Source: Bacteroidia bacterium
GTDB lineage: Bacteria > Bacteroidota > Bacteroidia > 2-12-FULL-35-15
NCBI GenBank assembly: GCA_030654175.1
Contig: JAURXZ010000001.1
Coordinates: 275,685 to 339,684 of the forward strand
Length of the DNA stretch: 64,000 nt
Direction of reading: 5' to 3'
The number at the start of each line of letters is the position of its first letter. Positions within the stretch are counted from its first letter, which is position 1. The position numbers and the translations under genes were made by a program. Under the pieces are notes generated by a model. That model was given only the letters and a program-made list of their open reading frames with translations, was not told the origin of the DNA and did not search any database. Positions 1-64,000 of this stretch are shown here, one piece after another.

Positions 1-629
1 TTACAGAGGAGCAAAAAAATGTTGAAAAACAATTGCAGGATTATCGTAATTCGCTTATTACCTATACCTATGAGAAAGAATTAGTAAAACAAAAATTAGA
101 TACTACAATTGGTAATCAGGAGATAGAAGAGTATTACAATAATAACCGGAATAATTTTGAGCTGAAAGATAACATCATAAAAGTAGTTTATGTGAAAGTG
201 AATAAAAAAGCACCGGGAATTAATAAACTTCAAAAATGGTATAAATCGGATATTCCAAAGGACAAAGAATTACTTGCAGGGTATTGTCATCAGTTTGCCG
301 AAAACTTTTATTTAGACGACAATTCATGGCTTTTGTTTGATGATCTTTTGAAAGAGATCCCAATTCAAACCTATAATAAAGAACTGTTTTTGCAAAACAA
401 TAGATTTGTTGAGGTTACGGATTCTACAAACAGTTATTTTTTAAATATTAAAGGATTTAAAATCCGTAATAGTCTTTCACCTCTCAGTTTTGAGAGAGAA
501 AATATAAAAAATATCATTTTGAATAAGCGCAAATTGCAGCTGATTACGAAGATGAAAGAAGATATTTATAATGACGCGGCCAATAATAAAAAAATTGAAA
601 TCTATATCAATGATAAATCTAAAAAATAA
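1..629 (+). CDS. PpiC/parvulin-type foldase-like protein, 5' truncated by window edge
   Basis: Frame is open from position 3 (TEEQKNVEKQLQDYRNSL...); SurA-N-like helical segment; overlaps start of next PPIase. Confidence 0.6.
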   Translation, partial: TEEQKNVEKQLQDYRNSLITYTYEKELVKQKLDTTIGNQEIEEYYNNNRNNFELKDNIIKVVYVKVNKKAPGINKLQKWYKSDIPKDKELLAGYCHQFAENFYLDDNSWLLFDDLLKEIPIQTYNKELFLQNNRFVEVTDSTNSYFLNIKGFKIRNSLSPLSFERENIKNIILNKRKLQLITKMKEDIYNDAANNKKIEIYINDKSKK

Positions 630-2046
630 CAAAAAGGCTTTCACAACAGTTACAAAAAGTAGGATCCACGCTCCTCTAAATCACCTGTCCGGGCTTTTGA
701 TTTTGGTTTGCGCATTAGTTCTCCTTCCTTTCGGAGATGCTGGAAAAACCTTTGCCCAAGGGAAAGTGATTGATCGTGTTATTGCTGTAGTTGGTTCTAA
801 TACTGTTTTGCAGTCCGAACTTGAATCACAATACCAGCAAATGGTTTCATCACAGGAACTTGTAAATGAAAATTCTCATTGCAAGTTATTTGAAGAACTT
901 TTGTATCAAAAACTATTATTGGCACAGGCACAAAAAGACAGTTTAGTTGTTACGGATGCCCAGGTTGAACAGGAACTTGACAGACGTATTCAATATTATA
1001 TTCAGCAATTTGGTTCCGAAGAACGTTTTATTGCTTTTTATGGTAAATCCGTTGAAGATTTTAAAATTGATCTAAAAGATAATGTCCGCGATCTATTGTT
1101 AGCACAACAAATGCAAAGTAAAATAACAGGTGATGTGAGTGTTACTCCTAATGATGTGAGAACGTATTACAAAAGTATTCCTGAAGATTCTATTCCCTTT
1201 ATTAATGCTGAAGTAGAAGTGGGCCAGATTGTTAAAAAGCCACAAACTACTCCCGAAGCAAAGAAAGAAGCAAAACAAAAAATTGAAGATATCCGCCAAC
1301 GTATCATGAAGGGTGATAGTCAATTTCCTGCAATGGCTGCATTGTATTCCGAAGATCCCGGATCGGCAAGTAAGGGTGGTTTGTATGAACATATACAACG
1401 CGGGCAGTTTGTGCCTGAATGGGATGCCTGGGCCTTTAAACTTAAACCAAATGAGATCAGCGAAGTATTTGAAACCGTTTATGGCTATTTTATTATTCAG
1501 TTAATTGAACGCAGAGGCGATGAAGTAGATGCCCGCAGCTTGCTTATTGCCCCTAAAATAGAGCCGGGCGATCTGTTAAAAGCAAAACAATCTTTAGATA
1601 CTATTTATACCAAAATATCTGCGGATACAATTTCCTTTTCTGAAGCAGCTGCAAAATATTCGGATGATGAAGAAAGTAAAAATAGTGGTGGTTTGATGGT
1701 AAATCCAATGAATGGAGCTACTCGTTTTCAAATGGATGAAATTGGCCAGATTGACCAAACAGTTGCATTTGCTATTGATAAATTGAAAGTAGGAGAATTC
1801 ACTAAACCAATGCCAATGACCTCTCGTGATGGTAAACAGGCATATCGCATTGTGTATTTAAAAACCAGGACATCACCACATCGTGCAAATTTAGCGGACG
1901 ATTATCAAAAGATACAGGCAGTGGCTTTATCTAAGAAGCAGCAAGAAGCGATACAGACCTGGATCAAAAAGAAATCAGTTAATACCTTTGTTCGTATCAA
2001 TGATGATTATAAAAATTGTACGTTTAATAATAAGTGGGTAAACTAA
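610..2046 (+). CDS. SurA-like peptidylprolyl isomerase with two rotamase domains
   Basis: VIDRVIAVVGSNTVLQSELE (SurA N-domain) plus two parvulin-like blocks (AALYSEDPGSASKGGLYEHIQRGQFVPEWDAWAFKLKPNEIS; AAKYSDDEESKNSGGLM). ATG at 610 precedes the signal-peptide-like hydrophobic stretch; preferred over 571. Confidence 0.85.
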   Translation: MINLKNNKKAFTTVTKSRIHAPLNHLSGLLILVCALVLLPFGDAGKTFAQGKVIDRVIAVVGSNTVLQSELESQYQQMVSSQELVNENSHCKLFEELLYQKLLLAQAQKDSLVVTDAQVEQELDRRIQYYIQQFGSEERFIAFYGKSVEDFKIDLKDNVRDLLLAQQMQSKITGDVSVTPNDVRTYYKSIPEDSIPFINAEVEVGQIVKKPQTTPEAKKEAKQKIEDIRQRIMKGDSQFPAMAALYSEDPGSASKGGLYEHIQRGQFVPEWDAWAFKLKPNEISEVFETVYGYFIIQLIERRGDEVDARSLLIAPKIEPGDLLKAKQSLDTIYTKISADTISFSEAAAKYSDDEESKNSGGLMVNPMNGATRFQMDEIGQIDQTVAFAIDKLKVGEFTKPMPMTSRDGKQAYRIVYLKTRTSPHRANLADDYQKIQAVALSKKQQEAIQTWIKKKSVNTFVRINDDYKNCTFNNKWVN

Positions 2047-2145
2047 TAAATTAGAGAATTGGAGATGGAGAGAAATGGAGAGTTGAAAAATTACTAAATC
2101 TCCAGATCTTCAAATCTTCAAATCGAAAAATCACTAAATCTCCAA

Positions 2146-3114
2146 TTGAACATGTATAAAACAGATGTAGAAGCCGTAGATGCCTTTGTAGCTAAATATA
2201 AAGAGTTAAACGCTGAAATAGGTAAAGTAATTATTGGTCAGGATGAAGTTGTAAAAGATGTATTGATCTCAATTTTTAGCCGTGGACATTGTTTGCTTAT
2301 TGGCGTTCCCGGATTAGCTAAAACATTGTTGGTGAATACTATTTCAGATACCTTAGGTCTTACATACAACCGCATTCAGTTCACTCCCGATCTGATGCCT
2401 TCTGATATTATCGGTTCCGAAATTTTAGGTGAGGACCGTCATTTTAAATTCATTAAAGGCCCTTTGTTCGCTAATATTATTTTGGCGGATGAGATAAACC
2501 GTACACCACCAAAAACACAAGCAGCTTTGCTTGAAGCCATGCAGGAGCGCAGCATTACAACAGGTGGGAAAAGATATGAATTGGGAAATCCATTTTTTGT
2601 ATTGGCTACACAAAACCCGATAGAGCAGGAGGGAACCTACCCGTTGCCGGAAGCACAGTTGGATCGTTTTATGTTTAACGTTTGGTTGGACTACCCAAAA
2701 TTTGAGGATGAATTATTAGTTGTGAAAAGTACTACATCTGATAATAGAGTTCAATTGAAAAAAATATTGAGTGCAGAGGAGATCATTTATTTTCAAAATT
2801 TAGTTCGCAGAATTCCGGTTACGGATAACGTATTGGAATACGCAGTAAAATTGGCTGCAAAAACTCGCCCTAATACAGAACATGCAGCCGGCATTGCAAA
2901 CAACTATTTATCATGGGGAGCAGGACCAAGAGCTTCACAATTTTTGGTGATAGGTGCTAAATGCCATGCATTAATAAAAGGAAAGTATTCACCGGATATT
3001 GAAGATGTAAAAGCGGTAGCAGGAGCCATATTACGCCACCGTATTGTTCGTAATTATAAAGCAGAAGCAGAAGGCGTTAGCGTTGATAAAATTATTGAAG
3101 AGTTGATGAAGTAA
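2146..3114 (+). CDS. MoxR-family AAA+ ATPase
   Basis: Walker A GVPGLAKT, Walker B ILADEINR, TPPKTQAALLEAMQE; canonical MoxR. Confidence 0.95.
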   Translation: MNMYKTDVEAVDAFVAKYKELNAEIGKVIIGQDEVVKDVLISIFSRGHCLLIGVPGLAKTLLVNTISDTLGLTYNRIQFTPDLMPSDIIGSEILGEDRHFKFIKGPLFANIILADEINRTPPKTQAALLEAMQERSITTGGKRYELGNPFFVLATQNPIEQEGTYPLPEAQLDRFMFNVWLDYPKFEDELLVVKSTTSDNRVQLKKILSAEEIIYFQNLVRRIPVTDNVLEYAVKLAAKTRPNTEHAAGIANNYLSWGAGPRASQFLVIGAKCHALIKGKYSPDIEDVKAVAGAILRHRIVRNYKAEAEGVSVDKIIEELMK

Positions 3115-3137
3115 AATGCGTTTGCGTAAATTGTATT

Positions 3138-3170
3138 AATCCTGACAGGTTTTTAAACCAGTCAGGATTT
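3138..3170. terminator. palindromic terminator-like repeat, moxR 3' end (palindrome family copy 1)
   Basis: AATCCTGACAGGTTTTTAAACCAGTCAGGATTTTTTTT. Confidence 0.65.
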
Positions 3171-3222
3171 TTTTTTATAAAGTTTAATGCTAATGACATA
3201 AAGCAATAGGAGAGGAGAAATT

Positions 3223-3621
3223 TTATTTTCCTGAAAGATATTTTTTCCAGGGTTTCCAGTAATAATCATTCCATCCAGACTTAACTCCTGCGCTATGTTT
3301 ATCAGGAACATTTGCATGAGTCATGTGTAAGATTACATCTTTTCCTTTAGGCTCAAGCAGAATGATAAATGTTGAATCAATATCTTCTTTATCCCAATCC
3401 TGTGCTTTCCAGCTCTGAACAATAAGTTTGTCTTTCACCAACTGAAGATTTTTCCCGTTAATATAGCCACCATGCGCTGAATATTTACTTCCTTCTTTTG
3501 CCGAAATTTTAGCAGCCGCACCGGTTACTAATGAATGTTTTTTAGCATCCATATATAGATCATAAAGAACCTTTGCGGTAGTAGCTTTAAACACTACTTT
3601 TTGAACAATTGTTTTTGGCAT
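3223..3621 (-). CDS. SRPBCC/START-like (AHSA1-type) protein
   Basis: MPKTIVQKVVFKATTAKVLYDLYMDAKKHSLVTGAAAKISAKEGSKYSAHGGYINGKNLQLV...WKPWKKYL. Start corrected from 3828 to 3621 because the longer ORF reads through an intergenic repeat. Confidence 0.8.
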   Translation of the reverse strand: MPKTIVQKVVFKATTAKVLYDLYMDAKKHSLVTGAAAKISAKEGSKYSAHGGYINGKNLQLVKDKLIVQSWKAQDWDKEDIDSTFIILLEPKGKDVILHMTHANVPDKHSAGVKSGWNDYYWKPWKKYLSGK

Positions 3622-3730
3622 GTGGTTAGTTTTTTTGTTATTTGATTTAATTGTATGCTCCTCTATTGAAAAGCAACTGATATAAAATTCGATGCAAAGC
3701 TTAATGTTAGTGAGTCTTGCGCCAATTGTT

Positions 3731-3840
3731 TGCGTGAGGGATTGTAACGAAAATCCTTTCCAAATTTTTATTGGGAAAGATTGTAGCCATTCGACTCCGC
3801 TCAGGATAAAACTCCAAGCCAAACCCAAAGGGGCACGCCC
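3731..3840 (+). repeat. ~100-bp double-hairpin interspersed repeat, copy A (diverged, with internal insertion)
   Basis: TGCGTGAGGGATTGTAACGAAAATCCTTTCC...GGGAAAGATTGTAGCC...AAGCC...CACGCCC. Confidence 0.7.
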
Positions 3841-3854
3841 TGACAGTCTATTAA

Positions 3855-6179
3855 CTATCTAGGCATAATTTTCATCCTTTTTTTCAAATCCTCAATACTT
3901 AATAAAATTACTTCATTGGTTGCTGGCAATCTGAATTGAGGTTCAAGTTCATGATCAGCAACAGCAGAAACAGCATCTTTAATAGCAAGCCATGTGGCAC
4001 AGGCAAGCATAAAAGGTGGTTCAGCAACCGCTTTACTTTTACGTATTGCATTTGGATTAGGAGCGCTTTGTAATAATTCTGTTCTGAAATCGCTTGGAAT
4101 GTCTTGTACAGAAGGGATCTTGTAGGTATCAGGAGAATGATTGAGCAAATGGCCTTTATCATTCCATTTTACTTCTTCGGTGGTACACCAGCCAACTCCT
4201 TGTATATAACCACCTTCCACCTGTCCAACATCAATTCCGTGATTGATGGAATCTCCAACATCATGCAAAATATCGGTTCTTAAATTTTTATGAAATCCTG
4301 TTAATGTATCCACAATTACTTCGCTTACACACATTCCAAAAGCAAAATAATTAAAGGGTTTTCCCCATCCGGTAACTTTGTCCCAACCTATGTTTGGAGT
4401 TCGGTAAAAACCGGTTGCACTTAAACTTACCTGGTTAAAATGAATCAGCGGCATAGCATCAGCAAAAGGCATTTTGTGATAAGGCAAAACCTTATCAGAA
4501 ATATAATCGTTCTCAAAAATAATGTTTTCAGGTAAGGATTGTTTTTCAGGCCGTTGCTTTGAAAATTCAACCGCCATTACTTCTGCAATACGGACCTTAA
4601 GTATATCAATAGCATTTTTAACAGCCATGCCATTCAGGTCAGTTCCTGCAGAAGCAGCAGTAGCAGATGTGTTTGGAACCTTTGAAGTATTGGTTGCGTT
4701 TACTTTTATTTTATCTACGCTCACACCCAGCTCCGCTGCAGCGATCTGCATTATTTTTGTATTCAATCCCTGGCCCATTTCAGTACCACCATGATTCACC
4801 AGTACAGTCCCGTCTTTATAAATATTTACAAGTGCGCCTGCCTGGTTAAGAAAAGAAGTAGTGAAGGAGATACCAAATTTAACCGGTGTTAATGCAATTC
4901 CTTTTTTATAAAACTCATTGGAAGCATTAAATTCATTAACAGCTTTTCTTCTTAGTTGATATTCCGAAGAAGCTATCAATTGGTCGTACATTATATGTAA
5001 ACGGTTCAATTCAACTGTTTGGCCGTAGTGTGTTATATTATCGGTATCAATTCCATAAAAATTACGCTTCCGTATATCAGCCGCATCTTTCTTTAGGAAA
5101 CGAGCCATCCGATCGATCACTGCCTCCATAGCAGCCATACCCTGAGGTCCGCCAAAGCCCCTGAAAGCAGTATTAGAAGGGTGGTTTGTTTTATAGGCTT
5201 TGCCGGTTACATGCATATTGGGAATGTAATAACTACCATCAGCATGCAGCATAGCTCTTTCCAGGATAGCCAGACTTAAATCTGTAGCACAACCGCCATC
5301 GGCATTCTGTTCGAATTTGATGGCCGAAATTTTTCCATCATTATCAAAACCAACTTCATAGCGGATAAGATAAGGATGCCTCTTACCGGTGATGATCTGA
5401 TCATCATCCCTGAAAAGATGAATTTTTACCGGACGTTTGGTGGCATTACAAAGTAAAGCCGACCATGCAGCAACCCAATTGCCCTGTGTTTCTTTACCAC
5501 CAAATGCTCCACCCATTCTGCGTGTTTCCACTACCACTTCGTTTTTTGCGATACCGAGTACTTCCGCAATAATAGCTTGTGTTTCAGAGGGGTGTTGCGT
5601 GGAGCTGTATGCCGTTATTTCCTGATCTTCGCCTGGTACGCAGAGGCAGGATTGGGTTTCTAAATACCAATGTTCTTGTGCACCCGTTTCGAGTTCGCCT
5701 TTTAAAACGTGTATGGCAGTTTTCAACGCTGCATCAGCATCCCCACGTTTCATAGTGCGTGCAGGACCTAATAGTGAATTTTTTTCTATTGCAGTTCTGA
5801 TATCTAAAATAGCTTCTAAGGGTTCGTATTCAATAACTATTAATTTTTCAGCAGCAATTGCAATTTCATTTGTTTCAGCAGCAATAAGCACAATGGCTTG
5901 CCCTACACATAGCACTTCATCAATCGCCAAACAAACCTCATCATGAACAACAGGGCCCATTTGGTTCATACCCGGTATGTCCTTATAACAAAGCACCGCA
6001 TGGACACCTTTCAGTTTTTTTGCTGATGACAGATCAAGTGATTTTATTTTAGCATGAGCATGTGAACTATAAACCACCCTTCCAATAAGGAGTTGAGAGT
6101 TTATTTGCATATCATCAATATACACGGATTCACCGCTTACGTGTTTAATAGCACTATCGTGAGGAATGGAGTTGCTCAT
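3855..6179 (-). CDS. xdhB: xanthine dehydrogenase molybdopterin-binding subunit
   Basis: GGAFGGKETQ, GFGGPQG, GGTEMGQGLNTK, YIQGVGWCTTEE; Mo-hydroxylase large subunit. Confidence 0.93.
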   Translation of the reverse strand: MSNSIPHDSAIKHVSGESVYIDDMQINSQLLIGRVVYSSHAHAKIKSLDLSSAKKLKGVHAVLCYKDIPGMNQMGPVVHDEVCLAIDEVLCVGQAIVLIAAETNEIAIAAEKLIVIEYEPLEAILDIRTAIEKNSLLGPARTMKRGDADAALKTAIHVLKGELETGAQEHWYLETQSCLCVPGEDQEITAYSSTQHPSETQAIIAEVLGIAKNEVVVETRRMGGAFGGKETQGNWVAAWSALLCNATKRPVKIHLFRDDDQIITGKRHPYLIRYEVGFDNDGKISAIKFEQNADGGCATDLSLAILERAMLHADGSYYIPNMHVTGKAYKTNHPSNTAFRGFGGPQGMAAMEAVIDRMARFLKKDAADIRKRNFYGIDTDNITHYGQTVELNRLHIMYDQLIASSEYQLRRKAVNEFNASNEFYKKGIALTPVKFGISFTTSFLNQAGALVNIYKDGTVLVNHGGTEMGQGLNTKIMQIAAAELGVSVDKIKVNATNTSKVPNTSATAASAGTDLNGMAVKNAIDILKVRIAEVMAVEFSKQRPEKQSLPENIIFENDYISDKVLPYHKMPFADAMPLIHFNQVSLSATGFYRTPNIGWDKVTGWGKPFNYFAFGMCVSEVIVDTLTGFHKNLRTDILHDVGDSINHGIDVGQVEGGYIQGVGWCTTEEVKWNDKGHLLNHSPDTYKIPSVQDIPSDFRTELLQSAPNPNAIRKSKAVAEPPFMLACATWLAIKDAVSAVADHELEPQFRLPATNEVILLSIEDLKKRMKIMPR

Positions 6180-6279
6180 GGTTACGAATTACGAATCATT
6201 ACGAATTTATGAAACTGTGTTTGTTGAAAACGATTACATCGATTACTAAAATGATTGCACCGATGTTATTATATTGTTC

Positions 6280-6299
6280 AATTGCCTACTGTAAAATTG
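6280..6299 (-). repeat. copy of intergenic 20-mer CAATTTTACAGTAGGCAATT (reverse orientation)
   Basis: AATTGCCTACTGTAAAATTG, exact match to the copy at 59240. Confidence 0.7.
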
Positions 6300-6316
6300 T
6301 TAAATTGTCTAATTGC

Positions 6317-7819
6317 CTAAGAAAAATTATCTATCTCTAAATCATCTGTCTCTGAATTGTCTATCTTCAAATTGTGTATTGGATCCGTCTCACTCCAGAA
6401 TTTTAACAATAAATTCTTTGCTGCAATTGTTCTGAACTCGGCACCTGATCTGGCATCCGAAATAGGGGTAAACTCATCAGCGATCAATTCCATTGCCTGT
6501 TCAACAGTACTTCTTACCCACAATTTCCCGGCTAAATATTCCTCTGCTTTTGTTGCTCGTTTAGTAATGGCGGCCATTCCACCGTATGCAAGAGTTATCG
6601 TCTCTACAATATTATCATCCAATGTTATGCTAAAACCTGCACTAACAGTAGAAATATCAAGATCTTTCCGTTTTGATACTTTATAGAATTTTACAATTGT
6701 TTTTGGAGAAGGTCTTGGAATGATAATGGTAGTGATGATCTCATTAGGTTGGCGTTCTGTTTTACGATAACCAAGAATGTAATTATTCATATTAATTCTG
6801 CGTTCTCCATCAATGCTCTGTAATTTTATTTCTGCATTGTATGCCATCAGAGTGGGCAGTGTATCTCCAATAGGTGAACCTGATCCTACATTTCCACCCA
6901 ATGTTGCAAGTGATCTGATTTGTCGGGAACCAAATACAGCCAGTGTTTCATATAAAGCAGGAAGTTCATTTTTAGCGATCTTTTTTACTTCTTCCAGGTT
7001 CATTCCTGAACCGAATTTTATCAGGTAATCAGTTTTAACACATTTTTTTAATTCGTCAATGCAGGAAAGATCAATAATTTCTTCAAGCAATTCATGACGT
7101 TTGGTAACCCGCAACGCAACATCAGTCGCCCCATTTATTAAAACAGAATTTTGCATTTTATTCCTTAATTCCAATGCTTCTTGTTTCGTTTTTGGCTGAT
7201 AGTATTTTTGTTCAGATGTATTTATCTCAATTGAATGGCTTTGACCTTTAATTTGAAGAAGCAACTCTATTACCTGTTTTTCATTTGTAGTAAATTGATC
7301 TGTACTCTTTTGAGCACACGCTTTTGCTGCCGCTTCAATAATAGGTTTGTAACCGGTGCAACGACATAGATTACCTGTTAATGAATCTTCAATACTTTCT
7401 TTGGTTGGTTCATTTTCGTTTTTATAAAGCGAAAATAATGACATGATAATGCCGGGGGTACAATAGCCACATTGACTTCCGTTACATTCTACCATTGCTT
7501 TTTGAACAGGATGCAATACTTTTTCAGTACCGTTGTTCTGTGATAAATTTTCAACAGTTATCAGTTGCTTTCCTTGAAGCATTGGTAAAAACACAAGACA
7601 GGAGTCCCAGGCTTTATAGCTTATCTTATTGTCAGGGTTTAATTCAGCAATTACCACAGTGCATGCACCGCAATCACCTTCGGCACAACCTTCTTTAACC
7701 CCTTTGTGAATGGGACTGCTGCGTAAATAATTCAGTACAGTAGTTGTAGGCTTGAATTGATCATTAAAATCAAGGGTTTGTATTTTTCCGTCTAATACAA
7801 AAGAGATGTTTTGTTGCAT
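6317..7819 (-). CDS. xdhA: xanthine dehydrogenase small subunit (2Fe-2S + FAD)
   Basis: CAEGDCGACTVV, CGYCTPGIIMS, GNLCRCTGYKPI; FAD-binding NSVLINGATDVALRV; LATLGGNVGSGSPIGD. Confidence 0.93.
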   Translation of the reverse strand: MQQNISFVLDGKIQTLDFNDQFKPTTTVLNYLRSSPIHKGVKEGCAEGDCGACTVVIAELNPDNKISYKAWDSCLVFLPMLQGKQLITVENLSQNNGTEKVLHPVQKAMVECNGSQCGYCTPGIIMSLFSLYKNENEPTKESIEDSLTGNLCRCTGYKPIIEAAAKACAQKSTDQFTTNEKQVIELLLQIKGQSHSIEINTSEQKYYQPKTKQEALELRNKMQNSVLINGATDVALRVTKRHELLEEIIDLSCIDELKKCVKTDYLIKFGSGMNLEEVKKIAKNELPALYETLAVFGSRQIRSLATLGGNVGSGSPIGDTLPTLMAYNAEIKLQSIDGERRINMNNYILGYRKTERQPNEIITTIIIPRPSPKTIVKFYKVSKRKDLDISTVSAGFSITLDDNIVETITLAYGGMAAITKRATKAEEYLAGKLWVRSTVEQAMELIADEFTPISDARSGAEFRTIAAKNLLLKFWSETDPIHNLKIDNSETDDLEIDNFS

Positions 7820-8190
7820 AGAAAATCAAGGGCTTAATTATTTTAATAATCCAATCAAGCTTGAAAATTAATAAAAAATCTGTATTGTTCCTGATAAATA
7901 AACAGGATGTAGAACAAATATCCCTTTTTGCGCAAAACAGGTTTTATTTTAATCGAAACCATGATTGAAAGAATAATTGGGAACCTAAAAAAACATCCAC
8001 AATGTTGGGCATTACGTGTTGTTTGATTTAATTAACGTTTAATGGCTATTTCCGGATTTCTTATTGCTTAATATAAGGTTCTTCGGCACAAAATTTGCAC
8101 CATTACAGTATTGAATATATTTCGCTAAAAATTCCGTAAAATCTTTTTCAAAATATAAATTTTTTATTCTATTAATTAAACACGTTACTA

Positions 8191-8874
8191 ATGTTATTTA
8201 AAAAAAATATCGCTTTAATTTTACTCTTTGTCTTTTATTTGGGCGCAACTTCATTTTCTACCGCGAGTGGTGATTGGCAACTAAAAAAAGATGAAAAAGG
8301 CGTTGCCATTTATACACGAAATTCTGAAAATTCGGCCTTTAAAGAATTAAAAGCTGTTGCCTATCTCAAAACTTCAATTTCAAGTATTGTGGGGCTTCTA
8401 TATGATTTTGAAAAGTATCCCGAATGGGTATATAAATGTGGTGCATCAGGCACACTTAAAACCATAAGTGAAAAAGAATTGATCCACTATCAAACTGTAA
8501 TAGCACCTTGGCCTATCAGTAATCGTGATTTTATTGTAAATATAAAAATAGGACAGGATGAACTAACAAAAGTAGTTTCCATTAAATCGTATGCTACCGG
8601 AACTTATATCCCTGTTTCCCCTGATTATGTTCGAATCATGAATTTTAATGCATCCTGGACACTCACACCACAAAAAGACGGAACGGTTGAAATTGTATAT
8701 CAATTGTTAGTTGATCCGGCAGGGGCTGTTCCCGCATGGGCTGTAAATATGGCAATAGTTGACGGACCATTTGAAACCATGAATAAAATAAAAGAAAGGG
8801 TATTCAAAGAAGAGTATCAAAAAGCGAAAATTTCTTTTATTAAAGAGCCCAATAAAATTTTAAGTAAAAATTGA
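8191..8874 (+). CDS. START-domain lipid-binding protein, secreted
   Basis: N-terminal signal; WQLKKDEKGVAIYTRNSENSAFKELKA...APWPISNRDFIV...PAGAVPAWAVNMAIVDGPFETM. Confidence 0.8.
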   Translation: MLFKKNIALILLFVFYLGATSFSTASGDWQLKKDEKGVAIYTRNSENSAFKELKAVAYLKTSISSIVGLLYDFEKYPEWVYKCGASGTLKTISEKELIHYQTVIAPWPISNRDFIVNIKIGQDELTKVVSIKSYATGTYIPVSPDYVRIMNFNASWTLTPQKDGTVEIVYQLLVDPAGAVPAWAVNMAIVDGPFETMNKIKERVFKEEYQKAKISFIKEPNKILSKN

Positions 8875-8933
8875 ACTTGATGAGGTTCTTCGTAATTTTA
8901 TTAATTCAGGTTTGCTATTTTATTTGGTGACGC

Positions 8934-9025
8934 TGCGTTAGGGATTGCAACGTAAATCCTTTTCTGTTTAGAAAAGATTGAAGTGGAAAGCCCGGCCCTT
9001 TCTTCTTTAAGAAAGGGAAACGCCC
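8934..9025 (+). repeat. double-hairpin interspersed repeat, copy B
   Basis: TGCGTTAGGGATTGCAACGTAAATCCTTTTCTGTTTAGAAAAGATTGAAGTGGAAAGCCCGGCCCTTTC...GAAAGGGAAACGCCCA. Confidence 0.85.
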
Positions 9026-9055
9026 AAGTAGTGAAAAGCTTTAAAGGAATTATTT

Positions 9056-9490
9056 TTAAGGACAATCACACGAATCATTTTCCATTTTCAGATCAATTGC
9101 GGTAACAACTCTTGAAATGGTATCACAATCTGCAATTACAATACGAAGTTTTTTACCGGAAGTGGTAGTACCTTCTATGGCATAAGAAGGACAAGGTTTA
9201 TCATGTACCTGACTTTTATCGTAATTCACTTTTCCTTTACCAAGTGATTCACCTTTACCTAACAATTCTCTTATTTCAGATTCGGTGATCTGTCTGCATT
9301 CCATTCTGCAAGCAGCATGTTTGCTATACTCCAATTTTTGCCAGCCAAGTTCTTCTAATTTAGCCGAACCGGGCATCTGGCAGCCTTTTCCTTTATATAC
9401 GAAACTTACAATAAGCACTCCCAGCAATAAACCGAAACCGTATAATTTTAAGCGCCTGATTAAATCAGAATGTTTTCCTTGAATGGCCAT
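9056..9490 (-). CDS. membrane-anchored DUF4258-like protein
   Basis: N-terminal TM (LYGFGLLLGVLIVSFVY) then YSKHAACRMECRQITESEIRELL...TTTSGKKLRIVIADCDTISRVVTAIDL. Confidence 0.65.
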   Translation of the reverse strand: MAIQGKHSDLIRRLKLYGFGLLLGVLIVSFVYKGKGCQMPGSAKLEELGWQKLEYSKHAACRMECRQITESEIRELLGKGESLGKGKVNYDKSQVHDKPCPSYAIEGTTTSGKKLRIVIADCDTISRVVTAIDLKMENDSCDCP

Positions 9491-9568
9491 GAGAGATGTA
9501 ATATTTAATATTTAATATTTTTTAAAATGAGACGTAATATTACCTATTACATTTAAAATATTACATCA

Positions 9569-10786
9569 TTATATGCCTGACATCAACAGATTGATATCCT
9601 TATAAGGAAGTTTAAACATTTCTCCCAATACACGATTAGTAAGTTTACCATCGTAAATATATATTCCATTACGAACACCTTCATCTTTGCGCAACATGTT
9701 TTTTACGCCACCTTCTTCACCGATATTTAAAAGGATAGGAGCAAAGATGGTACTTAATGCATAAGAAGCAGTGCGTGAAACACGTGAAGCAATATTAGGA
9801 ACGCAATAATGAATAACACCAAACTTTCTGAACACAGGCTTGGCATGATTGGTTACTTCGGATGTTTCAAAACAACCACCCTGATCTATACTTACGTCAA
9901 TGATCACTGAACCGGTTTTCATTTCACTTACCATTTCAGATGTTACCACAAGTGGTGTACGTCCATGTTGTGAGCGCATTGCACCAATAACAACATCGGC
10001 AGTTTTTAAATGTTTTGCTAAAACGCGTGGTTGAATTACGGATGTGAAAATTCGTGTTCCAATATCACTTTGTAAACGTCTTAAACGATAAATAGAGTTG
10101 TCAAACACCTTTACAGATGCACCTAATCCCAATGCAGCACGGGTGGCAAACTCACCAACGGTACCGGCACCAATGATCACTACCTCAGTAGGGGAGATTC
10201 CGGAGATACCTCCCAAAATCGAACCTTGTCCATTGTTTACATTACTCAAATACTCTGCTGCAATTAATATAGAGGTGCTGCCTGCAATTTCACCCATAGA
10301 GCGGATAACAGTATAAATACCATCATCATCTTTAATCCAGTCGAAAGCAATAGCAGTAATTCTTTTAGCCATTAATTGTTTAAGGAAATCTTCAGGCTGA
10401 ACAGTAAGCTGTAATGCAGAAATGAGTGTTTGGTTTTGCTGCATCATTTCAATTTCCTGTGGTGAAGGAGGTGCTACCTTTAAAATAAGGGTTGCTTTAT
10501 ACACCTCTTCGGCACTATATACAATTTCAGCTCCTGCTTCACTATAATCGTGGTCCTGGAAATTTGCCATTTTACCGGCATTGGTTTCTATAACTATATG
10601 ATGTCCGTTATTAACAAGCAATGCAACAGCATCTGGCACAAGGGCTACACGGTTCTCCTGAAAAGAGGTTTCTTTGGGAATACCAATAAATAGTTTGCTT
10701 TTTTTACGACCCACTTCAAGCGTTTCTTCTTGTGGCATTAAAGCTATTTGGGTTAACGATGCAAGAAGTTCTTTGGATGTTTTCAT
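9569..10786 (-). CDS. ald: alanine dehydrogenase
   Basis: GIPKETSFQENRVALVPDAV, VVIIGAGTVGEFATRAALGLGASVKVFD, VIIDVSIDQGGCFETS. Confidence 0.9.
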   Translation of the reverse strand: MKTSKELLASLTQIALMPQEETLEVGRKKSKLFIGIPKETSFQENRVALVPDAVALLVNNGHHIVIETNAGKMANFQDHDYSEAGAEIVYSAEEVYKATLILKVAPPSPQEIEMMQQNQTLISALQLTVQPEDFLKQLMAKRITAIAFDWIKDDDGIYTVIRSMGEIAGSTSILIAAEYLSNVNNGQGSILGGISGISPTEVVIIGAGTVGEFATRAALGLGASVKVFDNSIYRLRRLQSDIGTRIFTSVIQPRVLAKHLKTADVVIGAMRSQHGRTPLVVTSEMVSEMKTGSVIIDVSIDQGGCFETSEVTNHAKPVFRKFGVIHYCVPNIASRVSRTASYALSTIFAPILLNIGEEGGVKNMLRKDEGVRNGIYIYDGKLTNRVLGEMFKLPYKDINLLMSGI

Positions 10787-10940
10787 TTTTTTAATGAATG
10801 TAAGTTTGTAATAAGTCCGGCAAAGTTATGAAATCTAATGACTATTTATTTAAATAGGAGAGGAGTTATCAAAGGAGGGGTGTTAATAGATATTAGATAA
10901 CAGTTCTAAGATCCAACATCTAAAATCTAACATCCAACAT

Positions 10941-11360
10941 CTAATTGTTGTTCGCGGAAATTGTTCGGATCTCGTCTTTCACAGTAATATTAACTCTTAC
11001 GAAATCGGGAGGTAGTAATTCCGCTATTCTTTCGGGCCATTCAATAAAACAGTAGGCGTTGGAATAAAAATAATCCTCATAGCCCATGTCATAAGCTTCG
11101 GCTTCTGAATTAATTCGATAAAAATCGAAGTGGAAAATTTTTTCACCTTTTTCTGAAAGATATTCATTCACTATTGAAAAAGTAGGACTACTCACGGTAT
11201 TGTTAACACCCATTACCTCACATAATGATTTAATCAGAGTGGTTTTTCCTGCTCCCATCTGTCCATAAAAGGCAAATATTTTTTTATCCGGACAGGCAGC
11301 CAATAATTTCTTTGCAGCCGAAGGGAGTTCAGAAGTACTATTAATAATGATCTGTTGCAT
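10941..11360 (-). CDS. tsaE: tRNA threonylcarbamoyladenosine biosynthesis ATPase TsaE
   Basis: FYGQMGAGKTTLIKSLCEVMGVNNTVSSPTFSIVNEY; FHFDFYRI; FIEWPER. Confidence 0.95.
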   Translation of the reverse strand: MQQIIINSTSELPSAAKKLLAACPDKKIFAFYGQMGAGKTTLIKSLCEVMGVNNTVSSPTFSIVNEYLSEKGEKIFHFDFYRINSEAEAYDMGYEDYFYSNAYCFIEWPERIAELLPPDFVRVNITVKDEIRTISANNN

Positions 11361-11361
11361 T

Positions 11362-12915
11362 TTACTTAGCGCTCAATGTTATAAAAGGTATTATCATTTC
11401 TTCCAATGAAACTCCACCATGCTGGAAAGTATTGCGGTAATAGTTTACGTAATAATTGAAATTGTTGGGATAGGCAAAAAACTTATCTTCTTTCACAAAA
11501 ACAAAACTTGTGCTTACATGTTGTTTTGGTAAAAATGCATCAGCCGGATTCCGAACCTCAAAAACATCTTTCTTTACATAATCCAGGCTTTTACCTTGCT
11601 TATACCGTAAATTGGTATTTACATTTTTATCACCTACCACTTTGGATGGTTCGGTAACTTTAATGGTTCCATGATCAGTTGTGATTACCAGTTTGCATTT
11701 TTTAGCTGCAATTTGCTTTAAAATATCATGTAAAGGAGAATGCTCAAACCATGATAAAGTAATGGAACGATATGCTTTTTCATCATCAGCCAATTCCCTG
11801 ATTATTTCCATTTCGGTACGGGCATGGGATAGCATATCTACAAAGTTATATACGATCACATTCAACTTGTTTTGCATTAAGTTGCTCATGTTCTCCGATA
11901 ATTTTTTACCAGCTGCATGATTGGTAATTTTATTGTAACTTGTTTTCACATCCTTACCAAGGCGTTTCAGTTGCTCAAGAAGCAATTCTTCCTCATGCAA
12001 ATTTTTCCCGCCTTCTTCCTCATCATTCAACCATAATTTTGGAAAACGTTTTTCAATTTCCGAAGGCATTAATCCTGCAAAAAATGAATTACGGGCGTAT
12101 TGAGTGGCAGTTGGCAAAATACTGCTGTATAGATCTTCTGTTTCTATTTTAAAATACTCGGATATGATGGGCTGGATAATTTTCCATTGATCATAACGCA
12201 AATTATCAATAAGTACTAAAAAAGTGGTTTCAGGCTTATCAAGTAATGGAGCTACTTTGGCTTTGAAAAGTGTATGCGAAAACAAAGGAGGATTAGGTGT
12301 TTGACCATTCAACCAACCTATATAATTATTTTCAATGAACTTACAGTATAACTTATTGGCTTCTTGTTTCTGCATTTTTAAGATCTCCATCATACTCTCA
12401 TCTTTGCTAGTATCCAACTCCAGTTCCCAATACACCAATTTTTTATACACCTCAACCCATTCAGCCCAATTTAACCGGTCACCAAGTGTCATACCGATCT
12501 GGCGGAATTCCTGCTGGTAATTGGAGGTGGTTTTTTCGCTGATAAGACGTTTGTTGTCTAAGGTCTTTTTCAGGGAAAGTAATATCTGATTAGGGTTAAC
12601 AGGTTTTATCAGGTAGTCCGAAATTTTTGAACCAATAGCATCTTCCATCAAAAACTCTTCTTCACTTTTTGTGATCATTATAACAGGCAGTTCAGCATGT
12701 TTGGATTTCAGACGATTGAGTGTTTCTAAACCTGAAAGACCGGGCATATTTTCATCAAGCAATACTGCCGAAAAGTGATTTTTTTCAACCAATTCCAAAG
12801 CCTCATCACCGCTGTTAGCCGTTTGTACTTCGTATCCTTTATCTTTCAAAAATAAAATATGTGGCTTTAATAGATCGATCTCGTCATCAGCCCAAAGTAT
12901 GTGTATCTTATCCAT
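11362..12915 (-). CDS. porX: PorX: response regulator receiver + PglZ/alkaline-phosphatase-like domain (T9SS regulator)
   Basis: HILWADDEIDLLKPHILFLKDKGYEV...LLDENMPGLSGLETL; PglZ TFLVLIDNLRYDQWKII...ITTDHGTIKV. Confidence 0.93.
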   Translation of the reverse strand: MDKIHILWADDEIDLLKPHILFLKDKGYEVQTANSGDEALELVEKNHFSAVLLDENMPGLSGLETLNRLKSKHAELPVIMITKSEEEFLMEDAIGSKISDYLIKPVNPNQILLSLKKTLDNKRLISEKTTSNYQQEFRQIGMTLGDRLNWAEWVEVYKKLVYWELELDTSKDESMMEILKMQKQEANKLYCKFIENNYIGWLNGQTPNPPLFSHTLFKAKVAPLLDKPETTFLVLIDNLRYDQWKIIQPIISEYFKIETEDLYSSILPTATQYARNSFFAGLMPSEIEKRFPKLWLNDEEEGGKNLHEEELLLEQLKRLGKDVKTSYNKITNHAAGKKLSENMSNLMQNKLNVIVYNFVDMLSHARTEMEIIRELADDEKAYRSITLSWFEHSPLHDILKQIAAKKCKLVITTDHGTIKVTEPSKVVGDKNVNTNLRYKQGKSLDYVKKDVFEVRNPADAFLPKQHVSTSFVFVKEDKFFAYPNNFNYYVNYYRNTFQHGGVSLEEMIIPFITLSAK

Positions 12916-13053
12916 ATTATAAATTATTAAATATTGGTTTCATTCTTGAAATTGTAAAGTTAAACGAATGTACTCTTAATTATATTGTTTTAAAGTTTTT
13001 AACATTATTTGGGACTATTGACAAACACTCATTATCAATATCCCCCTGGTTAT

Positions 13054-13638
13054 CTATTCACTCTTCAATTTTCGAATAATATCTGCTAAAGACTTCCCAA
13101 GGTTTTCGATAGAAGCATGTAATTTTTCATCTTTCAGTTTTCCGTTTTCATCAAAAGCGTCTTTGGCATGCGGCACTGCAATTTGTTTTGGCAAAACCAT
13201 AACCTTAATGTTCCCTAAAATCCATCTTAGAGCAGAAAGTCCGCGCAAACCTCCCAATGCCCCATCTGAAGCGCTCATCAGGCAAGCCACTTTACCATCA
13301 AATGCTTTTAAGGGTGTCATTCCTTTAACAGGACGGGAAACCCAGTCGATAGTGTTTTTTAATACACCAGAAACAGAACTATTATACTCTGGAGAAGCGA
13401 TCAGAAAACCATGGTGTTCTATCATCAGGTCCATCAATTTTTTTCCATTTTCAGGAATTCCATGTTCCTTTTCAAAGTCACCATCATAAAGAGGCATAGG
13501 GAAATCCCGTAGATCTATTATTGTTACTTCTGCCCCTGCATTTCTGGCACCCTCCGCAGCAATTGCTAATACTTTTTTATTAAACGAGTCTTGACGGGTA
13601 CTGCCCGCAAAAGCCAATATTTTCGGTTTAGATTCCAC
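13054..13638 (-). CDS. NADPH-dependent FMN reductase
   Basis: ILAFAGSTRQDSFNKKVL...LIASPEYNSSVSGVLKNTIDWVSR. Confidence 0.92.
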   Translation of the reverse strand: MESKPKILAFAGSTRQDSFNKKVLAIAAEGARNAGAEVTIIDLRDFPMPLYDGDFEKEHGIPENGKKLMDLMIEHHGFLIASPEYNSSVSGVLKNTIDWVSRPVKGMTPLKAFDGKVACLMSASDGALGGLRGLSALRWILGNIKVMVLPKQIAVPHAKDAFDENGKLKDEKLHASIENLGKSLADIIRKLKSE

Positions 13639-13814
13639 TTATTTCTTTTAATTGCAATTTTAATCCAACATTGTCCGGTTTAGGCTTAATATTCGTTAAA
13701 AGCCTGTTTTTAATAGCTGAGAAAAAGTGTTGAGAAAAGAAAAAACCGGGTAAGAGATTTCTGAGAGGGGAGAAGAGTTTTATGTAAATATGATAAAATA
13801 GATCTTTTTTTTTT

Positions 13815-13905
13815 TTGCGAACGTTGTGCAAAAGCTTTGTGAACTTTGTGGTAAAAAAAACTTAAGCGCAAGAACTCAAAGCGAATCGTAAAGGACCGCA
13901 AAGAT
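13815..13905. repeat. imperfect long inverted repeat, intergenic
   Basis: TTTGCGAACGTTGTGCAAAAGCTTTGTGAACTTTGTGGT versus AAGCGCAAGAACTCAAAGCGAATCGTAAAGGACCGCAAAG (roughly reverse-complementary). Confidence 0.5.
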
Positions 13906-13940
13906 TAAAATAAAAGCTGATAATCAAATGGAGAGGAGTT

Positions 13941-14037
13941 TGCGTGAGGGATTGCAGCGAAAATCCTTTCCCGATTTTTATCGGGAAAGATTGAAGCGGA
14001 AAGCCCGCCCCGCAGCGCAGCGAAGGTACACGCCCAA
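13941..14037 (+). repeat. double-hairpin interspersed repeat, copy C
   Basis: TGCGTGAGGGATTGCAGCGAAAATCCTTTCCCGATTTTTATCGGGAAAGATTGAAGCGGAAAGCCCGCCCCGCAGCG...ACGCCCAAA. Confidence 0.85.
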
Positions 14038-14070
14038 ATAAATCGAAAATGATAATAATTGAAAAGAAAC

Positions 14071-15342
14071 CTATTTAGCCTCCAATACTTTGCCTTTGGC
14101 TTCACCAAATCCAATACGTACACCGTTTTTTTCGCAATACCCGCGCATGATCACTGTATCATTATCATTGATGAATTTGCGTTCGCTGCCATCTTTTAAT
14201 GTAACAGGTTTGGTTCCTTTCCAGGAAAGTTCAAGCATAGAGCCGTAAGAATCAGGTGTTGGCCCGCTAATGGTGCCGGAAGCCATCAGATCACCAATAT
14301 TAATATTGCAGCCATTTGAAGTATGGTGCGCCAATTGCTGCTCCATGGTCCAGTACATAAATTTATAGTTGGATTTACAAATGTTAGTTTCTTCGCCTTT
14401 TTCGGGTTGAATTGCAACTTCAAGATTAATGTCGATGTTTTTATCTCCTTTGTATTCAAGATAAGGAAGCACTTTGGGCTCTTGTTTGTATCCGGCAGTG
14501 CGGAATGGTTCCAAGGCATCCAATGTAACTATCCAGGGTGAAATTGTAGAAGCGAAATTTTTAGCCAAAAATGGTCCCAGTGGAACATATTCCCATGTTT
14601 GGATGTCGCGAGCACTCCAATCGTTGAATAAAGCTAATCCAAAAATATGATCATCAGCAGCTTCTGTTGAAACGGAATCCCCTAATTGTGTTTGTTTTCC
14701 AATAATAAAGCCCACTTCCAATTCAAAATCCAATAATTTAGTAGGTCCAAAAACAGGAGAGTCAGCATCAGCAGGTTTTGTTTGTCCTTTTGGACGGTGA
14801 AAAGGCGTGCCTGAAACAATGATGGAGGAAGCCCGTCCGTGATAGCCTACAGGTAAGTGTTTCCAGTTAGGTAATAAAGCATTTGCGGGGTCGCGAAACA
14901 TAGTTCCTACATTTGTTGCATGATCCACGCTGGAATAAAAATCGGTATAATCGCCTACTTTTACAGGCATTTGCATTTGCACATTACTCATAAAATTTAA
15001 AACCTTATATCTGGCATCTTTATTATCGCGCAAATCGGGATTATTAATGCTTAAGAGATTAGAAATGCGGTGACGTAATGATCTGCACAATGGTTTACCC
15101 AATGCAATAAAATCATTCAGGTATTGATTACTGAAAACCGAGTCATCAATTTTGAAATCATCTAAAAAACCCAGTTTATTAAGTACGGATAAGTCAAGTA
15201 CCTGATCTCCAATAGCTATACCAACACGGGAGTTGGAACTTTGAGTTTTGAAAATTCCGAAAGGTAAATTCTGTATTGGAAAATCACTGTTCGAAGGTAC
15301 TTCTATCCATGATTTTAATGAAGGGTCGTTTGCTTTTATCAT
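14071..15342 (-). CDS. fahA: fumarylacetoacetase
   Basis: SWIEVPSNSDFPIQNLPFGIF, VDHATNVGTMFRDPANALLPNWKHLPVGYHGRASSI, SGTISGPTPDSYGSMLELSWKGT. Confidence 0.95.
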   Translation of the reverse strand: MIKANDPSLKSWIEVPSNSDFPIQNLPFGIFKTQSSNSRVGIAIGDQVLDLSVLNKLGFLDDFKIDDSVFSNQYLNDFIALGKPLCRSLRHRISNLLSINNPDLRDNKDARYKVLNFMSNVQMQMPVKVGDYTDFYSSVDHATNVGTMFRDPANALLPNWKHLPVGYHGRASSIIVSGTPFHRPKGQTKPADADSPVFGPTKLLDFELEVGFIIGKQTQLGDSVSTEAADDHIFGLALFNDWSARDIQTWEYVPLGPFLAKNFASTISPWIVTLDALEPFRTAGYKQEPKVLPYLEYKGDKNIDINLEVAIQPEKGEETNICKSNYKFMYWTMEQQLAHHTSNGCNINIGDLMASGTISGPTPDSYGSMLELSWKGTKPVTLKDGSERKFINDNDTVIMRGYCEKNGVRIGFGEAKGKVLEAK

Positions 15343-15494
15343 TCGGCAAAAATAGCAAATTCAATCAGATAATGAGGCTATTTGGAAATGAGTTTTGAGT
15401 AATTAGCAAAAGGCCAATAAGCAGGCTCTAATTTGGAAATAATTAATTTTATTTTCAAATTAACAAATTTTTTAATTATCTAATTGATTTATTA

Positions 15495-15502
15495 TATCTT
15501 TG
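15495..15502 (+). promoter_or_regulatory. candidate Bacteroidota -7 element (TAnnTTTG)
   Basis: TATCTTTG 28 nt upstream of ATG 15530; it contains the TTG start called by the ORF track. Confidence 0.45.
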
Positions 15503-15529
15503 ACTTTTTGCACAGGACATAATTATTTT

Positions 15530-17056
15530 ATGAGAAAAATTTTTATCCTTTTTATTTCGTTACTATCCTTCTTTTCAGCAGTATCTCAGGAAAGACTGGG
15601 TATGGCCAACAGTAACTATTCCAGTGTTAATAGCATATTTCTTAACCCTTCATCTTCGGTAGATTCACGAACTTTAATGCAGTTCAATCTGGTAGGGGCC
15701 AATATATACGTGATGAATAACCTGGTGTACATGCCAAAATTCAGGGTTTGGATGGACAAAAGTTCTGATTTGCAGGATCCAAAGCTTAATACTTCCGGCC
15801 CTTTCAAAAAATTTCTATACACCAAAGCTGAAATTAACGGGCCCACACTTGTAGTGAGCAACAAGGAAATAGGCTATGGCTTTTTTATAAGAGGGCGAGT
15901 GGAGGCAAGTGTTAATAATATACCGGAGGAGCTCACCAATTTATTGATCGAACAAAAGATCGACACTGCTAAAAATTTAGATATTGATATTAGAAATACA
16001 AGAATAAGCCAAATGGCATGGGTAGAATATGGCGTGAATTTCGGAAAGATGTATTTCAAACATGGAACTGAAATGATCACTTTAGGAGGTAATGCTAAAT
16101 ACCTTACCGGGATCAATATTGCCTATGGGAATATTTTCAGGCTTAATGCCCAGGTTAATGATACCAAATTGGATATTGCAAATCTTAGGGCTAAAATCAG
16201 ATACAATGAACCAGGCTGGAATACCGGAAAAGGGATAGGTATAGATTTTGGTATAACCTATAAAAAGACCCTGAAATATTTAGAGAACTATTATGCAAAT
16301 TCCCCAAAATCAAATTGTAAATACATTGATTATAAATACAAATTTGGTCTGTCTTTATTAGATCTGGGGGCAATACGATTTACTCAAAACACCTTTATAG
16401 GAGATGTTTCCGGAAGCACATTAATTACAGATTTTAAACACACTGATCTTGACTCAGTGATCCGTGCAGATTTTAACGTTACTCAGCAAAAGAACCAGCC
16501 CATTATGGCTTGTCTTCCAACAGCTATCAGTGCACAGGCTGATTTTAATCTAGGCCATCATTTTTACTTTAATGCTTCTGCAATACAGGGTTTAACTACA
16601 GCAAGAATAATTGGGGTACAACGTACCAATTTAGTATCTGCAGCGATCCGTTATGAACGTAGGAATTTTGAAGTAGCTATTCCCCTTACCTTGCACAGGT
16701 ATATATATCCCCAGCTTGGATTTGCTTTCCGGTTCAGGACTTTTGTATTAGGCCTGGATAATGTGCTGCCTCTTGTGGTAAAAAATAATACGTATGGGGC
16801 TAGTGTGTATTTTAATCTGGGTATTGCTTTGTTTAAAAATCCTGCCTGCAAGGCTTCTAAACCGAGATATATTGCTCCTAAAAAGAACTACGAAGGATAT
16901 ACATTCCTCTCTCTTAAAAACAAAAGCAAAAGACGCATTGCTGCTGATGGAAAAGGTGAGGCACCTGATACTGTGGGTAGTAAAGGTAAAAAAGCTTCCA
17001 GGAAAAAAGGCAAGAAAAAAGGAATATTCAAATCCAGAAGAAGTAGAAAACTATAA
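15530..17056 (+). CDS. DUF5723-like secreted/outer-membrane protein
   Basis: Signal peptide MRKIFILFISLLSFFSAVSQ; NSNYSSVNSIFLNPSSSVDSRTLMQFNLVG; beta-rich; Lys/Arg-rich C-terminus. Confidence 0.65.
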   Translation: MRKIFILFISLLSFFSAVSQERLGMANSNYSSVNSIFLNPSSSVDSRTLMQFNLVGANIYVMNNLVYMPKFRVWMDKSSDLQDPKLNTSGPFKKFLYTKAEINGPTLVVSNKEIGYGFFIRGRVEASVNNIPEELTNLLIEQKIDTAKNLDIDIRNTRISQMAWVEYGVNFGKMYFKHGTEMITLGGNAKYLTGINIAYGNIFRLNAQVNDTKLDIANLRAKIRYNEPGWNTGKGIGIDFGITYKKTLKYLENYYANSPKSNCKYIDYKYKFGLSLLDLGAIRFTQNTFIGDVSGSTLITDFKHTDLDSVIRADFNVTQQKNQPIMACLPTAISAQADFNLGHHFYFNASAIQGLTTARIIGVQRTNLVSAAIRYERRNFEVAIPLTLHRYIYPQLGFAFRFRTFVLGLDNVLPLVVKNNTYGASVYFNLGIALFKNPACKASKPRYIAPKKNYEGYTFLSLKNKSKRRIAADGKGEAPDTVGSKGKKASRKKGKKKGIFKSRRSRKL

Positions 17057-17230
17057 TGTTTTTGGTTTTAAGCCGGCCGGCTGTTTACTATCAACAACTG
17101 AAGACAAAAAGACCATTCCTCAGCGTTTTAGATTTGTTTAATTTTCATTTATTATTACATAATCCGCTCTTTAACAGGCTTTTAAATCATTTTTTTGGAA
17201 GCATAGAATATTTATTAAATCAAAACAAAA

Positions 17231-17261
17231 CCCCTAACAAAGTTTCAAACTTTATCAGGGG
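17231..17261. terminator. palindrome family copy 2 (CCCCTAACAAAGTTTCAAACTTTATCAGGGG)
   Basis: Near-perfect palindrome in the convergent intergenic region. Confidence 0.6.
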
Positions 17262-17348
17262 CATAAGCTAAGAACATAAGTTCTTATAAATTTCAAATAA
17301 CCTTTCAGCGATTAAGCATAAAGAAGACTTTATTGGTATAAACTTCTT

Positions 17349-18320
17349 TTATAAAACAACTGAGGCTGGTTTTCTACTCATCACCTTTTTTACTGCATTA
17401 ACAATATTCACAGTATCCAGGCCATATTTGGTCATCAACTGATCAGGCGTTCCACTTTCTCCAAAACTGTCATTTACCGCCACCATTTCAATTGGTGTAG
17501 GAAGTTCGCGGGCTAGTAACTGAGCGATACTATCGCCAAGGCCACCATTCATTTGATGTTCTTCCGCTGTAACCACACAACGTGTTTTTTTTGCGGATGC
17601 AATTACTGCTGCATTATCTAAAGGTTTGATGGTATGAATATTTATGATTTCCACACTGATTCCCTGAGCAGCCAATTGTTCTCCTGCTTCAATAGCTTTC
17701 CAAACCAAATGTCCGGTTGCAAAAATGGTTACATCAGTTCCTTCGTTAAGCATCACTGCTTTACCGATCTCAAATTTTTGATCGTTCGGAGTGAAATTAG
17801 GAACATTCGGGCGGCCAAAACGAAGATAAACCGGGCCAACATACTCCGCAATAGCAATAGTTGCTGCTTTGGTCTGGTTATAATCGCAAGGATTAATAAC
17901 TACCATTCCCGGTAACATTTTCATTAACCCCAGATCTTCTAATATCTGATGAGTAGCACCATCTTCGCCAAGGGTTAAACCGGCATGTGAAGCGCATATT
18001 TTTACATTTTTGTTAGAATAGGCAATTGACTGGCGGATTTGATCATAAACACGGCCTGTAGAGAAATTGGCAAAAGTACCTGTAAAAGGTATTTTACCAC
18101 CAATGGTTAAACCTGCAGCAATACCCATCATATTGGCCTCAGCAATACCAATTTGAAAAAATCGCTCCGGATGATCTTTTGCAAATGCATCCATTTTTAA
18201 GGATCCTGTTAAGTCAGCGCACAATGCCACTACGTTAGGATTATTTTTTCCTAATTCAGATAATCCAGCTCCAAAGCCTGAACGGGTATCTTTTTTTTCA
18301 GTATACGTGTATTTTTTCAT
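17349..18320 (-). CDS. transketolase C-terminal subunit (split transketolase)
   Basis: VVALCADLTGSLKMDAFAKDHPERFFQIGIAEANMMGIAAGL; GATHQILEDLGLMKMLPG; VVTAEEHQMNGGLGDSIAQLLA. Confidence 0.92.
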   Translation of the reverse strand: MKKYTYTEKKDTRSGFGAGLSELGKNNPNVVALCADLTGSLKMDAFAKDHPERFFQIGIAEANMMGIAAGLTIGGKIPFTGTFANFSTGRVYDQIRQSIAYSNKNVKICASHAGLTLGEDGATHQILEDLGLMKMLPGMVVINPCDYNQTKAATIAIAEYVGPVYLRFGRPNVPNFTPNDQKFEIGKAVMLNEGTDVTIFATGHLVWKAIEAGEQLAAQGISVEIINIHTIKPLDNAAVIASAKKTRCVVTAEEHQMNGGLGDSIAQLLARELPTPIEMVAVNDSFGESGTPDQLMTKYGLDTVNIVNAVKKVMSRKPASVVL

Positions 18321-18373
18321 GTTTTTGGGTTATGCTATTTTCTTGGGGTTTAAAATTGTAGCCTTTTCAGCTA

Positions 18374-18769
18374 TTATTCATCCTTTTCTATTATCTCTTT
18401 TAAAGTGCTTGCTGCAATAGGTCTGGTTAAAAAATCTGAAATATCAGAATAGGTTTTTGCCTTTTTTTTATCTTCGGGCGAGCTTGACGATGTAATAATG
18501 TAAATCGCTGTCTTTGAGCCAACTTGAAGTTTAACAAATTCATCCATAAATTGCCATCCGCCCATCACCGGCATATTTATATCCAACAATATAATATCAG
18601 GCATATCTTCCTTAGAAACAAGTGATTGCGTTAAAGTGTTTAAGGCAACTTCCCCGTTATTAAAAGATAAAATTTTGATATCACTATTTAAATTTTTGAT
18701 AATAGTAGTTAATATGAACTGATTAATTTCCTCATCATCAATAATGCAAATTGTTTTATTTTTTTTCAT
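18374..18769 (-). CDS. stand-alone response regulator receiver (CheY-like)
   Basis: ICIIDDEEINQFIL...IILLDINMPVMGGWQFMDEF...YIITSSSSPEDKKKAK...FLTRPI. Confidence 0.9.
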   Translation of the reverse strand: MKKNKTICIIDDEEINQFILTTIIKNLNSDIKILSFNNGEVALNTLTQSLVSKEDMPDIILLDINMPVMGGWQFMDEFVKLQVGSKTAIYIITSSSSPEDKKKAKTYSDISDFLTRPIAASTLKEIIEKDE

Positions 18770-18854
18770 TTTATGAAAGATACTATAATTTTCTGATTTT
18801 AAATAAACATTGAATAAAATTTGAATTCGTTAATTTTTTTTTGGAATAAAGTTT

Positions 18855-20270
18855 TTAATATAATTTTATTGCAGTTGAGGTTCCCGATTCAACCTTAAAT
18901 ATTTTTTCAATAGTATAAATAGTTTCTTTTGCATTTTTGGGACGGAATTCTACCCGATATCTTCCAGGCTGCAGAATAATATTTTCATTTGTTAAATTGC
19001 TGGTCAAATTACAAACCCAAACCATCTTGTTTTTTTCTTCAACATATAAACTTCCAGGGCCTTCACTCGGCTTGGCAATAAAAACACTTCCGGCTTGTGG
19101 GATCTCAATATAAGTGGTTTTGTTCTGAGCAATATCTACCTTATTTACCTTGATGCGGGGAAGTGTTAATATCTCCAGATCATATTTGCCCACAATGAAT
19201 TTTTCTGTTGTGTTAAAGTTTTGAATGTGAAGCGTTTGCATGTCTTCATTTCTACGGATAATACAATTCAGATTTTTATTGTAATCCGCATTACCCGACA
19301 TCTTTAAATTAAGATAACCCTGAGGTGCATCCACAGCAATAATATTGTGTTTCCCGGGTACCAGTTCGATACCGGTTTTTTCAACCGGAGGGATGGTATG
19401 TACCACCATTTTATAGGTTCCTATCGGATCAATAATTAAGGTGTCAGGCAGTCCTCTGTGATTGATAGTATGAATGTAATTATAACGAATGGCTCCTGAT
19501 TCTTCGTCATAAAAGGTCATGTTCACATCTGTTTCAGTCGGTCTCCCTATCTGGTCGTTTAGGTTTACCTGCACCGAAGTGTTATTCAAGGCTTGTGAAA
19601 TTACAATACTCAAAATGTTTTTAAAACTTGTTTCGCTGGAGGCATCATAAAATTTTCCGATACACCCAAACGAATTGATATAACTCTGGTCAAGTCCAAC
19701 GCCAATAACAAAAGGTTTTAATACGATCCCTTTTTTTTGAAGGGCCAGAGAAACAGCGCAAGGATCACCATCGCATTCCTCAATTCCATCGGTGATCAAA
19801 ATAACAATGTTTCTTATGCTTGCAGAGGAAGGAGAGGGGAAATCATCACCACATTGCTCCAAGGTATATGCGATAGGTGTGGTTCCTTTAGGAACAAGCG
19901 TTTTGATCCTGTTTTTTATTGCTGTAATATTATCCTTACCAAAAGGCACTTCCAGTTTGGTATCGGTACAGCTACGTTGAGGACGCAAAGGCACTTGATG
20001 ACCATAAGCCCGAAATGCGATCTCAAGATTTTCCGTTCCTCTTATACTGTCTAAAAACTCACTCAATAATTTTTTTGACAGATCCATTTTCATACCACTC
20101 TGCCATTGACCGAACATGCTATACGAACAATCAAAAACAAATAAAATACGTGTTAAAGGTTGCGATTGCTGGGAAAGTAAGTTAAAAGGGAGAAAGGCAA
20201 AAGTCAAAAGAAGCAAATATGTGCTGCACTTTAATTTTGATTTTTGAAATCTGAAATTATTTTTTTTCAT
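18855..20270 (-). CDS. secreted von Willebrand factor type A domain protein
   Basis: RILFVFDCSYSMFGQWQSGMKMDLSKKLL (MIDAS DxSxS), GTTPIAYTLEQ, IVILITDGIEECDGDPCAV; signal peptide. Confidence 0.88.
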   Translation of the reverse strand: MKKNNFRFQKSKLKCSTYLLLLTFAFLPFNLLSQQSQPLTRILFVFDCSYSMFGQWQSGMKMDLSKKLLSEFLDSIRGTENLEIAFRAYGHQVPLRPQRSCTDTKLEVPFGKDNITAIKNRIKTLVPKGTTPIAYTLEQCGDDFPSPSSASIRNIVILITDGIEECDGDPCAVSLALQKKGIVLKPFVIGVGLDQSYINSFGCIGKFYDASSETSFKNILSIVISQALNNTSVQVNLNDQIGRPTETDVNMTFYDEESGAIRYNYIHTINHRGLPDTLIIDPIGTYKMVVHTIPPVEKTGIELVPGKHNIIAVDAPQGYLNLKMSGNADYNKNLNCIIRRNEDMQTLHIQNFNTTEKFIVGKYDLEILTLPRIKVNKVDIAQNKTTYIEIPQAGSVFIAKPSEGPGSLYVEEKNKMVWVCNLTSNLTNENIILQPGRYRVEFRPKNAKETIYTIEKIFKVESGTSTAIKLY

Positions 20271-20351
20271 TTTTACCTTTCTCCCTTTTGACTTTTGCCT
20301 TTCTCCCTTTTTTACTTTTAACTTTTGCCTTTCTCTCTATTAACTTAGAAT

Positions 20352-21197
20352 TTAATAATCCCCCAAACTTTCGGCATTCTGACTCAAAGCCTGTGCCAAT
20401 TGTTCATTATTAGGAGCAACACCATGCCATTTATGACTACCCATCATAAAATCAACGCCATGTCCCATTTCGGTTTTCATTAAAATCAACACCGGTTTTC
20501 CTTTGCCTGTATGAGTTTTTGCTTTTTTGAGTGTTTCCACTACTTCTGATAAAACGTTTCCGTTCATAGAAAGAACGTCCCATCCAAAAGCTTCCCATTT
20601 AGCTTTTAAATCGCCCATTGGTAAAACCTGGTCAGTTGAGCCATCAATTTGTTGTCCGTTTACATCAATAGTTGAAATAATATTATCAACTTTCCTTCCG
20701 GCAGCATACATGGCAGCTTCCCAAATTTGCCCCTCCTGCAACTCACCATCTCCATGCAAGGTGTAAACCAAGCCATTATCTTTGTTTAATTTTTTAGCAG
20801 CCGCAGCTCCAATTGCTACCGATAAACCTTGTCCTAATGAACCGGATGCCACACGTATGCCGGGTAACCCTTCGTGAGTAGTAGGGTGGCCTTGTAAGCG
20901 GGAATCTAATTTACGGAATGTAGCAAGTTCTTTTACAGGGAAATATCCCGAACGAGCCAACACACTATAAAAAACTGGCGAGATATGCCCGTTGGAAAGG
21001 AAAAACAGATCTTCTCCAATACCATCCATGCTGAATTTTTCGGGATGATGATTCATTACATCAAAATAAAGAGATACGAAAAACTCCGTACAACCTAATG
21101 ATCCACCGGGATGACCTGAATTTACGGCATGAACCATTCTAACAATATCTCTACGAACCTGTGTAGTAACTTTTTCTAATTCTGATAATGAAGCCAT
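20352..21197 (-). CDS. transketolase N-terminal subunit (split transketolase)
   Basis: MVHAVNSGHPGGSLGCTEFFVSLYFDVM; GSLGQGLSVAIGAA; HGDGELQEGQIWEAAMYA. Confidence 0.93.
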   Translation of the reverse strand: MASLSELEKVTTQVRRDIVRMVHAVNSGHPGGSLGCTEFFVSLYFDVMNHHPEKFSMDGIGEDLFFLSNGHISPVFYSVLARSGYFPVKELATFRKLDSRLQGHPTTHEGLPGIRVASGSLGQGLSVAIGAAAAKKLNKDNGLVYTLHGDGELQEGQIWEAAMYAAGRKVDNIISTIDVNGQQIDGSTDQVLPMGDLKAKWEAFGWDVLSMNGNVLSEVVETLKKAKTHTGKGKPVLILMKTEMGHGVDFMMGSHKWHGVAPNNEQLAQALSQNAESLGDY

Positions 21198-21211
21198 ATA
21201 TTTTAATTTTA

Positions 21212-21230
21212 CAATTTTACAGTAGGCAAT
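21212..21230 (+). repeat. copy of intergenic 20-mer (19/20)
   Basis: CAATTTTACAGTAGGCAAT. Confidence 0.6.
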
Positions 21231-21592
21231 AAAAGCAATTTAACAATTTAGCAGTGTGCAATTTAGCAATAGGTAATGAGCAATGAAAGCGCTTTAGGAA
21301 ACAATTATTAATTTTTTACAAAAAAAATAGCTGTACGCTTTTTTTGTGATTTTTAAAATAACGCTCAAAAGTATCTATTTTTAAGCGTTTGGCGAGTATT
21401 GTTGAAAATATTAATTTATTGTTGAAAACTCAATTTTATAATTCTCAGAAGTATTTATCAAACGGCTTATTTTGGTATCTTTGCAAGCTAAAATAAACAG
21501 AGAGATAGAGAAAGAAGAAAATGGAGAATTTTTAATTCGTCAAATCTTTAAATATTCAACTCTCTAACTTACCAAATCAATAAATAAAAAAA

Positions 21593-22693
21593 ATGGCATT
21601 ACAATGTGGTATTGTAGGATTACCTAATGTTGGTAAATCGACTCTTTTTAACTGCTTATCCAACGCAAAGGCGCAGGCAGCAAACTTTCCTTTTTGTACA
21701 ATTGAACCCAATATTGGGGTAATAACTGTTCCGGATGAGCGTCTTTCTACTCTGGAAAAATTAGTTAAGCCCGAACGCGTGGTTCCAACCACAGTTGAAA
21801 TTGTGGATATTGCCGGTCTTGTAAAAGGTGCAAGTAAAGGAGAAGGCTTAGGAAATAAATTCCTTGCCAATATTCGTGAAACAAATGCAATTATACATGT
21901 ATTGCGTTGTTTTGATGATCCCAATGTAGTGCATGTGGATGGTACCATTAATCCGGTTAGGGATAAAGAAATTATTGATACTGAATTGCAGTTGAAGGAT
22001 CTGGAAACTGTTGATGCTAAACTTAAACGTGTTGAAAAACAAGCCAAAACCGGTAATGATCAGGAAGCAAAAAAGGCGTATGAGGTATTGTTGAATTTGA
22101 AAAGCTTGTTAGAACAAGGTAAATCGGCCCGTTCAGCAAATCTTTCAGAAAAAGATATGGTCTATATTGCTGATTGCTGTTTATTAACTGTAAAACCTGT
22201 TTTATATGTTTGTAATGTGGATGAAGCCGCTGTAAAAGCTGGTAATAGTTACGTTGATGCTGTTAAAGAAGCGGTAAAAACAGAAAATGCGGAAGTATTG
22301 ATCATTACTGCTCAAATGGAAGCGGAAATCGCTAGTTTGGAAACTTATGAGGAACGTCAGATGTTTCTTGCAGATATGGGACTTGCAGAACCAGGTGTAA
22401 ATAAACTGATCAAAGCAGCATACCGTATATTGAACCTTCAAACCTATTTTACAGCAGGTGTTAAGGAAGTACGTGCCTGGACTATCATTAAAGGCATGAC
22501 AGCCCCACAGGCAGCCGGTGTTATTCATACTGATTTTGAAAAAGGGTTTATCAGAGCTGAAGTAATTAAGTATAACGATTTTATTACCCTTGGCTCAGAA
22601 GTAGCCTGTAAAGATGCAGGCAAAATGGGCGTTGAAGGAAAAGAATATGTGGTGAATGATGGTGATATGATGCATTTCCGATTTAATGTTTAA
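21593..22693 (+). CDS. ychF: redox-regulated ATPase YchF
   Basis: ALQCGIVGLPNVGKSTLFNCLSNAKAQAANFPFCTIEPNIGVI; C-terminal TGS domain. Confidence 0.97.
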   Translation: MALQCGIVGLPNVGKSTLFNCLSNAKAQAANFPFCTIEPNIGVITVPDERLSTLEKLVKPERVVPTTVEIVDIAGLVKGASKGEGLGNKFLANIRETNAIIHVLRCFDDPNVVHVDGTINPVRDKEIIDTELQLKDLETVDAKLKRVEKQAKTGNDQEAKKAYEVLLNLKSLLEQGKSARSANLSEKDMVYIADCCLLTVKPVLYVCNVDEAAVKAGNSYVDAVKEAVKTENAEVLIITAQMEAEIASLETYEERQMFLADMGLAEPGVNKLIKAAYRILNLQTYFTAGVKEVRAWTIIKGMTAPQAAGVIHTDFEKGFIRAEVIKYNDFITLGSEVACKDAGKMGVEGKEYVVNDGDMMHFRFNV

Positions 22694-22779
22694 AATAGCA
22701 GTTCATAGTTAAAAGTTGAAAGTTAAAAAGATACCTCAACTTTAAACTTTTAAACTTTAAATTTTTTAAACTAGATTAA

Positions 22780-24009
22780 ATGGATTCTAAAATTAGTAAA
22801 ACTCAACAGCAGCTACAATACATCGAGGATTTCCTGATTAAAATTGGCAACGGGGATTATAATTCTAAGCTTCCCATTACTGATGAAAATGATGAACAAT
22901 TGCTTGCTGTGCAAGTTGGGATAAATATGCTTGTAGAAGAGCTGAATGAAACCACTATTTCCAGAGTTTTTCTCAATAGTATATACAATGGAATAAATGA
23001 TGTGCTTATTGTTCTCAATGAAAATGGTGAAATTCAGAATACAAACCATGTTGTTGAAGATCTTTTATTTTATTCTCAGGCTGAATTATTAAACCAATCC
23101 TTTGAAAAATTATTTCCAATAAGCGACATTGACAACGTTAGAAATTCTATAAGAACCACCTTCGAACAAAACAAAATTCAAGAATTAGGTTTGAATCTTA
23201 AATCTAAAGATAACTCCATTATACCTGTTTCGTGTTCGTTTTCTCCTCTTCATAATAATAAACAGGAATATTCAGGCACCTTGCTGGTTGCCAAGAATAT
23301 TACAGCATTATTAAATGCAAAAAGCCAACTTCAGGAAAAAAATGATGAACTGAATTTATTTGTTTATAAAGCTTCCCACGATTTGAAAAGCCCTGTGGCC
23401 TCAATGATGGCACTCATGGATTTGCATAGGGGAAGCGGAAATGCAGAGGAAAAGGAGATCTACTGTGAAAAAATAGGCGATTGTATTTCCAAGTTAAATG
23501 TAATCATGTCAGATCTGTTGGTTTTGGGACGGATAACCTATGGGGAGCTGGAATTTGAGAAGACCAGTATTAAAAATGTAATTGATAGTATTTTAAAAAG
23601 TATTGAATTTGTGGAAGGTTTTAAAGATATTGATCTCAATATCGTTATAGAAGACCAGGCCCAATTTATTAATACAGAAAAAGGGTTATTTCAAACTATT
23701 TTATTAAACCTGATTGATAATGCTGTAAAATACAGACAAAAAGGGCCTGAGCGATCTTTTGTCAATATTCATATTTCCTCTCAGGGAAAAGGGATTTTAT
23801 TTAAAATTGAAGATAACGGAATAGGAATTCCTGAAACACTGCAAGCAAGCATCTTTAAAATGTTTTACCGTGCCACTTCTACATCAAAAGGTACAGGATT
23901 AGGCTTGTATATTGTAAAAACAAGTGTTATTAAATTAGGTGGAACTATTTCCTTTGAAAGTACTCCTGGTAAAGGCTCTACTTTCAAAATATACCTGCCC
24001 TCCAAATAA
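22780..24009 (+). CDS. cytosolic PAS-domain sensor histidine kinase
   Basis: PAS segment; HisKA FVYKASHDLKSPVASMMAL; HATPase NLIDNAVKYR, DNGIGIPE, GTGLGLYIVK. Confidence 0.93.
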   Translation: MDSKISKTQQQLQYIEDFLIKIGNGDYNSKLPITDENDEQLLAVQVGINMLVEELNETTISRVFLNSIYNGINDVLIVLNENGEIQNTNHVVEDLLFYSQAELLNQSFEKLFPISDIDNVRNSIRTTFEQNKIQELGLNLKSKDNSIIPVSCSFSPLHNNKQEYSGTLLVAKNITALLNAKSQLQEKNDELNLFVYKASHDLKSPVASMMALMDLHRGSGNAEEKEIYCEKIGDCISKLNVIMSDLLVLGRITYGELEFEKTSIKNVIDSILKSIEFVEGFKDIDLNIVIEDQAQFINTEKGLFQTILLNLIDNAVKYRQKGPERSFVNIHISSQGKGILFKIEDNGIGIPETLQASIFKMFYRATSTSKGTGLGLYIVKTSVIKLGGTISFESTPGKGSTFKIYLPSK

Positions 24010-24037
24010 AACTTATCAGTTGAAGCTATTCAGCCGC

Positions 24038-24688
24038 TCAATCCAACAAGTTATATTTAACGGCATACATTACAATGCCTGCTGTATTTTTAGCTCCGGT
24101 TTTTAATAAGATATTTTCTCTGTATGAATCAATTGTTCTCGGACTCAGGCATAGTTTATCCGCTATTTCCTTATTGGTATATTCCTTACAAATCAGGTTA
24201 ACAACTACAACTTCTCTTTCGGAAAGAGACTGAGTTGAGAAGGAAGGATTAACTTTTTTTGACTTCACCAATCCCTTCAGCATTGCACTTGAAACACGTG
24301 CATCAAAATAATAACCATTTTCTAAAACAGAATATATTGCCCCCACCACCTCTTCAATATCCTTATCCTTTGGTAAAAATCCACTTGCGCCCTTTTCCAA
24401 CAGGTGTATAATAAATTCATCATCAGTATGCATTGATAATACAATAATTTTAACGGCTGGATAAGTCTGTTTTAATGCAATTGTTGTTTCAATACCATCC
24501 ATTACCGGCATTTCCAAATCCAACAGCACAATATCAGGTTGCGTTATTTTTAGTTTCTCCAATAATTCTTTTCCATTTGAAGCCTCCATTATTACATCCA
24601 GATTATCATATTCTTTTAGCAAAGAAATAAGCCCTTGCCTAAAAAGGTGTTGATCATCAACAACAGCTATTGTTTTTTTGAGTTTCAT
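24038..24688 (-). CDS. NarL/FixJ (LuxR-type) response regulator
   Basis: IAVVDDQHLFRQGLISLL...IVLLDLEMPVMDGIE; LSEREVVVVNLICKEYTNKEIADKLCLSPRTIDSYRENIL. Confidence 0.95.
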   Translation of the reverse strand: MKLKKTIAVVDDQHLFRQGLISLLKEYDNLDVIMEASNGKELLEKLKITQPDIVLLDLEMPVMDGIETTIALKQTYPAVKIIVLSMHTDDEFIIHLLEKGASGFLPKDKDIEEVVGAIYSVLENGYYFDARVSSAMLKGLVKSKKVNPSFSTQSLSEREVVVVNLICKEYTNKEIADKLCLSPRTIDSYRENILLKTGAKNTAGIVMYAVKYNLLD

Positions 24689-24724
24689 TGGTTATTGTTT
24701 ACCTTATTACCTATTAAATATTAT

Positions 24725-25540
24725 CTAATAAATAATAACTAAAGGTGTTTCAATTATTATTTTCGATTCCTTATTTCCTATTAAAATATATTGTAAAACA
24801 GAATTGGTGAGCTGTGCCCTGCTTAAAATACTTTTTAATCCAATTCCATCGCTTGATTCGGCTAACTGATGCATCATTTGGTTTGTTAATCCTTTTCCAT
24901 TATGAGTTATGGTGATGGTCATAAATTCACTTGTCGCATTTATTGTTAATTCAGTGGTTGAAGCGGAGGCATGTTTAATAATATTATTAATTATCTCTTT
25001 TATCAAACGGTACAATTGAATTTCGTTTTTTTTCTCGAGCTGGATGCTATCAACATTTATATTTAAATAAATATCAATTGCTCCGGATGAATTGACTTGT
25101 CGGCACAATTCTGTTATTCCTTTTATAAAACCCAATTTAACTAAAGTAGGTGGCATCAAATCATTTGAAATAACCCGGATAGCTGCAAGGGTATCTCCAA
25201 TCAATAGATTACTATTGCTTAACAGTGTTTCTGTAAGTATTTCATCATTCCGGTTTCGTTGAATTTTAGTAATGTTTAATTTTAAAACATTTAACATCAT
25301 ACCAATATCATCATGAATATTTGCAGCAATTTTTTTTCTTTCCTGTTCAGCTACTTCGATTGATGCATCCAGTAATTTGCGCTGATGGATGTTATCATTT
25401 TCCTTTATCAAAGCCTTATTGGCCATCATTTTTTTCTGATATAACAAAACAAAAAGCACAATAAATGAAACAAGGATTAATATTCCCATTGTTCCAAGAA
25501 CCACCAATGAAAACACGTCTATTTGATTCTTGTTTTCCAA
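24725..25540 (-). CDS. HisKA_3-type sensor histidine kinase with one TM
   Basis: QERKKIAANIHDDIGMMLNVLKLNI (H-box), HATPase IKEIINNIIKHASAST; TM near N-terminus. Confidence 0.9.
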   Translation of the reverse strand: MENKNQIDVFSLVVLGTMGILILVSFIVLFVLLYQKKMMANKALIKENDNIHQRKLLDASIEVAEQERKKIAANIHDDIGMMLNVLKLNITKIQRNRNDEILTETLLSNSNLLIGDTLAAIRVISNDLMPPTLVKLGFIKGITELCRQVNSSGAIDIYLNINVDSIQLEKKNEIQLYRLIKEIINNIIKHASASTTELTINATSEFMTITITHNGKGLTNQMMHQLAESSDGIGLKSILSRAQLTNSVLQYILIGNKESKIIIETPLVIIY

Positions 25541-26175
25541 AATCCTATACAGATAAAAATGTTAAAAAAAATATTTAAAAATTGGGGTATGGTCCACAGT
25601 GCATCCGAATAGATTGGTTGGTAAGTATAAACATAAATACTAAAAGCGAAAACTAACAAATTTCCTGAAAAATAAAATAGCACTCCTGAATTCACCCAAA
25701 AAAATGGCTCAGACAAAATATTTTCAAATATTAATTTACGCATTATATATAAAAATGAAACAAGCGCATACAGTGATAAGAATATCGATACTACTGATGA
25801 AGCAAGATTGTCCATAGTATTTATACCATTAATTTTATAATCAATAAATGCAGCAACTAAAAATACCCCGATGAATAATAGTAAATAGCCCGGCCATAAA
25901 TATTTCCTAAAAAACATATTGTAAAAAAAACTGATCAGTATAAATTCAATAATTGTAAAAAAACGGAAAACAAACATGTTGTTGATGCCTGATTCTGTAA
26001 GTCCGAAATTTACCATTTCGGTAACAAAACAAACGGAAACATATACAAACAGCGGGACCATGTATCCTTTTACAGTTTTAATGCTTAGCAAACCAATAAT
26101 TAATGGAGGCAAAGAAAAGAACGTGGTTATATATCCCAGGTAATCATAAAAAGTGCTGCTGCTCATATATAACAA
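25519..26175 (-). CDS. polytopic membrane protein (multiple TM), overlapping the HK gene
   Basis: Multiple hydrophobic spans; 22-nt overlap with downstream HK suggests translational coupling. Confidence 0.75.
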   Translation of the reverse strand: MLYMSSSTFYDYLGYITTFFSLPPLIIGLLSIKTVKGYMVPLFVYVSVCFVTEMVNFGLTESGINNMFVFRFFTIIEFILISFFYNMFFRKYLWPGYLLLFIGVFLVAAFIDYKINGINTMDNLASSVVSIFLSLYALVSFLYIMRKLIFENILSEPFFWVNSGVLFYFSGNLLVFAFSIYVYTYQPIYSDALWTIPQFLNIFFNIFICIGFWKTRIK

Positions 26176-26180
26176 ATAAA

Positions 26181-26205
26181 AAAGACGGATTGAAAATCCG
26201 TCTTT
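26181..26205. terminator. intrinsic terminator-like hairpin
   Basis: AAAGACGGAT-TGAAA-ATCCGTCTTT, perfect 10-bp stem, 3' of the 26236..26553 gene. Confidence 0.7.
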
Positions 26206-26235
26206 AAAAATAGTGAAAATAAAAAGATTTTTCTA

Positions 26236-26553
26236 CTATGTAGCTGAATTTAATGGGTTATTTGCCCCACAACGTGGCGGACAAGCTATTCCCCTTTCGG
26301 CCAAAATACCGGTATACAAATCGTTCTCGCTTGTATTTGCGCCAACTATTATTAATTGCTTTGCCCCATTATTATCAATCGCATAATAAATACGTATCCC
26401 AACACAACCTGTCTGGTTAATAATAGCCTGAATAGCATCTTTTCCATAAAAATGGCCTTTTGTTGCACCAGGATTTGCATCACGATAAGTACGTGTCCAT
26501 TCAGCAGCTTCTGTTAATGTAATGGCGTGATTTTCTTTCCCTGTAAAGCTCAT
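26236..26553 (-). CDS. conserved hypothetical protein (~105 aa)
   Basis: ORF in the same orientation as the membrane/HK/RR module; conserved-looking CVGIRIYYAIDNNG...VGANTSENDL and C-terminal CPPRCG. Confidence 0.7.
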   Translation of the reverse strand: MSFTGKENHAITLTEAAEWTRTYRDANPGATKGHFYGKDAIQAIINQTGCVGIRIYYAIDNNGAKQLIIVGANTSENDLYTGILAERGIACPPRCGANNPLNSAT

Positions 26554-26687
26554 AAGTTTATTCTGTTTATTAGTTAATTTATATTTTCTGCTAAAGTATA
26601 GATTTCTGGCTAATTATTTTCAGGTTCCAATTTATAAATTTAGTTAAACCTTTGATAAATAAACTGTTACGCAATCAAAGTGTTTTA

Positions 26688-26731
26688 AATACCGTAAAAA
26701 CACCCATAATTTACCGTGTTTTTACGGTATT
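26688..26731. promoter_or_regulatory. 16-bp perfect inverted repeat (operator or attenuator-like)
   Basis: AATACCGTAAAAACAC-N12-GTGTTTTTACGGTATT upstream of the DUF3606-like ORF. Confidence 0.6.
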
Positions 26732-26811
26732 CTCAAAAAGGGTGTTTTCACCTAAAAAAATTAAAGTTCTATGGAATATTTTTGTGAAGGTTAATAAATA
26801 ATGCTGTTTTT

Positions 26812-26979
26812 ATGTACGAAGATTCGAAAATTGATTTAACAAACAAAGAGAATTTAGCCAATTGGTGCACTGAGCTTAATTGCGAAGAAGAAGATTTAAT
26901 TCATGCTGTTTTAAGAATTGGGAATAATGTAAAAAGTGTAAATGATTTTTTAATACTAAATCGAAAAAAGAAGGAATGA
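26812..26979 (+). CDS. DUF3606-like small protein (55 aa), below the ORF-track length cutoff
   Basis: MYEDSKIDLTNKENLANWCTELNCEEEDLIHAVLRIGNNVKSVNDFLILNRKKKE*; DUF3606-like pattern of acidic/W-C/L-V-G residues. Confidence 0.7.
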   Translation: MYEDSKIDLTNKENLANWCTELNCEEEDLIHAVLRIGNNVKSVNDFLILNRKKKE

Positions 26980-27216
26980 TCACACTTAAAAGATCGCTCA
27001 AGCGGAGATAATACTTTTAAAGTTGCTAATGCTGTTTTTATAGGTTGTTGCTCGTTTTAGGTCCAAATTAATTTAGTGCTATTTTCAAAACTTCTTAATA
27101 TTTGTATGTTTATCAAAATCTATTTTTTTTGTAGCAATTTTTTAAAAGACCATGCAAAATGTATTTTAATTTGTTCTCTTTGTTAACAAATTATAATTAA
27201 CCTAAAACCAAATACT

Positions 27217-28014
27217 ATGAAAACAAAATTATTCATTCTACTATTATTTACTTCATTTACAGCTTTTGCTCAGTTGGAAAAAGAACGTAAATGGCAAATT
27301 GGAGTAAATATTAATACTGTCGAACCTATAACTGAAGCGGGGTTCGACTATGCAGTTAACCAAACAAGAATATTTAATGATGCAACAGCTCATAGAACAG
27401 ATAAATCAACCTCTTTTGGTATAAATTTATCCTATCAAACAAAAGATAAATGCGTATTACGATTAGTAGCAAAAATGACTCAGTACAAAATAGATGAAAG
27501 GTATGACTCAAGAGAAGCAAGAGAAATCACTACTGCTCCATCAAGTGACTACATCCTTGATACTGGCTATATAAGACAATCAGTATATACTATTTCACCA
27601 GGTATAGTTTGGAATTTTAGTTATAAAAAATTGAATATATATGGTGGATTTCAGTTGGTATATAAAAAATACAGTCCTACCGAAATTGACCTTAGATATG
27701 CATTTTATAATACTTCAAATGATTCCTTAACATCTGCTAAATATTATATTATTAGAGAAGGCGGAGGGTATTCTCTGGGTCTAGGACCTGTTACTGGATT
27801 TTCAGTAAACGTTTTTAAAAATTTTTCTATTGGAGCAGAATTTTCCTCTGCATATACTTATTATAAAAGAGGAGGTGAAACTAGTTGGTTCTTACAATTT
27901 ACTTATCCTCCGCAGAACGCAGGAAATAGTGGAACAATAATTTCACATGGCACTTATGAAGCATATAAATTTTCAAGTGTACTTTCTTCAGTCAATATAT
28001 CTTATAATTTTTAA
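27217..28014 (+). CDS. outer-membrane beta-barrel-like protein
   Basis: Signal peptide MKTKLFILLLFTSFTAFA; alternating beta strands; terminal VNISYNF. Confidence 0.65.
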   Translation: MKTKLFILLLFTSFTAFAQLEKERKWQIGVNINTVEPITEAGFDYAVNQTRIFNDATAHRTDKSTSFGINLSYQTKDKCVLRLVAKMTQYKIDERYDSREAREITTAPSSDYILDTGYIRQSVYTISPGIVWNFSYKKLNIYGGFQLVYKKYSPTEIDLRYAFYNTSNDSLTSAKYYIIREGGGYSLGLGPVTGFSVNVFKNFSIGAEFSSAYTYYKRGGETSWFLQFTYPPQNAGNSGTIISHGTYEAYKFSSVLSSVNISYNF

Positions 28015-28098
28015 TGTTCCCCTGCCGTATAACCTGTTGACCGGCAAAGCGAATAAAAATCAAACAAGTCAACGGGATAAAATAAAACCAAAATCATT

Positions 28099-30297
28099 AT
28101 GAAAACAAAAAACTACTTTAAAAAGACTGCTGTGTTTATTATTGCAGGATCTTTTATTTTTTATCAGGCAACAGGCCAAACTACGGGCTTGAGTGGTACT
28201 GGTCAAAACACCCAAGGAGCTGGAACCTTAGGTACGGATAATACTAATGTAGGAGCAAGTGCAGGGGGCAGCACAACTTCAGGTGCAACACAAAACGTTA
28301 TTGTAGGCAGAAGAGCCGGCTACTCTACCACTCAGGAGGATAACAATACTTTTATAGGATTTAATTCTGGCTACAACAATGGCTTAGGTGCAATCGCTGA
28401 ATTTGCGGGAAGAGAAAATACTTTTTTAGGAAGTCTTTCCGGATTTTCTAATCAAAACCAGGGCCATAATACAAATATTGGTTATGCTGCAGGTTATTCT
28501 AACCTAAGTGGTGCTTCAATTACTTGTGTAGGCCATAATGCAGGATATAATAACACTGCTTCACTAAATACTTTTATTGGTTCAGCCAGTGGTTTATACA
28601 ATACATCAGGGCCAAATAATACCTATTTAGGTACTACAACAGGTAATTTTAATGCTACAGGAGGAAATAACACTTTAGTGGGATATGAAGCAGGATATGG
28701 TGTTATTGGTAATAATTTCAGTTCCAATTCTATTTTTGGATATAGAGCTGGATATAATGTAACTACCGGAGGCTATAATGTTTTTATGGGAGATGTGGCT
28801 GGTTTTTCTAACTCATCAGGAACACGCAATGCCTTTCTTGGCAGTTCAAGTGGCGTTTCTAACACTACAGGATCCGATAATGTTTTTATGGGCTATCAGG
28901 CAGGTTTTGCTAACGCAACAGGAGGTAGCAATATCGCTATTGGTTCTTCCGCAGGTTATGCTAACGGTACAAATGCCAGTAATATTGCTATTGGAGTTTC
29001 TGCGCTTTACTATAATACGGCATTTGGTAATATTGGTATAGGAACAACTGCGCTTTATAGAAACACCAGCGGATCACAAAATACCGCTACTGGGTTTCAG
29101 GCACTAAATAATAATACCACTGGAGTAGGAGGTACTGCAATCGGATACCAGGCCCTTATTAACTCCACTGGTAACTATAATACGGCTACTGGAAGAAATG
29201 CGGTAAATAATAACACTACCGGCTATAATAATACGGGCTATGGAGTGAATACTCTTTATAGCACTAATACTGGCCACAATAATACAAGCTGTGGATTTAG
29301 TGCACTTTCTAACAACATTACCGGCTACAATAATACTGCTTTAGGGTCAGGTGCAAATGTTAGTAATGCAGGACTTAACAATGCTACAGCCATTGGTTAT
29401 AATGCGAGTGCAACACTAAGCAACTCAGTACAACTTGGTAACTCATCCACTACCAATGGTGTTTTTACCTCCAGTGGTTTGTATCAAACAAGCGATGGTC
29501 GTTTTAAAACAGGTGTACAGGAAGCAGTAAAAGGTTTGGAATTTATTAAAAAACTTCGACCGGTTACCTATAAAATGAATACCAATATGCTTGATGATTT
29601 GATCATACAAAATATGTCTGATAGTCTTAAGGCTCTGCATAAAATCGGAATGGACTTTGTCGGCTCGTCAGCCATCACTCACTCGGGCTTTATAGCACAG
29701 GAAGTTGAGTTGGCTGCTCAACAAGTTGGCTTCGCGTCTTCTATTGTGCACCTACCAGGCAATAGCAGCGATCCTTATGCTGTGTCGTATGCCGAGTTCG
29801 TTGTTCCATTAGTAAAAGCTGTTCAGGAATTAAGCAAAGCAGCAGATTCAACAAATACTGCAACAGCAAAAAATGATTCGATAAAAGATGCAAAAATGCA
29901 AGCTATGCAAAATAAAATCGATCAATTGGATGCGATTATTAATTCATGTTGTACTGCAGGTAAATCAATGCAACAGAATAACTCAAACTCAGAATCATTA
30001 TCTACTTCAAAGGATGTGGAACTGAGCAATAAAAATATTATTGTTCTTGACCAAAACGTTCCGAATCCATTTGCCGATCAAACCCTTATCAATTATTTTT
30101 TACCGGACAATATTACCCGTGCGCAAATTATATTTTTGGATCAATCAGGCAAGCTTATCAAAGCAGTTGATTTAACAGAGAAAGGTAAAGGAAGTTTAAA
30201 TGTATTCGCCAATGATTTAACAAGCGGCATTTATACCTACTCCTTAATTGTGGATGGGCAAACCATCGAAACTAAAAAAATGGTGAAAACGAAATAG
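28099..30297 (+). CDS. 17-aa-repeat tail-fibre/adhesin-like protein with S74 (endosialidase chaperone) domain and T9SS C-terminal sorting domain
   Basis: About 20 repeats of N-T-x-x-G-x-x-[AS]-G-[YF]-x-N; TSDGRFKTGVQEAVKGLEFIKKLRPVTYKMN...GFIAQEVE; C-term LDQNVPNPFADQTLINYFLP...GIYTYSLIVDGQTIETKKMVKTK. Confidence 0.9.
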   Translation: MKTKNYFKKTAVFIIAGSFIFYQATGQTTGLSGTGQNTQGAGTLGTDNTNVGASAGGSTTSGATQNVIVGRRAGYSTTQEDNNTFIGFNSGYNNGLGAIAEFAGRENTFLGSLSGFSNQNQGHNTNIGYAAGYSNLSGASITCVGHNAGYNNTASLNTFIGSASGLYNTSGPNNTYLGTTTGNFNATGGNNTLVGYEAGYGVIGNNFSSNSIFGYRAGYNVTTGGYNVFMGDVAGFSNSSGTRNAFLGSSSGVSNTTGSDNVFMGYQAGFANATGGSNIAIGSSAGYANGTNASNIAIGVSALYYNTAFGNIGIGTTALYRNTSGSQNTATGFQALNNNTTGVGGTAIGYQALINSTGNYNTATGRNAVNNNTTGYNNTGYGVNTLYSTNTGHNNTSCGFSALSNNITGYNNTALGSGANVSNAGLNNATAIGYNASATLSNSVQLGNSSTTNGVFTSSGLYQTSDGRFKTGVQEAVKGLEFIKKLRPVTYKMNTNMLDDLIIQNMSDSLKALHKIGMDFVGSSAITHSGFIAQEVELAAQQVGFASSIVHLPGNSSDPYAVSYAEFVVPLVKAVQELSKAADSTNTATAKNDSIKDAKMQAMQNKIDQLDAIINSCCTAGKSMQQNNSNSESLSTSKDVELSNKNIIVLDQNVPNPFADQTLINYFLPDNITRAQIIFLDQSGKLIKAVDLTEKGKGSLNVFANDLTSGIYTYSLIVDGQTIETKKMVKTK

Positions 30298-30311
30298 CTT
30301 TACCCTAATAG

Positions 30312-30340
30312 GAGGCTGTCTCAAAAGTCGAGACAGCCTC
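30312..30340 (+). terminator. intrinsic terminator of the repeat adhesin
   Basis: GAGGCTGTCTC-AAAAGTC-GAGACAGCCTC followed by TTTTTT. Confidence 0.9.
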
Positions 30341-30393
30341 TTTTTTATTCGCACTCCTCTCGGAGAAAATTTTCATTTAAGCAAAAAAAAAGA

Positions 30394-30732
30394 ATGATCA
30401 CACTTAAAAAATTTCATCAACCATTTTTTAGTGAATATCTAATACAAAAAGTATGGGAAAAAGCACTGATAATAGAAAATATTGACCCCGGAATATACCG
30501 TCTGGATAATTGCGGTGCGTTGATTAAAAATGCATTTTATTTAAAGGAATATAAGGCTCTTTCTACGGGCTGGGGAATTGATCTTATAAAACCAAAGAGC
30601 AAAGGTGGAACAGATGAACTTTCTAATTTACAAGCCTTACAATGGGAAAACAAAGAAGCTAAAGGGGAGTCTTATCCTTTATGGAAATGTATTATTTCAA
30701 GGGATAACAAAGGGAATTACTATTTAAAATAA
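30394..30732 (+). CDS. HNH-endonuclease-like protein, catalytic motif degenerate
   Basis: GWGIDLIKPKSKGGTDELSNLQALQWENKEAKG resembles the HNH pattern GWxIDHxxPxSxGGxDxxxNLQxLxWxNNxxK, but the DH is DL. Confidence 0.65.
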   Translation: MITLKKFHQPFFSEYLIQKVWEKALIIENIDPGIYRLDNCGALIKNAFYLKEYKALSTGWGIDLIKPKSKGGTDELSNLQALQWENKEAKGESYPLWKCIISRDNKGNYYLK

Positions 30733-30970
30733 TTTTAAAAATAAATAGCAAATTTCAGCAAAGTGGAATTTTTAAAATAAAATGAACAAACATGTTAAAA
30801 AGTATAAGGTCACGCTGAATTTACTTCGGCATCTCAAGTGGCAGGTTCCGAAACCACTGATAGCAATCTTGGCAGGCACGTTCGGACTGCGCTCTGAAGA
30901 AAGAGCTCTTCGTTCAAATTATTTTGAAAACTCTACTAAATTAAATTCTTTTTCTAATAATGCTCAACAC

Positions 30971-31387
30971 ATGTTTAAATTTAAAACAATCATAATTATA
31001 GACGATAATGAAATTGATATAATAATCAACAAAAAAGTTGTTGAACATTTGAATATTACTGGGAACATTCAAACATTTTCCAACCCTATCAAGGTTCTTG
31101 AGTATTTAAAATTTTTCCAAAGAAACGAATCTTATTTTAATGTCATAGCTCCCGCACTCATCCTTATCGACAATAAAATGCCCATCATGACCGGATTTGA
31201 ATTTCTTGATGAGTTTAATGGGCTTACTTTTTTTGAACAAAAACAAATTGACATTTTGATGGTCTCTTCTGATTATCCAACACAGATTGAAAAAGCTATC
31301 AATAAAAAATGTTGCGGTTACATCGAAAAACCTTTGACAAGTATGAAACTTTTAAATCAACTTGAAAATATTAATGGCAAGAAATAA
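30971..31387 (+). CDS. stand-alone response regulator receiver
   Basis: IIIIDDNEIDIII...ALILIDNKMPIMTGFEFLDEF...ILMVSSD...YIEKPL. Start moved from 30782 to ATG 30971 because upstream codons lie in intergenic-repeat-like DNA. Confidence 0.85.
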   Translation: MFKFKTIIIIDDNEIDIIINKKVVEHLNITGNIQTFSNPIKVLEYLKFFQRNESYFNVIAPALILIDNKMPIMTGFEFLDEFNGLTFFEQKQIDILMVSSDYPTQIEKAINKKCCGYIEKPLTSMKLLNQLENINGKK

Positions 31388-31718
31388 TCAGATAAAAATT
31401 GCTGATCAAGAGCTTATTTTTCAAAATTATGAAAAACACAAACTCGAAGCTGAGCTAATCATTGCTAAAGAAGAACTAAAAAGGGCGAAAGATCATCAAA
31501 AAGAATGCATACAAGAGTTGGAAGAATTGATGTTTATTACTCAGAAATTACGCCAGCCTATTAATCAAATTATCGGCCTTTCAATCCTTCTTACGGACTC
31601 TTGTTATACTCAGGAAGACCTGAAAAAGATCATTGATATGATAGGGAAATCAGCTCAATCGTTGGATAATTTTTCAAGAGAATTAACAACTTTCACACAA
31701 CGTAAGAAACTGGAATAG
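31374..31718 (+). CDS. orphan HisKA/DHp-like helical protein lacking an ATPase domain
   Basis: ELEELMFITQKLRQPINQIIGLSILL...DLKKIIDMIGKSAQSLDNFSRELTTF; overlaps RR stop by 14 nt. Confidence 0.65.
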   Translation: MARNNQIKIADQELIFQNYEKHKLEAELIIAKEELKRAKDHQKECIQELEELMFITQKLRQPINQIIGLSILLTDSCYTQEDLKKIIDMIGKSAQSLDNFSRELTTFTQRKKLE

Positions 31719-31933
31719 AAAAATGAAAAGGTTCTTTATAGGGAAATAATTAAATATATAAAGTCTATTGTTGAAATAATAAATTTTTTCGTCAGCCTTT
31801 TTTTGTATTGTAATGTTCTTCTTTAATATTTGCCATATAGCTATTCAAAAGGGTAAATATTTATACATTGAATTTACCATGTAAAAAAAAGTACTGTTAT
31901 TTCTCTTGGAATCTAAACTTTTGCCTGCTCTAT

Positions 31934-32587
31934 TTAAGGAGCGAGACGTTTAATCTTCCACTCCAAATTATTTTCCTCCAAAGTGTATGTAAGTCTGTCA
32001 TGCATATGATTTGGTCTTCCCTGCCAAAATTCAAAGTAAGTAGGTTTTACAATATAACCTCCCCAATAATCTGGCCGTGTTAAAGGGGGTTCCAATTTGT
32101 ATTTTGTATTTAACATAAATAATTCTTCTAATTCAGCACGGTTCTTTAATTCTTTACTTTGAAGAGAGGTCCAGTCTCCAACTCTGCTAATTTCAGAACG
32201 GGTTTTAAAATAAGCATCCGATTTTTCTTCCGTTTGTTTTATAGCAATCCCTTGTACTCTTATTTGGCGTTCTATTCCCGGCCAAAAAAAGTTTAAGGCC
32301 ACATGATTATTCACAACAATTTGTATCCCTTTGGCACTATTGTAATTGGTGAAAAATCCAAAACCTTCTTTTGAAAATTCTCTTAGCAAAACTACCCTTG
32401 AACTTGGAGTTAAATTATTTATTGTGGAAAGAACCATGGCATAAGGCTCCTCAATTTCTGATTTTAAAACCTGGTTAAACCATAATTCAAATTGTTCAAA
32501 TGGGGATGCCAAAGCTTCGGATTCTAATAATGGCATTTGACTATATTCTTTTCGTAATTGTTGTGTATTATCGTTCATGTTTTTCAT
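31934..32587 (-). CDS. pdxH: pyridoxamine 5'-phosphate oxidase
   Basis: SRVVLLREFSKEGFGFFTNYNSAKG, ALNFFWPGIERQIRVQG, RPDYWGGYIVKPTYFEFWQGRPNHMHDRLTY...IKRLAP. Confidence 0.95.
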   Translation of the reverse strand: MKNMNDNTQQLRKEYSQMPLLESEALASPFEQFELWFNQVLKSEIEEPYAMVLSTINNLTPSSRVVLLREFSKEGFGFFTNYNSAKGIQIVVNNHVALNFFWPGIERQIRVQGIAIKQTEEKSDAYFKTRSEISRVGDWTSLQSKELKNRAELEELFMLNTKYKLEPPLTRPDYWGGYIVKPTYFEFWQGRPNHMHDRLTYTLEENNLEWKIKRLAP

Positions 32588-32608
32588 TTTATTTCTTATA
32601 GATTTTTA

Positions 32609-35050
32609 TTACGTATTGGCAGCCATAGATTCTATTACTTCCATATTATAATTATCTTTTGTTTGTATATAGGCTACCCTGGCATGTTGTACAGCACCAA
32701 ATTTGTGCTTATCAACATCGGCCGATAAACCTAAATATACTTTTGATAAATTTAACATGCGGGCCCGTTTTAATACTTGATAAATGGCTTGTTTGTAAAC
32801 CTTAAATTCTTTGTTATAATCATAATCAATACCTGCAATCATTGGTGCTATATGCGTTTCAGTAATATATGTCCATATTACTGCCACAGCTTTTCTTTCG
32901 GGACGAGGATCAAATTCAGGCTTAAGCTTCAAAACAATAAACTCCCAATTGGCATGTTTTGAAAGTTTTTTTAGAATGTCTTTTGGGTAAGCGAACATGT
33001 TTAAACCTCTATTTTTTTGCTCAACTTGTAAGTAAAGGTTATAGTAGTATTCTGTTTCTTCTTCTGTTAGTTCTTTTTTATATTCAATTTCAAAAGCATT
33101 TTCATTTCTAAATACTTCTGTTCTAACATTTTTTCTGTTACGATGAGATAGCGATTCAATAAGTTCGTCTTTTGTATCCCATTTCAGGTTATCAATAATG
33201 TTAGAGTTAGGCATATTAACAGGGGCAAATCCTTCTTTTAAAAGTATTTTTTTTAATTCAATATCGTCTTTATCAAAATCTCTAAGTAATAATGAATTAG
33301 CATTTATCGATTCCTGAATTTTTGCAACCCTTTCCAAAAGCAGGGTAAATGCATCTTTCCATTTGGGATGATTAGGATTGATAAAATAATGATGCCCTTC
33401 GGTGAGCATAGAACCCATCGTTAATGTTTTTGAGGTAAGATAGTAAGGATCAGTTTTTCTTTTTTCTTCTATTTGAATAGATACTGATTCTAATGCCAGC
33501 ATATCATCTTTAGAAATTCCTGAAGTAAAAAAAGTTGCTAATACCGGCTTTTTATCTTTATCACGAATAATAAAATAATAAAAATCCCAGTTATCTTCCG
33601 TTTTTGGGTTATTGCTAAAAGCTTCCTCTAAAGATAAAAGTCCTTCCCAGTCAAACGACCCATTTGCACCGAGTAATTCATCCCATTCTGTTTTATTGAT
33701 CCCTTTAATGCTTTTTTCTTCCTGTACTGTTAACTCTTCATTTAAATTTGTTTCTTGTTTATTTATAGGAAGAAATGAGTTAGCCTCTATTTTAGTTTTA
33801 AATGCTTTGCGCACATCGTCTATCGTTCTGTTTTCTTCTTCCAATACCTTAGGGTAATGATAAACCAATGCATCTACAAAGTCCTTTATTTCGTTTTTTT
33901 TCACCTGGCGGTTAATTGAAAAGCGCACTCCGGTATTTCTAACAGAAACAGCAGGGAACAGAGCAAGATTAACAAAAAAACCATCATCTAATAAACGTTT
34001 GACCATATTGTAGCCCACTTTTGGTTGTCCCATAGCCACAAAGCCAATAGGAGTAAAAGGATCGGACATAACCGTAAGGTCTGTATTAGCAATTAACTGG
34101 CTGCAATAATCAATATTTTCACGCAATTCTTTCTGTATTCGATAGATATCATCCGATAAATGAATTTTTGCAGAAGCTATCGCAGCCCCTATTATTGGTG
34201 GAGCCAAAGGATGAGAATAAATTAAGGGACCTCCAAAAATACGGACCTTTCTAAAGGTTTCTTCGTTCGGAAAAATAGCTAATCCCCCTGTAACTCCGAA
34301 ACCTTTTCCCATTGTTGTCATGAGCATTATTTTTTCGTGTTTGGGTACTTTACTATTGGTATAGCCACTTCCATTTTTCCCATGCCAGCTCATCCCATGC
34401 GCATCATCCACATAAACATACAATTGTTCGTATTTTTCCATTAAGTATAATAAACTATCAAATGGAGCCACGTCTCCATACATAGAATACACTCCATCTA
34501 TCAAATACCAGATTTTTTTATGTGTTTTGCTCAATTGTTTTAATTGCTTTTCCAACATATCCATATTGCTATGACGTATCATTTCAATAGGCACACCTTT
34601 TTGACGAAGCAACTGAGCGGCAGTTTGTACACTAAAATGAACCTGCTGATCTAAAATTATAGCATCCTCACTTGTAATAAGTGTTGGAATTACTGAAATA
34701 TGTGCAGAGGATGTGGAGGAATAGGTAAGCACATGCCTGTTATCAAACATTTGAGATAGATAATCCTCTAATTGTACATTAATACCTGAAGATAGATAAC
34801 CACGGGAAATACCATACTGGGTTCCATATTTTTGTGTAAAATCAATGGCCCCATCTTTTAAGCGCTGGTCTAATTCTAAACCAAGGTAACCACAGGTTCC
34901 AAAATTTAAAAACTCCTTTTCAAAAATCGGTAGTTTTCTATTCGACATTGCATTTACATCCGATACTAAATGAATTACGCCTCTTTGTTTTGCATCCGTA
35001 AGTAATTCATCAATTGTATCCAAAGAGTTGTTGTGATTGATTTTTGCCAT
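32609..35050 (-). CDS. fusion: PLP-dependent alpha-oxoamine-synthase-like aminotransferase + C-terminal GNAT-like acyltransferase domain
   Basis: LNFGTCGYLGLELDQRLKDGAIDFTQKYGTQYGISRGYLSSG, YVYVDDAHGMSWHGKNGSG, MTTMGKGFGVTGG (PLP Lys); C-terminal about 380 aa GNAT-like (RNRKNVRTEVFRNENAFEIEY...KAVAVIWTYITETHIAPMIAGIDYDYNKEFKVYKQAIYQVLKRA). Confidence 0.85.
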   Translation of the reverse strand: MAKINHNNSLDTIDELLTDAKQRGVIHLVSDVNAMSNRKLPIFEKEFLNFGTCGYLGLELDQRLKDGAIDFTQKYGTQYGISRGYLSSGINVQLEDYLSQMFDNRHVLTYSSTSSAHISVIPTLITSEDAIILDQQVHFSVQTAAQLLRQKGVPIEMIRHSNMDMLEKQLKQLSKTHKKIWYLIDGVYSMYGDVAPFDSLLYLMEKYEQLYVYVDDAHGMSWHGKNGSGYTNSKVPKHEKIMLMTTMGKGFGVTGGLAIFPNEETFRKVRIFGGPLIYSHPLAPPIIGAAIASAKIHLSDDIYRIQKELRENIDYCSQLIANTDLTVMSDPFTPIGFVAMGQPKVGYNMVKRLLDDGFFVNLALFPAVSVRNTGVRFSINRQVKKNEIKDFVDALVYHYPKVLEEENRTIDDVRKAFKTKIEANSFLPINKQETNLNEELTVQEEKSIKGINKTEWDELLGANGSFDWEGLLSLEEAFSNNPKTEDNWDFYYFIIRDKDKKPVLATFFTSGISKDDMLALESVSIQIEEKRKTDPYYLTSKTLTMGSMLTEGHHYFINPNHPKWKDAFTLLLERVAKIQESINANSLLLRDFDKDDIELKKILLKEGFAPVNMPNSNIIDNLKWDTKDELIESLSHRNRKNVRTEVFRNENAFEIEYKKELTEEETEYYYNLYLQVEQKNRGLNMFAYPKDILKKLSKHANWEFIVLKLKPEFDPRPERKAVAVIWTYITETHIAPMIAGIDYDYNKEFKVYKQAIYQVLKRARMLNLSKVYLGLSADVDKHKFGAVQHARVAYIQTKDNYNMEVIESMAANT

Positions 35051-35205
35051 AAAATGAATTTATATATTTTAAAAATGTACCTTTGTATTTAGACTTATAT
35101 TAAACGAAAAAAAACAGTAATTTGTTACATTATCGATTTAATTAGTTATAATATATTGATTATTAGTAACAATAACGAACCGAAATATCAAATGATTAAT
35201 TTTTA

Positions 35206-35592
35206 ATGAAAAAGATGCTATTAGAAAATGAACATGCTAAATTTGTTATAGAGGATGGTATTCTTATCGGATCTTTTAAATGTGAATTTGTAGATTTAGA
35301 TCTTGCAAATAAAATTACTGGATATAGATTAGAGCTCCAAAATGGAAAGAACTTCCCCATATTATCAAATATTAAAGCAGTAAAAAGTAGTACGAAATCT
35401 GCTCGTGATTTTTTGGCTTCTGAAGAAGGCTGTAAGGGGGTTGTAGCAGCAGCTGTGCTTATTGATTCTCCTATAAGCAGTATGATAGGCAATTTTTTTA
35501 TCAGGGTTAGCAAACCATTAAGACCCACTAAAATATTTACAAATGAAACAGAAGCAAAAAAATGGTTGGCCCAATTTGTGAAAAAAGAATAA
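35206..35592 (+). CDS. tandem paralog 1 (type A), STAS/SpoIIAA-like (DUF7793-like?) protein
   Basis: LLENEHAKFVIEDGILIGSFK...ARDFLASEEGCKGVVAAAVLIDSPISSMIGNFFIRVSKPLRPTKIFTNETEAKKWLAQFVKKE. Confidence 0.8.
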   Translation: MKKMLLENEHAKFVIEDGILIGSFKCEFVDLDLANKITGYRLELQNGKNFPILSNIKAVKSSTKSARDFLASEEGCKGVVAAAVLIDSPISSMIGNFFIRVSKPLRPTKIFTNETEAKKWLAQFVKKE

Positions 35593-35601
35593 AAAAATAG
35601 C

Positions 35602-35676
35602 ATAAATAAAGTAACTATTCAAGTTCTTTTGGATAATGAATTTAACTGGGGATTTTCCAAGGGATTATTTTTTTGA
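35602..35676 (+). pseudogene. decayed N-terminus of a type-B tandem paralog
   Basis: TAGCATAAATAAAGTAACT...CTTTTGGATAATGAAT versus TAGCATGGAGAAAGCAACT...CTTTTGGATAATGAAT of paralog 3; ATG to ATA; reads INKVTIQVLLDNEFNWGFSKGLFF*. Confidence 0.75.
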
Positions 35677-35714
35677 ATAGTTCCAACCAGTATGTCAAGG
35701 CCAATAAAAATAAG

Positions 35715-36101
35715 ATGAAAAAGACACTATTAGAAAATAATGAAATTAGTCTGGATTTAGAAGATGGAATTGTTACGGCAAAATTTAAAGCAGAACACTT
35801 TGATTTACGGATGGTTAAGAAGTTGGTTGAAGATAGAAAAAAGGTATTCAATGGCATACTTTACCCTGTGATTGCCAATGTAATGTCTTTGAAAAGTTCT
35901 ACAAAAGCAGCGCGTGATTTTTTTGCTTCCGAAAGTGGTTGTGAAGGAATTATAGCAACAGCTGTGATTGTTAATTCTCCGGTAGGAAGCATTATTGGCA
36001 ATTTTTATATTCGTATTAGCAAACCTCTGCGGCCTGTTAAATTATTTACTGATAAATTAAAAGCGAAAAAATGGCTTACCAAATTTGTAAAGAACGATTA
36101 A
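35715..36101 (+). CDS. tandem paralog 2 (type A)
   Basis: MKKTLLENNEISLDLEDGIV...ARDFFASESGCEGIIATAVIVNSPVGSIIGNFYIRISKPLRPVKLFTDKLKAKKWLTKFVKND; start at 35715 matches paralogs 1 and 4. Confidence 0.8.
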   Translation: MKKTLLENNEISLDLEDGIVTAKFKAEHFDLRMVKKLVEDRKKVFNGILYPVIANVMSLKSSTKAARDFFASESGCEGIIATAVIVNSPVGSIIGNFYIRISKPLRPVKLFTDKLKAKKWLTKFVKND

Positions 36102-36110
36102 AATATTAGC

Positions 36111-36524
36111 ATGGAGAAAGCAACTGAAAATATAAAGCTCCTTTTGGATAATGAATACAGCAAGATCGAGCTATCGAATGGAATTATTATAGCAACATGG
36201 AAAGCCTCCATTATTAATTTAGACATTGCAAAAAATGCGGTTGGCAGCAGATTGTCGGTTACTGCCGGGCAAAACTATCCTGTTTTGATCAAGATGAAAT
36301 CAATAAAAGAAAGTACAAAAGAGGCAAGAGATTTTTTATCTTCCGAAAAAGGTTGTGATGGTATAATTGCTGGGGCCATATATGTTGATTCTATAATAGG
36401 GAATATGCTTGCTACTTTTTTTATTTACCTGAATAAACCAAGAATTCCTACCAAAATATTTAAAGACGAATCAAAAGCAATAGAATGGTTAGAGCAGTTT
36501 GTGGTTAAAGATATTAAGAATTGA
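36111..36524 (+). CDS. tandem paralog 3 (type B)
   Basis: LLLDNEYSKIELSNGIIIATWK...AGQNYPVLIKMKSIKESTKEARDFLSSEKGCDGIIAGAIYVDSIIGNMLATFFIYLNKPRIPTKIFKDESKAIEWLEQFVVKD. Confidence 0.8.
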   Translation: MEKATENIKLLLDNEYSKIELSNGIIIATWKASIINLDIAKNAVGSRLSVTAGQNYPVLIKMKSIKESTKEARDFLSSEKGCDGIIAGAIYVDSIIGNMLATFFIYLNKPRIPTKIFKDESKAIEWLEQFVVKDIKN

Positions 36525-36639
36525 TTTTTTATAAATATCAACTAATAATTGATCGTTGCTAATTTTACTACTATACATGGATATTTCAAATTAAAAAATC
36601 TACCCTCCCAAACAGTATTTTTATAATTTACATTTATCA

Positions 36640-37026
36640 ATGAAAAATTTGCTACTGGAAAATGATGAAGTAAGGATAGAATCAGAAGATGGAATTCTTT
36701 TCGCTATCTGGAAAAGCTCATTTATTGATTTGAATATTGCTCAACAGGCAATAGTTTATCGATTAGAAGCAACGAGGTATATTCCATATCCTACTATAAT
36801 AAACATTAGATCAGTAAAAAGTATCAATAAGCCAGCTCGTGATTTTTTAGCTTCAGAAAAAGGAAGTGAAGGAATTATTGCCGCAGCAATGTTAATAGAC
36901 TCGAGTTTGGGAAGAATATTAGGCAATTTTTTTATTCAAATTAATAAACCATTAAAACCGACAAAAATTTTTACAAATGAAATAAAAGCAAAAAAATGGT
37001 TGGCCAAATATGTTAATAAAGAATAA
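36640..37026 (+). CDS. tandem paralog 4 (type A)
   Basis: MKNLLLENDEVRIESEDGILFAIWK...ARDFLASEKGSEGIIAAAMLIDSSLGRILGNFFIQINKPLKPTKIFTNEIKAKKWLAKYVNKE. Confidence 0.8.
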   Translation: MKNLLLENDEVRIESEDGILFAIWKSSFIDLNIAQQAIVYRLEATRYIPYPTIINIRSVKSINKPARDFLASEKGSEGIIAAAMLIDSSLGRILGNFFIQINKPLKPTKIFTNEIKAKKWLAKYVNKE

Positions 37027-37035
37027 AAAAATAGT

Positions 37036-37464
37036 ATGAGAAAAAATATTAAAGAGAAAACCCTTCTTATAGATGATGAATATGGCAAGTTTGAACTAGA
37101 AAAGGGGATATTGATCGGAACCTGGAAAAAATCTTTTATTGATCTAGCCACAGCAGAAAAAACGGTTAATGGTAGATTAAAGATTGCAGCCGGACAGAAA
37201 TACCCTTTTTTAGTGAAGATCAAATCAATAAGAGAAAGTACAAAAGAAGCAAGAGTTTATTTAGCCTCTGAAAAAGCTTGTTTAGGTATACTTGCGGGTG
37301 CTATCTGCGTTGATTCTGCTTTAGAAAATATGGTTGCTACAGTTTTTTTATACATGAGTAAGCCTGTTGTTCCTACCAAAATATTTACGGACGAGACAAA
37401 AGCAAAAGAATGGTTAGCGCAGTTTGTTGAGCATGATTGTAATGAAATTTCTGTTGAAAAATAA
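37036..37464 (+). CDS. tandem paralog 5 (type B)
   Basis: LLIDDEYGKFELEKGILIGTWKKSFIDL...AGQKYPFLVKIKSIRESTKEARVYLASEKACLGILAGAICVDSALENMVATVFLYMSKPVVPTKIFTDETKAKEWLAQFVEHD. Confidence 0.8.
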   Translation: MRKNIKEKTLLIDDEYGKFELEKGILIGTWKKSFIDLATAEKTVNGRLKIAAGQKYPFLVKIKSIRESTKEARVYLASEKACLGILAGAICVDSALENMVATVFLYMSKPVVPTKIFTDETKAKEWLAQFVEHDCNEISVEK

Positions 37465-37694
37465 ATGCTCTTTTCTATGCTTTCCATTTTCCAGTTTCAT
37501 TATTTGACCAAGACAAAGTCCTCGTTTAAGTGATTCAAATGTTTATCTTTTTTTTATTCTTTATTGTTCAGATTTCTTCGCTCATTTCTTTATGTGATGA
37601 GAAATTAGATAAAATACTTATCTCGGCAACGATACTGTCTTTTATTAATCAAATCCTTCGAGTCACTATAGGTTGAATTTATTTCCATTATATA

Positions 37695-39350
37695 TTAATT
37701 CTTCAACAATTCCTTCGCATTACTTATCGCAGCTGCAGTGGGTGTCCCAGTACTCAACATTTTTGCAATTTCCTGTACACGCTCATTCACTGAAAGCTTT
37801 TTGATATTGCTGTATGTTTTATCGTTCTTATCTTCTTTATAAACAAAGAGATGGGATTCGCCTTTGCTGGCTATTTGTGGTAAGTGGGTAATGGTGATCA
37901 CCTGCATGGCTTTCGCCATTAGGTTCATGATGCTGCCTACTTTATCGGCTACATCACCTGAAACACCGGTATCAATTTCATCAAAAATAATGGTGGGCAA
38001 AGCGGTAAGCTGTGCTATCAATGATTTAATGCTCAACATTAAACGGGATAACTCACCACCGGAAGCAACTTTGTTTAATTCCTTAAAATCACTACCCTTG
38101 TTGGCAGAAAACAGGAAATTAACTTTGTCTGCTCCATTTGCTGTCAGCGTTTCTGTTTCCATGTGCTCAATTTTTAATTGTGCATTGGGCATGGATAAAG
38201 CGGAGAGGAGGGAGGCTATTTCTTTTTCAATTTTAGGGATCTCTTTTTTTCTGTTAGCGGCAATTTTCTTTGCAAGAGCAGTTAATGACTTTTGAACGCT
38301 TGTTAATTCCTTTTTCGTTTTTTCAATTTCTGTTTCTAAAGAGCTAAATTCAAGCAGTTTATTGCTAAGGTCGTCTTTTATTACAATTAATTCTTCTACA
38401 CTTTTTACCTGGTGCTTTTGTTGTAAACGATAGATAGCATCCAACTGAGTGGTTAGTTTGTCAATTCGTTTAGGGTCGTAAACGATATCCTGCTCAAGGC
38501 TTTCCAGCTCATTGCTGATGTCTTTTAATTCGATATAAGAACTGTTTAGCCGGGTGCTTAATTCATTTATTTCAGGTTTAAATTTTGCTTGAGAAGCAAG
38601 TAATGATTTTATTTCATTCAGTGACGCAAGTAAATTTTGTTCCCCACCATTAAGTCCGGTTGCGGCTTTTGAAAGATTTGATTTTATATCTTCCGCATTA
38701 TTTAAGGCTTCGAGTTCTTGTTCTATTCCAGCTTGTTCATCGGGCTTTAAGCCGGCTTCTTCAAGTTCATTGAACTGAAATTGAAAATAATCCAGATCCT
38801 TTTTAGCTTGTGATTCCTTTGTAAGTAATTCATTTAAGGCTTTTTCAAGTGCTTTGAATTGTTTAAAACTGATGGAATATTCTGCCAAAGAATCAGCATG
38901 ATTGGCATACGCATCCACTACAGAAAGCTGGAATTCGCTGCCATTAAGCGTTAACGTTTGATGCTGGGAATGAATATCTATAAGTCGTTCGGCCAATGCT
39001 TTTAACTGGGTAAGCGTAACAGGAGTATCATTGATAAATGCGCGTGATTTCCCTTCCGGTGTTATTTCCCTGCGGATATTGGTAGTGATCTCATAATCCA
39101 ATTCATTGGCCCAGAAAAAATCTTTTAATGCATACTCTTTAATATTAAAAGAGGCTTCCACAATACATTTTTTTGTTTTGTCCTGCAGCGATTGTGTATC
39201 GGCACGGCTACCGGCAATAAGGCCCAAAGCCCCTAATAATATTGATTTCCCTGCACCTGTTTCTCCGGTAATAATAGTCAGGCCATCCGAAAAGTCAACT
39301 TCAAGTTTATCTATTAATGCGTAATTCTGAATGGATAAATGTTTTAGCAT
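37695..39350 (-). CDS. recN: DNA repair protein RecN
   Basis: MLKHLSIQNYALIDKLEVDFSDGLTIITGETGAGKSILLGALGLIAGSRAD; VASGGELSRLMLSIKSL; TIIFDEIDTGVSG. Confidence 0.97.
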   Translation of the reverse strand: MLKHLSIQNYALIDKLEVDFSDGLTIITGETGAGKSILLGALGLIAGSRADTQSLQDKTKKCIVEASFNIKEYALKDFFWANELDYEITTNIRREITPEGKSRAFINDTPVTLTQLKALAERLIDIHSQHQTLTLNGSEFQLSVVDAYANHADSLAEYSISFKQFKALEKALNELLTKESQAKKDLDYFQFQFNELEEAGLKPDEQAGIEQELEALNNAEDIKSNLSKAATGLNGGEQNLLASLNEIKSLLASQAKFKPEINELSTRLNSSYIELKDISNELESLEQDIVYDPKRIDKLTTQLDAIYRLQQKHQVKSVEELIVIKDDLSNKLLEFSSLETEIEKTKKELTSVQKSLTALAKKIAANRKKEIPKIEKEIASLLSALSMPNAQLKIEHMETETLTANGADKVNFLFSANKGSDFKELNKVASGGELSRLMLSIKSLIAQLTALPTIIFDEIDTGVSGDVADKVGSIMNLMAKAMQVITITHLPQIASKGESHLFVYKEDKNDKTYSNIKKLSVNERVQEIAKMLSTGTPTAAAISNAKELLKN

Positions 39351-39541
39351 GAAAGCAAGATATTAATTTTACAATTTTACAATTCCACAATCTCAAAAAT
39401 CCCTTGTGACTATTGTAAAGTATCAGTAAAATAAAATTTGTAAATTTTGGTATTAAACAAATTTACCTGAATATTGGATTCCTGCAAATTATAAATTATA
39501 CAATTTAATAACATTTTATTTTGAATTAAAATCGTAAATGT

Positions 39542-39646
39542 TGCGTTAGGGATTGAAACGTAAATCCTTTTCTTTGCCAATTGGCGAAAGAAAAGATTGG
39601 AGTGGAAAGCCCGCCAGTTTCTCTTTTAAGAAACTGGAACGCCCAA
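39542..39646 (+). repeat. double-hairpin interspersed repeat, copy D
   Basis: TGCGTTAGGGATTGAAACGTAAATCCTTTTCTTTGCCAATTGGCGAAAGAAAAGATTGGAGTGGAAAGCCCGCCAGTTTCTCTTTTAAGAAACTGGAACGCCCA. Confidence 0.9.
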
Positions 39647-39840
39647 ATGGGATAATTAGCAATTTCGCTTAATTTAAACCGTAAATTAAGGGGCAAAAAC
39701 TACCCATATTTTCATTAACAAATTTTTAAAATTGTAGCATTTCTCAAATAAGTGCCAATTTGTCTAAAAACCTCCCTTGGCATATTGATTGGGAGCATAT
39801 TAAAGTTATTAGAAAGAGTATTGACTAAACTGTATGGCAA

Positions 39841-42324
39841 ATGACAGATAATTTTGATTTAAACGGCTTAATACCAATGATCAACGATGATATCATTGAT
39901 GAAGATACAGAGTTTATTCCATTGCTTTCATCGGAAGATGAGCACCAGATGAACTCCGAAAAGGTACCTGATGAACTGTCAATTTTACCATTGCGTAATA
40001 CGGTTTTGTTTCCGGGTGTTGTGATTCCTATCACTGTTGGCAGGGATAAATCCATCAACCTGATAAAAGATGCTTACAAAGGTGATAAGACGATTGGTGT
40101 GGTTTCTCAAAAAAACGATACCATCGAAGACCCATCTATTGAAGATCTTAACAGAATAGGCACCGTAGCGCAGATCATTAAAATGTTACGTATGCCTGAT
40201 GGCAATACCACTGTAATTATTCAAGGTAAAAGACGCTTTGAATTAAAAGAGGTAGTTCAAACAGAGCCTTATATAAGAGCAGCTATTGTTCCTTTTGCAG
40301 AAACGGCCCCGGCTAAAGATGATCAGGAGTTTATTGCCCTTACATCATCATTAAAGGATCTGGCCTTACAGATCATCAAATTAAGTCCGCATATACCAAG
40401 TGAAGCGGGGTTTGCATTGCGTAATATTGAAAGCCCTTCATTCCTTATTAATTTTATTTCATCCAATATGAATGCACTTGTTGCTGAAAAGCAAAAGATG
40501 CTGGAGGTGGCTGATCTAAAGGAACGTGCCACATTGGTATTATCTAATCTTACCAAAGAATTACAAATGCTGGAGTTGAAAAATCAAATTCAGTCGAAGG
40601 TAAAAGTGGATCTTGATAAACAACAGCGCGATTATTTTTTGCAGCAACAAATGAAAACCATCCAGGAGGAACTGGGTGAAAATAACTTTGCACAGGACAT
40701 TCAGGGGATGAAAGAACGTGCAAAAACAAAAAAATGGTCGAAAGAAGTTTCGGAATCATTTGATAAAGCGATCAGTAAATTGGAGCGTATGAATCCCAAT
40801 GCAGCTGAATATTCTATTCAAACAAGTTACCTCGAAGTGATACTGGATCTGCCCTGGAATGAGATCACCACTGATAATTTTGATCTGAAATTTGCCGAAA
40901 AGACCTTAAATAAAGATCATTTTGGGATGGATAAAGTAAAGGAACGTATCATCGAACACCTTGCGATCCTTAAATTGAAAGGGAATATGAAATCGCCAAT
41001 CCTTTGTTTATACGGCCCTCCGGGAGTTGGTAAAACATCGTTGGGGAAAAGTATCGCTGAAGCATTGGGACGTAAATATGTACGTATGAGTTTGGGTGGC
41101 TTGCGTGATGAAGCAGAAATAAGAGGACATCGTAAAACCTATATCGGTGCAATGCCGGGCCGGGTTTTGCAAAATATTAAAAAGGCGGGTACCTCCAATC
41201 CTGTATTTATTTTAGATGAGATCGATAAAGTAGGAAATGAGTTTCATGGTGATCCGTCATCCGCCTTATTGGAAGTGTTGGATCCGGAACAAAATAATAC
41301 ATTCTATGACAACTATGTAGAGATGGATTACGATCTGTCGAAAGTGTTGTTTATTGCTACTGCCAATTCATTGAGCAGTATTCAGCCCGCTTTGCGCGAC
41401 AGGATGGAGATCATTGAAATTACAGGATATACCATTGAAGAAAAAATGGAAATAGCCAAACGCCATCTTTTACCAAAACAAGTAGAAGAACAAGGTTTGA
41501 AAGTTGGCCAGATAGAATTGAGTGCTGAAATTTTCGAATACATCATTGAAAATTACACACGTGAATCCGGTGTTCGCGGATTGGAAAAGGTGATCGCTAA
41601 AATTGTACGAAATGCTGCTAAATCAATTGCAATGGAGCAGAAGTACAATGTGAATGTGGAAGTGAAAAACCTTGTAAAAATACTTGGTCCTGCACATGCA
41701 AAAGACCGCTATCAGGGTAATGATGTTGCCGGTGTTGTTACCGGTTTAGCATGGACCTCTGTTGGTGGTGATATCTTATTTATTGAAACCAGTATAACCA
41801 GAGGCAATGGAAAGCTAACCTTAACGGGTAACTTAGGTGAGGTGATGAAAGAATCAGCAATAATTGCACTGGAATATTTAAAAGCACATAGTAGCATCCT
41901 GGGTTTAAAACCAGAAGTATTTGATAAATGGAACATACATATCCACGTTCCTGAAGGAGCTACACCTAAAGATGGTCCTAGCGCAGGTATTACAATGCTT
42001 ACAGCCATTGCATCGGCACTTACTCAACGTAAAGTGAAGAAAGAATTAGCGATGACAGGTGAAATTACATTACGCGGACGGGTATTAGCTGTTGGCGGTA
42101 TCAAAGAAAAAATACTGGCTGCTAAACGTGCGGGCATCAAGGAAATTATATTGTGTATCGACAATAAAAAAGATGTTGACGACATCAAAAAAGAATACAT
42201 CAAAGATCTGAAATTTCATTATGTAGAAAAAATGATCGATGTAGTAAAGATGGCGCTGTTAAAGGAAAAAGTAGATAACCCGATTGATTTTGCCTGCAAT
42301 GGGGAGATTAAGAAACAGAAATAA
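39841..42324 (+). CDS. lon: ATP-dependent protease Lon (endopeptidase La)
   Basis: [61 protein letters not shown] (catalytic Ser); [17 protein letters not shown]. Confidence 0.98.
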
Positions 42325-42328
42325 GAAT

Positions 42329-42444
42329 CTTAAGGGGGAAGTTAGAACCAAGAATCAAGAGTCAGGATTACTATTGATTCTTGAAACTTAAGGGGGAAGT
42401 TAGAATTAAGAATCAAGAGTCAGGATTACTATTGATTCTTGAAA
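42329..42444. repeat. 58-bp unit in two tandem copies
   Basis: CTTAAGGGGGAAGTTAGAA(CC/TT)AAGAATCAAGAGTCAGGATTACTATTGATTCTTGAAA x2. Confidence 0.85.
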
Positions 42445-42534
42445 CTTTTTTCTTATTCTATCATCTTGATTTTTTGTTCTTAGTTCTTGTTTCTACTTTT
42501 TGACTCTTGCTTCTTGAATCTAAATTCTTGATTC

Positions 42535-43155
42535 TTATTTATACTCCTCAATAAACAACTGCTTGTTACAGAACGGATATTCGTATTCCTGCTGATTAGA
42601 GCAAACAAAAATTAAACGATTTTTAGAATAATTGTTTATTAAATTCTGATACCAGTCAATAGCTTTTTTATCAAGGTTGGATGTAGGTTCATCAAGCAAT
42701 AGGAGAGGAGTGTCGCTCAAAATGGCCAGTGCTAAACGCACTCGTTGTTTCATCCCGGAGGAATACACTTTTATCTGTTTATCTTTTGCATTTTCGAGTT
42801 GGGTCAACTCTATTATTTTTTTTGTATCCAGCTCTTTATAAAACGGTTTGAACTTGGCCTGGAATTCAATAGATTCAGCCAATGTAAACTCTTCGAAAAG
42901 ATCAAGGTAGGGAGCTGCAAAACTTAAATGTTTGAAAATATTTTCATTTTCAATTTTGGAATCTGAAATAGTATAATTTAACTCGCCCTCCGATTGCATT
43001 AAATTACCTGTAATAACTTGCAAAAGGGTTGATTTCCCCGAACCGTTTCCACCTAAAATAACATAGTTATTATCACTTGTGAATTCGTAATTTACTTTAC
43101 GGAATATCCACTCGTAATTATAGCGTTTGCCTACGTTATTTAGTTTGATTTGCAT
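42535..43155 (-). CDS. ABC transporter ATP-binding protein
   Basis: VILGGNGSGKSTLLQVITG; VYSSGMKQRVRLALAIL; LLLLDEPTSNLD. Confidence 0.93.
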   Translation of the reverse strand: MQIKLNNVGKRYNYEWIFRKVNYEFTSDNNYVILGGNGSGKSTLLQVITGNLMQSEGELNYTISDSKIENENIFKHLSFAAPYLDLFEEFTLAESIEFQAKFKPFYKELDTKKIIELTQLENAKDKQIKVYSSGMKQRVRLALAILSDTPLLLLDEPTSNLDKKAIDWYQNLINNYSKNRLIFVCSNQQEYEYPFCNKQLFIEEYK

Positions 43156-43304
43156 TGAATTATAAATCAGTTGGAAAGAAAAATAAGTTGGAAAGTTTAA
43201 AGTTTCAAAATTTAAAGTTTGGCGTGGTTGTTTGGATCTTATTCAAAGCATCCCCCCTCTGATTTAGTTAACTTTTAACTTTAAACTTTTGAACTTAAAA
43301 AAAA

Positions 43305-44078
43305 TTAACTAATCCCTCTCATAATTCCATTTTTTGAGTCGCGGATGAAATTGAGGATCTGTTCTTTTTCGTTGGAAGCAGGTGCTTCCTGCTCAATAAT
43401 AGCTAATGCATTGGTTACATTATGTCCTTTAATATAAAGGGTACGATAAATATCTTCTATTTCGAGAATACGTTCATTGCTGTAACCTCGTCTGCGCAAG
43501 CCAACTGAATTGATACCTATATATTGTAATGGCTCACGTGCAGCTTTAGTAAATGGAGGAACATTTTTACGAACTAATGAACCACCTGTAATAAATGCGT
43601 GCGCACCAATTTTAACAAATTGCTGAACAGCAACAAGCCCTTCCAGAATGGTATGATCTTCAATTTCAACATGCCCCGCAAGGTTCACACTGTTTGCAAT
43701 CACTATATTATTACCAATGATACAATCATGTGCAATGTGGACATAGGCCATTATTAAACAGTTGCTGCCAATAGAAGTTTTCATTTTATCGGTGGTACCT
43801 CTGTTAATGGTAACACATTCCCGAATAGTGGTGTCGTCACCTATTTCAACGGTAGTATCTTCACCTTTAAATTTCAGATCCTGTGGAATAGCCGAAATAA
43901 CAGCTCCCGGAAATATTCTGCAATTTTTACCGATACGTGCACCCTGAAAAATGGTAACATTTGGTCCGATCCAGGTTCCATCACCAATTTCAACATTTTC
44001 ATAAACGGTTGAAAATGGTTCAATTGTTACGTCTTTACCTATTTTAGCATTAGGATGTATGTACGAGAGTTGGCTCAT
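43305..44078 (-). CDS. lpxA: acyl-ACP--UDP-N-acetylglucosamine O-acyltransferase LpxA
   Basis: Left-handed beta-helix hexapeptides; YIHPNAKIGKDVTIEPFSTVYENVEIGDGTWIGPNV; GLVAVQQFVKIGAHAFI. Confidence 0.97.
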   Translation of the reverse strand: MSQLSYIHPNAKIGKDVTIEPFSTVYENVEIGDGTWIGPNVTIFQGARIGKNCRIFPGAVISAIPQDLKFKGEDTTVEIGDDTTIRECVTINRGTTDKMKTSIGSNCLIMAYVHIAHDCIIGNNIVIANSVNLAGHVEIEDHTILEGLVAVQQFVKIGAHAFITGGSLVRKNVPPFTKAAREPLQYIGINSVGLRRRGYSNERILEIEDIYRTLYIKGHNVTNALAIIEQEAPASNEKEQILNFIRDSKNGIMRGIS

Positions 44079-45474
44079 TATTTTTTATTTTTACAATTTG
44101 TGCCATCATTTCGGCTTCCATAACCGGTTTGTTATTCACATAAGCAATGCCTTTCATATGGCAAATACCTCTGCGGATAGGCGTTAATAATTTTAAGTCG
44201 AATACTACAGTATCGCCCGGGATCACTTTTTGTTTGAACTTAACACCATCTAATTTCATAAAGTAGGTTAAGTAATTTTCAGGATCGGGTACTGTTTTAA
44301 GAACCAGGATGCCCCCTGTTTGTGCCATTGCTTCTACAAGCAAAACACCTGGCATTACAGGGTTTTCAGGGAAGTGTCCTTTAAAGAACTCTTCATTCAT
44401 TGTAACATTTTTTACTCCAACTACCGATTCCGGAGTCAGTTCCATGATCTTGTCGATCAATAAAAATGGTTGACGATGAGGCAATAATTTTTGAATGTCC
44501 ATGATATTGAGTACAGGTTCTTTACTCAAATCAAACATTGGACTAGCATTTTTCTTGGCGCGTTGGCTTTTGATAAGTGCTTTTATTTTTTTTGCAAAAG
44601 CAATATTCCCCGCATGTCCGGGGCGTGCTGCCAGGATGTGCATTTTTAAAGGAACACCCACTAAGGCAAGATCCCCAACAATATCAAGTAATTTATGACG
44701 TGCCGGTTCGTTGAAATAATGAAGAGTGGTATTGTTTAATACACCCTTGCCTTTTATCTCTACGTCTTCTTTATGGAATATTTTTTTTAAGTGGTCAATT
44801 TGTGCTTCCGAAATTTCTTTATCTACCAATACAATAGCGTTGTTCAAGTCACCGCCTTTGATCAGATCATTTGCCAGCAATGCTTCTAATTCGTGTAAAA
44901 ACACAAAGGTGCGGCACATGGCAATATCCGTTTTGAATTGATTCACATTATAAATATGGGCATGTTGTGTGCCTAACACATCGGAATTATAATCAACCAT
45001 TACAGTGAGTCGGAAACTGTCCTGAGGAACAGCAAGCATCTCTACATTTTTAATAGGATCTTCATACGACAGATTTTCTTTCAGCTCAAAATAAACCCGT
45101 TCAGCATTTTGTTCCATAAGGCCGGCACCCTCTAGTAATTTAATGAAGGGCATTGCACTACCATCCATTATTGGAATTTCGGGTCCATCCAGCTGAATAA
45201 GCATATTGTCGATTTCGAGCCCTACCAAGGCAGCAAGCACATGTTCTGTGGTATAAACTCTTGCACCATTTTGCTCAAGAGTAGTTCCACGGGCTGTGTC
45301 AATTACATTGTCAACATCGGCATCAATAATAGGATTATCAGTAAGGTCAACACGTTGGAATTTATAACCGTGATTTTCAGGAGCAGGAACAAACGTAAGA
45401 TTTACTTGTTTTCCAGTGTGTAAACCTGTACCTGAAATAGAGACCTGCTTTTTTATAGTTCTTTGTTTTATCAT
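44050..45474 (-). CDS. lpxC/fabZ: bifunctional LpxC deacetylase / FabZ dehydratase
   Basis: N-term RTIKKQVSISGTGLHTGKQVNLTFVPA, TTEHVLAALVGLEIDN; C-term LLPHRQPFLLIDKIMEL...FKGHFPENPVMPGVLLVEAMAQTGG. Confidence 0.97.
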   Translation of the reverse strand: MIKQRTIKKQVSISGTGLHTGKQVNLTFVPAPENHGYKFQRVDLTDNPIIDADVDNVIDTARGTTLEQNGARVYTTEHVLAALVGLEIDNMLIQLDGPEIPIMDGSAMPFIKLLEGAGLMEQNAERVYFELKENLSYEDPIKNVEMLAVPQDSFRLTVMVDYNSDVLGTQHAHIYNVNQFKTDIAMCRTFVFLHELEALLANDLIKGGDLNNAIVLVDKEISEAQIDHLKKIFHKEDVEIKGKGVLNNTTLHYFNEPARHKLLDIVGDLALVGVPLKMHILAARPGHAGNIAFAKKIKALIKSQRAKKNASPMFDLSKEPVLNIMDIQKLLPHRQPFLLIDKIMELTPESVVGVKNVTMNEEFFKGHFPENPVMPGVLLVEAMAQTGGILVLKTVPDPENYLTYFMKLDGVKFKQKVIPGDTVVFDLKLLTPIRRGICHMKGIAYVNNKPVMEAEMMAQIVKIKNNEPTLVHTS

Positions 45475-45703
45475 TGTTCTTTTAAAGTGAAATTTTATTA
45501 AAGTATTTCAATGTTTTTTTCAATACCAAATACTACCGAAAGCCCTAATTAATTTATTATTCGGGATCCTCCTTTTAAAATTAATGTCTCAAATTTATAC
45601 AAATTATTAATAGAATGCACCCGGAGTATTTGAATTGTTATTATCCTGCTAACATTCAGCGCTTTAGCTTGGGTTTAAGGTAAAAAACGATCTCCAAACC
45701 GAC

Positions 45704-46933
45704 CTATTTGGGATAACACAAATAATGCTTTTTTACAGTTTTAGCCAATACATCAATATTCAATTGGTCAGATGCTTTTGCAACATCAGCCGTAGATCCA
45801 TCTTTAAATAAAATGTTGATACCGATTTCATCGCCCCGGTAAGCGTCATTAGCTACAGTTCCTGCAAACACAAAGTAATTGACTTCTTTATCATTCACTT
45901 TATAGCTTTTTTGTACATCATTTTTGATCTGTCGGATCTTCGCTTCTTTAAATGGCAGATTTTGCATTTCCACTTTTAAAAGTCTTCTATTTACAAGTTG
46001 TGTACAAAGCATAGAAAGCACAGGATCTTTATGAGTGGTCCAAACTTTAATCGATGTCATGATATCATAATCATCCAAGATAGCGAAGGCATCGAGCAAT
46101 TTTGGATCATTTTTGAAATCTTTTTTACTGTATTGTTTGTATAAAAATATCCTAAGGGCAGGTGTGCAAAACAGATCTGCTTTTTTTTGTGCAAGTTCTT
46201 TGGCACGTTTTAAAATATTTACCAATAAATTTTCGGCACTCAAAACAGTTTTATGTAAATATACCTGCCAGTACATTAACCTGCGGGCGATCAGAAATTT
46301 TTCGATGGAGTAAATACCTTTTGCTTCCACTGCCAGTTGATCGTTAGCAACATTTAACATTTTAATGATGCGGTCGGAACTAATAACACCTTCCGAAACA
46401 CCGGTAAAAAAACTATCACGTTTCAGATAGTCCAATCGGTCCATGTCTAATTGACTTGAAACCAGTTGATGCAGAAATTTTTTATGATATTTATTTTGAA
46501 AGATTTTAATGGCTAAAGTAAGCTCGCCTTTAAATTCTTCATTAAGGCGACTCATGAATAGTTGGGAAATATCTTCATGGTTAACATTATTCACAATACT
46601 GTGTTCTAATGCGTGAGAAAAAGGACCATGACCAATATCATGCAAAAGAATAGCGATAGTAACCGCTTTAGCTTCATCATCAGTAATGTCATGGCCTTTG
46701 GAGCGTATTTCTTCAATGGCTTGCCCCATCAAATGCATTGCCCCCATTGCGTGATGAAAGCGTGTGTGGAGCGCCCCCGGATAAACAAGGTTAGTTAATC
46801 CCAATTGTTTTATTCTTCGCAAACGCTGAAAAAAAGGATGCTCAATAAGATCGAAAATGATCTCATATGGTAATGAAACAAAACCATAAATAGGGTCATT
46901 AAATATTTTACGCTTGTTGTAGAATGAATCCAT
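45704..46933 (-). CDS. HD-superfamily phosphohydrolase
   Basis: KRKIFNDPIYGFVSLP, TRFHHAMGAMHLM, AILLHDIGHGPFSHALEH, DMDRLDYLKRDSFFTGVSEG. Confidence 0.93.
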   Translation of the reverse strand: MDSFYNKRKIFNDPIYGFVSLPYEIIFDLIEHPFFQRLRRIKQLGLTNLVYPGALHTRFHHAMGAMHLMGQAIEEIRSKGHDITDDEAKAVTIAILLHDIGHGPFSHALEHSIVNNVNHEDISQLFMSRLNEEFKGELTLAIKIFQNKYHKKFLHQLVSSQLDMDRLDYLKRDSFFTGVSEGVISSDRIIKMLNVANDQLAVEAKGIYSIEKFLIARRLMYWQVYLHKTVLSAENLLVNILKRAKELAQKKADLFCTPALRIFLYKQYSKKDFKNDPKLLDAFAILDDYDIMTSIKVWTTHKDPVLSMLCTQLVNRRLLKVEMQNLPFKEAKIRQIKNDVQKSYKVNDKEVNYFVFAGTVANDAYRGDEIGINILFKDGSTADVAKASDQLNIDVLAKTVKKHYLCYPK

Positions 46934-47397
46934 ATGGTTTTAAACTTTTGCCAAAGATAATTGAATTTGCGATTCTACTAAAATTCAAGTTTTAAATAGT
47001 TGATACTATAAACTATTCTATCAAGTAAAACTGATTGTAACCGAATGTAAGGTTTTAATTAAAATTTTCTTCCGATTCCTTTTTTTTCTGAAGATGGGGC
47101 CTCTTTATCATTACTGTTTTCATTATTAAAAACAATCCCTCGGTACTGCGGAATCGCAAAACGCTCAGGATGACAAAAGATGTGGCATTTGCTGAATTCG
47201 AAAAAATTTGGAAGTCCTTAAAGATTTATAAAAAGCTAAACAACTTCTGAGTCACTTCCCAAACATCAATTCCTGTATTTGGGCTATTTAAAATACTTCA
47301 TTATCGAATTTGCGAAAAGGCCAACATGGTGTTTAAATAAATTTGTCAAAAAAATGAACACGATATGGATTCATTAAAAATTTAACTAATAAACTGT

Positions 47398-47871
47398 ATG
47401 AAACCTAACATTGGAATTTCTGAAAAAAAATTAAATAGCATTAATGCTATGCTTTCATCAGTGTTGTCAAACGAAATGACCTTGTATATTAAAACCAGGA
47501 AATTTCACTGGAATGTATCAGGAGGAAGCTTTATGGAACTTCATAAACTATTTGAAAACCACTATAAACAACTCGAAGAATCAATTGACGAAGTTGCTGA
47601 ACGCATCAATAAATTAGGTGGTAACACTATAGGTACAATGCAGGAGTTTTTAAAGATCTCTATAATTAAAGAAGCTCCCGGTAAATATGATTCATCAAAA
47701 GAGATGATCAAACAATTGCTGAAGGATCACGAAACGGTAATTGTTGAATTGCGCGGTAATGTTAAGGATTGCCTTGAGAAATATGAAGATGCAGGCACTA
47801 CTGATTTTCTTACCGGATTAATGGTGGAACATGAGACCATTTCCTGGACGCTGAGAAGGTATTTGAAATAA
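47398..47871 (+). CDS. dps: Dps-family ferritin-like DNA-protection protein
   Basis: LYIKTRKFHWNVSGGSFMELHKLFENHYKQLEESIDEVAERINKLGG. Confidence 0.93.
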   Translation: MKPNIGISEKKLNSINAMLSSVLSNEMTLYIKTRKFHWNVSGGSFMELHKLFENHYKQLEESIDEVAERINKLGGNTIGTMQEFLKISIIKEAPGKYDSSKEMIKQLLKDHETVIVELRGNVKDCLEKYEDAGTTDFLTGLMVEHETISWTLRRYLK

Positions 47872-47876
47872 CAGGA

Positions 47877-48662
47877 ATGAATAGTGATCCCGGATCCTTA
47901 TTAAGTGTTGAGCCTCCGGTTAATAATATGGATGCTGTAATGGCTGTGGAGATGTTGCATCTGAGCAAATCCTTTGGAAATAATTGTGTATTAAACGATA
48001 TTAGTTTTCGCATAAAAAAAGGTGAGAACCTTGTTATACTTGGGAAATCGGGAAGCGGAAAATCAGTGCTCATAAAGTGCCTGGCAGGACTGATAGGTCA
48101 TGAGCAGGGATCACTGATGATCTTTGGTAAAAAAATTTCTGATCTGAATCGGAAGGAAAAAGCAGAAACACGAAAAAAAATAGGCTTTCTATTTCAAAGC
48201 GGTGCTTTATACGATTCAATGAGCGTAAAGGAAAACCTTGAATTCCCGCTCAAAAAGGCATTAAGGTTAAAGTCGAAAGAAAAGATCAAGTCCCTCGTAG
48301 AAGAAGCACTGAATAATATTGGGCTTTCAAAGTCCATTGATAAAATGCCTTCGGAACTATCAGGTGGGATGCGAAAAAGATTAAGCCTGGCTCGTACCTT
48401 GATCCTCCAACCCGAAATAATACTCTACGATGAACCAACTACGGGGTTGGATCCCATCACATCAAAAGAAATAAGCCATCTTATACTGGATGTGCAAAAA
48501 AAATACAACACATCCTCCATTATAATTACCCATGATATGGATTGTGCCAAAATTACTGCAAATAGAGTAATTGTCCTTAAAGATGGACGTTTTTTTGCAG
48601 AAGGTTCTTTTGAGGAATTGGCAAAATCAAAAGATGAATGGATCCTTTCATTTTTTGATTAA
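47877..48662 (+). CDS. MlaF-like ABC transporter ATP-binding protein
   Basis: ILGKSGSGKSVLIKCLAGL, GFLFQSGALYDSMSVKENLEFPL, ELSGGMRKRLSLARTLILQPEIILYDEPTTGLDPITS. Confidence 0.9.
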   Translation: MNSDPGSLLSVEPPVNNMDAVMAVEMLHLSKSFGNNCVLNDISFRIKKGENLVILGKSGSGKSVLIKCLAGLIGHEQGSLMIFGKKISDLNRKEKAETRKKIGFLFQSGALYDSMSVKENLEFPLKKALRLKSKEKIKSLVEEALNNIGLSKSIDKMPSELSGGMRKRLSLARTLILQPEIILYDEPTTGLDPITSKEISHLILDVQKKYNTSSIIITHDMDCAKITANRVIVLKDGRFFAEGSFEELAKSKDEWILSFFD

Positions 48663-48770
48663 TAGATTTTTTAGATCAGGTCTGATGGGTTATCAAATCG
48701 AGCTCTTATTGAGAAGTAAGATATACCTTCACACCCAAATATTAACATCTGATGACTAATAGCTCTTATT

Positions 48771-48803
48771 AAACCTGTCAGGTTTTGAAAACCTAACAGG
48801 TTT
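48771..48803. terminator. palindrome family copy 3 (terminator-like)
   Basis: AAACCTGTCAGGTTTTGAAAACCTAACAGGTTTTTTT. Confidence 0.75.
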
Positions 48804-48990
48804 TTTTATTATAGAGATAAAACGGAGCATTTATCGTTCAGCCCAAAAACATACTCCAGCTTTTAACAAATATTTTTAATATATTTGATTAGTTCTAAAC
48901 ATTCAATCTTTATAATTAATATCTGCCCATATTTAAATACAGGGAAGCCGAAAACTGAAAGAGTAGGCATTAAAATTAAAACTATAAATC

Positions 48991-49410
48991 ATGAAAAAAA
49001 TTATTTTAAGTTTTGCTTTATTATGTTTTGTATTTGTTTGGGCTTCTTCTGCTAATGCTCAGGAATTAAGAAGCTCTTCAGGAAGTAGCACCGGTAAGAT
49101 CGACTCTGACGGGACAATCAGGAACGGTTCAGGAAGCAGCGTAGGTAAGATCGATTCAGGTGGATCTATAAGAAACAGTTCAGGAAGTAGCATTGGAAAG
49201 ATCGATTCAGATGGAACTATCAGAAACGGATCGGGTAGCAGTATCGGTAAAGTGGAATCGGATGGAACAGTAAGAAACAGTTCCGGAAGCAGTATCGGTA
49301 AAGTTGAATCAGGAGGAACAGTTAGAAATAGTTCCGGAAGCAGTATTGGTAGTGCAAACGGAGTTAAAAAGGAATGGGCAGCCGTTGTGTTTTTCTTCTT
49401 TACGTTTTAA
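48991..49410 (+). CDS. secreted 17-aa tandem-repeat protein (beta-flower-like)
   Basis: Signal peptide; five copies of RNSSGSSIGK[IV][DE]S[DG]GT[IV] then truncated sixth; C-term AAVVFFFFTF. Confidence 0.85.
   Translation: MKKIILSFALLCFVFVWASSANAQELRSSSGSSTGKIDSDGTIRNGSGSSVGKIDSGGSIRNSSGSSIGKIDSDGTIRNGSGSSIGKVESDGTVRNSSGSSIGKVESGGTVRNSSGSSIGSANGVKKEWAAVVFFFFTF
49069..49323 (+). repeat. 51-bp coding tandem repeat, 5 units
   Basis: Direct reading of nucleotide and protein repeats. Confidence 0.9.
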
Positions 49411-49430
49411 ATAACAATTGTTATAAAAAA

Positions 49431-49458
49431 AATCCCCCGCAAATTTTTGCGGGGGATT
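49431..49458. terminator. intrinsic (bidirectional) terminator
   Basis: AATCCCCCGCAAATTTTTGCGGGGGATTTTTTT. Confidence 0.92.
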
Positions 49459-49497
49459 TTTTTATTCTCTTTATTCTGAATAGGAATTAAGCCAAGT

Positions 49498-50904
49498 CTA
49501 GCCTAGTAGGGCTTTTTCCGCAGCTTTTAAAATAGCAAATGCTTTTTCAGTAGTTTCCGATTCAGCATAGTTACGCAATACAGGCTCTGTACCTGAAGCA
49601 CGTATCATCAACCAATCACCATTGTCAAAGAAATATTTCCAGCCATCAATTGTTTCAACACGATCAACCTTATAGGGCCCAAAAGAACTATAAGTATTGT
49701 TTTTGCAATTTTCTACAATAGCCACTTTCACTTCTTCTTTCAGGTGCATATCGCTGCGTTCAAATTTGAATTCACCAACAATTTTATACACTTCCTGAAT
49801 CAGATCATCCAATGATTTACCTGATTTCACCATATATTCCCATATAGTTAAACCCATCCAGATGCCGTCACGCTCAGGGATATGGCCTTTTATTGCAATT
49901 CCTCCGCTTTCTTCACCACCAAGCAATACATCTTCCGAAAGCATAATACCTGCAATGTGTTTAAATCCGATCTTTACAACCTGATAATCCAAACCATAAA
50001 ACTCGCACATTTTTTTCACGCGTGGTGTTACTGAAAATGCGTTTACCACTTTTCCTGTAAATTTTTTCTCCTTAACCAAATAGTTGATCAATAAAAGAAT
50101 GATATGATGTGAATCAACAAATTCTCCTTTGCTATTGTATAAACCAATCCTGTCAGCATCTCCATCAGTTGCTAATCCGCAATCAATATCACCGCTTTCA
50201 ATAATTAAAGAAGCAAATGGTTGTAAATTTTTATGAATTGGTTCAGGAGCCTGTCCTTCAAATCCGGGGTTGTAATCACAATGCATGAACGTAATATCAG
50301 GTAATAACCTTCTCATTACATTTTGTCCTGCACCATACATGGCATCATAAGCGAAATTCATTTTTGTATTCCGTATAGCTTCCATATCGAAATTACGCTC
50401 TACATGGTCAACATACATTGTTTCCAGATCCACATACTCGATCAATCCTGCTTTCACAAAATCGGCAATAGAAATTTTTTCCAGATCAATAGAATTGGTT
50501 GCAGGGATAATATCTTCAATTTTTTGAATATCCTCCGATAATAAAGGGCCACCAAAACCACCTTTTAGTTTATATCCATTGTATGATGGTGGATTATGCG
50601 AAGCAGTAATAATAACTCCTAAAGACGTACCTAATGTTTTCGCACCTAATGAGATCATGGGTGTAGAAACAAAGTCTTTGGCCAAATATACCTTTATGCC
50701 ACTATTGGCAAATACTTTAGCGGTTGTTTCTGCAAACAATTCACCTGCAAAACGACAATCATGGCCAACCACAACTGTTGGTTTATCAAAGTTTTTCTTC
50801 AACCATTCAGTTGCTCCAATTGTAACACGGGCAACGTTATCAACAGTAAAGTCTTTTGCTATAATAGCTCTCCAGCCATCTGTACCGAATCTGATCTTTG
50901 TCAT
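49498..50904 (-). CDS. phosphoglucomutase/phosphomannomutase family
   Basis: RFGTDGWRAIIAKDFT; GVIITASHNPPSYNGYKLKG; ATDGDADRIG; RASGTEPVLRNYAES. Confidence 0.95.
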   Translation of the reverse strand: MTKIRFGTDGWRAIIAKDFTVDNVARVTIGATEWLKKNFDKPTVVVGHDCRFAGELFAETTAKVFANSGIKVYLAKDFVSTPMISLGAKTLGTSLGVIITASHNPPSYNGYKLKGGFGGPLLSEDIQKIEDIIPATNSIDLEKISIADFVKAGLIEYVDLETMYVDHVERNFDMEAIRNTKMNFAYDAMYGAGQNVMRRLLPDITFMHCDYNPGFEGQAPEPIHKNLQPFASLIIESGDIDCGLATDGDADRIGLYNSKGEFVDSHHIILLLINYLVKEKKFTGKVVNAFSVTPRVKKMCEFYGLDYQVVKIGFKHIAGIMLSEDVLLGGEESGGIAIKGHIPERDGIWMGLTIWEYMVKSGKSLDDLIQEVYKIVGEFKFERSDMHLKEEVKVAIVENCKNNTYSSFGPYKVDRVETIDGWKYFFDNGDWLMIRASGTEPVLRNYAESETTEKAFAILKAAEKALLG

Positions 50905-50998
50905 AAATTATTTATTTTGTGCAAATATAAGAATCTATTTATTAAAAATAGTTAAATGATCATTAGCTCCGCTACTAAAGAAGAGTAGAGGAGGGTGA

Positions 50999-52054
50999 TC
51001 AGTGAATTCCCCTGTTATTTAAAGCATCACGATACTTTTGTGCGAATACACAATGCTGATCATACGATTTAGCAAAGTAATGTTTGCCCGACAGATCCTC
51101 TTTTGCACACATAAAAATATAATTGCTTTTTTCATAATTAAGAACCGCATCAATAGAGGTGCCCTGGATAAAACTTATTGGGCCTGGAGGTAAGCCTTTG
51201 TTGATATATGTATTATAAGGAGATTCAAAACGGGTTTGTTCAAAAGAAACACGTTGAATAGAAAAATCTCCGATGGCAAAAATAACGGTAGGGTCGGACT
51301 GTAACATCATATCCTGTTTTAACCTGTTAATATACAAACCTGCAATTATTTTTTTTTCAGCATTATCACAGCATTGCTCTCCCTGAACAATAGAGGCTAA
51401 TACAGCGACTTCTGTTTGTGAAAATCCAATTTCTTTTGCTTTTTTCTTACGTGCAGTTGTCCAGAAACTTTTGTACTCTTTACTCATCCTGTCGAAAAAT
51501 TCATCCACTGAAGTATTCCAATAAAACTTATAGGTGCCCGTGATAAACAACGTTTGTACATTATCAGGATTTAAGCCATATTTACTCAGGTAACCACTGT
51601 CATTCATGGCTTCATATAATGAAATTGAATCCGCTTCAATTCGTCTGCACAATCTGGAAATAAGCTGATTAGTAGATTTTATACCATTAAAATTTATTTC
51701 GACCTGTTCCTGAATTCCTGATTTCAGTAAATTGATCAGGGCATTGTTACTCATCTTCGCTAATATCCTGTATTTCCCGGGCTTCACTGCATCTTTGTAC
51801 TTTTTTTTCTCTGCAAGAAATTCAAAAGTGGATTGATTCTTTAAAATATTATTATCATTTAAAATGTCCAGAACATCATCAAAGTCGGATCCGGTAGGGA
51901 TATAAATAATTTGCGACTTTTTATCAATGGAATTTATATTGGGTTGATAAATAGTTTTATACGCATAATAACCTCCTAACCCACCAATAATAAGTAAGGT
52001 GAGTAGTAATACAATAATTGTTTTTTTGAAAAATGATTTTTGCTTTTTTGCCAT
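50999..52054 (-). CDS. mltG: endolytic transglycosylase MltG
   Basis: N-terminal TM; ASIVQGEQ...KIIAGLYINRLKQDMMLQSDPTVIFA...SPYNTYINKGLPPGPISFIQ. Confidence 0.95.
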   Translation of the reverse strand: MAKKQKSFFKKTIIVLLLTLLIIGGLGGYYAYKTIYQPNINSIDKKSQIIYIPTGSDFDDVLDILNDNNILKNQSTFEFLAEKKKYKDAVKPGKYRILAKMSNNALINLLKSGIQEQVEINFNGIKSTNQLISRLCRRIEADSISLYEAMNDSGYLSKYGLNPDNVQTLFITGTYKFYWNTSVDEFFDRMSKEYKSFWTTARKKKAKEIGFSQTEVAVLASIVQGEQCCDNAEKKIIAGLYINRLKQDMMLQSDPTVIFAIGDFSIQRVSFEQTRFESPYNTYINKGLPPGPISFIQGTSIDAVLNYEKSNYIFMCAKEDLSGKHYFAKSYDQHCVFAQKYRDALNNRGIH

Positions 52055-52062
52055 ATCTTATT

Positions 52063-52093
52063 CCCCTGACAGGGTTTCAAACCCTGTTGGGGG
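52063..52093. repeat. palindrome family copy 4
   Basis: CCCCTGACAGGGTTTCAAACCCTGTTGGGG. Confidence 0.8.
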
Positions 52094-52160
52094 GGGATTC
52101 AGTTTTTAAATTCTATTTGATATAAATAAATGTATACTAAATTTAATAGACTCTGTTTTA

Positions 52161-52191
52161 ACCCTAACAGGGTTTGAAACCCTGTCAGGGG
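52161..52191. repeat. palindrome family copy 5 (inverted relative to copy 4)
   Basis: ACCCTAACAGGGTTTGAAACCCTGTCAGGGG. Confidence 0.8.
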
Positions 52192-52201
52192 ACACATTAT
52201 A

Positions 52202-54226
52202 CTATTTAATTCCCTTCACTTGCTCCAACACTTGTTTTGCCTGCATATTTGCAGGATTCTTTTTTACTACTTTATTTAATATTTGTTTCGCTTCCGTGTA
52301 ATTTTTCTTGTAAATAAATAAACCTGCAACATTCATCAATAAGGGTTCATAATCCGGATCAAGATTTAATGCCTTATTGTAAAACGCTTCGGCCTGCTGA
52401 ATATTACCTGATACCAAATTTGCATAACCCAGATTATTGAGTGCCTGTACAAATTTAGGATTCTCTTTTAATATTTCCGAAAAAATAACCATTGCTTCCG
52501 GAACTTTCTTTTGTGCCATTAATGAGGTACCTAATTTGTTTTTAAATTCCGGAATATAGGGCGCGAGGTCATTTGCTTTTTTATAAAAGATAAATGCATC
52601 CTGCGCATTGCCTAGGCTGGAATAGGCATCCGCAATGCGGTAAATTGTCCAGGCATTGGCATTATCCCACGATTTTTTTGTAAGAACGGAGTTCAGAACT
52701 ATTTCTTTACCTAATTGATCTACATAAGTTAAAATTTTAGAAAAATCCTGTTTGATGAAATATAAATGCACTAATTCTTCGAAATTTTGTTTCACATCAT
52801 TTACCGTTTTATCCGATAAATATTTTTTTGCAGAATCAAGGAATATAGGATTGCTATCGAACTTATCATATTGCTGGATATAGGCTTTTGCTTTTATTGC
52901 ATCACTTGGATTTTTTTCATTAACAGCATACAAACCAATAAATTCTTTTAGTTTTTCAATTTCTTCTTTTTTGACCGGTTTGCGTATAAAATGGTCGTGC
53001 ACAGTAACATGCGGGATATCCGTTGAGCCTGATTTAGGCATGTGGCAACCAACACAATTATCCTGAATTTTAATTCTTATTTCTTTTTTCTCGGAACAAA
53101 AAGTCTGATTCGTTGTTCCATGGCAACTTTTGCAGGCTGTATTGAATACCTCTTTACCGGTAACTTTCACACTTACATGAGGATTGTGGCAAGTAACGCA
53201 GGTCAACGAATTTTTATATTGACGTAAAGAGCCGGAATCACTTTCGGGCTTATAACTTTTTATAAAGCATTGGCTTTGTTTTAGCCTATCCGCATGCGAA
53301 GCCATTATAAATTTATCATCGGAATCTTTATAACGTGGTAAAAATACCGTCATGTGATCCGATAGTTTCATGCCCGGTTTGAAGTCAAAAAACGATTTAC
53401 CTTCTTTCAAAACTGTATTTCCTTGTAAATGACAACGTTGGCAAACATCAAACTGCCTATCGATAGATAGTTTGCCAGGATTAACGATCGAATAATCGAT
53501 GTATTTTGAGGTGTCGGTTTTTGTTCCCGTTGAGCGCTGTTGAATATGAATACTGCCCGGGCCATGGCAACGCTCACAACTCACCCCTTCAGGTAAAACA
53601 TTAAATTTATTTTCTGAACCCTGAACAAAATCAGGTAATGAATTATGGCAACTCATGCATTCCAAACCGATCTTACGCGAAAAACGGGTGTTAAAACCGT
53701 TTTCAAACCCGGGAGGGAAATCCCATTTTCCTTTTTGAGTATAATACGTCATTGGCATTTGATATAAATAGCCGTTCGTATTGTATAGATGGGAATTGGT
53801 ATGCTGCCCTGAACCTATTATATAATCAACCTTTTCGATGCGTTTAAAAATTGTGTCTTTTCCTTTTAAACGAAACTCCATAATTTTCATGCTATCTCCC
53901 ACCCAAACCGGCTGATAATAGAAATCTAAATACTTATCATAAATTATGGCATGTTTATCAAACTTAGCGGAACTTTTTTGTTTACTCGCACGCTCAATAC
54001 TTTTACCCATCCCTGTTTGTATGAATGAATTATAAATATCCTGATGACAAAGCTTACATTGGCTCATGCCCACATACTTTGCAGAATCACTGTGATTTAG
54101 GTAAGGGCTTTCAGTAATAAGAGATGAAGAAGGAGTTTTTTTTTCGGAATTTCCACAATACACCATCGTAAGTATAACAGCCGAAAACAAGGAAAACAAA
54201 ATAATATTTCGAAAGGAAAACTTCAT
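52202..54226 (-). CDS. multiheme c-type cytochrome (7 CxxCH) with C-terminal TPR repeats, lipoprotein-like
   Basis: CKLCH, CMSCH, CERCH, CQRCH, CVTCH, CKSCH, CVGCH; TPRs (AYSSLGNAQDAFIFYKKANDLAP etc.); lipobox-like LTMVYCG. Confidence 0.92.
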   Translation of the reverse strand: MKFSFRNIILFSLFSAVILTMVYCGNSEKKTPSSSLITESPYLNHSDSAKYVGMSQCKLCHQDIYNSFIQTGMGKSIERASKQKSSAKFDKHAIIYDKYLDFYYQPVWVGDSMKIMEFRLKGKDTIFKRIEKVDYIIGSGQHTNSHLYNTNGYLYQMPMTYYTQKGKWDFPPGFENGFNTRFSRKIGLECMSCHNSLPDFVQGSENKFNVLPEGVSCERCHGPGSIHIQQRSTGTKTDTSKYIDYSIVNPGKLSIDRQFDVCQRCHLQGNTVLKEGKSFFDFKPGMKLSDHMTVFLPRYKDSDDKFIMASHADRLKQSQCFIKSYKPESDSGSLRQYKNSLTCVTCHNPHVSVKVTGKEVFNTACKSCHGTTNQTFCSEKKEIRIKIQDNCVGCHMPKSGSTDIPHVTVHDHFIRKPVKKEEIEKLKEFIGLYAVNEKNPSDAIKAKAYIQQYDKFDSNPIFLDSAKKYLSDKTVNDVKQNFEELVHLYFIKQDFSKILTYVDQLGKEIVLNSVLTKKSWDNANAWTIYRIADAYSSLGNAQDAFIFYKKANDLAPYIPEFKNKLGTSLMAQKKVPEAMVIFSEILKENPKFVQALNNLGYANLVSGNIQQAEAFYNKALNLDPDYEPLLMNVAGLFIYKKNYTEAKQILNKVVKKNPANMQAKQVLEQVKGIK

Positions 54227-54271
54227 GTGTTTTTTTAAAATTCTGCTATTTAAAAGGGAATTCGTGTAGAT

Positions 54272-54817
54272 TTAACTACGAATCAATTGAAGGAACAATT
54301 CATCCTTAAATTCTTTTCCATCCCGGATCCATTGCTTTTTAACCCCGGTGATCTGAAAACCATGTTTTTGAAATAACAAAACACTGGCTTCATTATCAAT
54401 AGCGATGTTGCAGAATAGTTGATGTAAATTCAGCGTAGAAAAACAATATTTGATTAGTATTTCCAATGCTTCAGAAGCATAACCTTTTCTTTTATCACTC
54501 TTATCAGCAATTAAAATTCCGATGCCGGCACGTTGATGATTTGGCTCAAAGTCAAATAGATCAATACATCCAATGGTGCGACCAGTCTCTTTATTTGATA
54601 AAGGAGTAGGAGGGAGGTCAATCATCAATCGTAGCTGTTTTGCCGTATAAATATCCTGATGGGCACTTGCTATATATTGCTCCAGCACAAAATGCGAAAA
54701 AGGAGCTTGTGTACTACTCACTTTCCATGTTTCAGTATCATTTTCCCATTGATACAAAACATCTATATCAGCCGGTTCAATAGCCCTGACTGAAATATTT
54801 TGCCCTTTAAGTTTCAT
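54272..54817 (-). CDS. GNAT-family (RimJ/RimL-like) N-acetyltransferase
   Basis: GCIDLFDFEPNHQRAGIGILIADKSDKRKGYASEALEILIKYCFSTLNLHQLFCNIAIDNEAS. Confidence 0.92.
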   Translation of the reverse strand: MKLKGQNISVRAIEPADIDVLYQWENDTETWKVSSTQAPFSHFVLEQYIASAHQDIYTAKQLRLMIDLPPTPLSNKETGRTIGCIDLFDFEPNHQRAGIGILIADKSDKRKGYASEALEILIKYCFSTLNLHQLFCNIAIDNEASVLLFQKHGFQITGVKKQWIRDGKEFKDELFLQLIRS

Positions 54818-54874
54818 ATTTATTGGAAAATTTTTAGATTCATTAAAGATAAGAAATCTAATGTTCTAAGTTTC

Positions 54875-55432
54875 TTAAGAATGCTTTTTTTTGAATTCAT
54901 TTCTTACTTCGACTATTCCGGCATTTATTTCAGCATTGGTATAAACAGGCAATTGGTAGGTTGTTTCATCAATAAATAAAGCGGAAGAGTTTTCTATTAG
55001 GCCTTCTGAATAAAGCCTTGGAACAAGTTCAAACAAATAGTTGATATCAGTCATCGGTACATTATATACTTCATCAAAGAATAATTTAATGGGACTTAAA
55101 CAAGTTGCCACACCAATATCCACTCTTGGAAAATGTTGAATATTGGTGACAAAATGTTCTTTCAAATAAAGTTCACTGAATGTGCTGTGAGGTTTTATTT
55201 TTATGAATAAAGAAGGGATCTTCCGTTGATTTGTGTTTTTTATTAAAGCGGCAACAGCAATATTGATGTCTTGTCCTTTGATAGAAAGTGAATGATATTT
55301 CCCATCTATGATCAAACCAATATGCGGTGGGATCCGCGTTGCATGAATTACTGCAATATATACTCCTTTTAACAGATCATTTTCACTGAATTGTTTATTA
55401 ATTGAGAGTTGATATTGAGTTGTGGAATTCAT
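54875..55432 (-). CDS. conserved hypothetical protein
   Basis: Open frame with typical codon use; start adjusted to MNSTTQYQ. Confidence 0.6.
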   Translation of the reverse strand: MNSTTQYQLSINKQFSENDLLKGVYIAVIHATRIPPHIGLIIDGKYHSLSIKGQDINIAVAALIKNTNQRKIPSLFIKIKPHSTFSELYLKEHFVTNIQHFPRVDIGVATCLSPIKLFFDEVYNVPMTDINYLFELVPRLYSEGLIENSSALFIDETTYQLPVYTNAEINAGIVEVRNEFKKKHS

Positions 55433-55466
55433 TAGGTTAATCAAGAATAATTATAATTTTTATCTT

Positions 55467-55566
55467 TGGGGCGTTCCACTTTTTGAAAAAAAAGTGGCGG
55501 GCTTTGCGCTCCAATCTTCTCCGATAAAAATCGGAGAAGGATTTACGCTGCAATCCCTAACGCAGC
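55467..55566 (-). repeat. double-hairpin interspersed repeat, copy E
   Basis: Reverse complement reads TGCGTTAGGGATTGCAGCGTAAATCCTTCTCCGATTTTTATCGGAGAAGATTGGAGCGCAAAGCCCGCCACTTTTTTTTCAAAAAGTGGAACGCCCC. Confidence 0.9.
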
Positions 55567-55576
55567 ATTTTCAATC

Positions 55577-56359
55577 TTATATAGCTACTTCTCCTTTAAA
55601 AACAAAAGTAGCAGGCCCTTCCAGCCAAACATCGGTAAATGAATTATCAAAATGCTTTGTGAATTTTACTTTTAAATTACCACCCAATGTTTTGATATTG
55701 CAATAGTCTGGTCCTGTTGAAATGTTTTTAATAGATGCGATCAAAGCGGCTGCCGTCACACCAGTTCCGCAGGAATAGGTCTCTTCTTCAACTCCACGCT
55801 CATAGGTGCGCACAAACAGATCGTTATGCTGTTTCTCAATGAAATTTACATTTGTTCCACCGTTTTTAAAACGGTCACTGTTGCGTATCTTTCTGCCTTC
55901 TTCAAACACATTATAAGCAGCTACATCATCAATAAATGTTACATAGTGCGGTGAACCGGTATTCAGAAAAGAATGATCTTCGTTCAGTTCAATTTCGCTT
56001 ACATCTTTCATTTTAAGAGTGATGAAACCCGGTTTAACTATAGCTTCATGTTCACCGTCAATTGCAATAAAATGTGCTGTTTCTTTTACCAGACCCAAAG
56101 TACGTGCAAACTCAACAATACAACGCCCGCCATTACCACACATGCTGCTTTCATTGCCATCGGAGTTGTAATACACCATTTCAAAATCGTAACCGGCTTT
56201 GGTTTGTAATAACATTAAACCGTCAGCGCCTATTCCAAACCGTCTGTGACAAAGCTTTGCCACCAAAGCATTGTTGGCACGATCAAATTTTAGATCGCGG
56301 TTATCGATAATTATAAAATCGTTGCCTGTTCCCTGGTATTTGTAGAAGTTTAAAGTCAA
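55577..56359 (-). CDS. dapF: diaminopimelate epimerase
   Basis: FYKYQGTGNDFIIIDNRD; YYNSDGNESSMCGNGGRCIVEFA; RGVEEETYSCGTGVTAAAL. Confidence 0.97.
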   Translation of the reverse strand: MTLNFYKYQGTGNDFIIIDNRDLKFDRANNALVAKLCHRRFGIGADGLMLLQTKAGYDFEMVYYNSDGNESSMCGNGGRCIVEFARTLGLVKETAHFIAIDGEHEAIVKPGFITLKMKDVSEIELNEDHSFLNTGSPHYVTFIDDVAAYNVFEEGRKIRNSDRFKNGGTNVNFIEKQHNDLFVRTYERGVEEETYSCGTGVTAAALIASIKNISTGPDYCNIKTLGGNLKVKFTKHFDNSFTDVWLEGPATFVFKGEVAI

Positions 56360-56508
56360 AATTTTAGAGTTTAAAGTTCAAAGTTGGAAAGTTTAAAGTC
56401 AGAAGGTTTTAAGTTGATTGGAGTCTAACAGTTGAATATGCCCAAGATATTTCGTTGTGGTACACTATTCAACTTTCTAAATTTAAACTTTGAACTTCAA
56501 ACTTCAAC

Positions 56509-57264
56509 TTATTTTAATTTACTGATCAGATTTTCATCTGCAATACGTTCATAAGGCCTGAACTCGCTGGAGTTTTCAAGCTTATTAACAATCGCTCCAT
56601 TTTTTAGATAAATAACATCATCAAGAACATAAACTTTCAATCCTTCTAAAGACGTTAAACCATACAGGGCAATTTTATATTTACTCATTTTATAGCCTCT
56701 GTAATTTAAAGGTGATTGCCATAATTCAATATTAATAAATTGTTTGCTGCTGTTTTTGTCATCCTTGATCCCGCTTACTTTTTGAAGCAACGAGTCTTTA
56801 GAGTTTCTATTACTTGCAACGGGGCTTAAATTAATTATTTCTATAGTTTTTGTGGAAAGCAGTTCATCTTTTCTTACAATAATATCCTCTGAGGAAGTGG
56901 TTGTAATTACAGAAGTGTTTTTAGAAACTGTTGTATCCATTGATAAATACTTTTTCAAAGAATCGGCATCTAAAACCAGGTTGGTATTAGTGTTTTTTGT
57001 TTCAATTGAATCGATAATTGAAACCGACTTGTTTTTTGAAATGCCGGGCTTTATTTTTTTTTCCTGAACAGGTTCTGTCTCTTCTGATTTTACTGACGAT
57101 TCGAGGTTCTTGGAATCGGAAACAAATGTTTTTGCAATATTTTTATAAAAATTCAGTTCTTTAAAATAATCATCCAGTTTCAAAATAAAAAAACCACCGG
57201 CAATGAGAAGCCCTGCCATTAAGCCAATAATAAATGACTGTGATTTTTCTCTAAAATTACTCAT
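56509..57264 (-). CDS. hypothetical single-TM protein
   Basis: FIIGLMAGLLIAGGFFIL TM; C-terminal NYRGYKMSKYKIALYGLTSLEGLKVYVLDDVIYLKNG. Confidence 0.65.
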   Translation of the reverse strand: MSNFREKSQSFIIGLMAGLLIAGGFFILKLDDYFKELNFYKNIAKTFVSDSKNLESSVKSEETEPVQEKKIKPGISKNKSVSIIDSIETKNTNTNLVLDADSLKKYLSMDTTVSKNTSVITTTSSEDIIVRKDELLSTKTIEIINLSPVASNRNSKDSLLQKVSGIKDDKNSSKQFINIELWQSPLNYRGYKMSKYKIALYGLTSLEGLKVYVLDDVIYLKNGAIVNKLENSSEFRPYERIADENLISKLK

Positions 57265-57486
57265 TGATTTTGTGAACCCGTTTTGGTGAAAGTATAATTT
57301 GAGGTGTAAAGTTAAACAACCTTTGCAAATTGGTGTTAATTATTGTTAAAATAAGTTTTGAGCACACTATTGGGAACAAACTTTGTGTTATAGATAAAAG
57401 TGAGGAGGAGTTTAGTCTAAAGATTCTTGAAATTCGCAAAATTTTAGTTCTTTGTTAAGAAACCGGATTTAGGTAAACGATAATAC

Positions 57487-57579
57487 TGCGTTAGGGATTG
57501 AAACGTAAATCCTTTTCTGTTTAGAAAAGATTGGAGTGGAAAGCCCGCCCCTTTCCTTTTAGAAAGGGGAACGCCCCAA
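57487..57579 (+). repeat. double-hairpin interspersed repeat, copy F
   Basis: TGCGTTAGGGATTGAAACGTAAATCCTTTTCTGTTTAGAAAAGATTGGAGTGGAAAGCCCGCCCCTTTCCTTTTAGAAAGGGGAACGCCCCAAA. Confidence 0.9.
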
Positions 57580-57634
57580 AGGTTAAATTTATAATTTTTT
57601 TAAAATAATTTCAAAACTTAAAACAATATAAACC

Positions 57635-59098
57635 ATGAAAAAAATCGCAGGCGCATTCATAATCGCAACCGTAGGCGGTGTATCTGCTTTAGGTCTCAAT
57701 TATTTAATTAACAGTGGTTCTACCCACGAGAATTCACAAATAGCTTATCAGGCACCGGTAAAGTATATAAACTTGCCGGGTACAACGCCAGAAAGTACAG
57801 TCGATTTTACAGTTGCTGCTGAAATGTCAGTTCATTCGGTGGTGAATGTTAAAACCACCTATGTATCCCAAAACAATCAAAATCAATATTTTTATGACCC
57901 ATTTCGCGGCTTTTTTGGGCAGCGTCCTCCTCAGCAACGTGAGCCTCAAACGGGAAGCGGTTCAGGGGTGATCATTTCGGAAGATGGGTATATTGTTACC
58001 AACAACCACGTAATAGATGGCGCAGAAAAAATAGAAATTACCCTTAACGATAAACGTAATTATACTGCTGAAGTTATCGGTAAGGATCCGACCACCGACC
58101 TTGCGCTTTTAAAGATAAAAGAAACCGAATTACCTTTTATGGCTTACGGTAATTCAGATAATGTAAAAATAGGGGAATGGGTATTGGCAGTTGGAAATCC
58201 ATTTAATCTTACCTCAACAGTTACAGCAGGTATTATCAGTGCAAAAGCCCGAAATATTAATATTATAGAGAATGATCCTTCAAAAGGACTTAATCCTATC
58301 GAATCGTACTTACAAACGGATGCTGCCGTAAATCCCGGTAACAGTGGTGGTGCACTTGTAAACGGCAAAGGGGACCTGATCGGGATAAACTCTGCAATAG
58401 CTTCAAATACAGGCTCATACACAGGTTATTCATTTGCAATTCCTGTAAACATAGCCCGTAAAGTAGTTGCCGACCTGTTGGAATTCGGTGAAGTTCAGCG
58501 TGCATTCATTGGTGTGAGCATTCGCGATCTAGATGCCAAACTGGCAAAAGAAAAAAATATCTCTGAAATAAAAGGTGTATTTGTAAATGGCTTAACATCC
58601 GGTGGTTCGGGCGAAGAAGGAGGAATACAAGAAGGTGATGTTATTACAAAAGTTGCTGACATAATTGTAAATAATGTACCTGAATTGCAGGAACAAATAA
58701 ATCGCTACCGCCCCGGTGATAAAATAAATGTTACTCTGAAACGAAATAATCAATTGAAAGTAATGTCACTTATTTTAAAAAATAAAAATGGCACTCTGGA
58801 TGTGGTTGAAAGGCCAAAGGTTGAAGTCGCTTCTTTGTTAGGAGCTATTTTTGAGCCAGTTAATGCTTCGGATATAAAAAGGTTGAATATTGAAAACGGC
58901 ATCCGTATCAGTAAATTAAATGCTGGTAAATTATTGAGCGCTGGAATAAAAGAAGGCTTTATAATCACAAACATTGATAAAAAGAAAGTTAATAGTGTAG
59001 AAGACATTAAAACAGCCCTTGAAAGTAAAAAAGGTGGTGTTCTTATTGAAGGAATTTATCCGAATGGGATGAGAGCTTATTATGGTTTTGGGATGTAA
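57635..59098 (+). CDS. HtrA/DegP-family serine protease with PDZ domains
   Basis: GSGSGVIISEDGYIVTNNHVIDGAEKIEITL; TTDLALLKIKE; TDAAVNPGNSGGALVNGKG. Confidence 0.96.
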   Translation: MKKIAGAFIIATVGGVSALGLNYLINSGSTHENSQIAYQAPVKYINLPGTTPESTVDFTVAAEMSVHSVVNVKTTYVSQNNQNQYFYDPFRGFFGQRPPQQREPQTGSGSGVIISEDGYIVTNNHVIDGAEKIEITLNDKRNYTAEVIGKDPTTDLALLKIKETELPFMAYGNSDNVKIGEWVLAVGNPFNLTSTVTAGIISAKARNINIIENDPSKGLNPIESYLQTDAAVNPGNSGGALVNGKGDLIGINSAIASNTGSYTGYSFAIPVNIARKVVADLLEFGEVQRAFIGVSIRDLDAKLAKEKNISEIKGVFVNGLTSGGSGEEGGIQEGDVITKVADIIVNNVPELQEQINRYRPGDKINVTLKRNNQLKVMSLILKNKNGTLDVVERPKVEVASLLGAIFEPVNASDIKRLNIENGIRISKLNAGKLLSAGIKEGFIITNIDKKKVNSVEDIKTALESKKGGVLIEGIYPNGMRAYYGFGM

Positions 59099-59125
59099 TT
59101 TTGTTAAGCAACTTTTCAATTTTGC

Positions 59126-59145
59126 CAATTTTACAGTAGGCAATT
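59126..59145 (+). repeat. intergenic 20-mer CAATTTTACAGTAGGCAATT
   Basis: Perfect reverse complement present at 59240..59259. Confidence 0.8.
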
Positions 59146-59239
59146 AAAGGAGAAATTTGACAATTAAGCAATTATGCAGTAGGCAATTAGTGATTCGTTA
59201 AATTGTAAAATTGCCTGCTGTAAAATTGTTAACTTAAAT

Positions 59240-59259
59240 AATTGCCTACTGTAAAATTG
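59240..59259 (-). repeat. intergenic 20-mer, inverted copy
   Basis: AATTGCCTACTGTAAAATTG. Confidence 0.8.
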
Positions 59260-59408
59260 TTAAATTGTTGAATTTGTTTTCATTGTTTTTATCGATAATA
59301 AAAGCCTTTTTATGGAGGTGATTTTAAGCTTCATCTTACAAAACACAATTTATTAACAATCAGTAAGTTAGTTGCTTTGTTTTAATGTATAATAATTGTA
59401 AAAATAAA

Positions 59409-59440
59409 ATTGCTTATAATGTATAGTTGGAGTATCTTTG
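59409..59440 (+). promoter_or_regulatory. candidate Bacteroidota promoter of rpoD
   Basis: ATTG-N20-TATCTTTG, ~40 nt before ATG 59480. Confidence 0.55.
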
Positions 59441-59479
59441 CACTCCGTTTTAACAACCATTTTAATACCTAAATTAAAA

Positions 59480-60343
59480 ATGAGACAGCTAAAAATAACC
59501 AAATCAATTACCAATCGCGAAAGTGCTTCTTTGGATAAATATCTTCAGGAAATCGGTCGTGAGGAATTGATTACAGCCGATGAAGAAGTTATCTTAGCAA
59601 AAAAGATCAGAGATGGGGATCAGGTAGCTTTAGAGAAGTTAACTAAAGCAAATTTACGTTTCGTTGTTTCTGTTGCAAAACAATATCAAAACCAAGGTTT
59701 AAGCCTTCCCGATCTTATCAATGAAGGGAATTTAGGTTTAATTAAAGCTGCAAAACGCTTTGATGAAACACGTGGTTTTAAATTTATATCCTATGCCGTT
59801 TGGTGGATCCGTCAATCTATTTTGCAAGCTTTGGCTGAACAATCCCGTATTGTACGTTTACCTCTTAATCAGGTAGGTTCTTTAAATAAGATCAATAAAG
59901 CATTCTCCAAATTAGAACAACAATACGAGCGTGAGCCAAGTGCTGAGGAATTATCGATCATACTTGAGCTGCCACAGGATAAAGTTGCAGATACCATGCG
60001 CGTATCCGGCCGTCACGTATCTATGGATGCTCCTTTTGTAAATGGTGAAGAAAATAGTTTGTTGGATGTATTGGTGAATCATGATTCTCCACGTGCCGAT
60101 AATGAATTGATGAATGAATCATTACAACGCGAGATCGAACGTTCACTTTCTACGTTGACAGACAGAGAACGTGATGTTGTGAAATTGTTTTTTGGGATCG
60201 GTATCAACCATGGTTTAACATTGGAAGAAATTGGTGCGAAATTCGATCTTACCCGCGAACGTGTTCGCCAGATAAAAGAAAAAGCGATTCGCAGATTACG
60301 TCATAACTCACGCAGTAAACTGTTAAAAACGTATTTAGGATAA
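59480..60343 (+). CDS. rpoD: RNA polymerase principal sigma factor RpoD/SigA (short Bacteroidota type)
   Basis: [47 protein letters not shown]; region 2 [58 protein letters not shown]. Confidence 0.97.
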
Positions 60344-60366
60344 TATAAAAATCTAAAAGTGTAATG

Positions 60367-60425
60367 AAAACCGCACAAACATCTTAGAAAATTGTAAAAA
60401 GTTTCGCTGATGTTTGTGTGGTTTT
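60367..60425 (+). terminator. intrinsic terminator downstream of rpoD
   Basis: AAAACCGCACAAACATC...GATGTTTGTGTGGTTTTTTTTT. Confidence 0.85.
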
Positions 60426-60516
60426 TTTTTGATATTTTAAAACTATATTTATAAACCACGCTCTTTAAAACCTTTTCTCTGTTAAGGAGAAATTGAAAGA
60501 GCCTAAAACTTTACTT

Positions 60517-61998
60517 ATGGCATTAGAAACATTAAAACCAACAAACGGGAAAATTATGGACACTTATGAAACGGAGCTGAATGATTGGATCAAACATGAA
60601 AGAGCAGCTCTTGAGTTGATTGGAATTGTTGGTAAACTTTGGTTTGAAAAATCTATCGAATTGATTCTTTTCAGAAATAAATTGTTTGACAGAAGTGCCA
60701 GTGAAATAATGAATTTGCATCTGTATTCAAGAGATATTGTTAAAAAACCTATCAATGTGATCGATTCGGTGATGCTGGCCAATGAAATTCTAAAAGCTGA
60801 CATTTGCCCTTCACGTGTTGATATTGGGAAACTGGTATTTGAATGGACTCAGGAAAAAGAAAATTTTAAAACAGCCGGTGATTTTATTAATAATAAATTA
60901 AAGGACCTTGTAGGTAAAAAAATAACGATCACTGCTAAAGATGTTGTATTGTATGGTTTTGGCCGTATTGGCCGTTTGGCTGCACGTGAACTTATTTCTC
61001 AAGCCGGTAAAGGGGAGCAGTTACGCTTAAAAGCTATTGTTACAAGAGGAAACAGTGATGAAGAAATAGTAAAACGTGCCGATCTATTGCGAACTGATTC
61101 TGTTCATGGTTCGTTTCCGGGAACTATTGTTGAAGATTTTAATAAAAAAGCATTAATCATTAATGGTCATATCGTTTATATGATCGATGCCAAAAACCCG
61201 GAAGATGTTGATTATACTGCTTATGGAATAAAGGATGCTCTTTTAATTGACAATACCGGTGTTTTCAGAGATGATAAAGAATTAAGCCGGCATTTAAAAG
61301 CAAAAGGGATCTCAAAAGTATTGTTAACAGCTCCTGCCAAAGGTGATGTACCAAACGTAGTTTATGGTGTAAATCATGAAACTACTGATGTTAAAAAAGA
61401 TACCATTTTTTCGGCAGCATCTTGTACTACCAACGCTATCATGCCTGTGTTACAAGTTATTCATACAAAATTAGGAATTGCCCGCGGACACATCGAAACT
61501 GTTCACTCCTATACCAACGACCAGAATTTATTGGATAATTACCATCCAAAATACAGAAGAGGGCGTTCTGCAGCATTAAATATGGTAATTACAGAAACCG
61601 GTGCTGAAAGTGCTTTGAAAAAAGTATTACCTCAATTGTCGGGTAAATTTACTGCAAACTCTGTGCGTGTACCAACTCCAAATGTTTCTTTAGCCATCTT
61701 AAGTATGACCATCGACAAAGAAACTACTAAGGAAGCATTGAATGAAATAATGAAAGATGCAGCCTTGAACGGAGCATTGGTTGAACAGATCCAATACATC
61801 AATTCAAACGAATATGTATCCACAGATGTTATCGGAAATCCTTGTCCATCGGTATTTGACAGTCAGGCAACCATTGTAGGGCCTGATAAGAAAAATATCG
61901 TATTGTACGTTTGGTATGATAACGAATATGGTTATACCCGTCAGGTTATTCGTTTTGCAAAATACATTGCAGAAGTAAGACGAATGGTTTATTATTAA
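60517..61998 (+). CDS. gap: glyceraldehyde-3-phosphate dehydrogenase with N-terminal extension
   Basis: VVLYGFGRIGRLAARELI; SAASCTTNAIMPVLQVIH (catalytic Cys); HSYTNDQNLLDNYH; NEYGYTRQVIRF. Start at MALETLKP preferred over 60493. Confidence 0.93.
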   Translation: MALETLKPTNGKIMDTYETELNDWIKHERAALELIGIVGKLWFEKSIELILFRNKLFDRSASEIMNLHLYSRDIVKKPINVIDSVMLANEILKADICPSRVDIGKLVFEWTQEKENFKTAGDFINNKLKDLVGKKITITAKDVVLYGFGRIGRLAARELISQAGKGEQLRLKAIVTRGNSDEEIVKRADLLRTDSVHGSFPGTIVEDFNKKALIINGHIVYMIDAKNPEDVDYTAYGIKDALLIDNTGVFRDDKELSRHLKAKGISKVLLTAPAKGDVPNVVYGVNHETTDVKKDTIFSAASCTTNAIMPVLQVIHTKLGIARGHIETVHSYTNDQNLLDNYHPKYRRGRSAALNMVITETGAESALKKVLPQLSGKFTANSVRVPTPNVSLAILSMTIDKETTKEALNEIMKDAALNGALVEQIQYINSNEYVSTDVIGNPCPSVFDSQATIVGPDKKNIVLYVWYDNEYGYTRQVIRFAKYIAEVRRMVYY

Positions 61999-62019
61999 AT
62001 TTTGGATTTTTATTTATTT

Positions 62020-62116
62020 GGGCGTTCCCCTTTCTTGAAAAAGAAAGGGGCGGGCTTTTCGCTTCAATCTTTTTGAGAAGAACAAAAAGGATTTACGCTG
62101 CAATCCCTAACGCAGC
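62020..62116 (-). repeat. double-hairpin interspersed repeat, copy G
   Basis: Reverse complement reads TGCGTTAGGGATTGCAGCGTAAATCCTTTTTGTTCTTCTCAAAAAGATTGAAGCGAAAAGCCCGCCCCTTTCTTTTTCAAGAAAGGGGAACGCCC. Confidence 0.9.
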
Positions 62117-62158
62117 ATTTGCATTGAAAGAACCTTCTAATTTTTCAAATAATTCATT

Positions 62159-62920
62159 GTGAGTAGTCTTTATCAAAAAATAATTAACATAGAGAATAGT
62201 GGTGTTATAGCGGCAGTGTGCACTATAATTTCTACAAAAGGGTCGGCACCACGTAAAACGGGAGCTAAAATGTTAGTTTATAAAAATGGTTCTATTGATG
62301 GGAGCATTGGTGGGGGGGCACTCGAAAAAAAGGTGATTGAACAGGCCCTTGAAGTGTTGAAAAACAATGAGGCGAAAATTGTGATACACAACCTGGTAAG
62401 TGAACTTGCCATGTGCTGCGGAGGGACAGTGGAACTCTTTATAGAACCGATTATGAACAGAAAAAAACTATATATTTTTGGAGCAGGTCATTGTGGCAAA
62501 GCACTTGCTAAATTCGCTCCTGATCTTGATTTTGATGTTACGCTTATTGATGAACGGTATGATGCCTTTGAAGGAGCTGAACTCCCTGAATGTACTTTAA
62601 TTAAGAATCATCATGCCACCGCTATTGAAACATTAAGTTTTGACGAAAATACATTTGTGGTAATTTTAACTCATAATCATGCTTATGACAGAGAAATTCT
62701 TGCATTAACCTCAACAAAAAGAAATGGTTATATCGGAATGATCGGTAGTGAGCGCAAAGTAGCGATAGCTAAAAAAAATATGCTCGCCTCCAATATCCTT
62801 AACGAGCAGGAAGTAAATGAAATTGATATGCCCATCGGCTTGGAAATGGAAGCCATTACCCCACAAGAGATCGCTATAAGTATTTTGGCGAAATTAATTG
62901 ATGTTAGGAATAAAAAGTAG
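62159..62920 (+). CDS. xdhC: XdhC-family Mo-hydroxylase maturation protein
   Basis: AAVCTIISTKGSAPRKTGAKMLVYKNGSIDGSIGGGALE; LYIFGAGHCGKALAKFA; NGYIGMIGSERKV; GTG start. Confidence 0.9.
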   Translation: MSSLYQKIINIENSGVIAAVCTIISTKGSAPRKTGAKMLVYKNGSIDGSIGGGALEKKVIEQALEVLKNNEAKIVIHNLVSELAMCCGGTVELFIEPIMNRKKLYIFGAGHCGKALAKFAPDLDFDVTLIDERYDAFEGAELPECTLIKNHHATAIETLSFDENTFVVILTHNHAYDREILALTSTKRNGYIGMIGSERKVAIAKKNMLASNILNEQEVNEIDMPIGLEMEAITPQEIAISILAKLIDVRNKK

Positions 62921-63046
62921 TGTCGTTCTACAATTGGCTATAACGAGCGGCTAAGTTGCCGATTTCGTAAACGAAATTATAAAATTACCAGTGGCAAAAA
63001 CAAATAAAAAATAATTTTCTGCCGCTATGGGTTACACTGGGCTTTC

Positions 63047-63406
63047 TTATTTGTAAGCTTGTATTAATACTTCTGTCGGAATTTTCAAACTGTCGTGTAG
63101 CAGTCGAATCATTTCAAGTGTTAATTTTCTTTTCTTATTCAGTATTTCGCTCGCACGGCTTTTCAGGCCAACAACTTTCGCAAGGTCTGTTTGATTATAT
63201 CCCATTTGTTCCATTCTGAATTTTATAGCTTCAATTGGATCAGGGAAGCCAATAGGGAAGTGTTCGTCTTCATACTTCTCAATTAAAATTCCTAATATTT
63301 CAAGTTCATCACCTTCTGGGGAACCTTTTTTTGAATCAAATATTAACTCGAGTCTTTCCAAGGCTTGTTGATAATCCTTTTTGTTTTTGATTGGTTTTAT
63401 TGTCAT
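63047..63406 (-). CDS. higA: HigA-like antitoxin (XRE HTH)
   Basis: EAIKFRMEQMGYNQTDLAKVVGLKSRASEILNKKRKLTLEMIRLLHDSLKIPTEVLI. Confidence 0.92.
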   Translation of the reverse strand: MTIKPIKNKKDYQQALERLELIFDSKKGSPEGDELEILGILIEKYEDEHFPIGFPDPIEAIKFRMEQMGYNQTDLAKVVGLKSRASEILNKKRKLTLEMIRLLHDSLKIPTEVLIQAYK

Positions 63407-63411
63407 TGGTT

Positions 63412-63705
63412 TTAAATTTTAGTAGCGTCAATTTTATCATATTCGGCATGTGTCCCAATAAATCGAATCCAAATCATATTGTATTCATAATTTATTTTGA
63501 CAATTAGTCGATATTTATTCCCTTTAATATTGAAAACAACTCGATTGTCTGCCAAGAAACTAGCACTTGGATATTCTTTTTTTATCTGCTTAGGAGTTGT
63601 CCATTCTACATCATTAGTTTCTTGATACCATGATTTCAACTGTTGCTGACTATCAGAATGTTTTCCCCAAAACTCTCGAAGTATTTTCTTTGAAATTATT
63701 CTCAA
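63412..63705 (-). CDS. higB: HigB-like mRNA-interferase toxin
   Basis: MRIISKKILREFWGKHSDSQQQLKSWYQET...ADNRVVFNIKGNKYRLIVKINYEYNMIWIRFIGTHAEYDKIDA; 5-nt gap to antitoxin. Confidence 0.93.
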   Translation of the reverse strand: MRIISKKILREFWGKHSDSQQQLKSWYQETNDVEWTTPKQIKKEYPSASFLADNRVVFNIKGNKYRLIVKINYEYNMIWIRFIGTHAEYDKIDATKI

Positions 63706-63785
63706 CTTGTGTCTCTTTTTGACAAAGATAACACAAAGTTCCCAGATTGGGAAATTATTTAGATTTTTTTTTAAAATAGCCTTGC

Positions 63786-63886
63786 CACTAACGATTGGCT
63801 TGGCGTTAGTGCGGATTTACGAAGAAGTATTTGTCCCCCTGTAGGCGCTAAGCTGACGTAATGGCTTTGCGTGTTTGGGCTTAGTG
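63786..63886. repeat. two consecutive inverted-repeat structures upstream of higBA
   Basis: CACTAACG-N10-CGTTAGTG (63786-63811) and CGCTAAGC-N25-GCTTAGTG (63846-63886). Confidence 0.5.
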
Positions 63887-64000
63887 ACATATATTCCAAA
63901 CTGTTTATTTATACTCCTTTTTTGATTGATATTCTTTTGTAAGCTTAGCTTACATTGTTATTCTCTTAAAATTAATCTTATAATGCCTGGTCACTAAGAT

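Follow-up and report, generated by a model that had tools for sequence, protein, structure and literature searches.

Stand-alone sensor proteins, H-NOX among them, regulate a co-transcribed kinase in trans. In the alpha-hydroxyketone quorum sensing systems cqs and lqs (CqsA/CqsS and LqsA/LqsS/LqsR), the gene encoding a synthase of the AONS superfamily neighbours those of a sensor kinase and a regulator (PMC3376566), and in bacterial ceramide synthesis Spt and bCerS make an N-acylated ketone (PMC11087976). The SpoIIAA-like proteins of Shewanella (2ook and 2q3l) have been likened to CRAL-TRIO proteins, which carry nonpolar molecules (PMC2954212). Here we describe a locus that can be compared with each of these systems, found in a stretch of 64,000 nucleotides from a Bacteroidia bacterium (the window, meaning the whole stretch analysed), where genomic context suggests that proteins of the Pfam family DUF7793 serve a so far undescribed signalling system as separate sensor subunits.

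The locus contains an array of five consecutive genes spanning positions 35206-37464, all on the + strand and with intact frames of 128-142 codons, whose products share pairwise amino-acid identities of 38-57%. A sequence-only reading of the window had reported five same-strand paralogs at this place and had named DUF7793 as a possible family; both points were borne out, as all five proteins match PF25056 (DUF7793) over their full length with 108.7-118.4 bits (2e-31 to 2e-34), so far above the curated cut-off of 26 bits that the similarity of the copies is not due to chance. The genes are copy 1 (35206-35592; PF25056 2e-34), copy 2 (35715-36101; 6e-32), copy 3 (36111-36524; 1e-33), copy 4 (36640-37026; 1.5e-31) and copy 5 (37036-37464; 2e-31), where the start of copy 2 was set at the ATG at 35715, which aligns with the other copies, the listed ORF opening at a TTG at 35673. 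No NCBIfam model matches any of the five proteins, and DUF7793 is a Pfam family with no assigned function, for which no naming paper was found in our literature search. Against the putative orthologs in a three-gene array of another species (locus L041), dN/dS is about 0.12-0.17 where computable, with dS near saturation, and these low values are consistent with a maintained coding function. Scans for promoters and terminators gave counts no higher than those in shuffled sequences. The source genome holds 11 PF25056 matches, and the family is present in 33 of 36 genomes of the genus, in arrays whose size varies widely (1-6 copies). A related genome carries a six-gene tandem array without linkage to the fusion enzyme described below (L086, G018:C20), and a copy with an in-frame TAG at G000:C19:11597-11875 is apparently a pseudogene.

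Relationships among the copies were studied with a tree of 99 family members and with a 13-row tree to which the AU test was applied. Two sub-types in the order A A B A B had been proposed from the sequence, and this residue pattern is present in the alignment of the five copies; as a lineage, only one of the two sub-types stood. In the 99-row tree the type B copies 3 and 5 form one clade with copy 3 of L041 (100/99). Of the type A copies, copy 2 groups with its putative ortholog, L041 copy 2 (100/96), copy 1 lies near its own, L041 copy 1, and copy 4, despite its A-like residues, is placed nearer the B clade. A single clade of copies 1, 2 and 4 was rejected (p-AU 0.013 in the 13-row tree), and the corresponding split of five rows in the 99-row tree is trivial, that tree being unrooted. 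Since the A copies form no clade and the B clade includes L041 copy 3, type B is, on sequence grounds, a lineage common to two species, and 'A' is a resemblance class only. The opposite possibility, also raised by the sequence-only reading, that A and B are one undifferentiated clade with lineage-specific duplications, agrees with the lack of an A clade and with the duplications, but not with the B type, which is distinct and occurs across species. Across the genus, array position does not predict sub-type. The distances from copy 2 to copy 4 and from copy 3 to copy 5 are both exactly 925 bp, and a 47-bp stretch after copy 1 (35596-35642, + strand; repeat D5) resembles the beginning of copy 3, with an alignment score of 37 that 0 of 1000 shuffles reached, and is probably what remains of the start of a type-B gene that has since decayed; its alignment with copy 5 is not significant (174 of 1000 shuffles). 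In the simplest reading, this decayed start and the 925-bp period suggest that the array grew through duplicated A-B two-gene units, one B having since decayed.

Concerning the fold, an AlphaFold2 model of a DUF7793 protein (pLDDT 78.7) found its best Foldseek matches in the PDB among the SpoIIAA-like proteins 2q3l and 2ook, the STAS protein 4xs5, SpoIIAA, RsbS and SiaC, with values of 4.3e-4 for 2q3l, 8.8e-4 for 4xs5 (TM 0.64-0.69) and 1e-3 for SpoIIAA. The predicted fold is SpoIIAA/STAS-like, in agreement with the resemblance first suspected from the letters. Membership of PF11964 (SpoIIAA-like), a profile which that reading had listed for checking, did not survive the profile search, where three copies score 14.4-15.6 bits and two are not listed, the cut-off being 25 bits. 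DUF7793 has in common with the Shewanella proteins the fold class and a conserved C-terminal F..A..WL cluster, which corresponds to the second of the conserved clusters reported in those proteins (PMC2954212); it differs in its sequence, which stays below the Pfam cut-off, and in that their first cluster, made of ligand/switch and cavity residues, is not evident in the DUF7793 alignment. Within DUF7793, Arg67 is nearly invariant (127/137). In the Foldseek viral library, structural matches were found in proteins of large algal viruses, and a further match from a large virus carries the annotation DUF7793.

An intergenic region of 155 bp (35051-35205) separates the array from a divergent gene on the - strand (32609-35050) that encodes a fusion protein of 813 aa, in which residues ~1-400 belong to the alpha-oxoamine-synthase (AONS) family and residues ~430-813 are a tandem GNAT region resembling FemX. 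The N-terminal part matches PF00155 (1.3e-20) and falls in the BioF/Kbl/SPT/CqsA superfamily; it matches NF005697 (PRK07505-like) with 1.7e-83, below the model cut-off, and has sequence matches to AONS, SPT and CqsA in the PDB, in which the PLP-lysine region is aligned; in the alignments with SPT and AONS the DDAH and K motifs line up. The protein is no CqsA equivalog (75.4 bits with the CqsA-type model NF005526, equivalog cut-off 428 bits), and it reaches 120.9-160.7 bits with the SPT models NF047599, NF047600 and NF047603, whose equivalog cut-offs are 500-670. Pfam GNAT/FemAB matches to the C-terminal ~380 residues are weak, and because a PDB sequence search with this half gave no match, structures were compared instead: the model (pLDDT 81.3) matches FemX in Foldseek with 1.4e-12, that is, a tandem GNAT fold. 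By analogy with bacterial ceramide synthesis, it is possible that the fusion runs SPT-plus-N-acyltransferase chemistry, its SPT-like and N-acyltransferase-type domains being of the kinds that could yield an N-acylated ketone. It differs from the Spt/bCerS/CerR route in that a single fused protein is present, which lies below the SPT cut-offs and has a FemX-like fold rather than a demonstrated homology to bCerS.

In a survey of 296 genomes of the class, in which loci were picked by the enzyme, DUF7793 adjoins 24 of 26 fusion copies, mostly in divergent orientation, the exceptions being L183 and L199 only, and 46 of 47 fusion-linked DUF7793 proteins fall within one clade of 65. As the loci were not selected by DUF7793, the linkage is no artefact of such a selection. 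Unfused homologs of the enzyme were inspected at eight loci (L200-L207), none of which has DUF7793 nearby, and all of which have a kinase adjoining or one gene off. At L201-L207 these homologs, of ~420 aa, stand beside kinases, often together with a response regulator, in a layout like that of cqs/lqs.

In loci of other families the fusion gene is followed by a divergent DUF7793 gene and then by those of a histidine kinase and a response regulator (L043, L044, L045, L046, L052, L180, L184, L188, L189, L192 and L198), so that, as in cqs/lqs, an AONS-superfamily synthase is paired with the genes of a histidine kinase and a response regulator. The differences are also clear: the synthase is far below the CqsA-type cut-off and carries a fused FemX-like GNAT, there are extra STAS-like subunits, and kinases of the window type are soluble HAMP-PAS proteins, whereas the cqs/lqs receptors are six-helix membrane proteins. 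The gap from DUF7793 to the next regulator ranges from -25 to +98 bp. In the genus, where loci were chosen by DUF7793, a regulator lies directly downstream in 15 of 61 DUF7793 units (a count that pools kinases with AraC regulators sharing the module described next), against kinases in 6 of 374 background genes.

Regulators of differing output beside DUF7793 share a HAMP-like module of ~49 residues ending in NMLGEEL, followed by HisKA, HisKA_2 or HisKA_3 domains, by large MASE1-like kinases or by AraC factors. At L049, L182, L186, L194, L196 and L217 what is attached to the module, in place of a kinase, is a DNA-binding domain of the AraC type. With the Pfam HAMP model PF00672 (cut-off 25 bits), two proteins that carry the module twice score 33.1 and 31.6 bits; in others the match is below the cut-off or absent. 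When 13 whole genomes were searched for the module, 20 genes that carry it came up, of which 17 adjoin DUF7793, and the pattern was the same when the module model was rebuilt without rows from the searched genomes; the three remaining genes are the kinase of the window, the G018 ortholog of this kinase and a single borderline hit. At L183, L199 and L200-L207, loci that lack DUF7793, the neighbouring kinases are without the module, and the module accompanies DUF7793 also where there is no fusion enzyme (L060, L062, L071, L075, L091, L208, L239-L241). With respect to the literature found, the linkage of DUF7793 to AONS-GNAT fusions and to HAMP-module regulators is new.

The remark of the sequence-only reading that no kinase lies alongside the array is literally true but misleading. 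At L041, YchF is followed by the HAMP-module kinase, by the fusion gene on the opposite strand and by three DUF7793 genes. In the window, YchF (21593-22693) is followed on the + strand by a soluble histidine kinase at 22780-24009, with a HAMP-like module (3.6e-10) and PAS, HisKA and HATPase domains according to Pfam, whose N-terminal stretch reads ...GINMLVEELNETT... and which is 64% identical to the L041 kinase. By sequence and gene order it is the ortholog of the kinase that stands beside the fusion in L041, displaced here by an insertion of ~8.6 kb relative to L041 (24010-32608, between kinase and fusion gene); in G018, too, the kinase is no longer adjacent. The insertion contains genes for a NarL-type response regulator (24038-24688), a HisKA_3 kinase (24725-25540) and a T9SS-tail protein (28099-30297), as well as pdxH (31934-32587), next to the gene of the PLP enzyme. 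Between 30782 and 31718 a receiver-domain ORF is followed by a HisKA-like fragment of 118 aa that has no ATPase domain, and the two may be a truncated two-component pair.

We propose that DUF7793 proteins are input subunits, acting in trans, of HAMP-module regulators, and that members of the subfamily linked to AONS detect what the fusion makes or report on it; reading this from genomic context, we hold the two sides, for and against, to be evenly balanced. The cytoplasmic STAS/SpoIIAA-like proteins of the array would be the inputs to soluble regulators, each docking physically on the HAMP-like module and thereby switching the attached kinase or AraC output, and in the source genome the cognate kinase would be the protein at 22780-24009. 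We infer, as to ligand and direction of signalling, that the subfamily of the array would be dedicated to the product or activity of the divergent AONS-FemX-like fusion, which is expected to join an amino acid to a fatty acyl thioester by condensation, the amine being acylated or aminoacylated in a further step. Duplication of A-B units would have supplied a set of related input subunits serving one sensing system, which may be the reason for the several copies. The proposed logic, with a small sensor protein encoded just before a soluble kinase, is like that of H-NOX, whose fold is unrelated to DUF7793. The main weakness of this proposal is that DUF7793 genes are for the most part orphans, the 13 genomes having ~115 of them and 20 module genes; it also has against it that the kinase is not adjacent in the window and in G018, and, with the Shewanella ligand/switch residues not evident, the binding of a small molecule by DUF7793 is a conjecture.

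These observations have to be weighed also under other explanations. The top structural matches, which include the proteins likened to CRAL-TRIO carriers (PMC2954212), and the tight linkage to an acyl-condensing enzyme would fit DUF7793 proteins that are soluble carriers or chaperones of the hydrophobic product of the fusion, similar to CRAL-TRIO/Sec14 proteins, a role already proposed for the Shewanella SpoIIAA-like proteins, the linked regulators merely controlling expression; we think this unlikely, as the linkage to the HAMP-like module persists where the fusion enzyme is absent and the conserved switch/cavity residues of the SpoIIAA-like family are not evident. The same persistence in fusion-free genomes, where DUF7793 pairs with module regulators all the same, weakens the idea that these proteins act on the AONS-GNAT fusion directly, as allosteric subunits comparable to the small ones that regulate serine palmitoyltransferase in eukaryotes, with a secondary kinase link. 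Such a role would account for the 24 of 26 fusions that adjoin DUF7793 and for its absence beside the unfused homologs examined, but of the 296 genomes surveyed 134 have DUF7793 and 45 a strong homolog of the enzyme, and we regard such a role as quite improbable.

Classical partner switching, in which the proteins would be anti-anti-sigma factors phosphorylated on Ser/Thr by a kinase of the RsbW/SpoIIAB type, is suggested by the STAS-type fold, with SpoIIAA, RsbS and SiaC among the matches, and by a T at the phosphosite in four of the five array copies. Copy 4 has N at this position, the corresponding column varies among T, S, D, N and E in the family, 17 of the 25 AONS- and module-linked copies carrying an acidic residue (D or E) there, and T/S/D/N is an ordinary helix N-cap pattern too. 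At the surveyed loci DUF7793 recurrently adjoins two-component kinases, response regulators, AraC factors or the AONS fusion, with no linked sigma factor, and neither an anti-sigma kinase nor a PP2C phosphatase was recognised near DUF7793 genes there. Given the unconserved phosphosite and the absence of anti-sigma kinases among the neighbours, partner switching was rejected as very improbable indeed, in line with the earlier judgement that such an assignment is unsupported. A different objection concerns the array itself, which might be a neutral, lineage-specific amplification with redundant products and no separate roles for A and B: copy number in the genus varies from 1 to 6 per array, the A copies form no clade and one copy has decayed to a stub. 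Five intact frames with low dN/dS against the putative L041 orthologs, and a B type that is a supported clade spanning species, make this doubtful in our judgement, and we put its probability low.

Returning to DUF7793 as input subunit, a domain of unknown function that is widespread in the class (134 of 296 genomes) gains a context that bears on function. A probable partner can be named, the HAMP-like module common to several kinase types and to AraC factors, and one DUF7793 subfamily is tied to a specific biosynthetic enzyme. A more speculative possibility, which we consider rather unlikely, is that the AONS-FemX-like fusion makes a lipid-like signal that a single DUF7793 protein or several of them sense in order to switch soluble HAMP-module kinases or AraC factors, as a class-wide counterpart of cqs/lqs in Bacteroidota with an interchangeable cytoplasmic receptor subunit. 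If this idea is true, it would represent a route of cell signalling for which we found no described counterpart in Bacteroidota.
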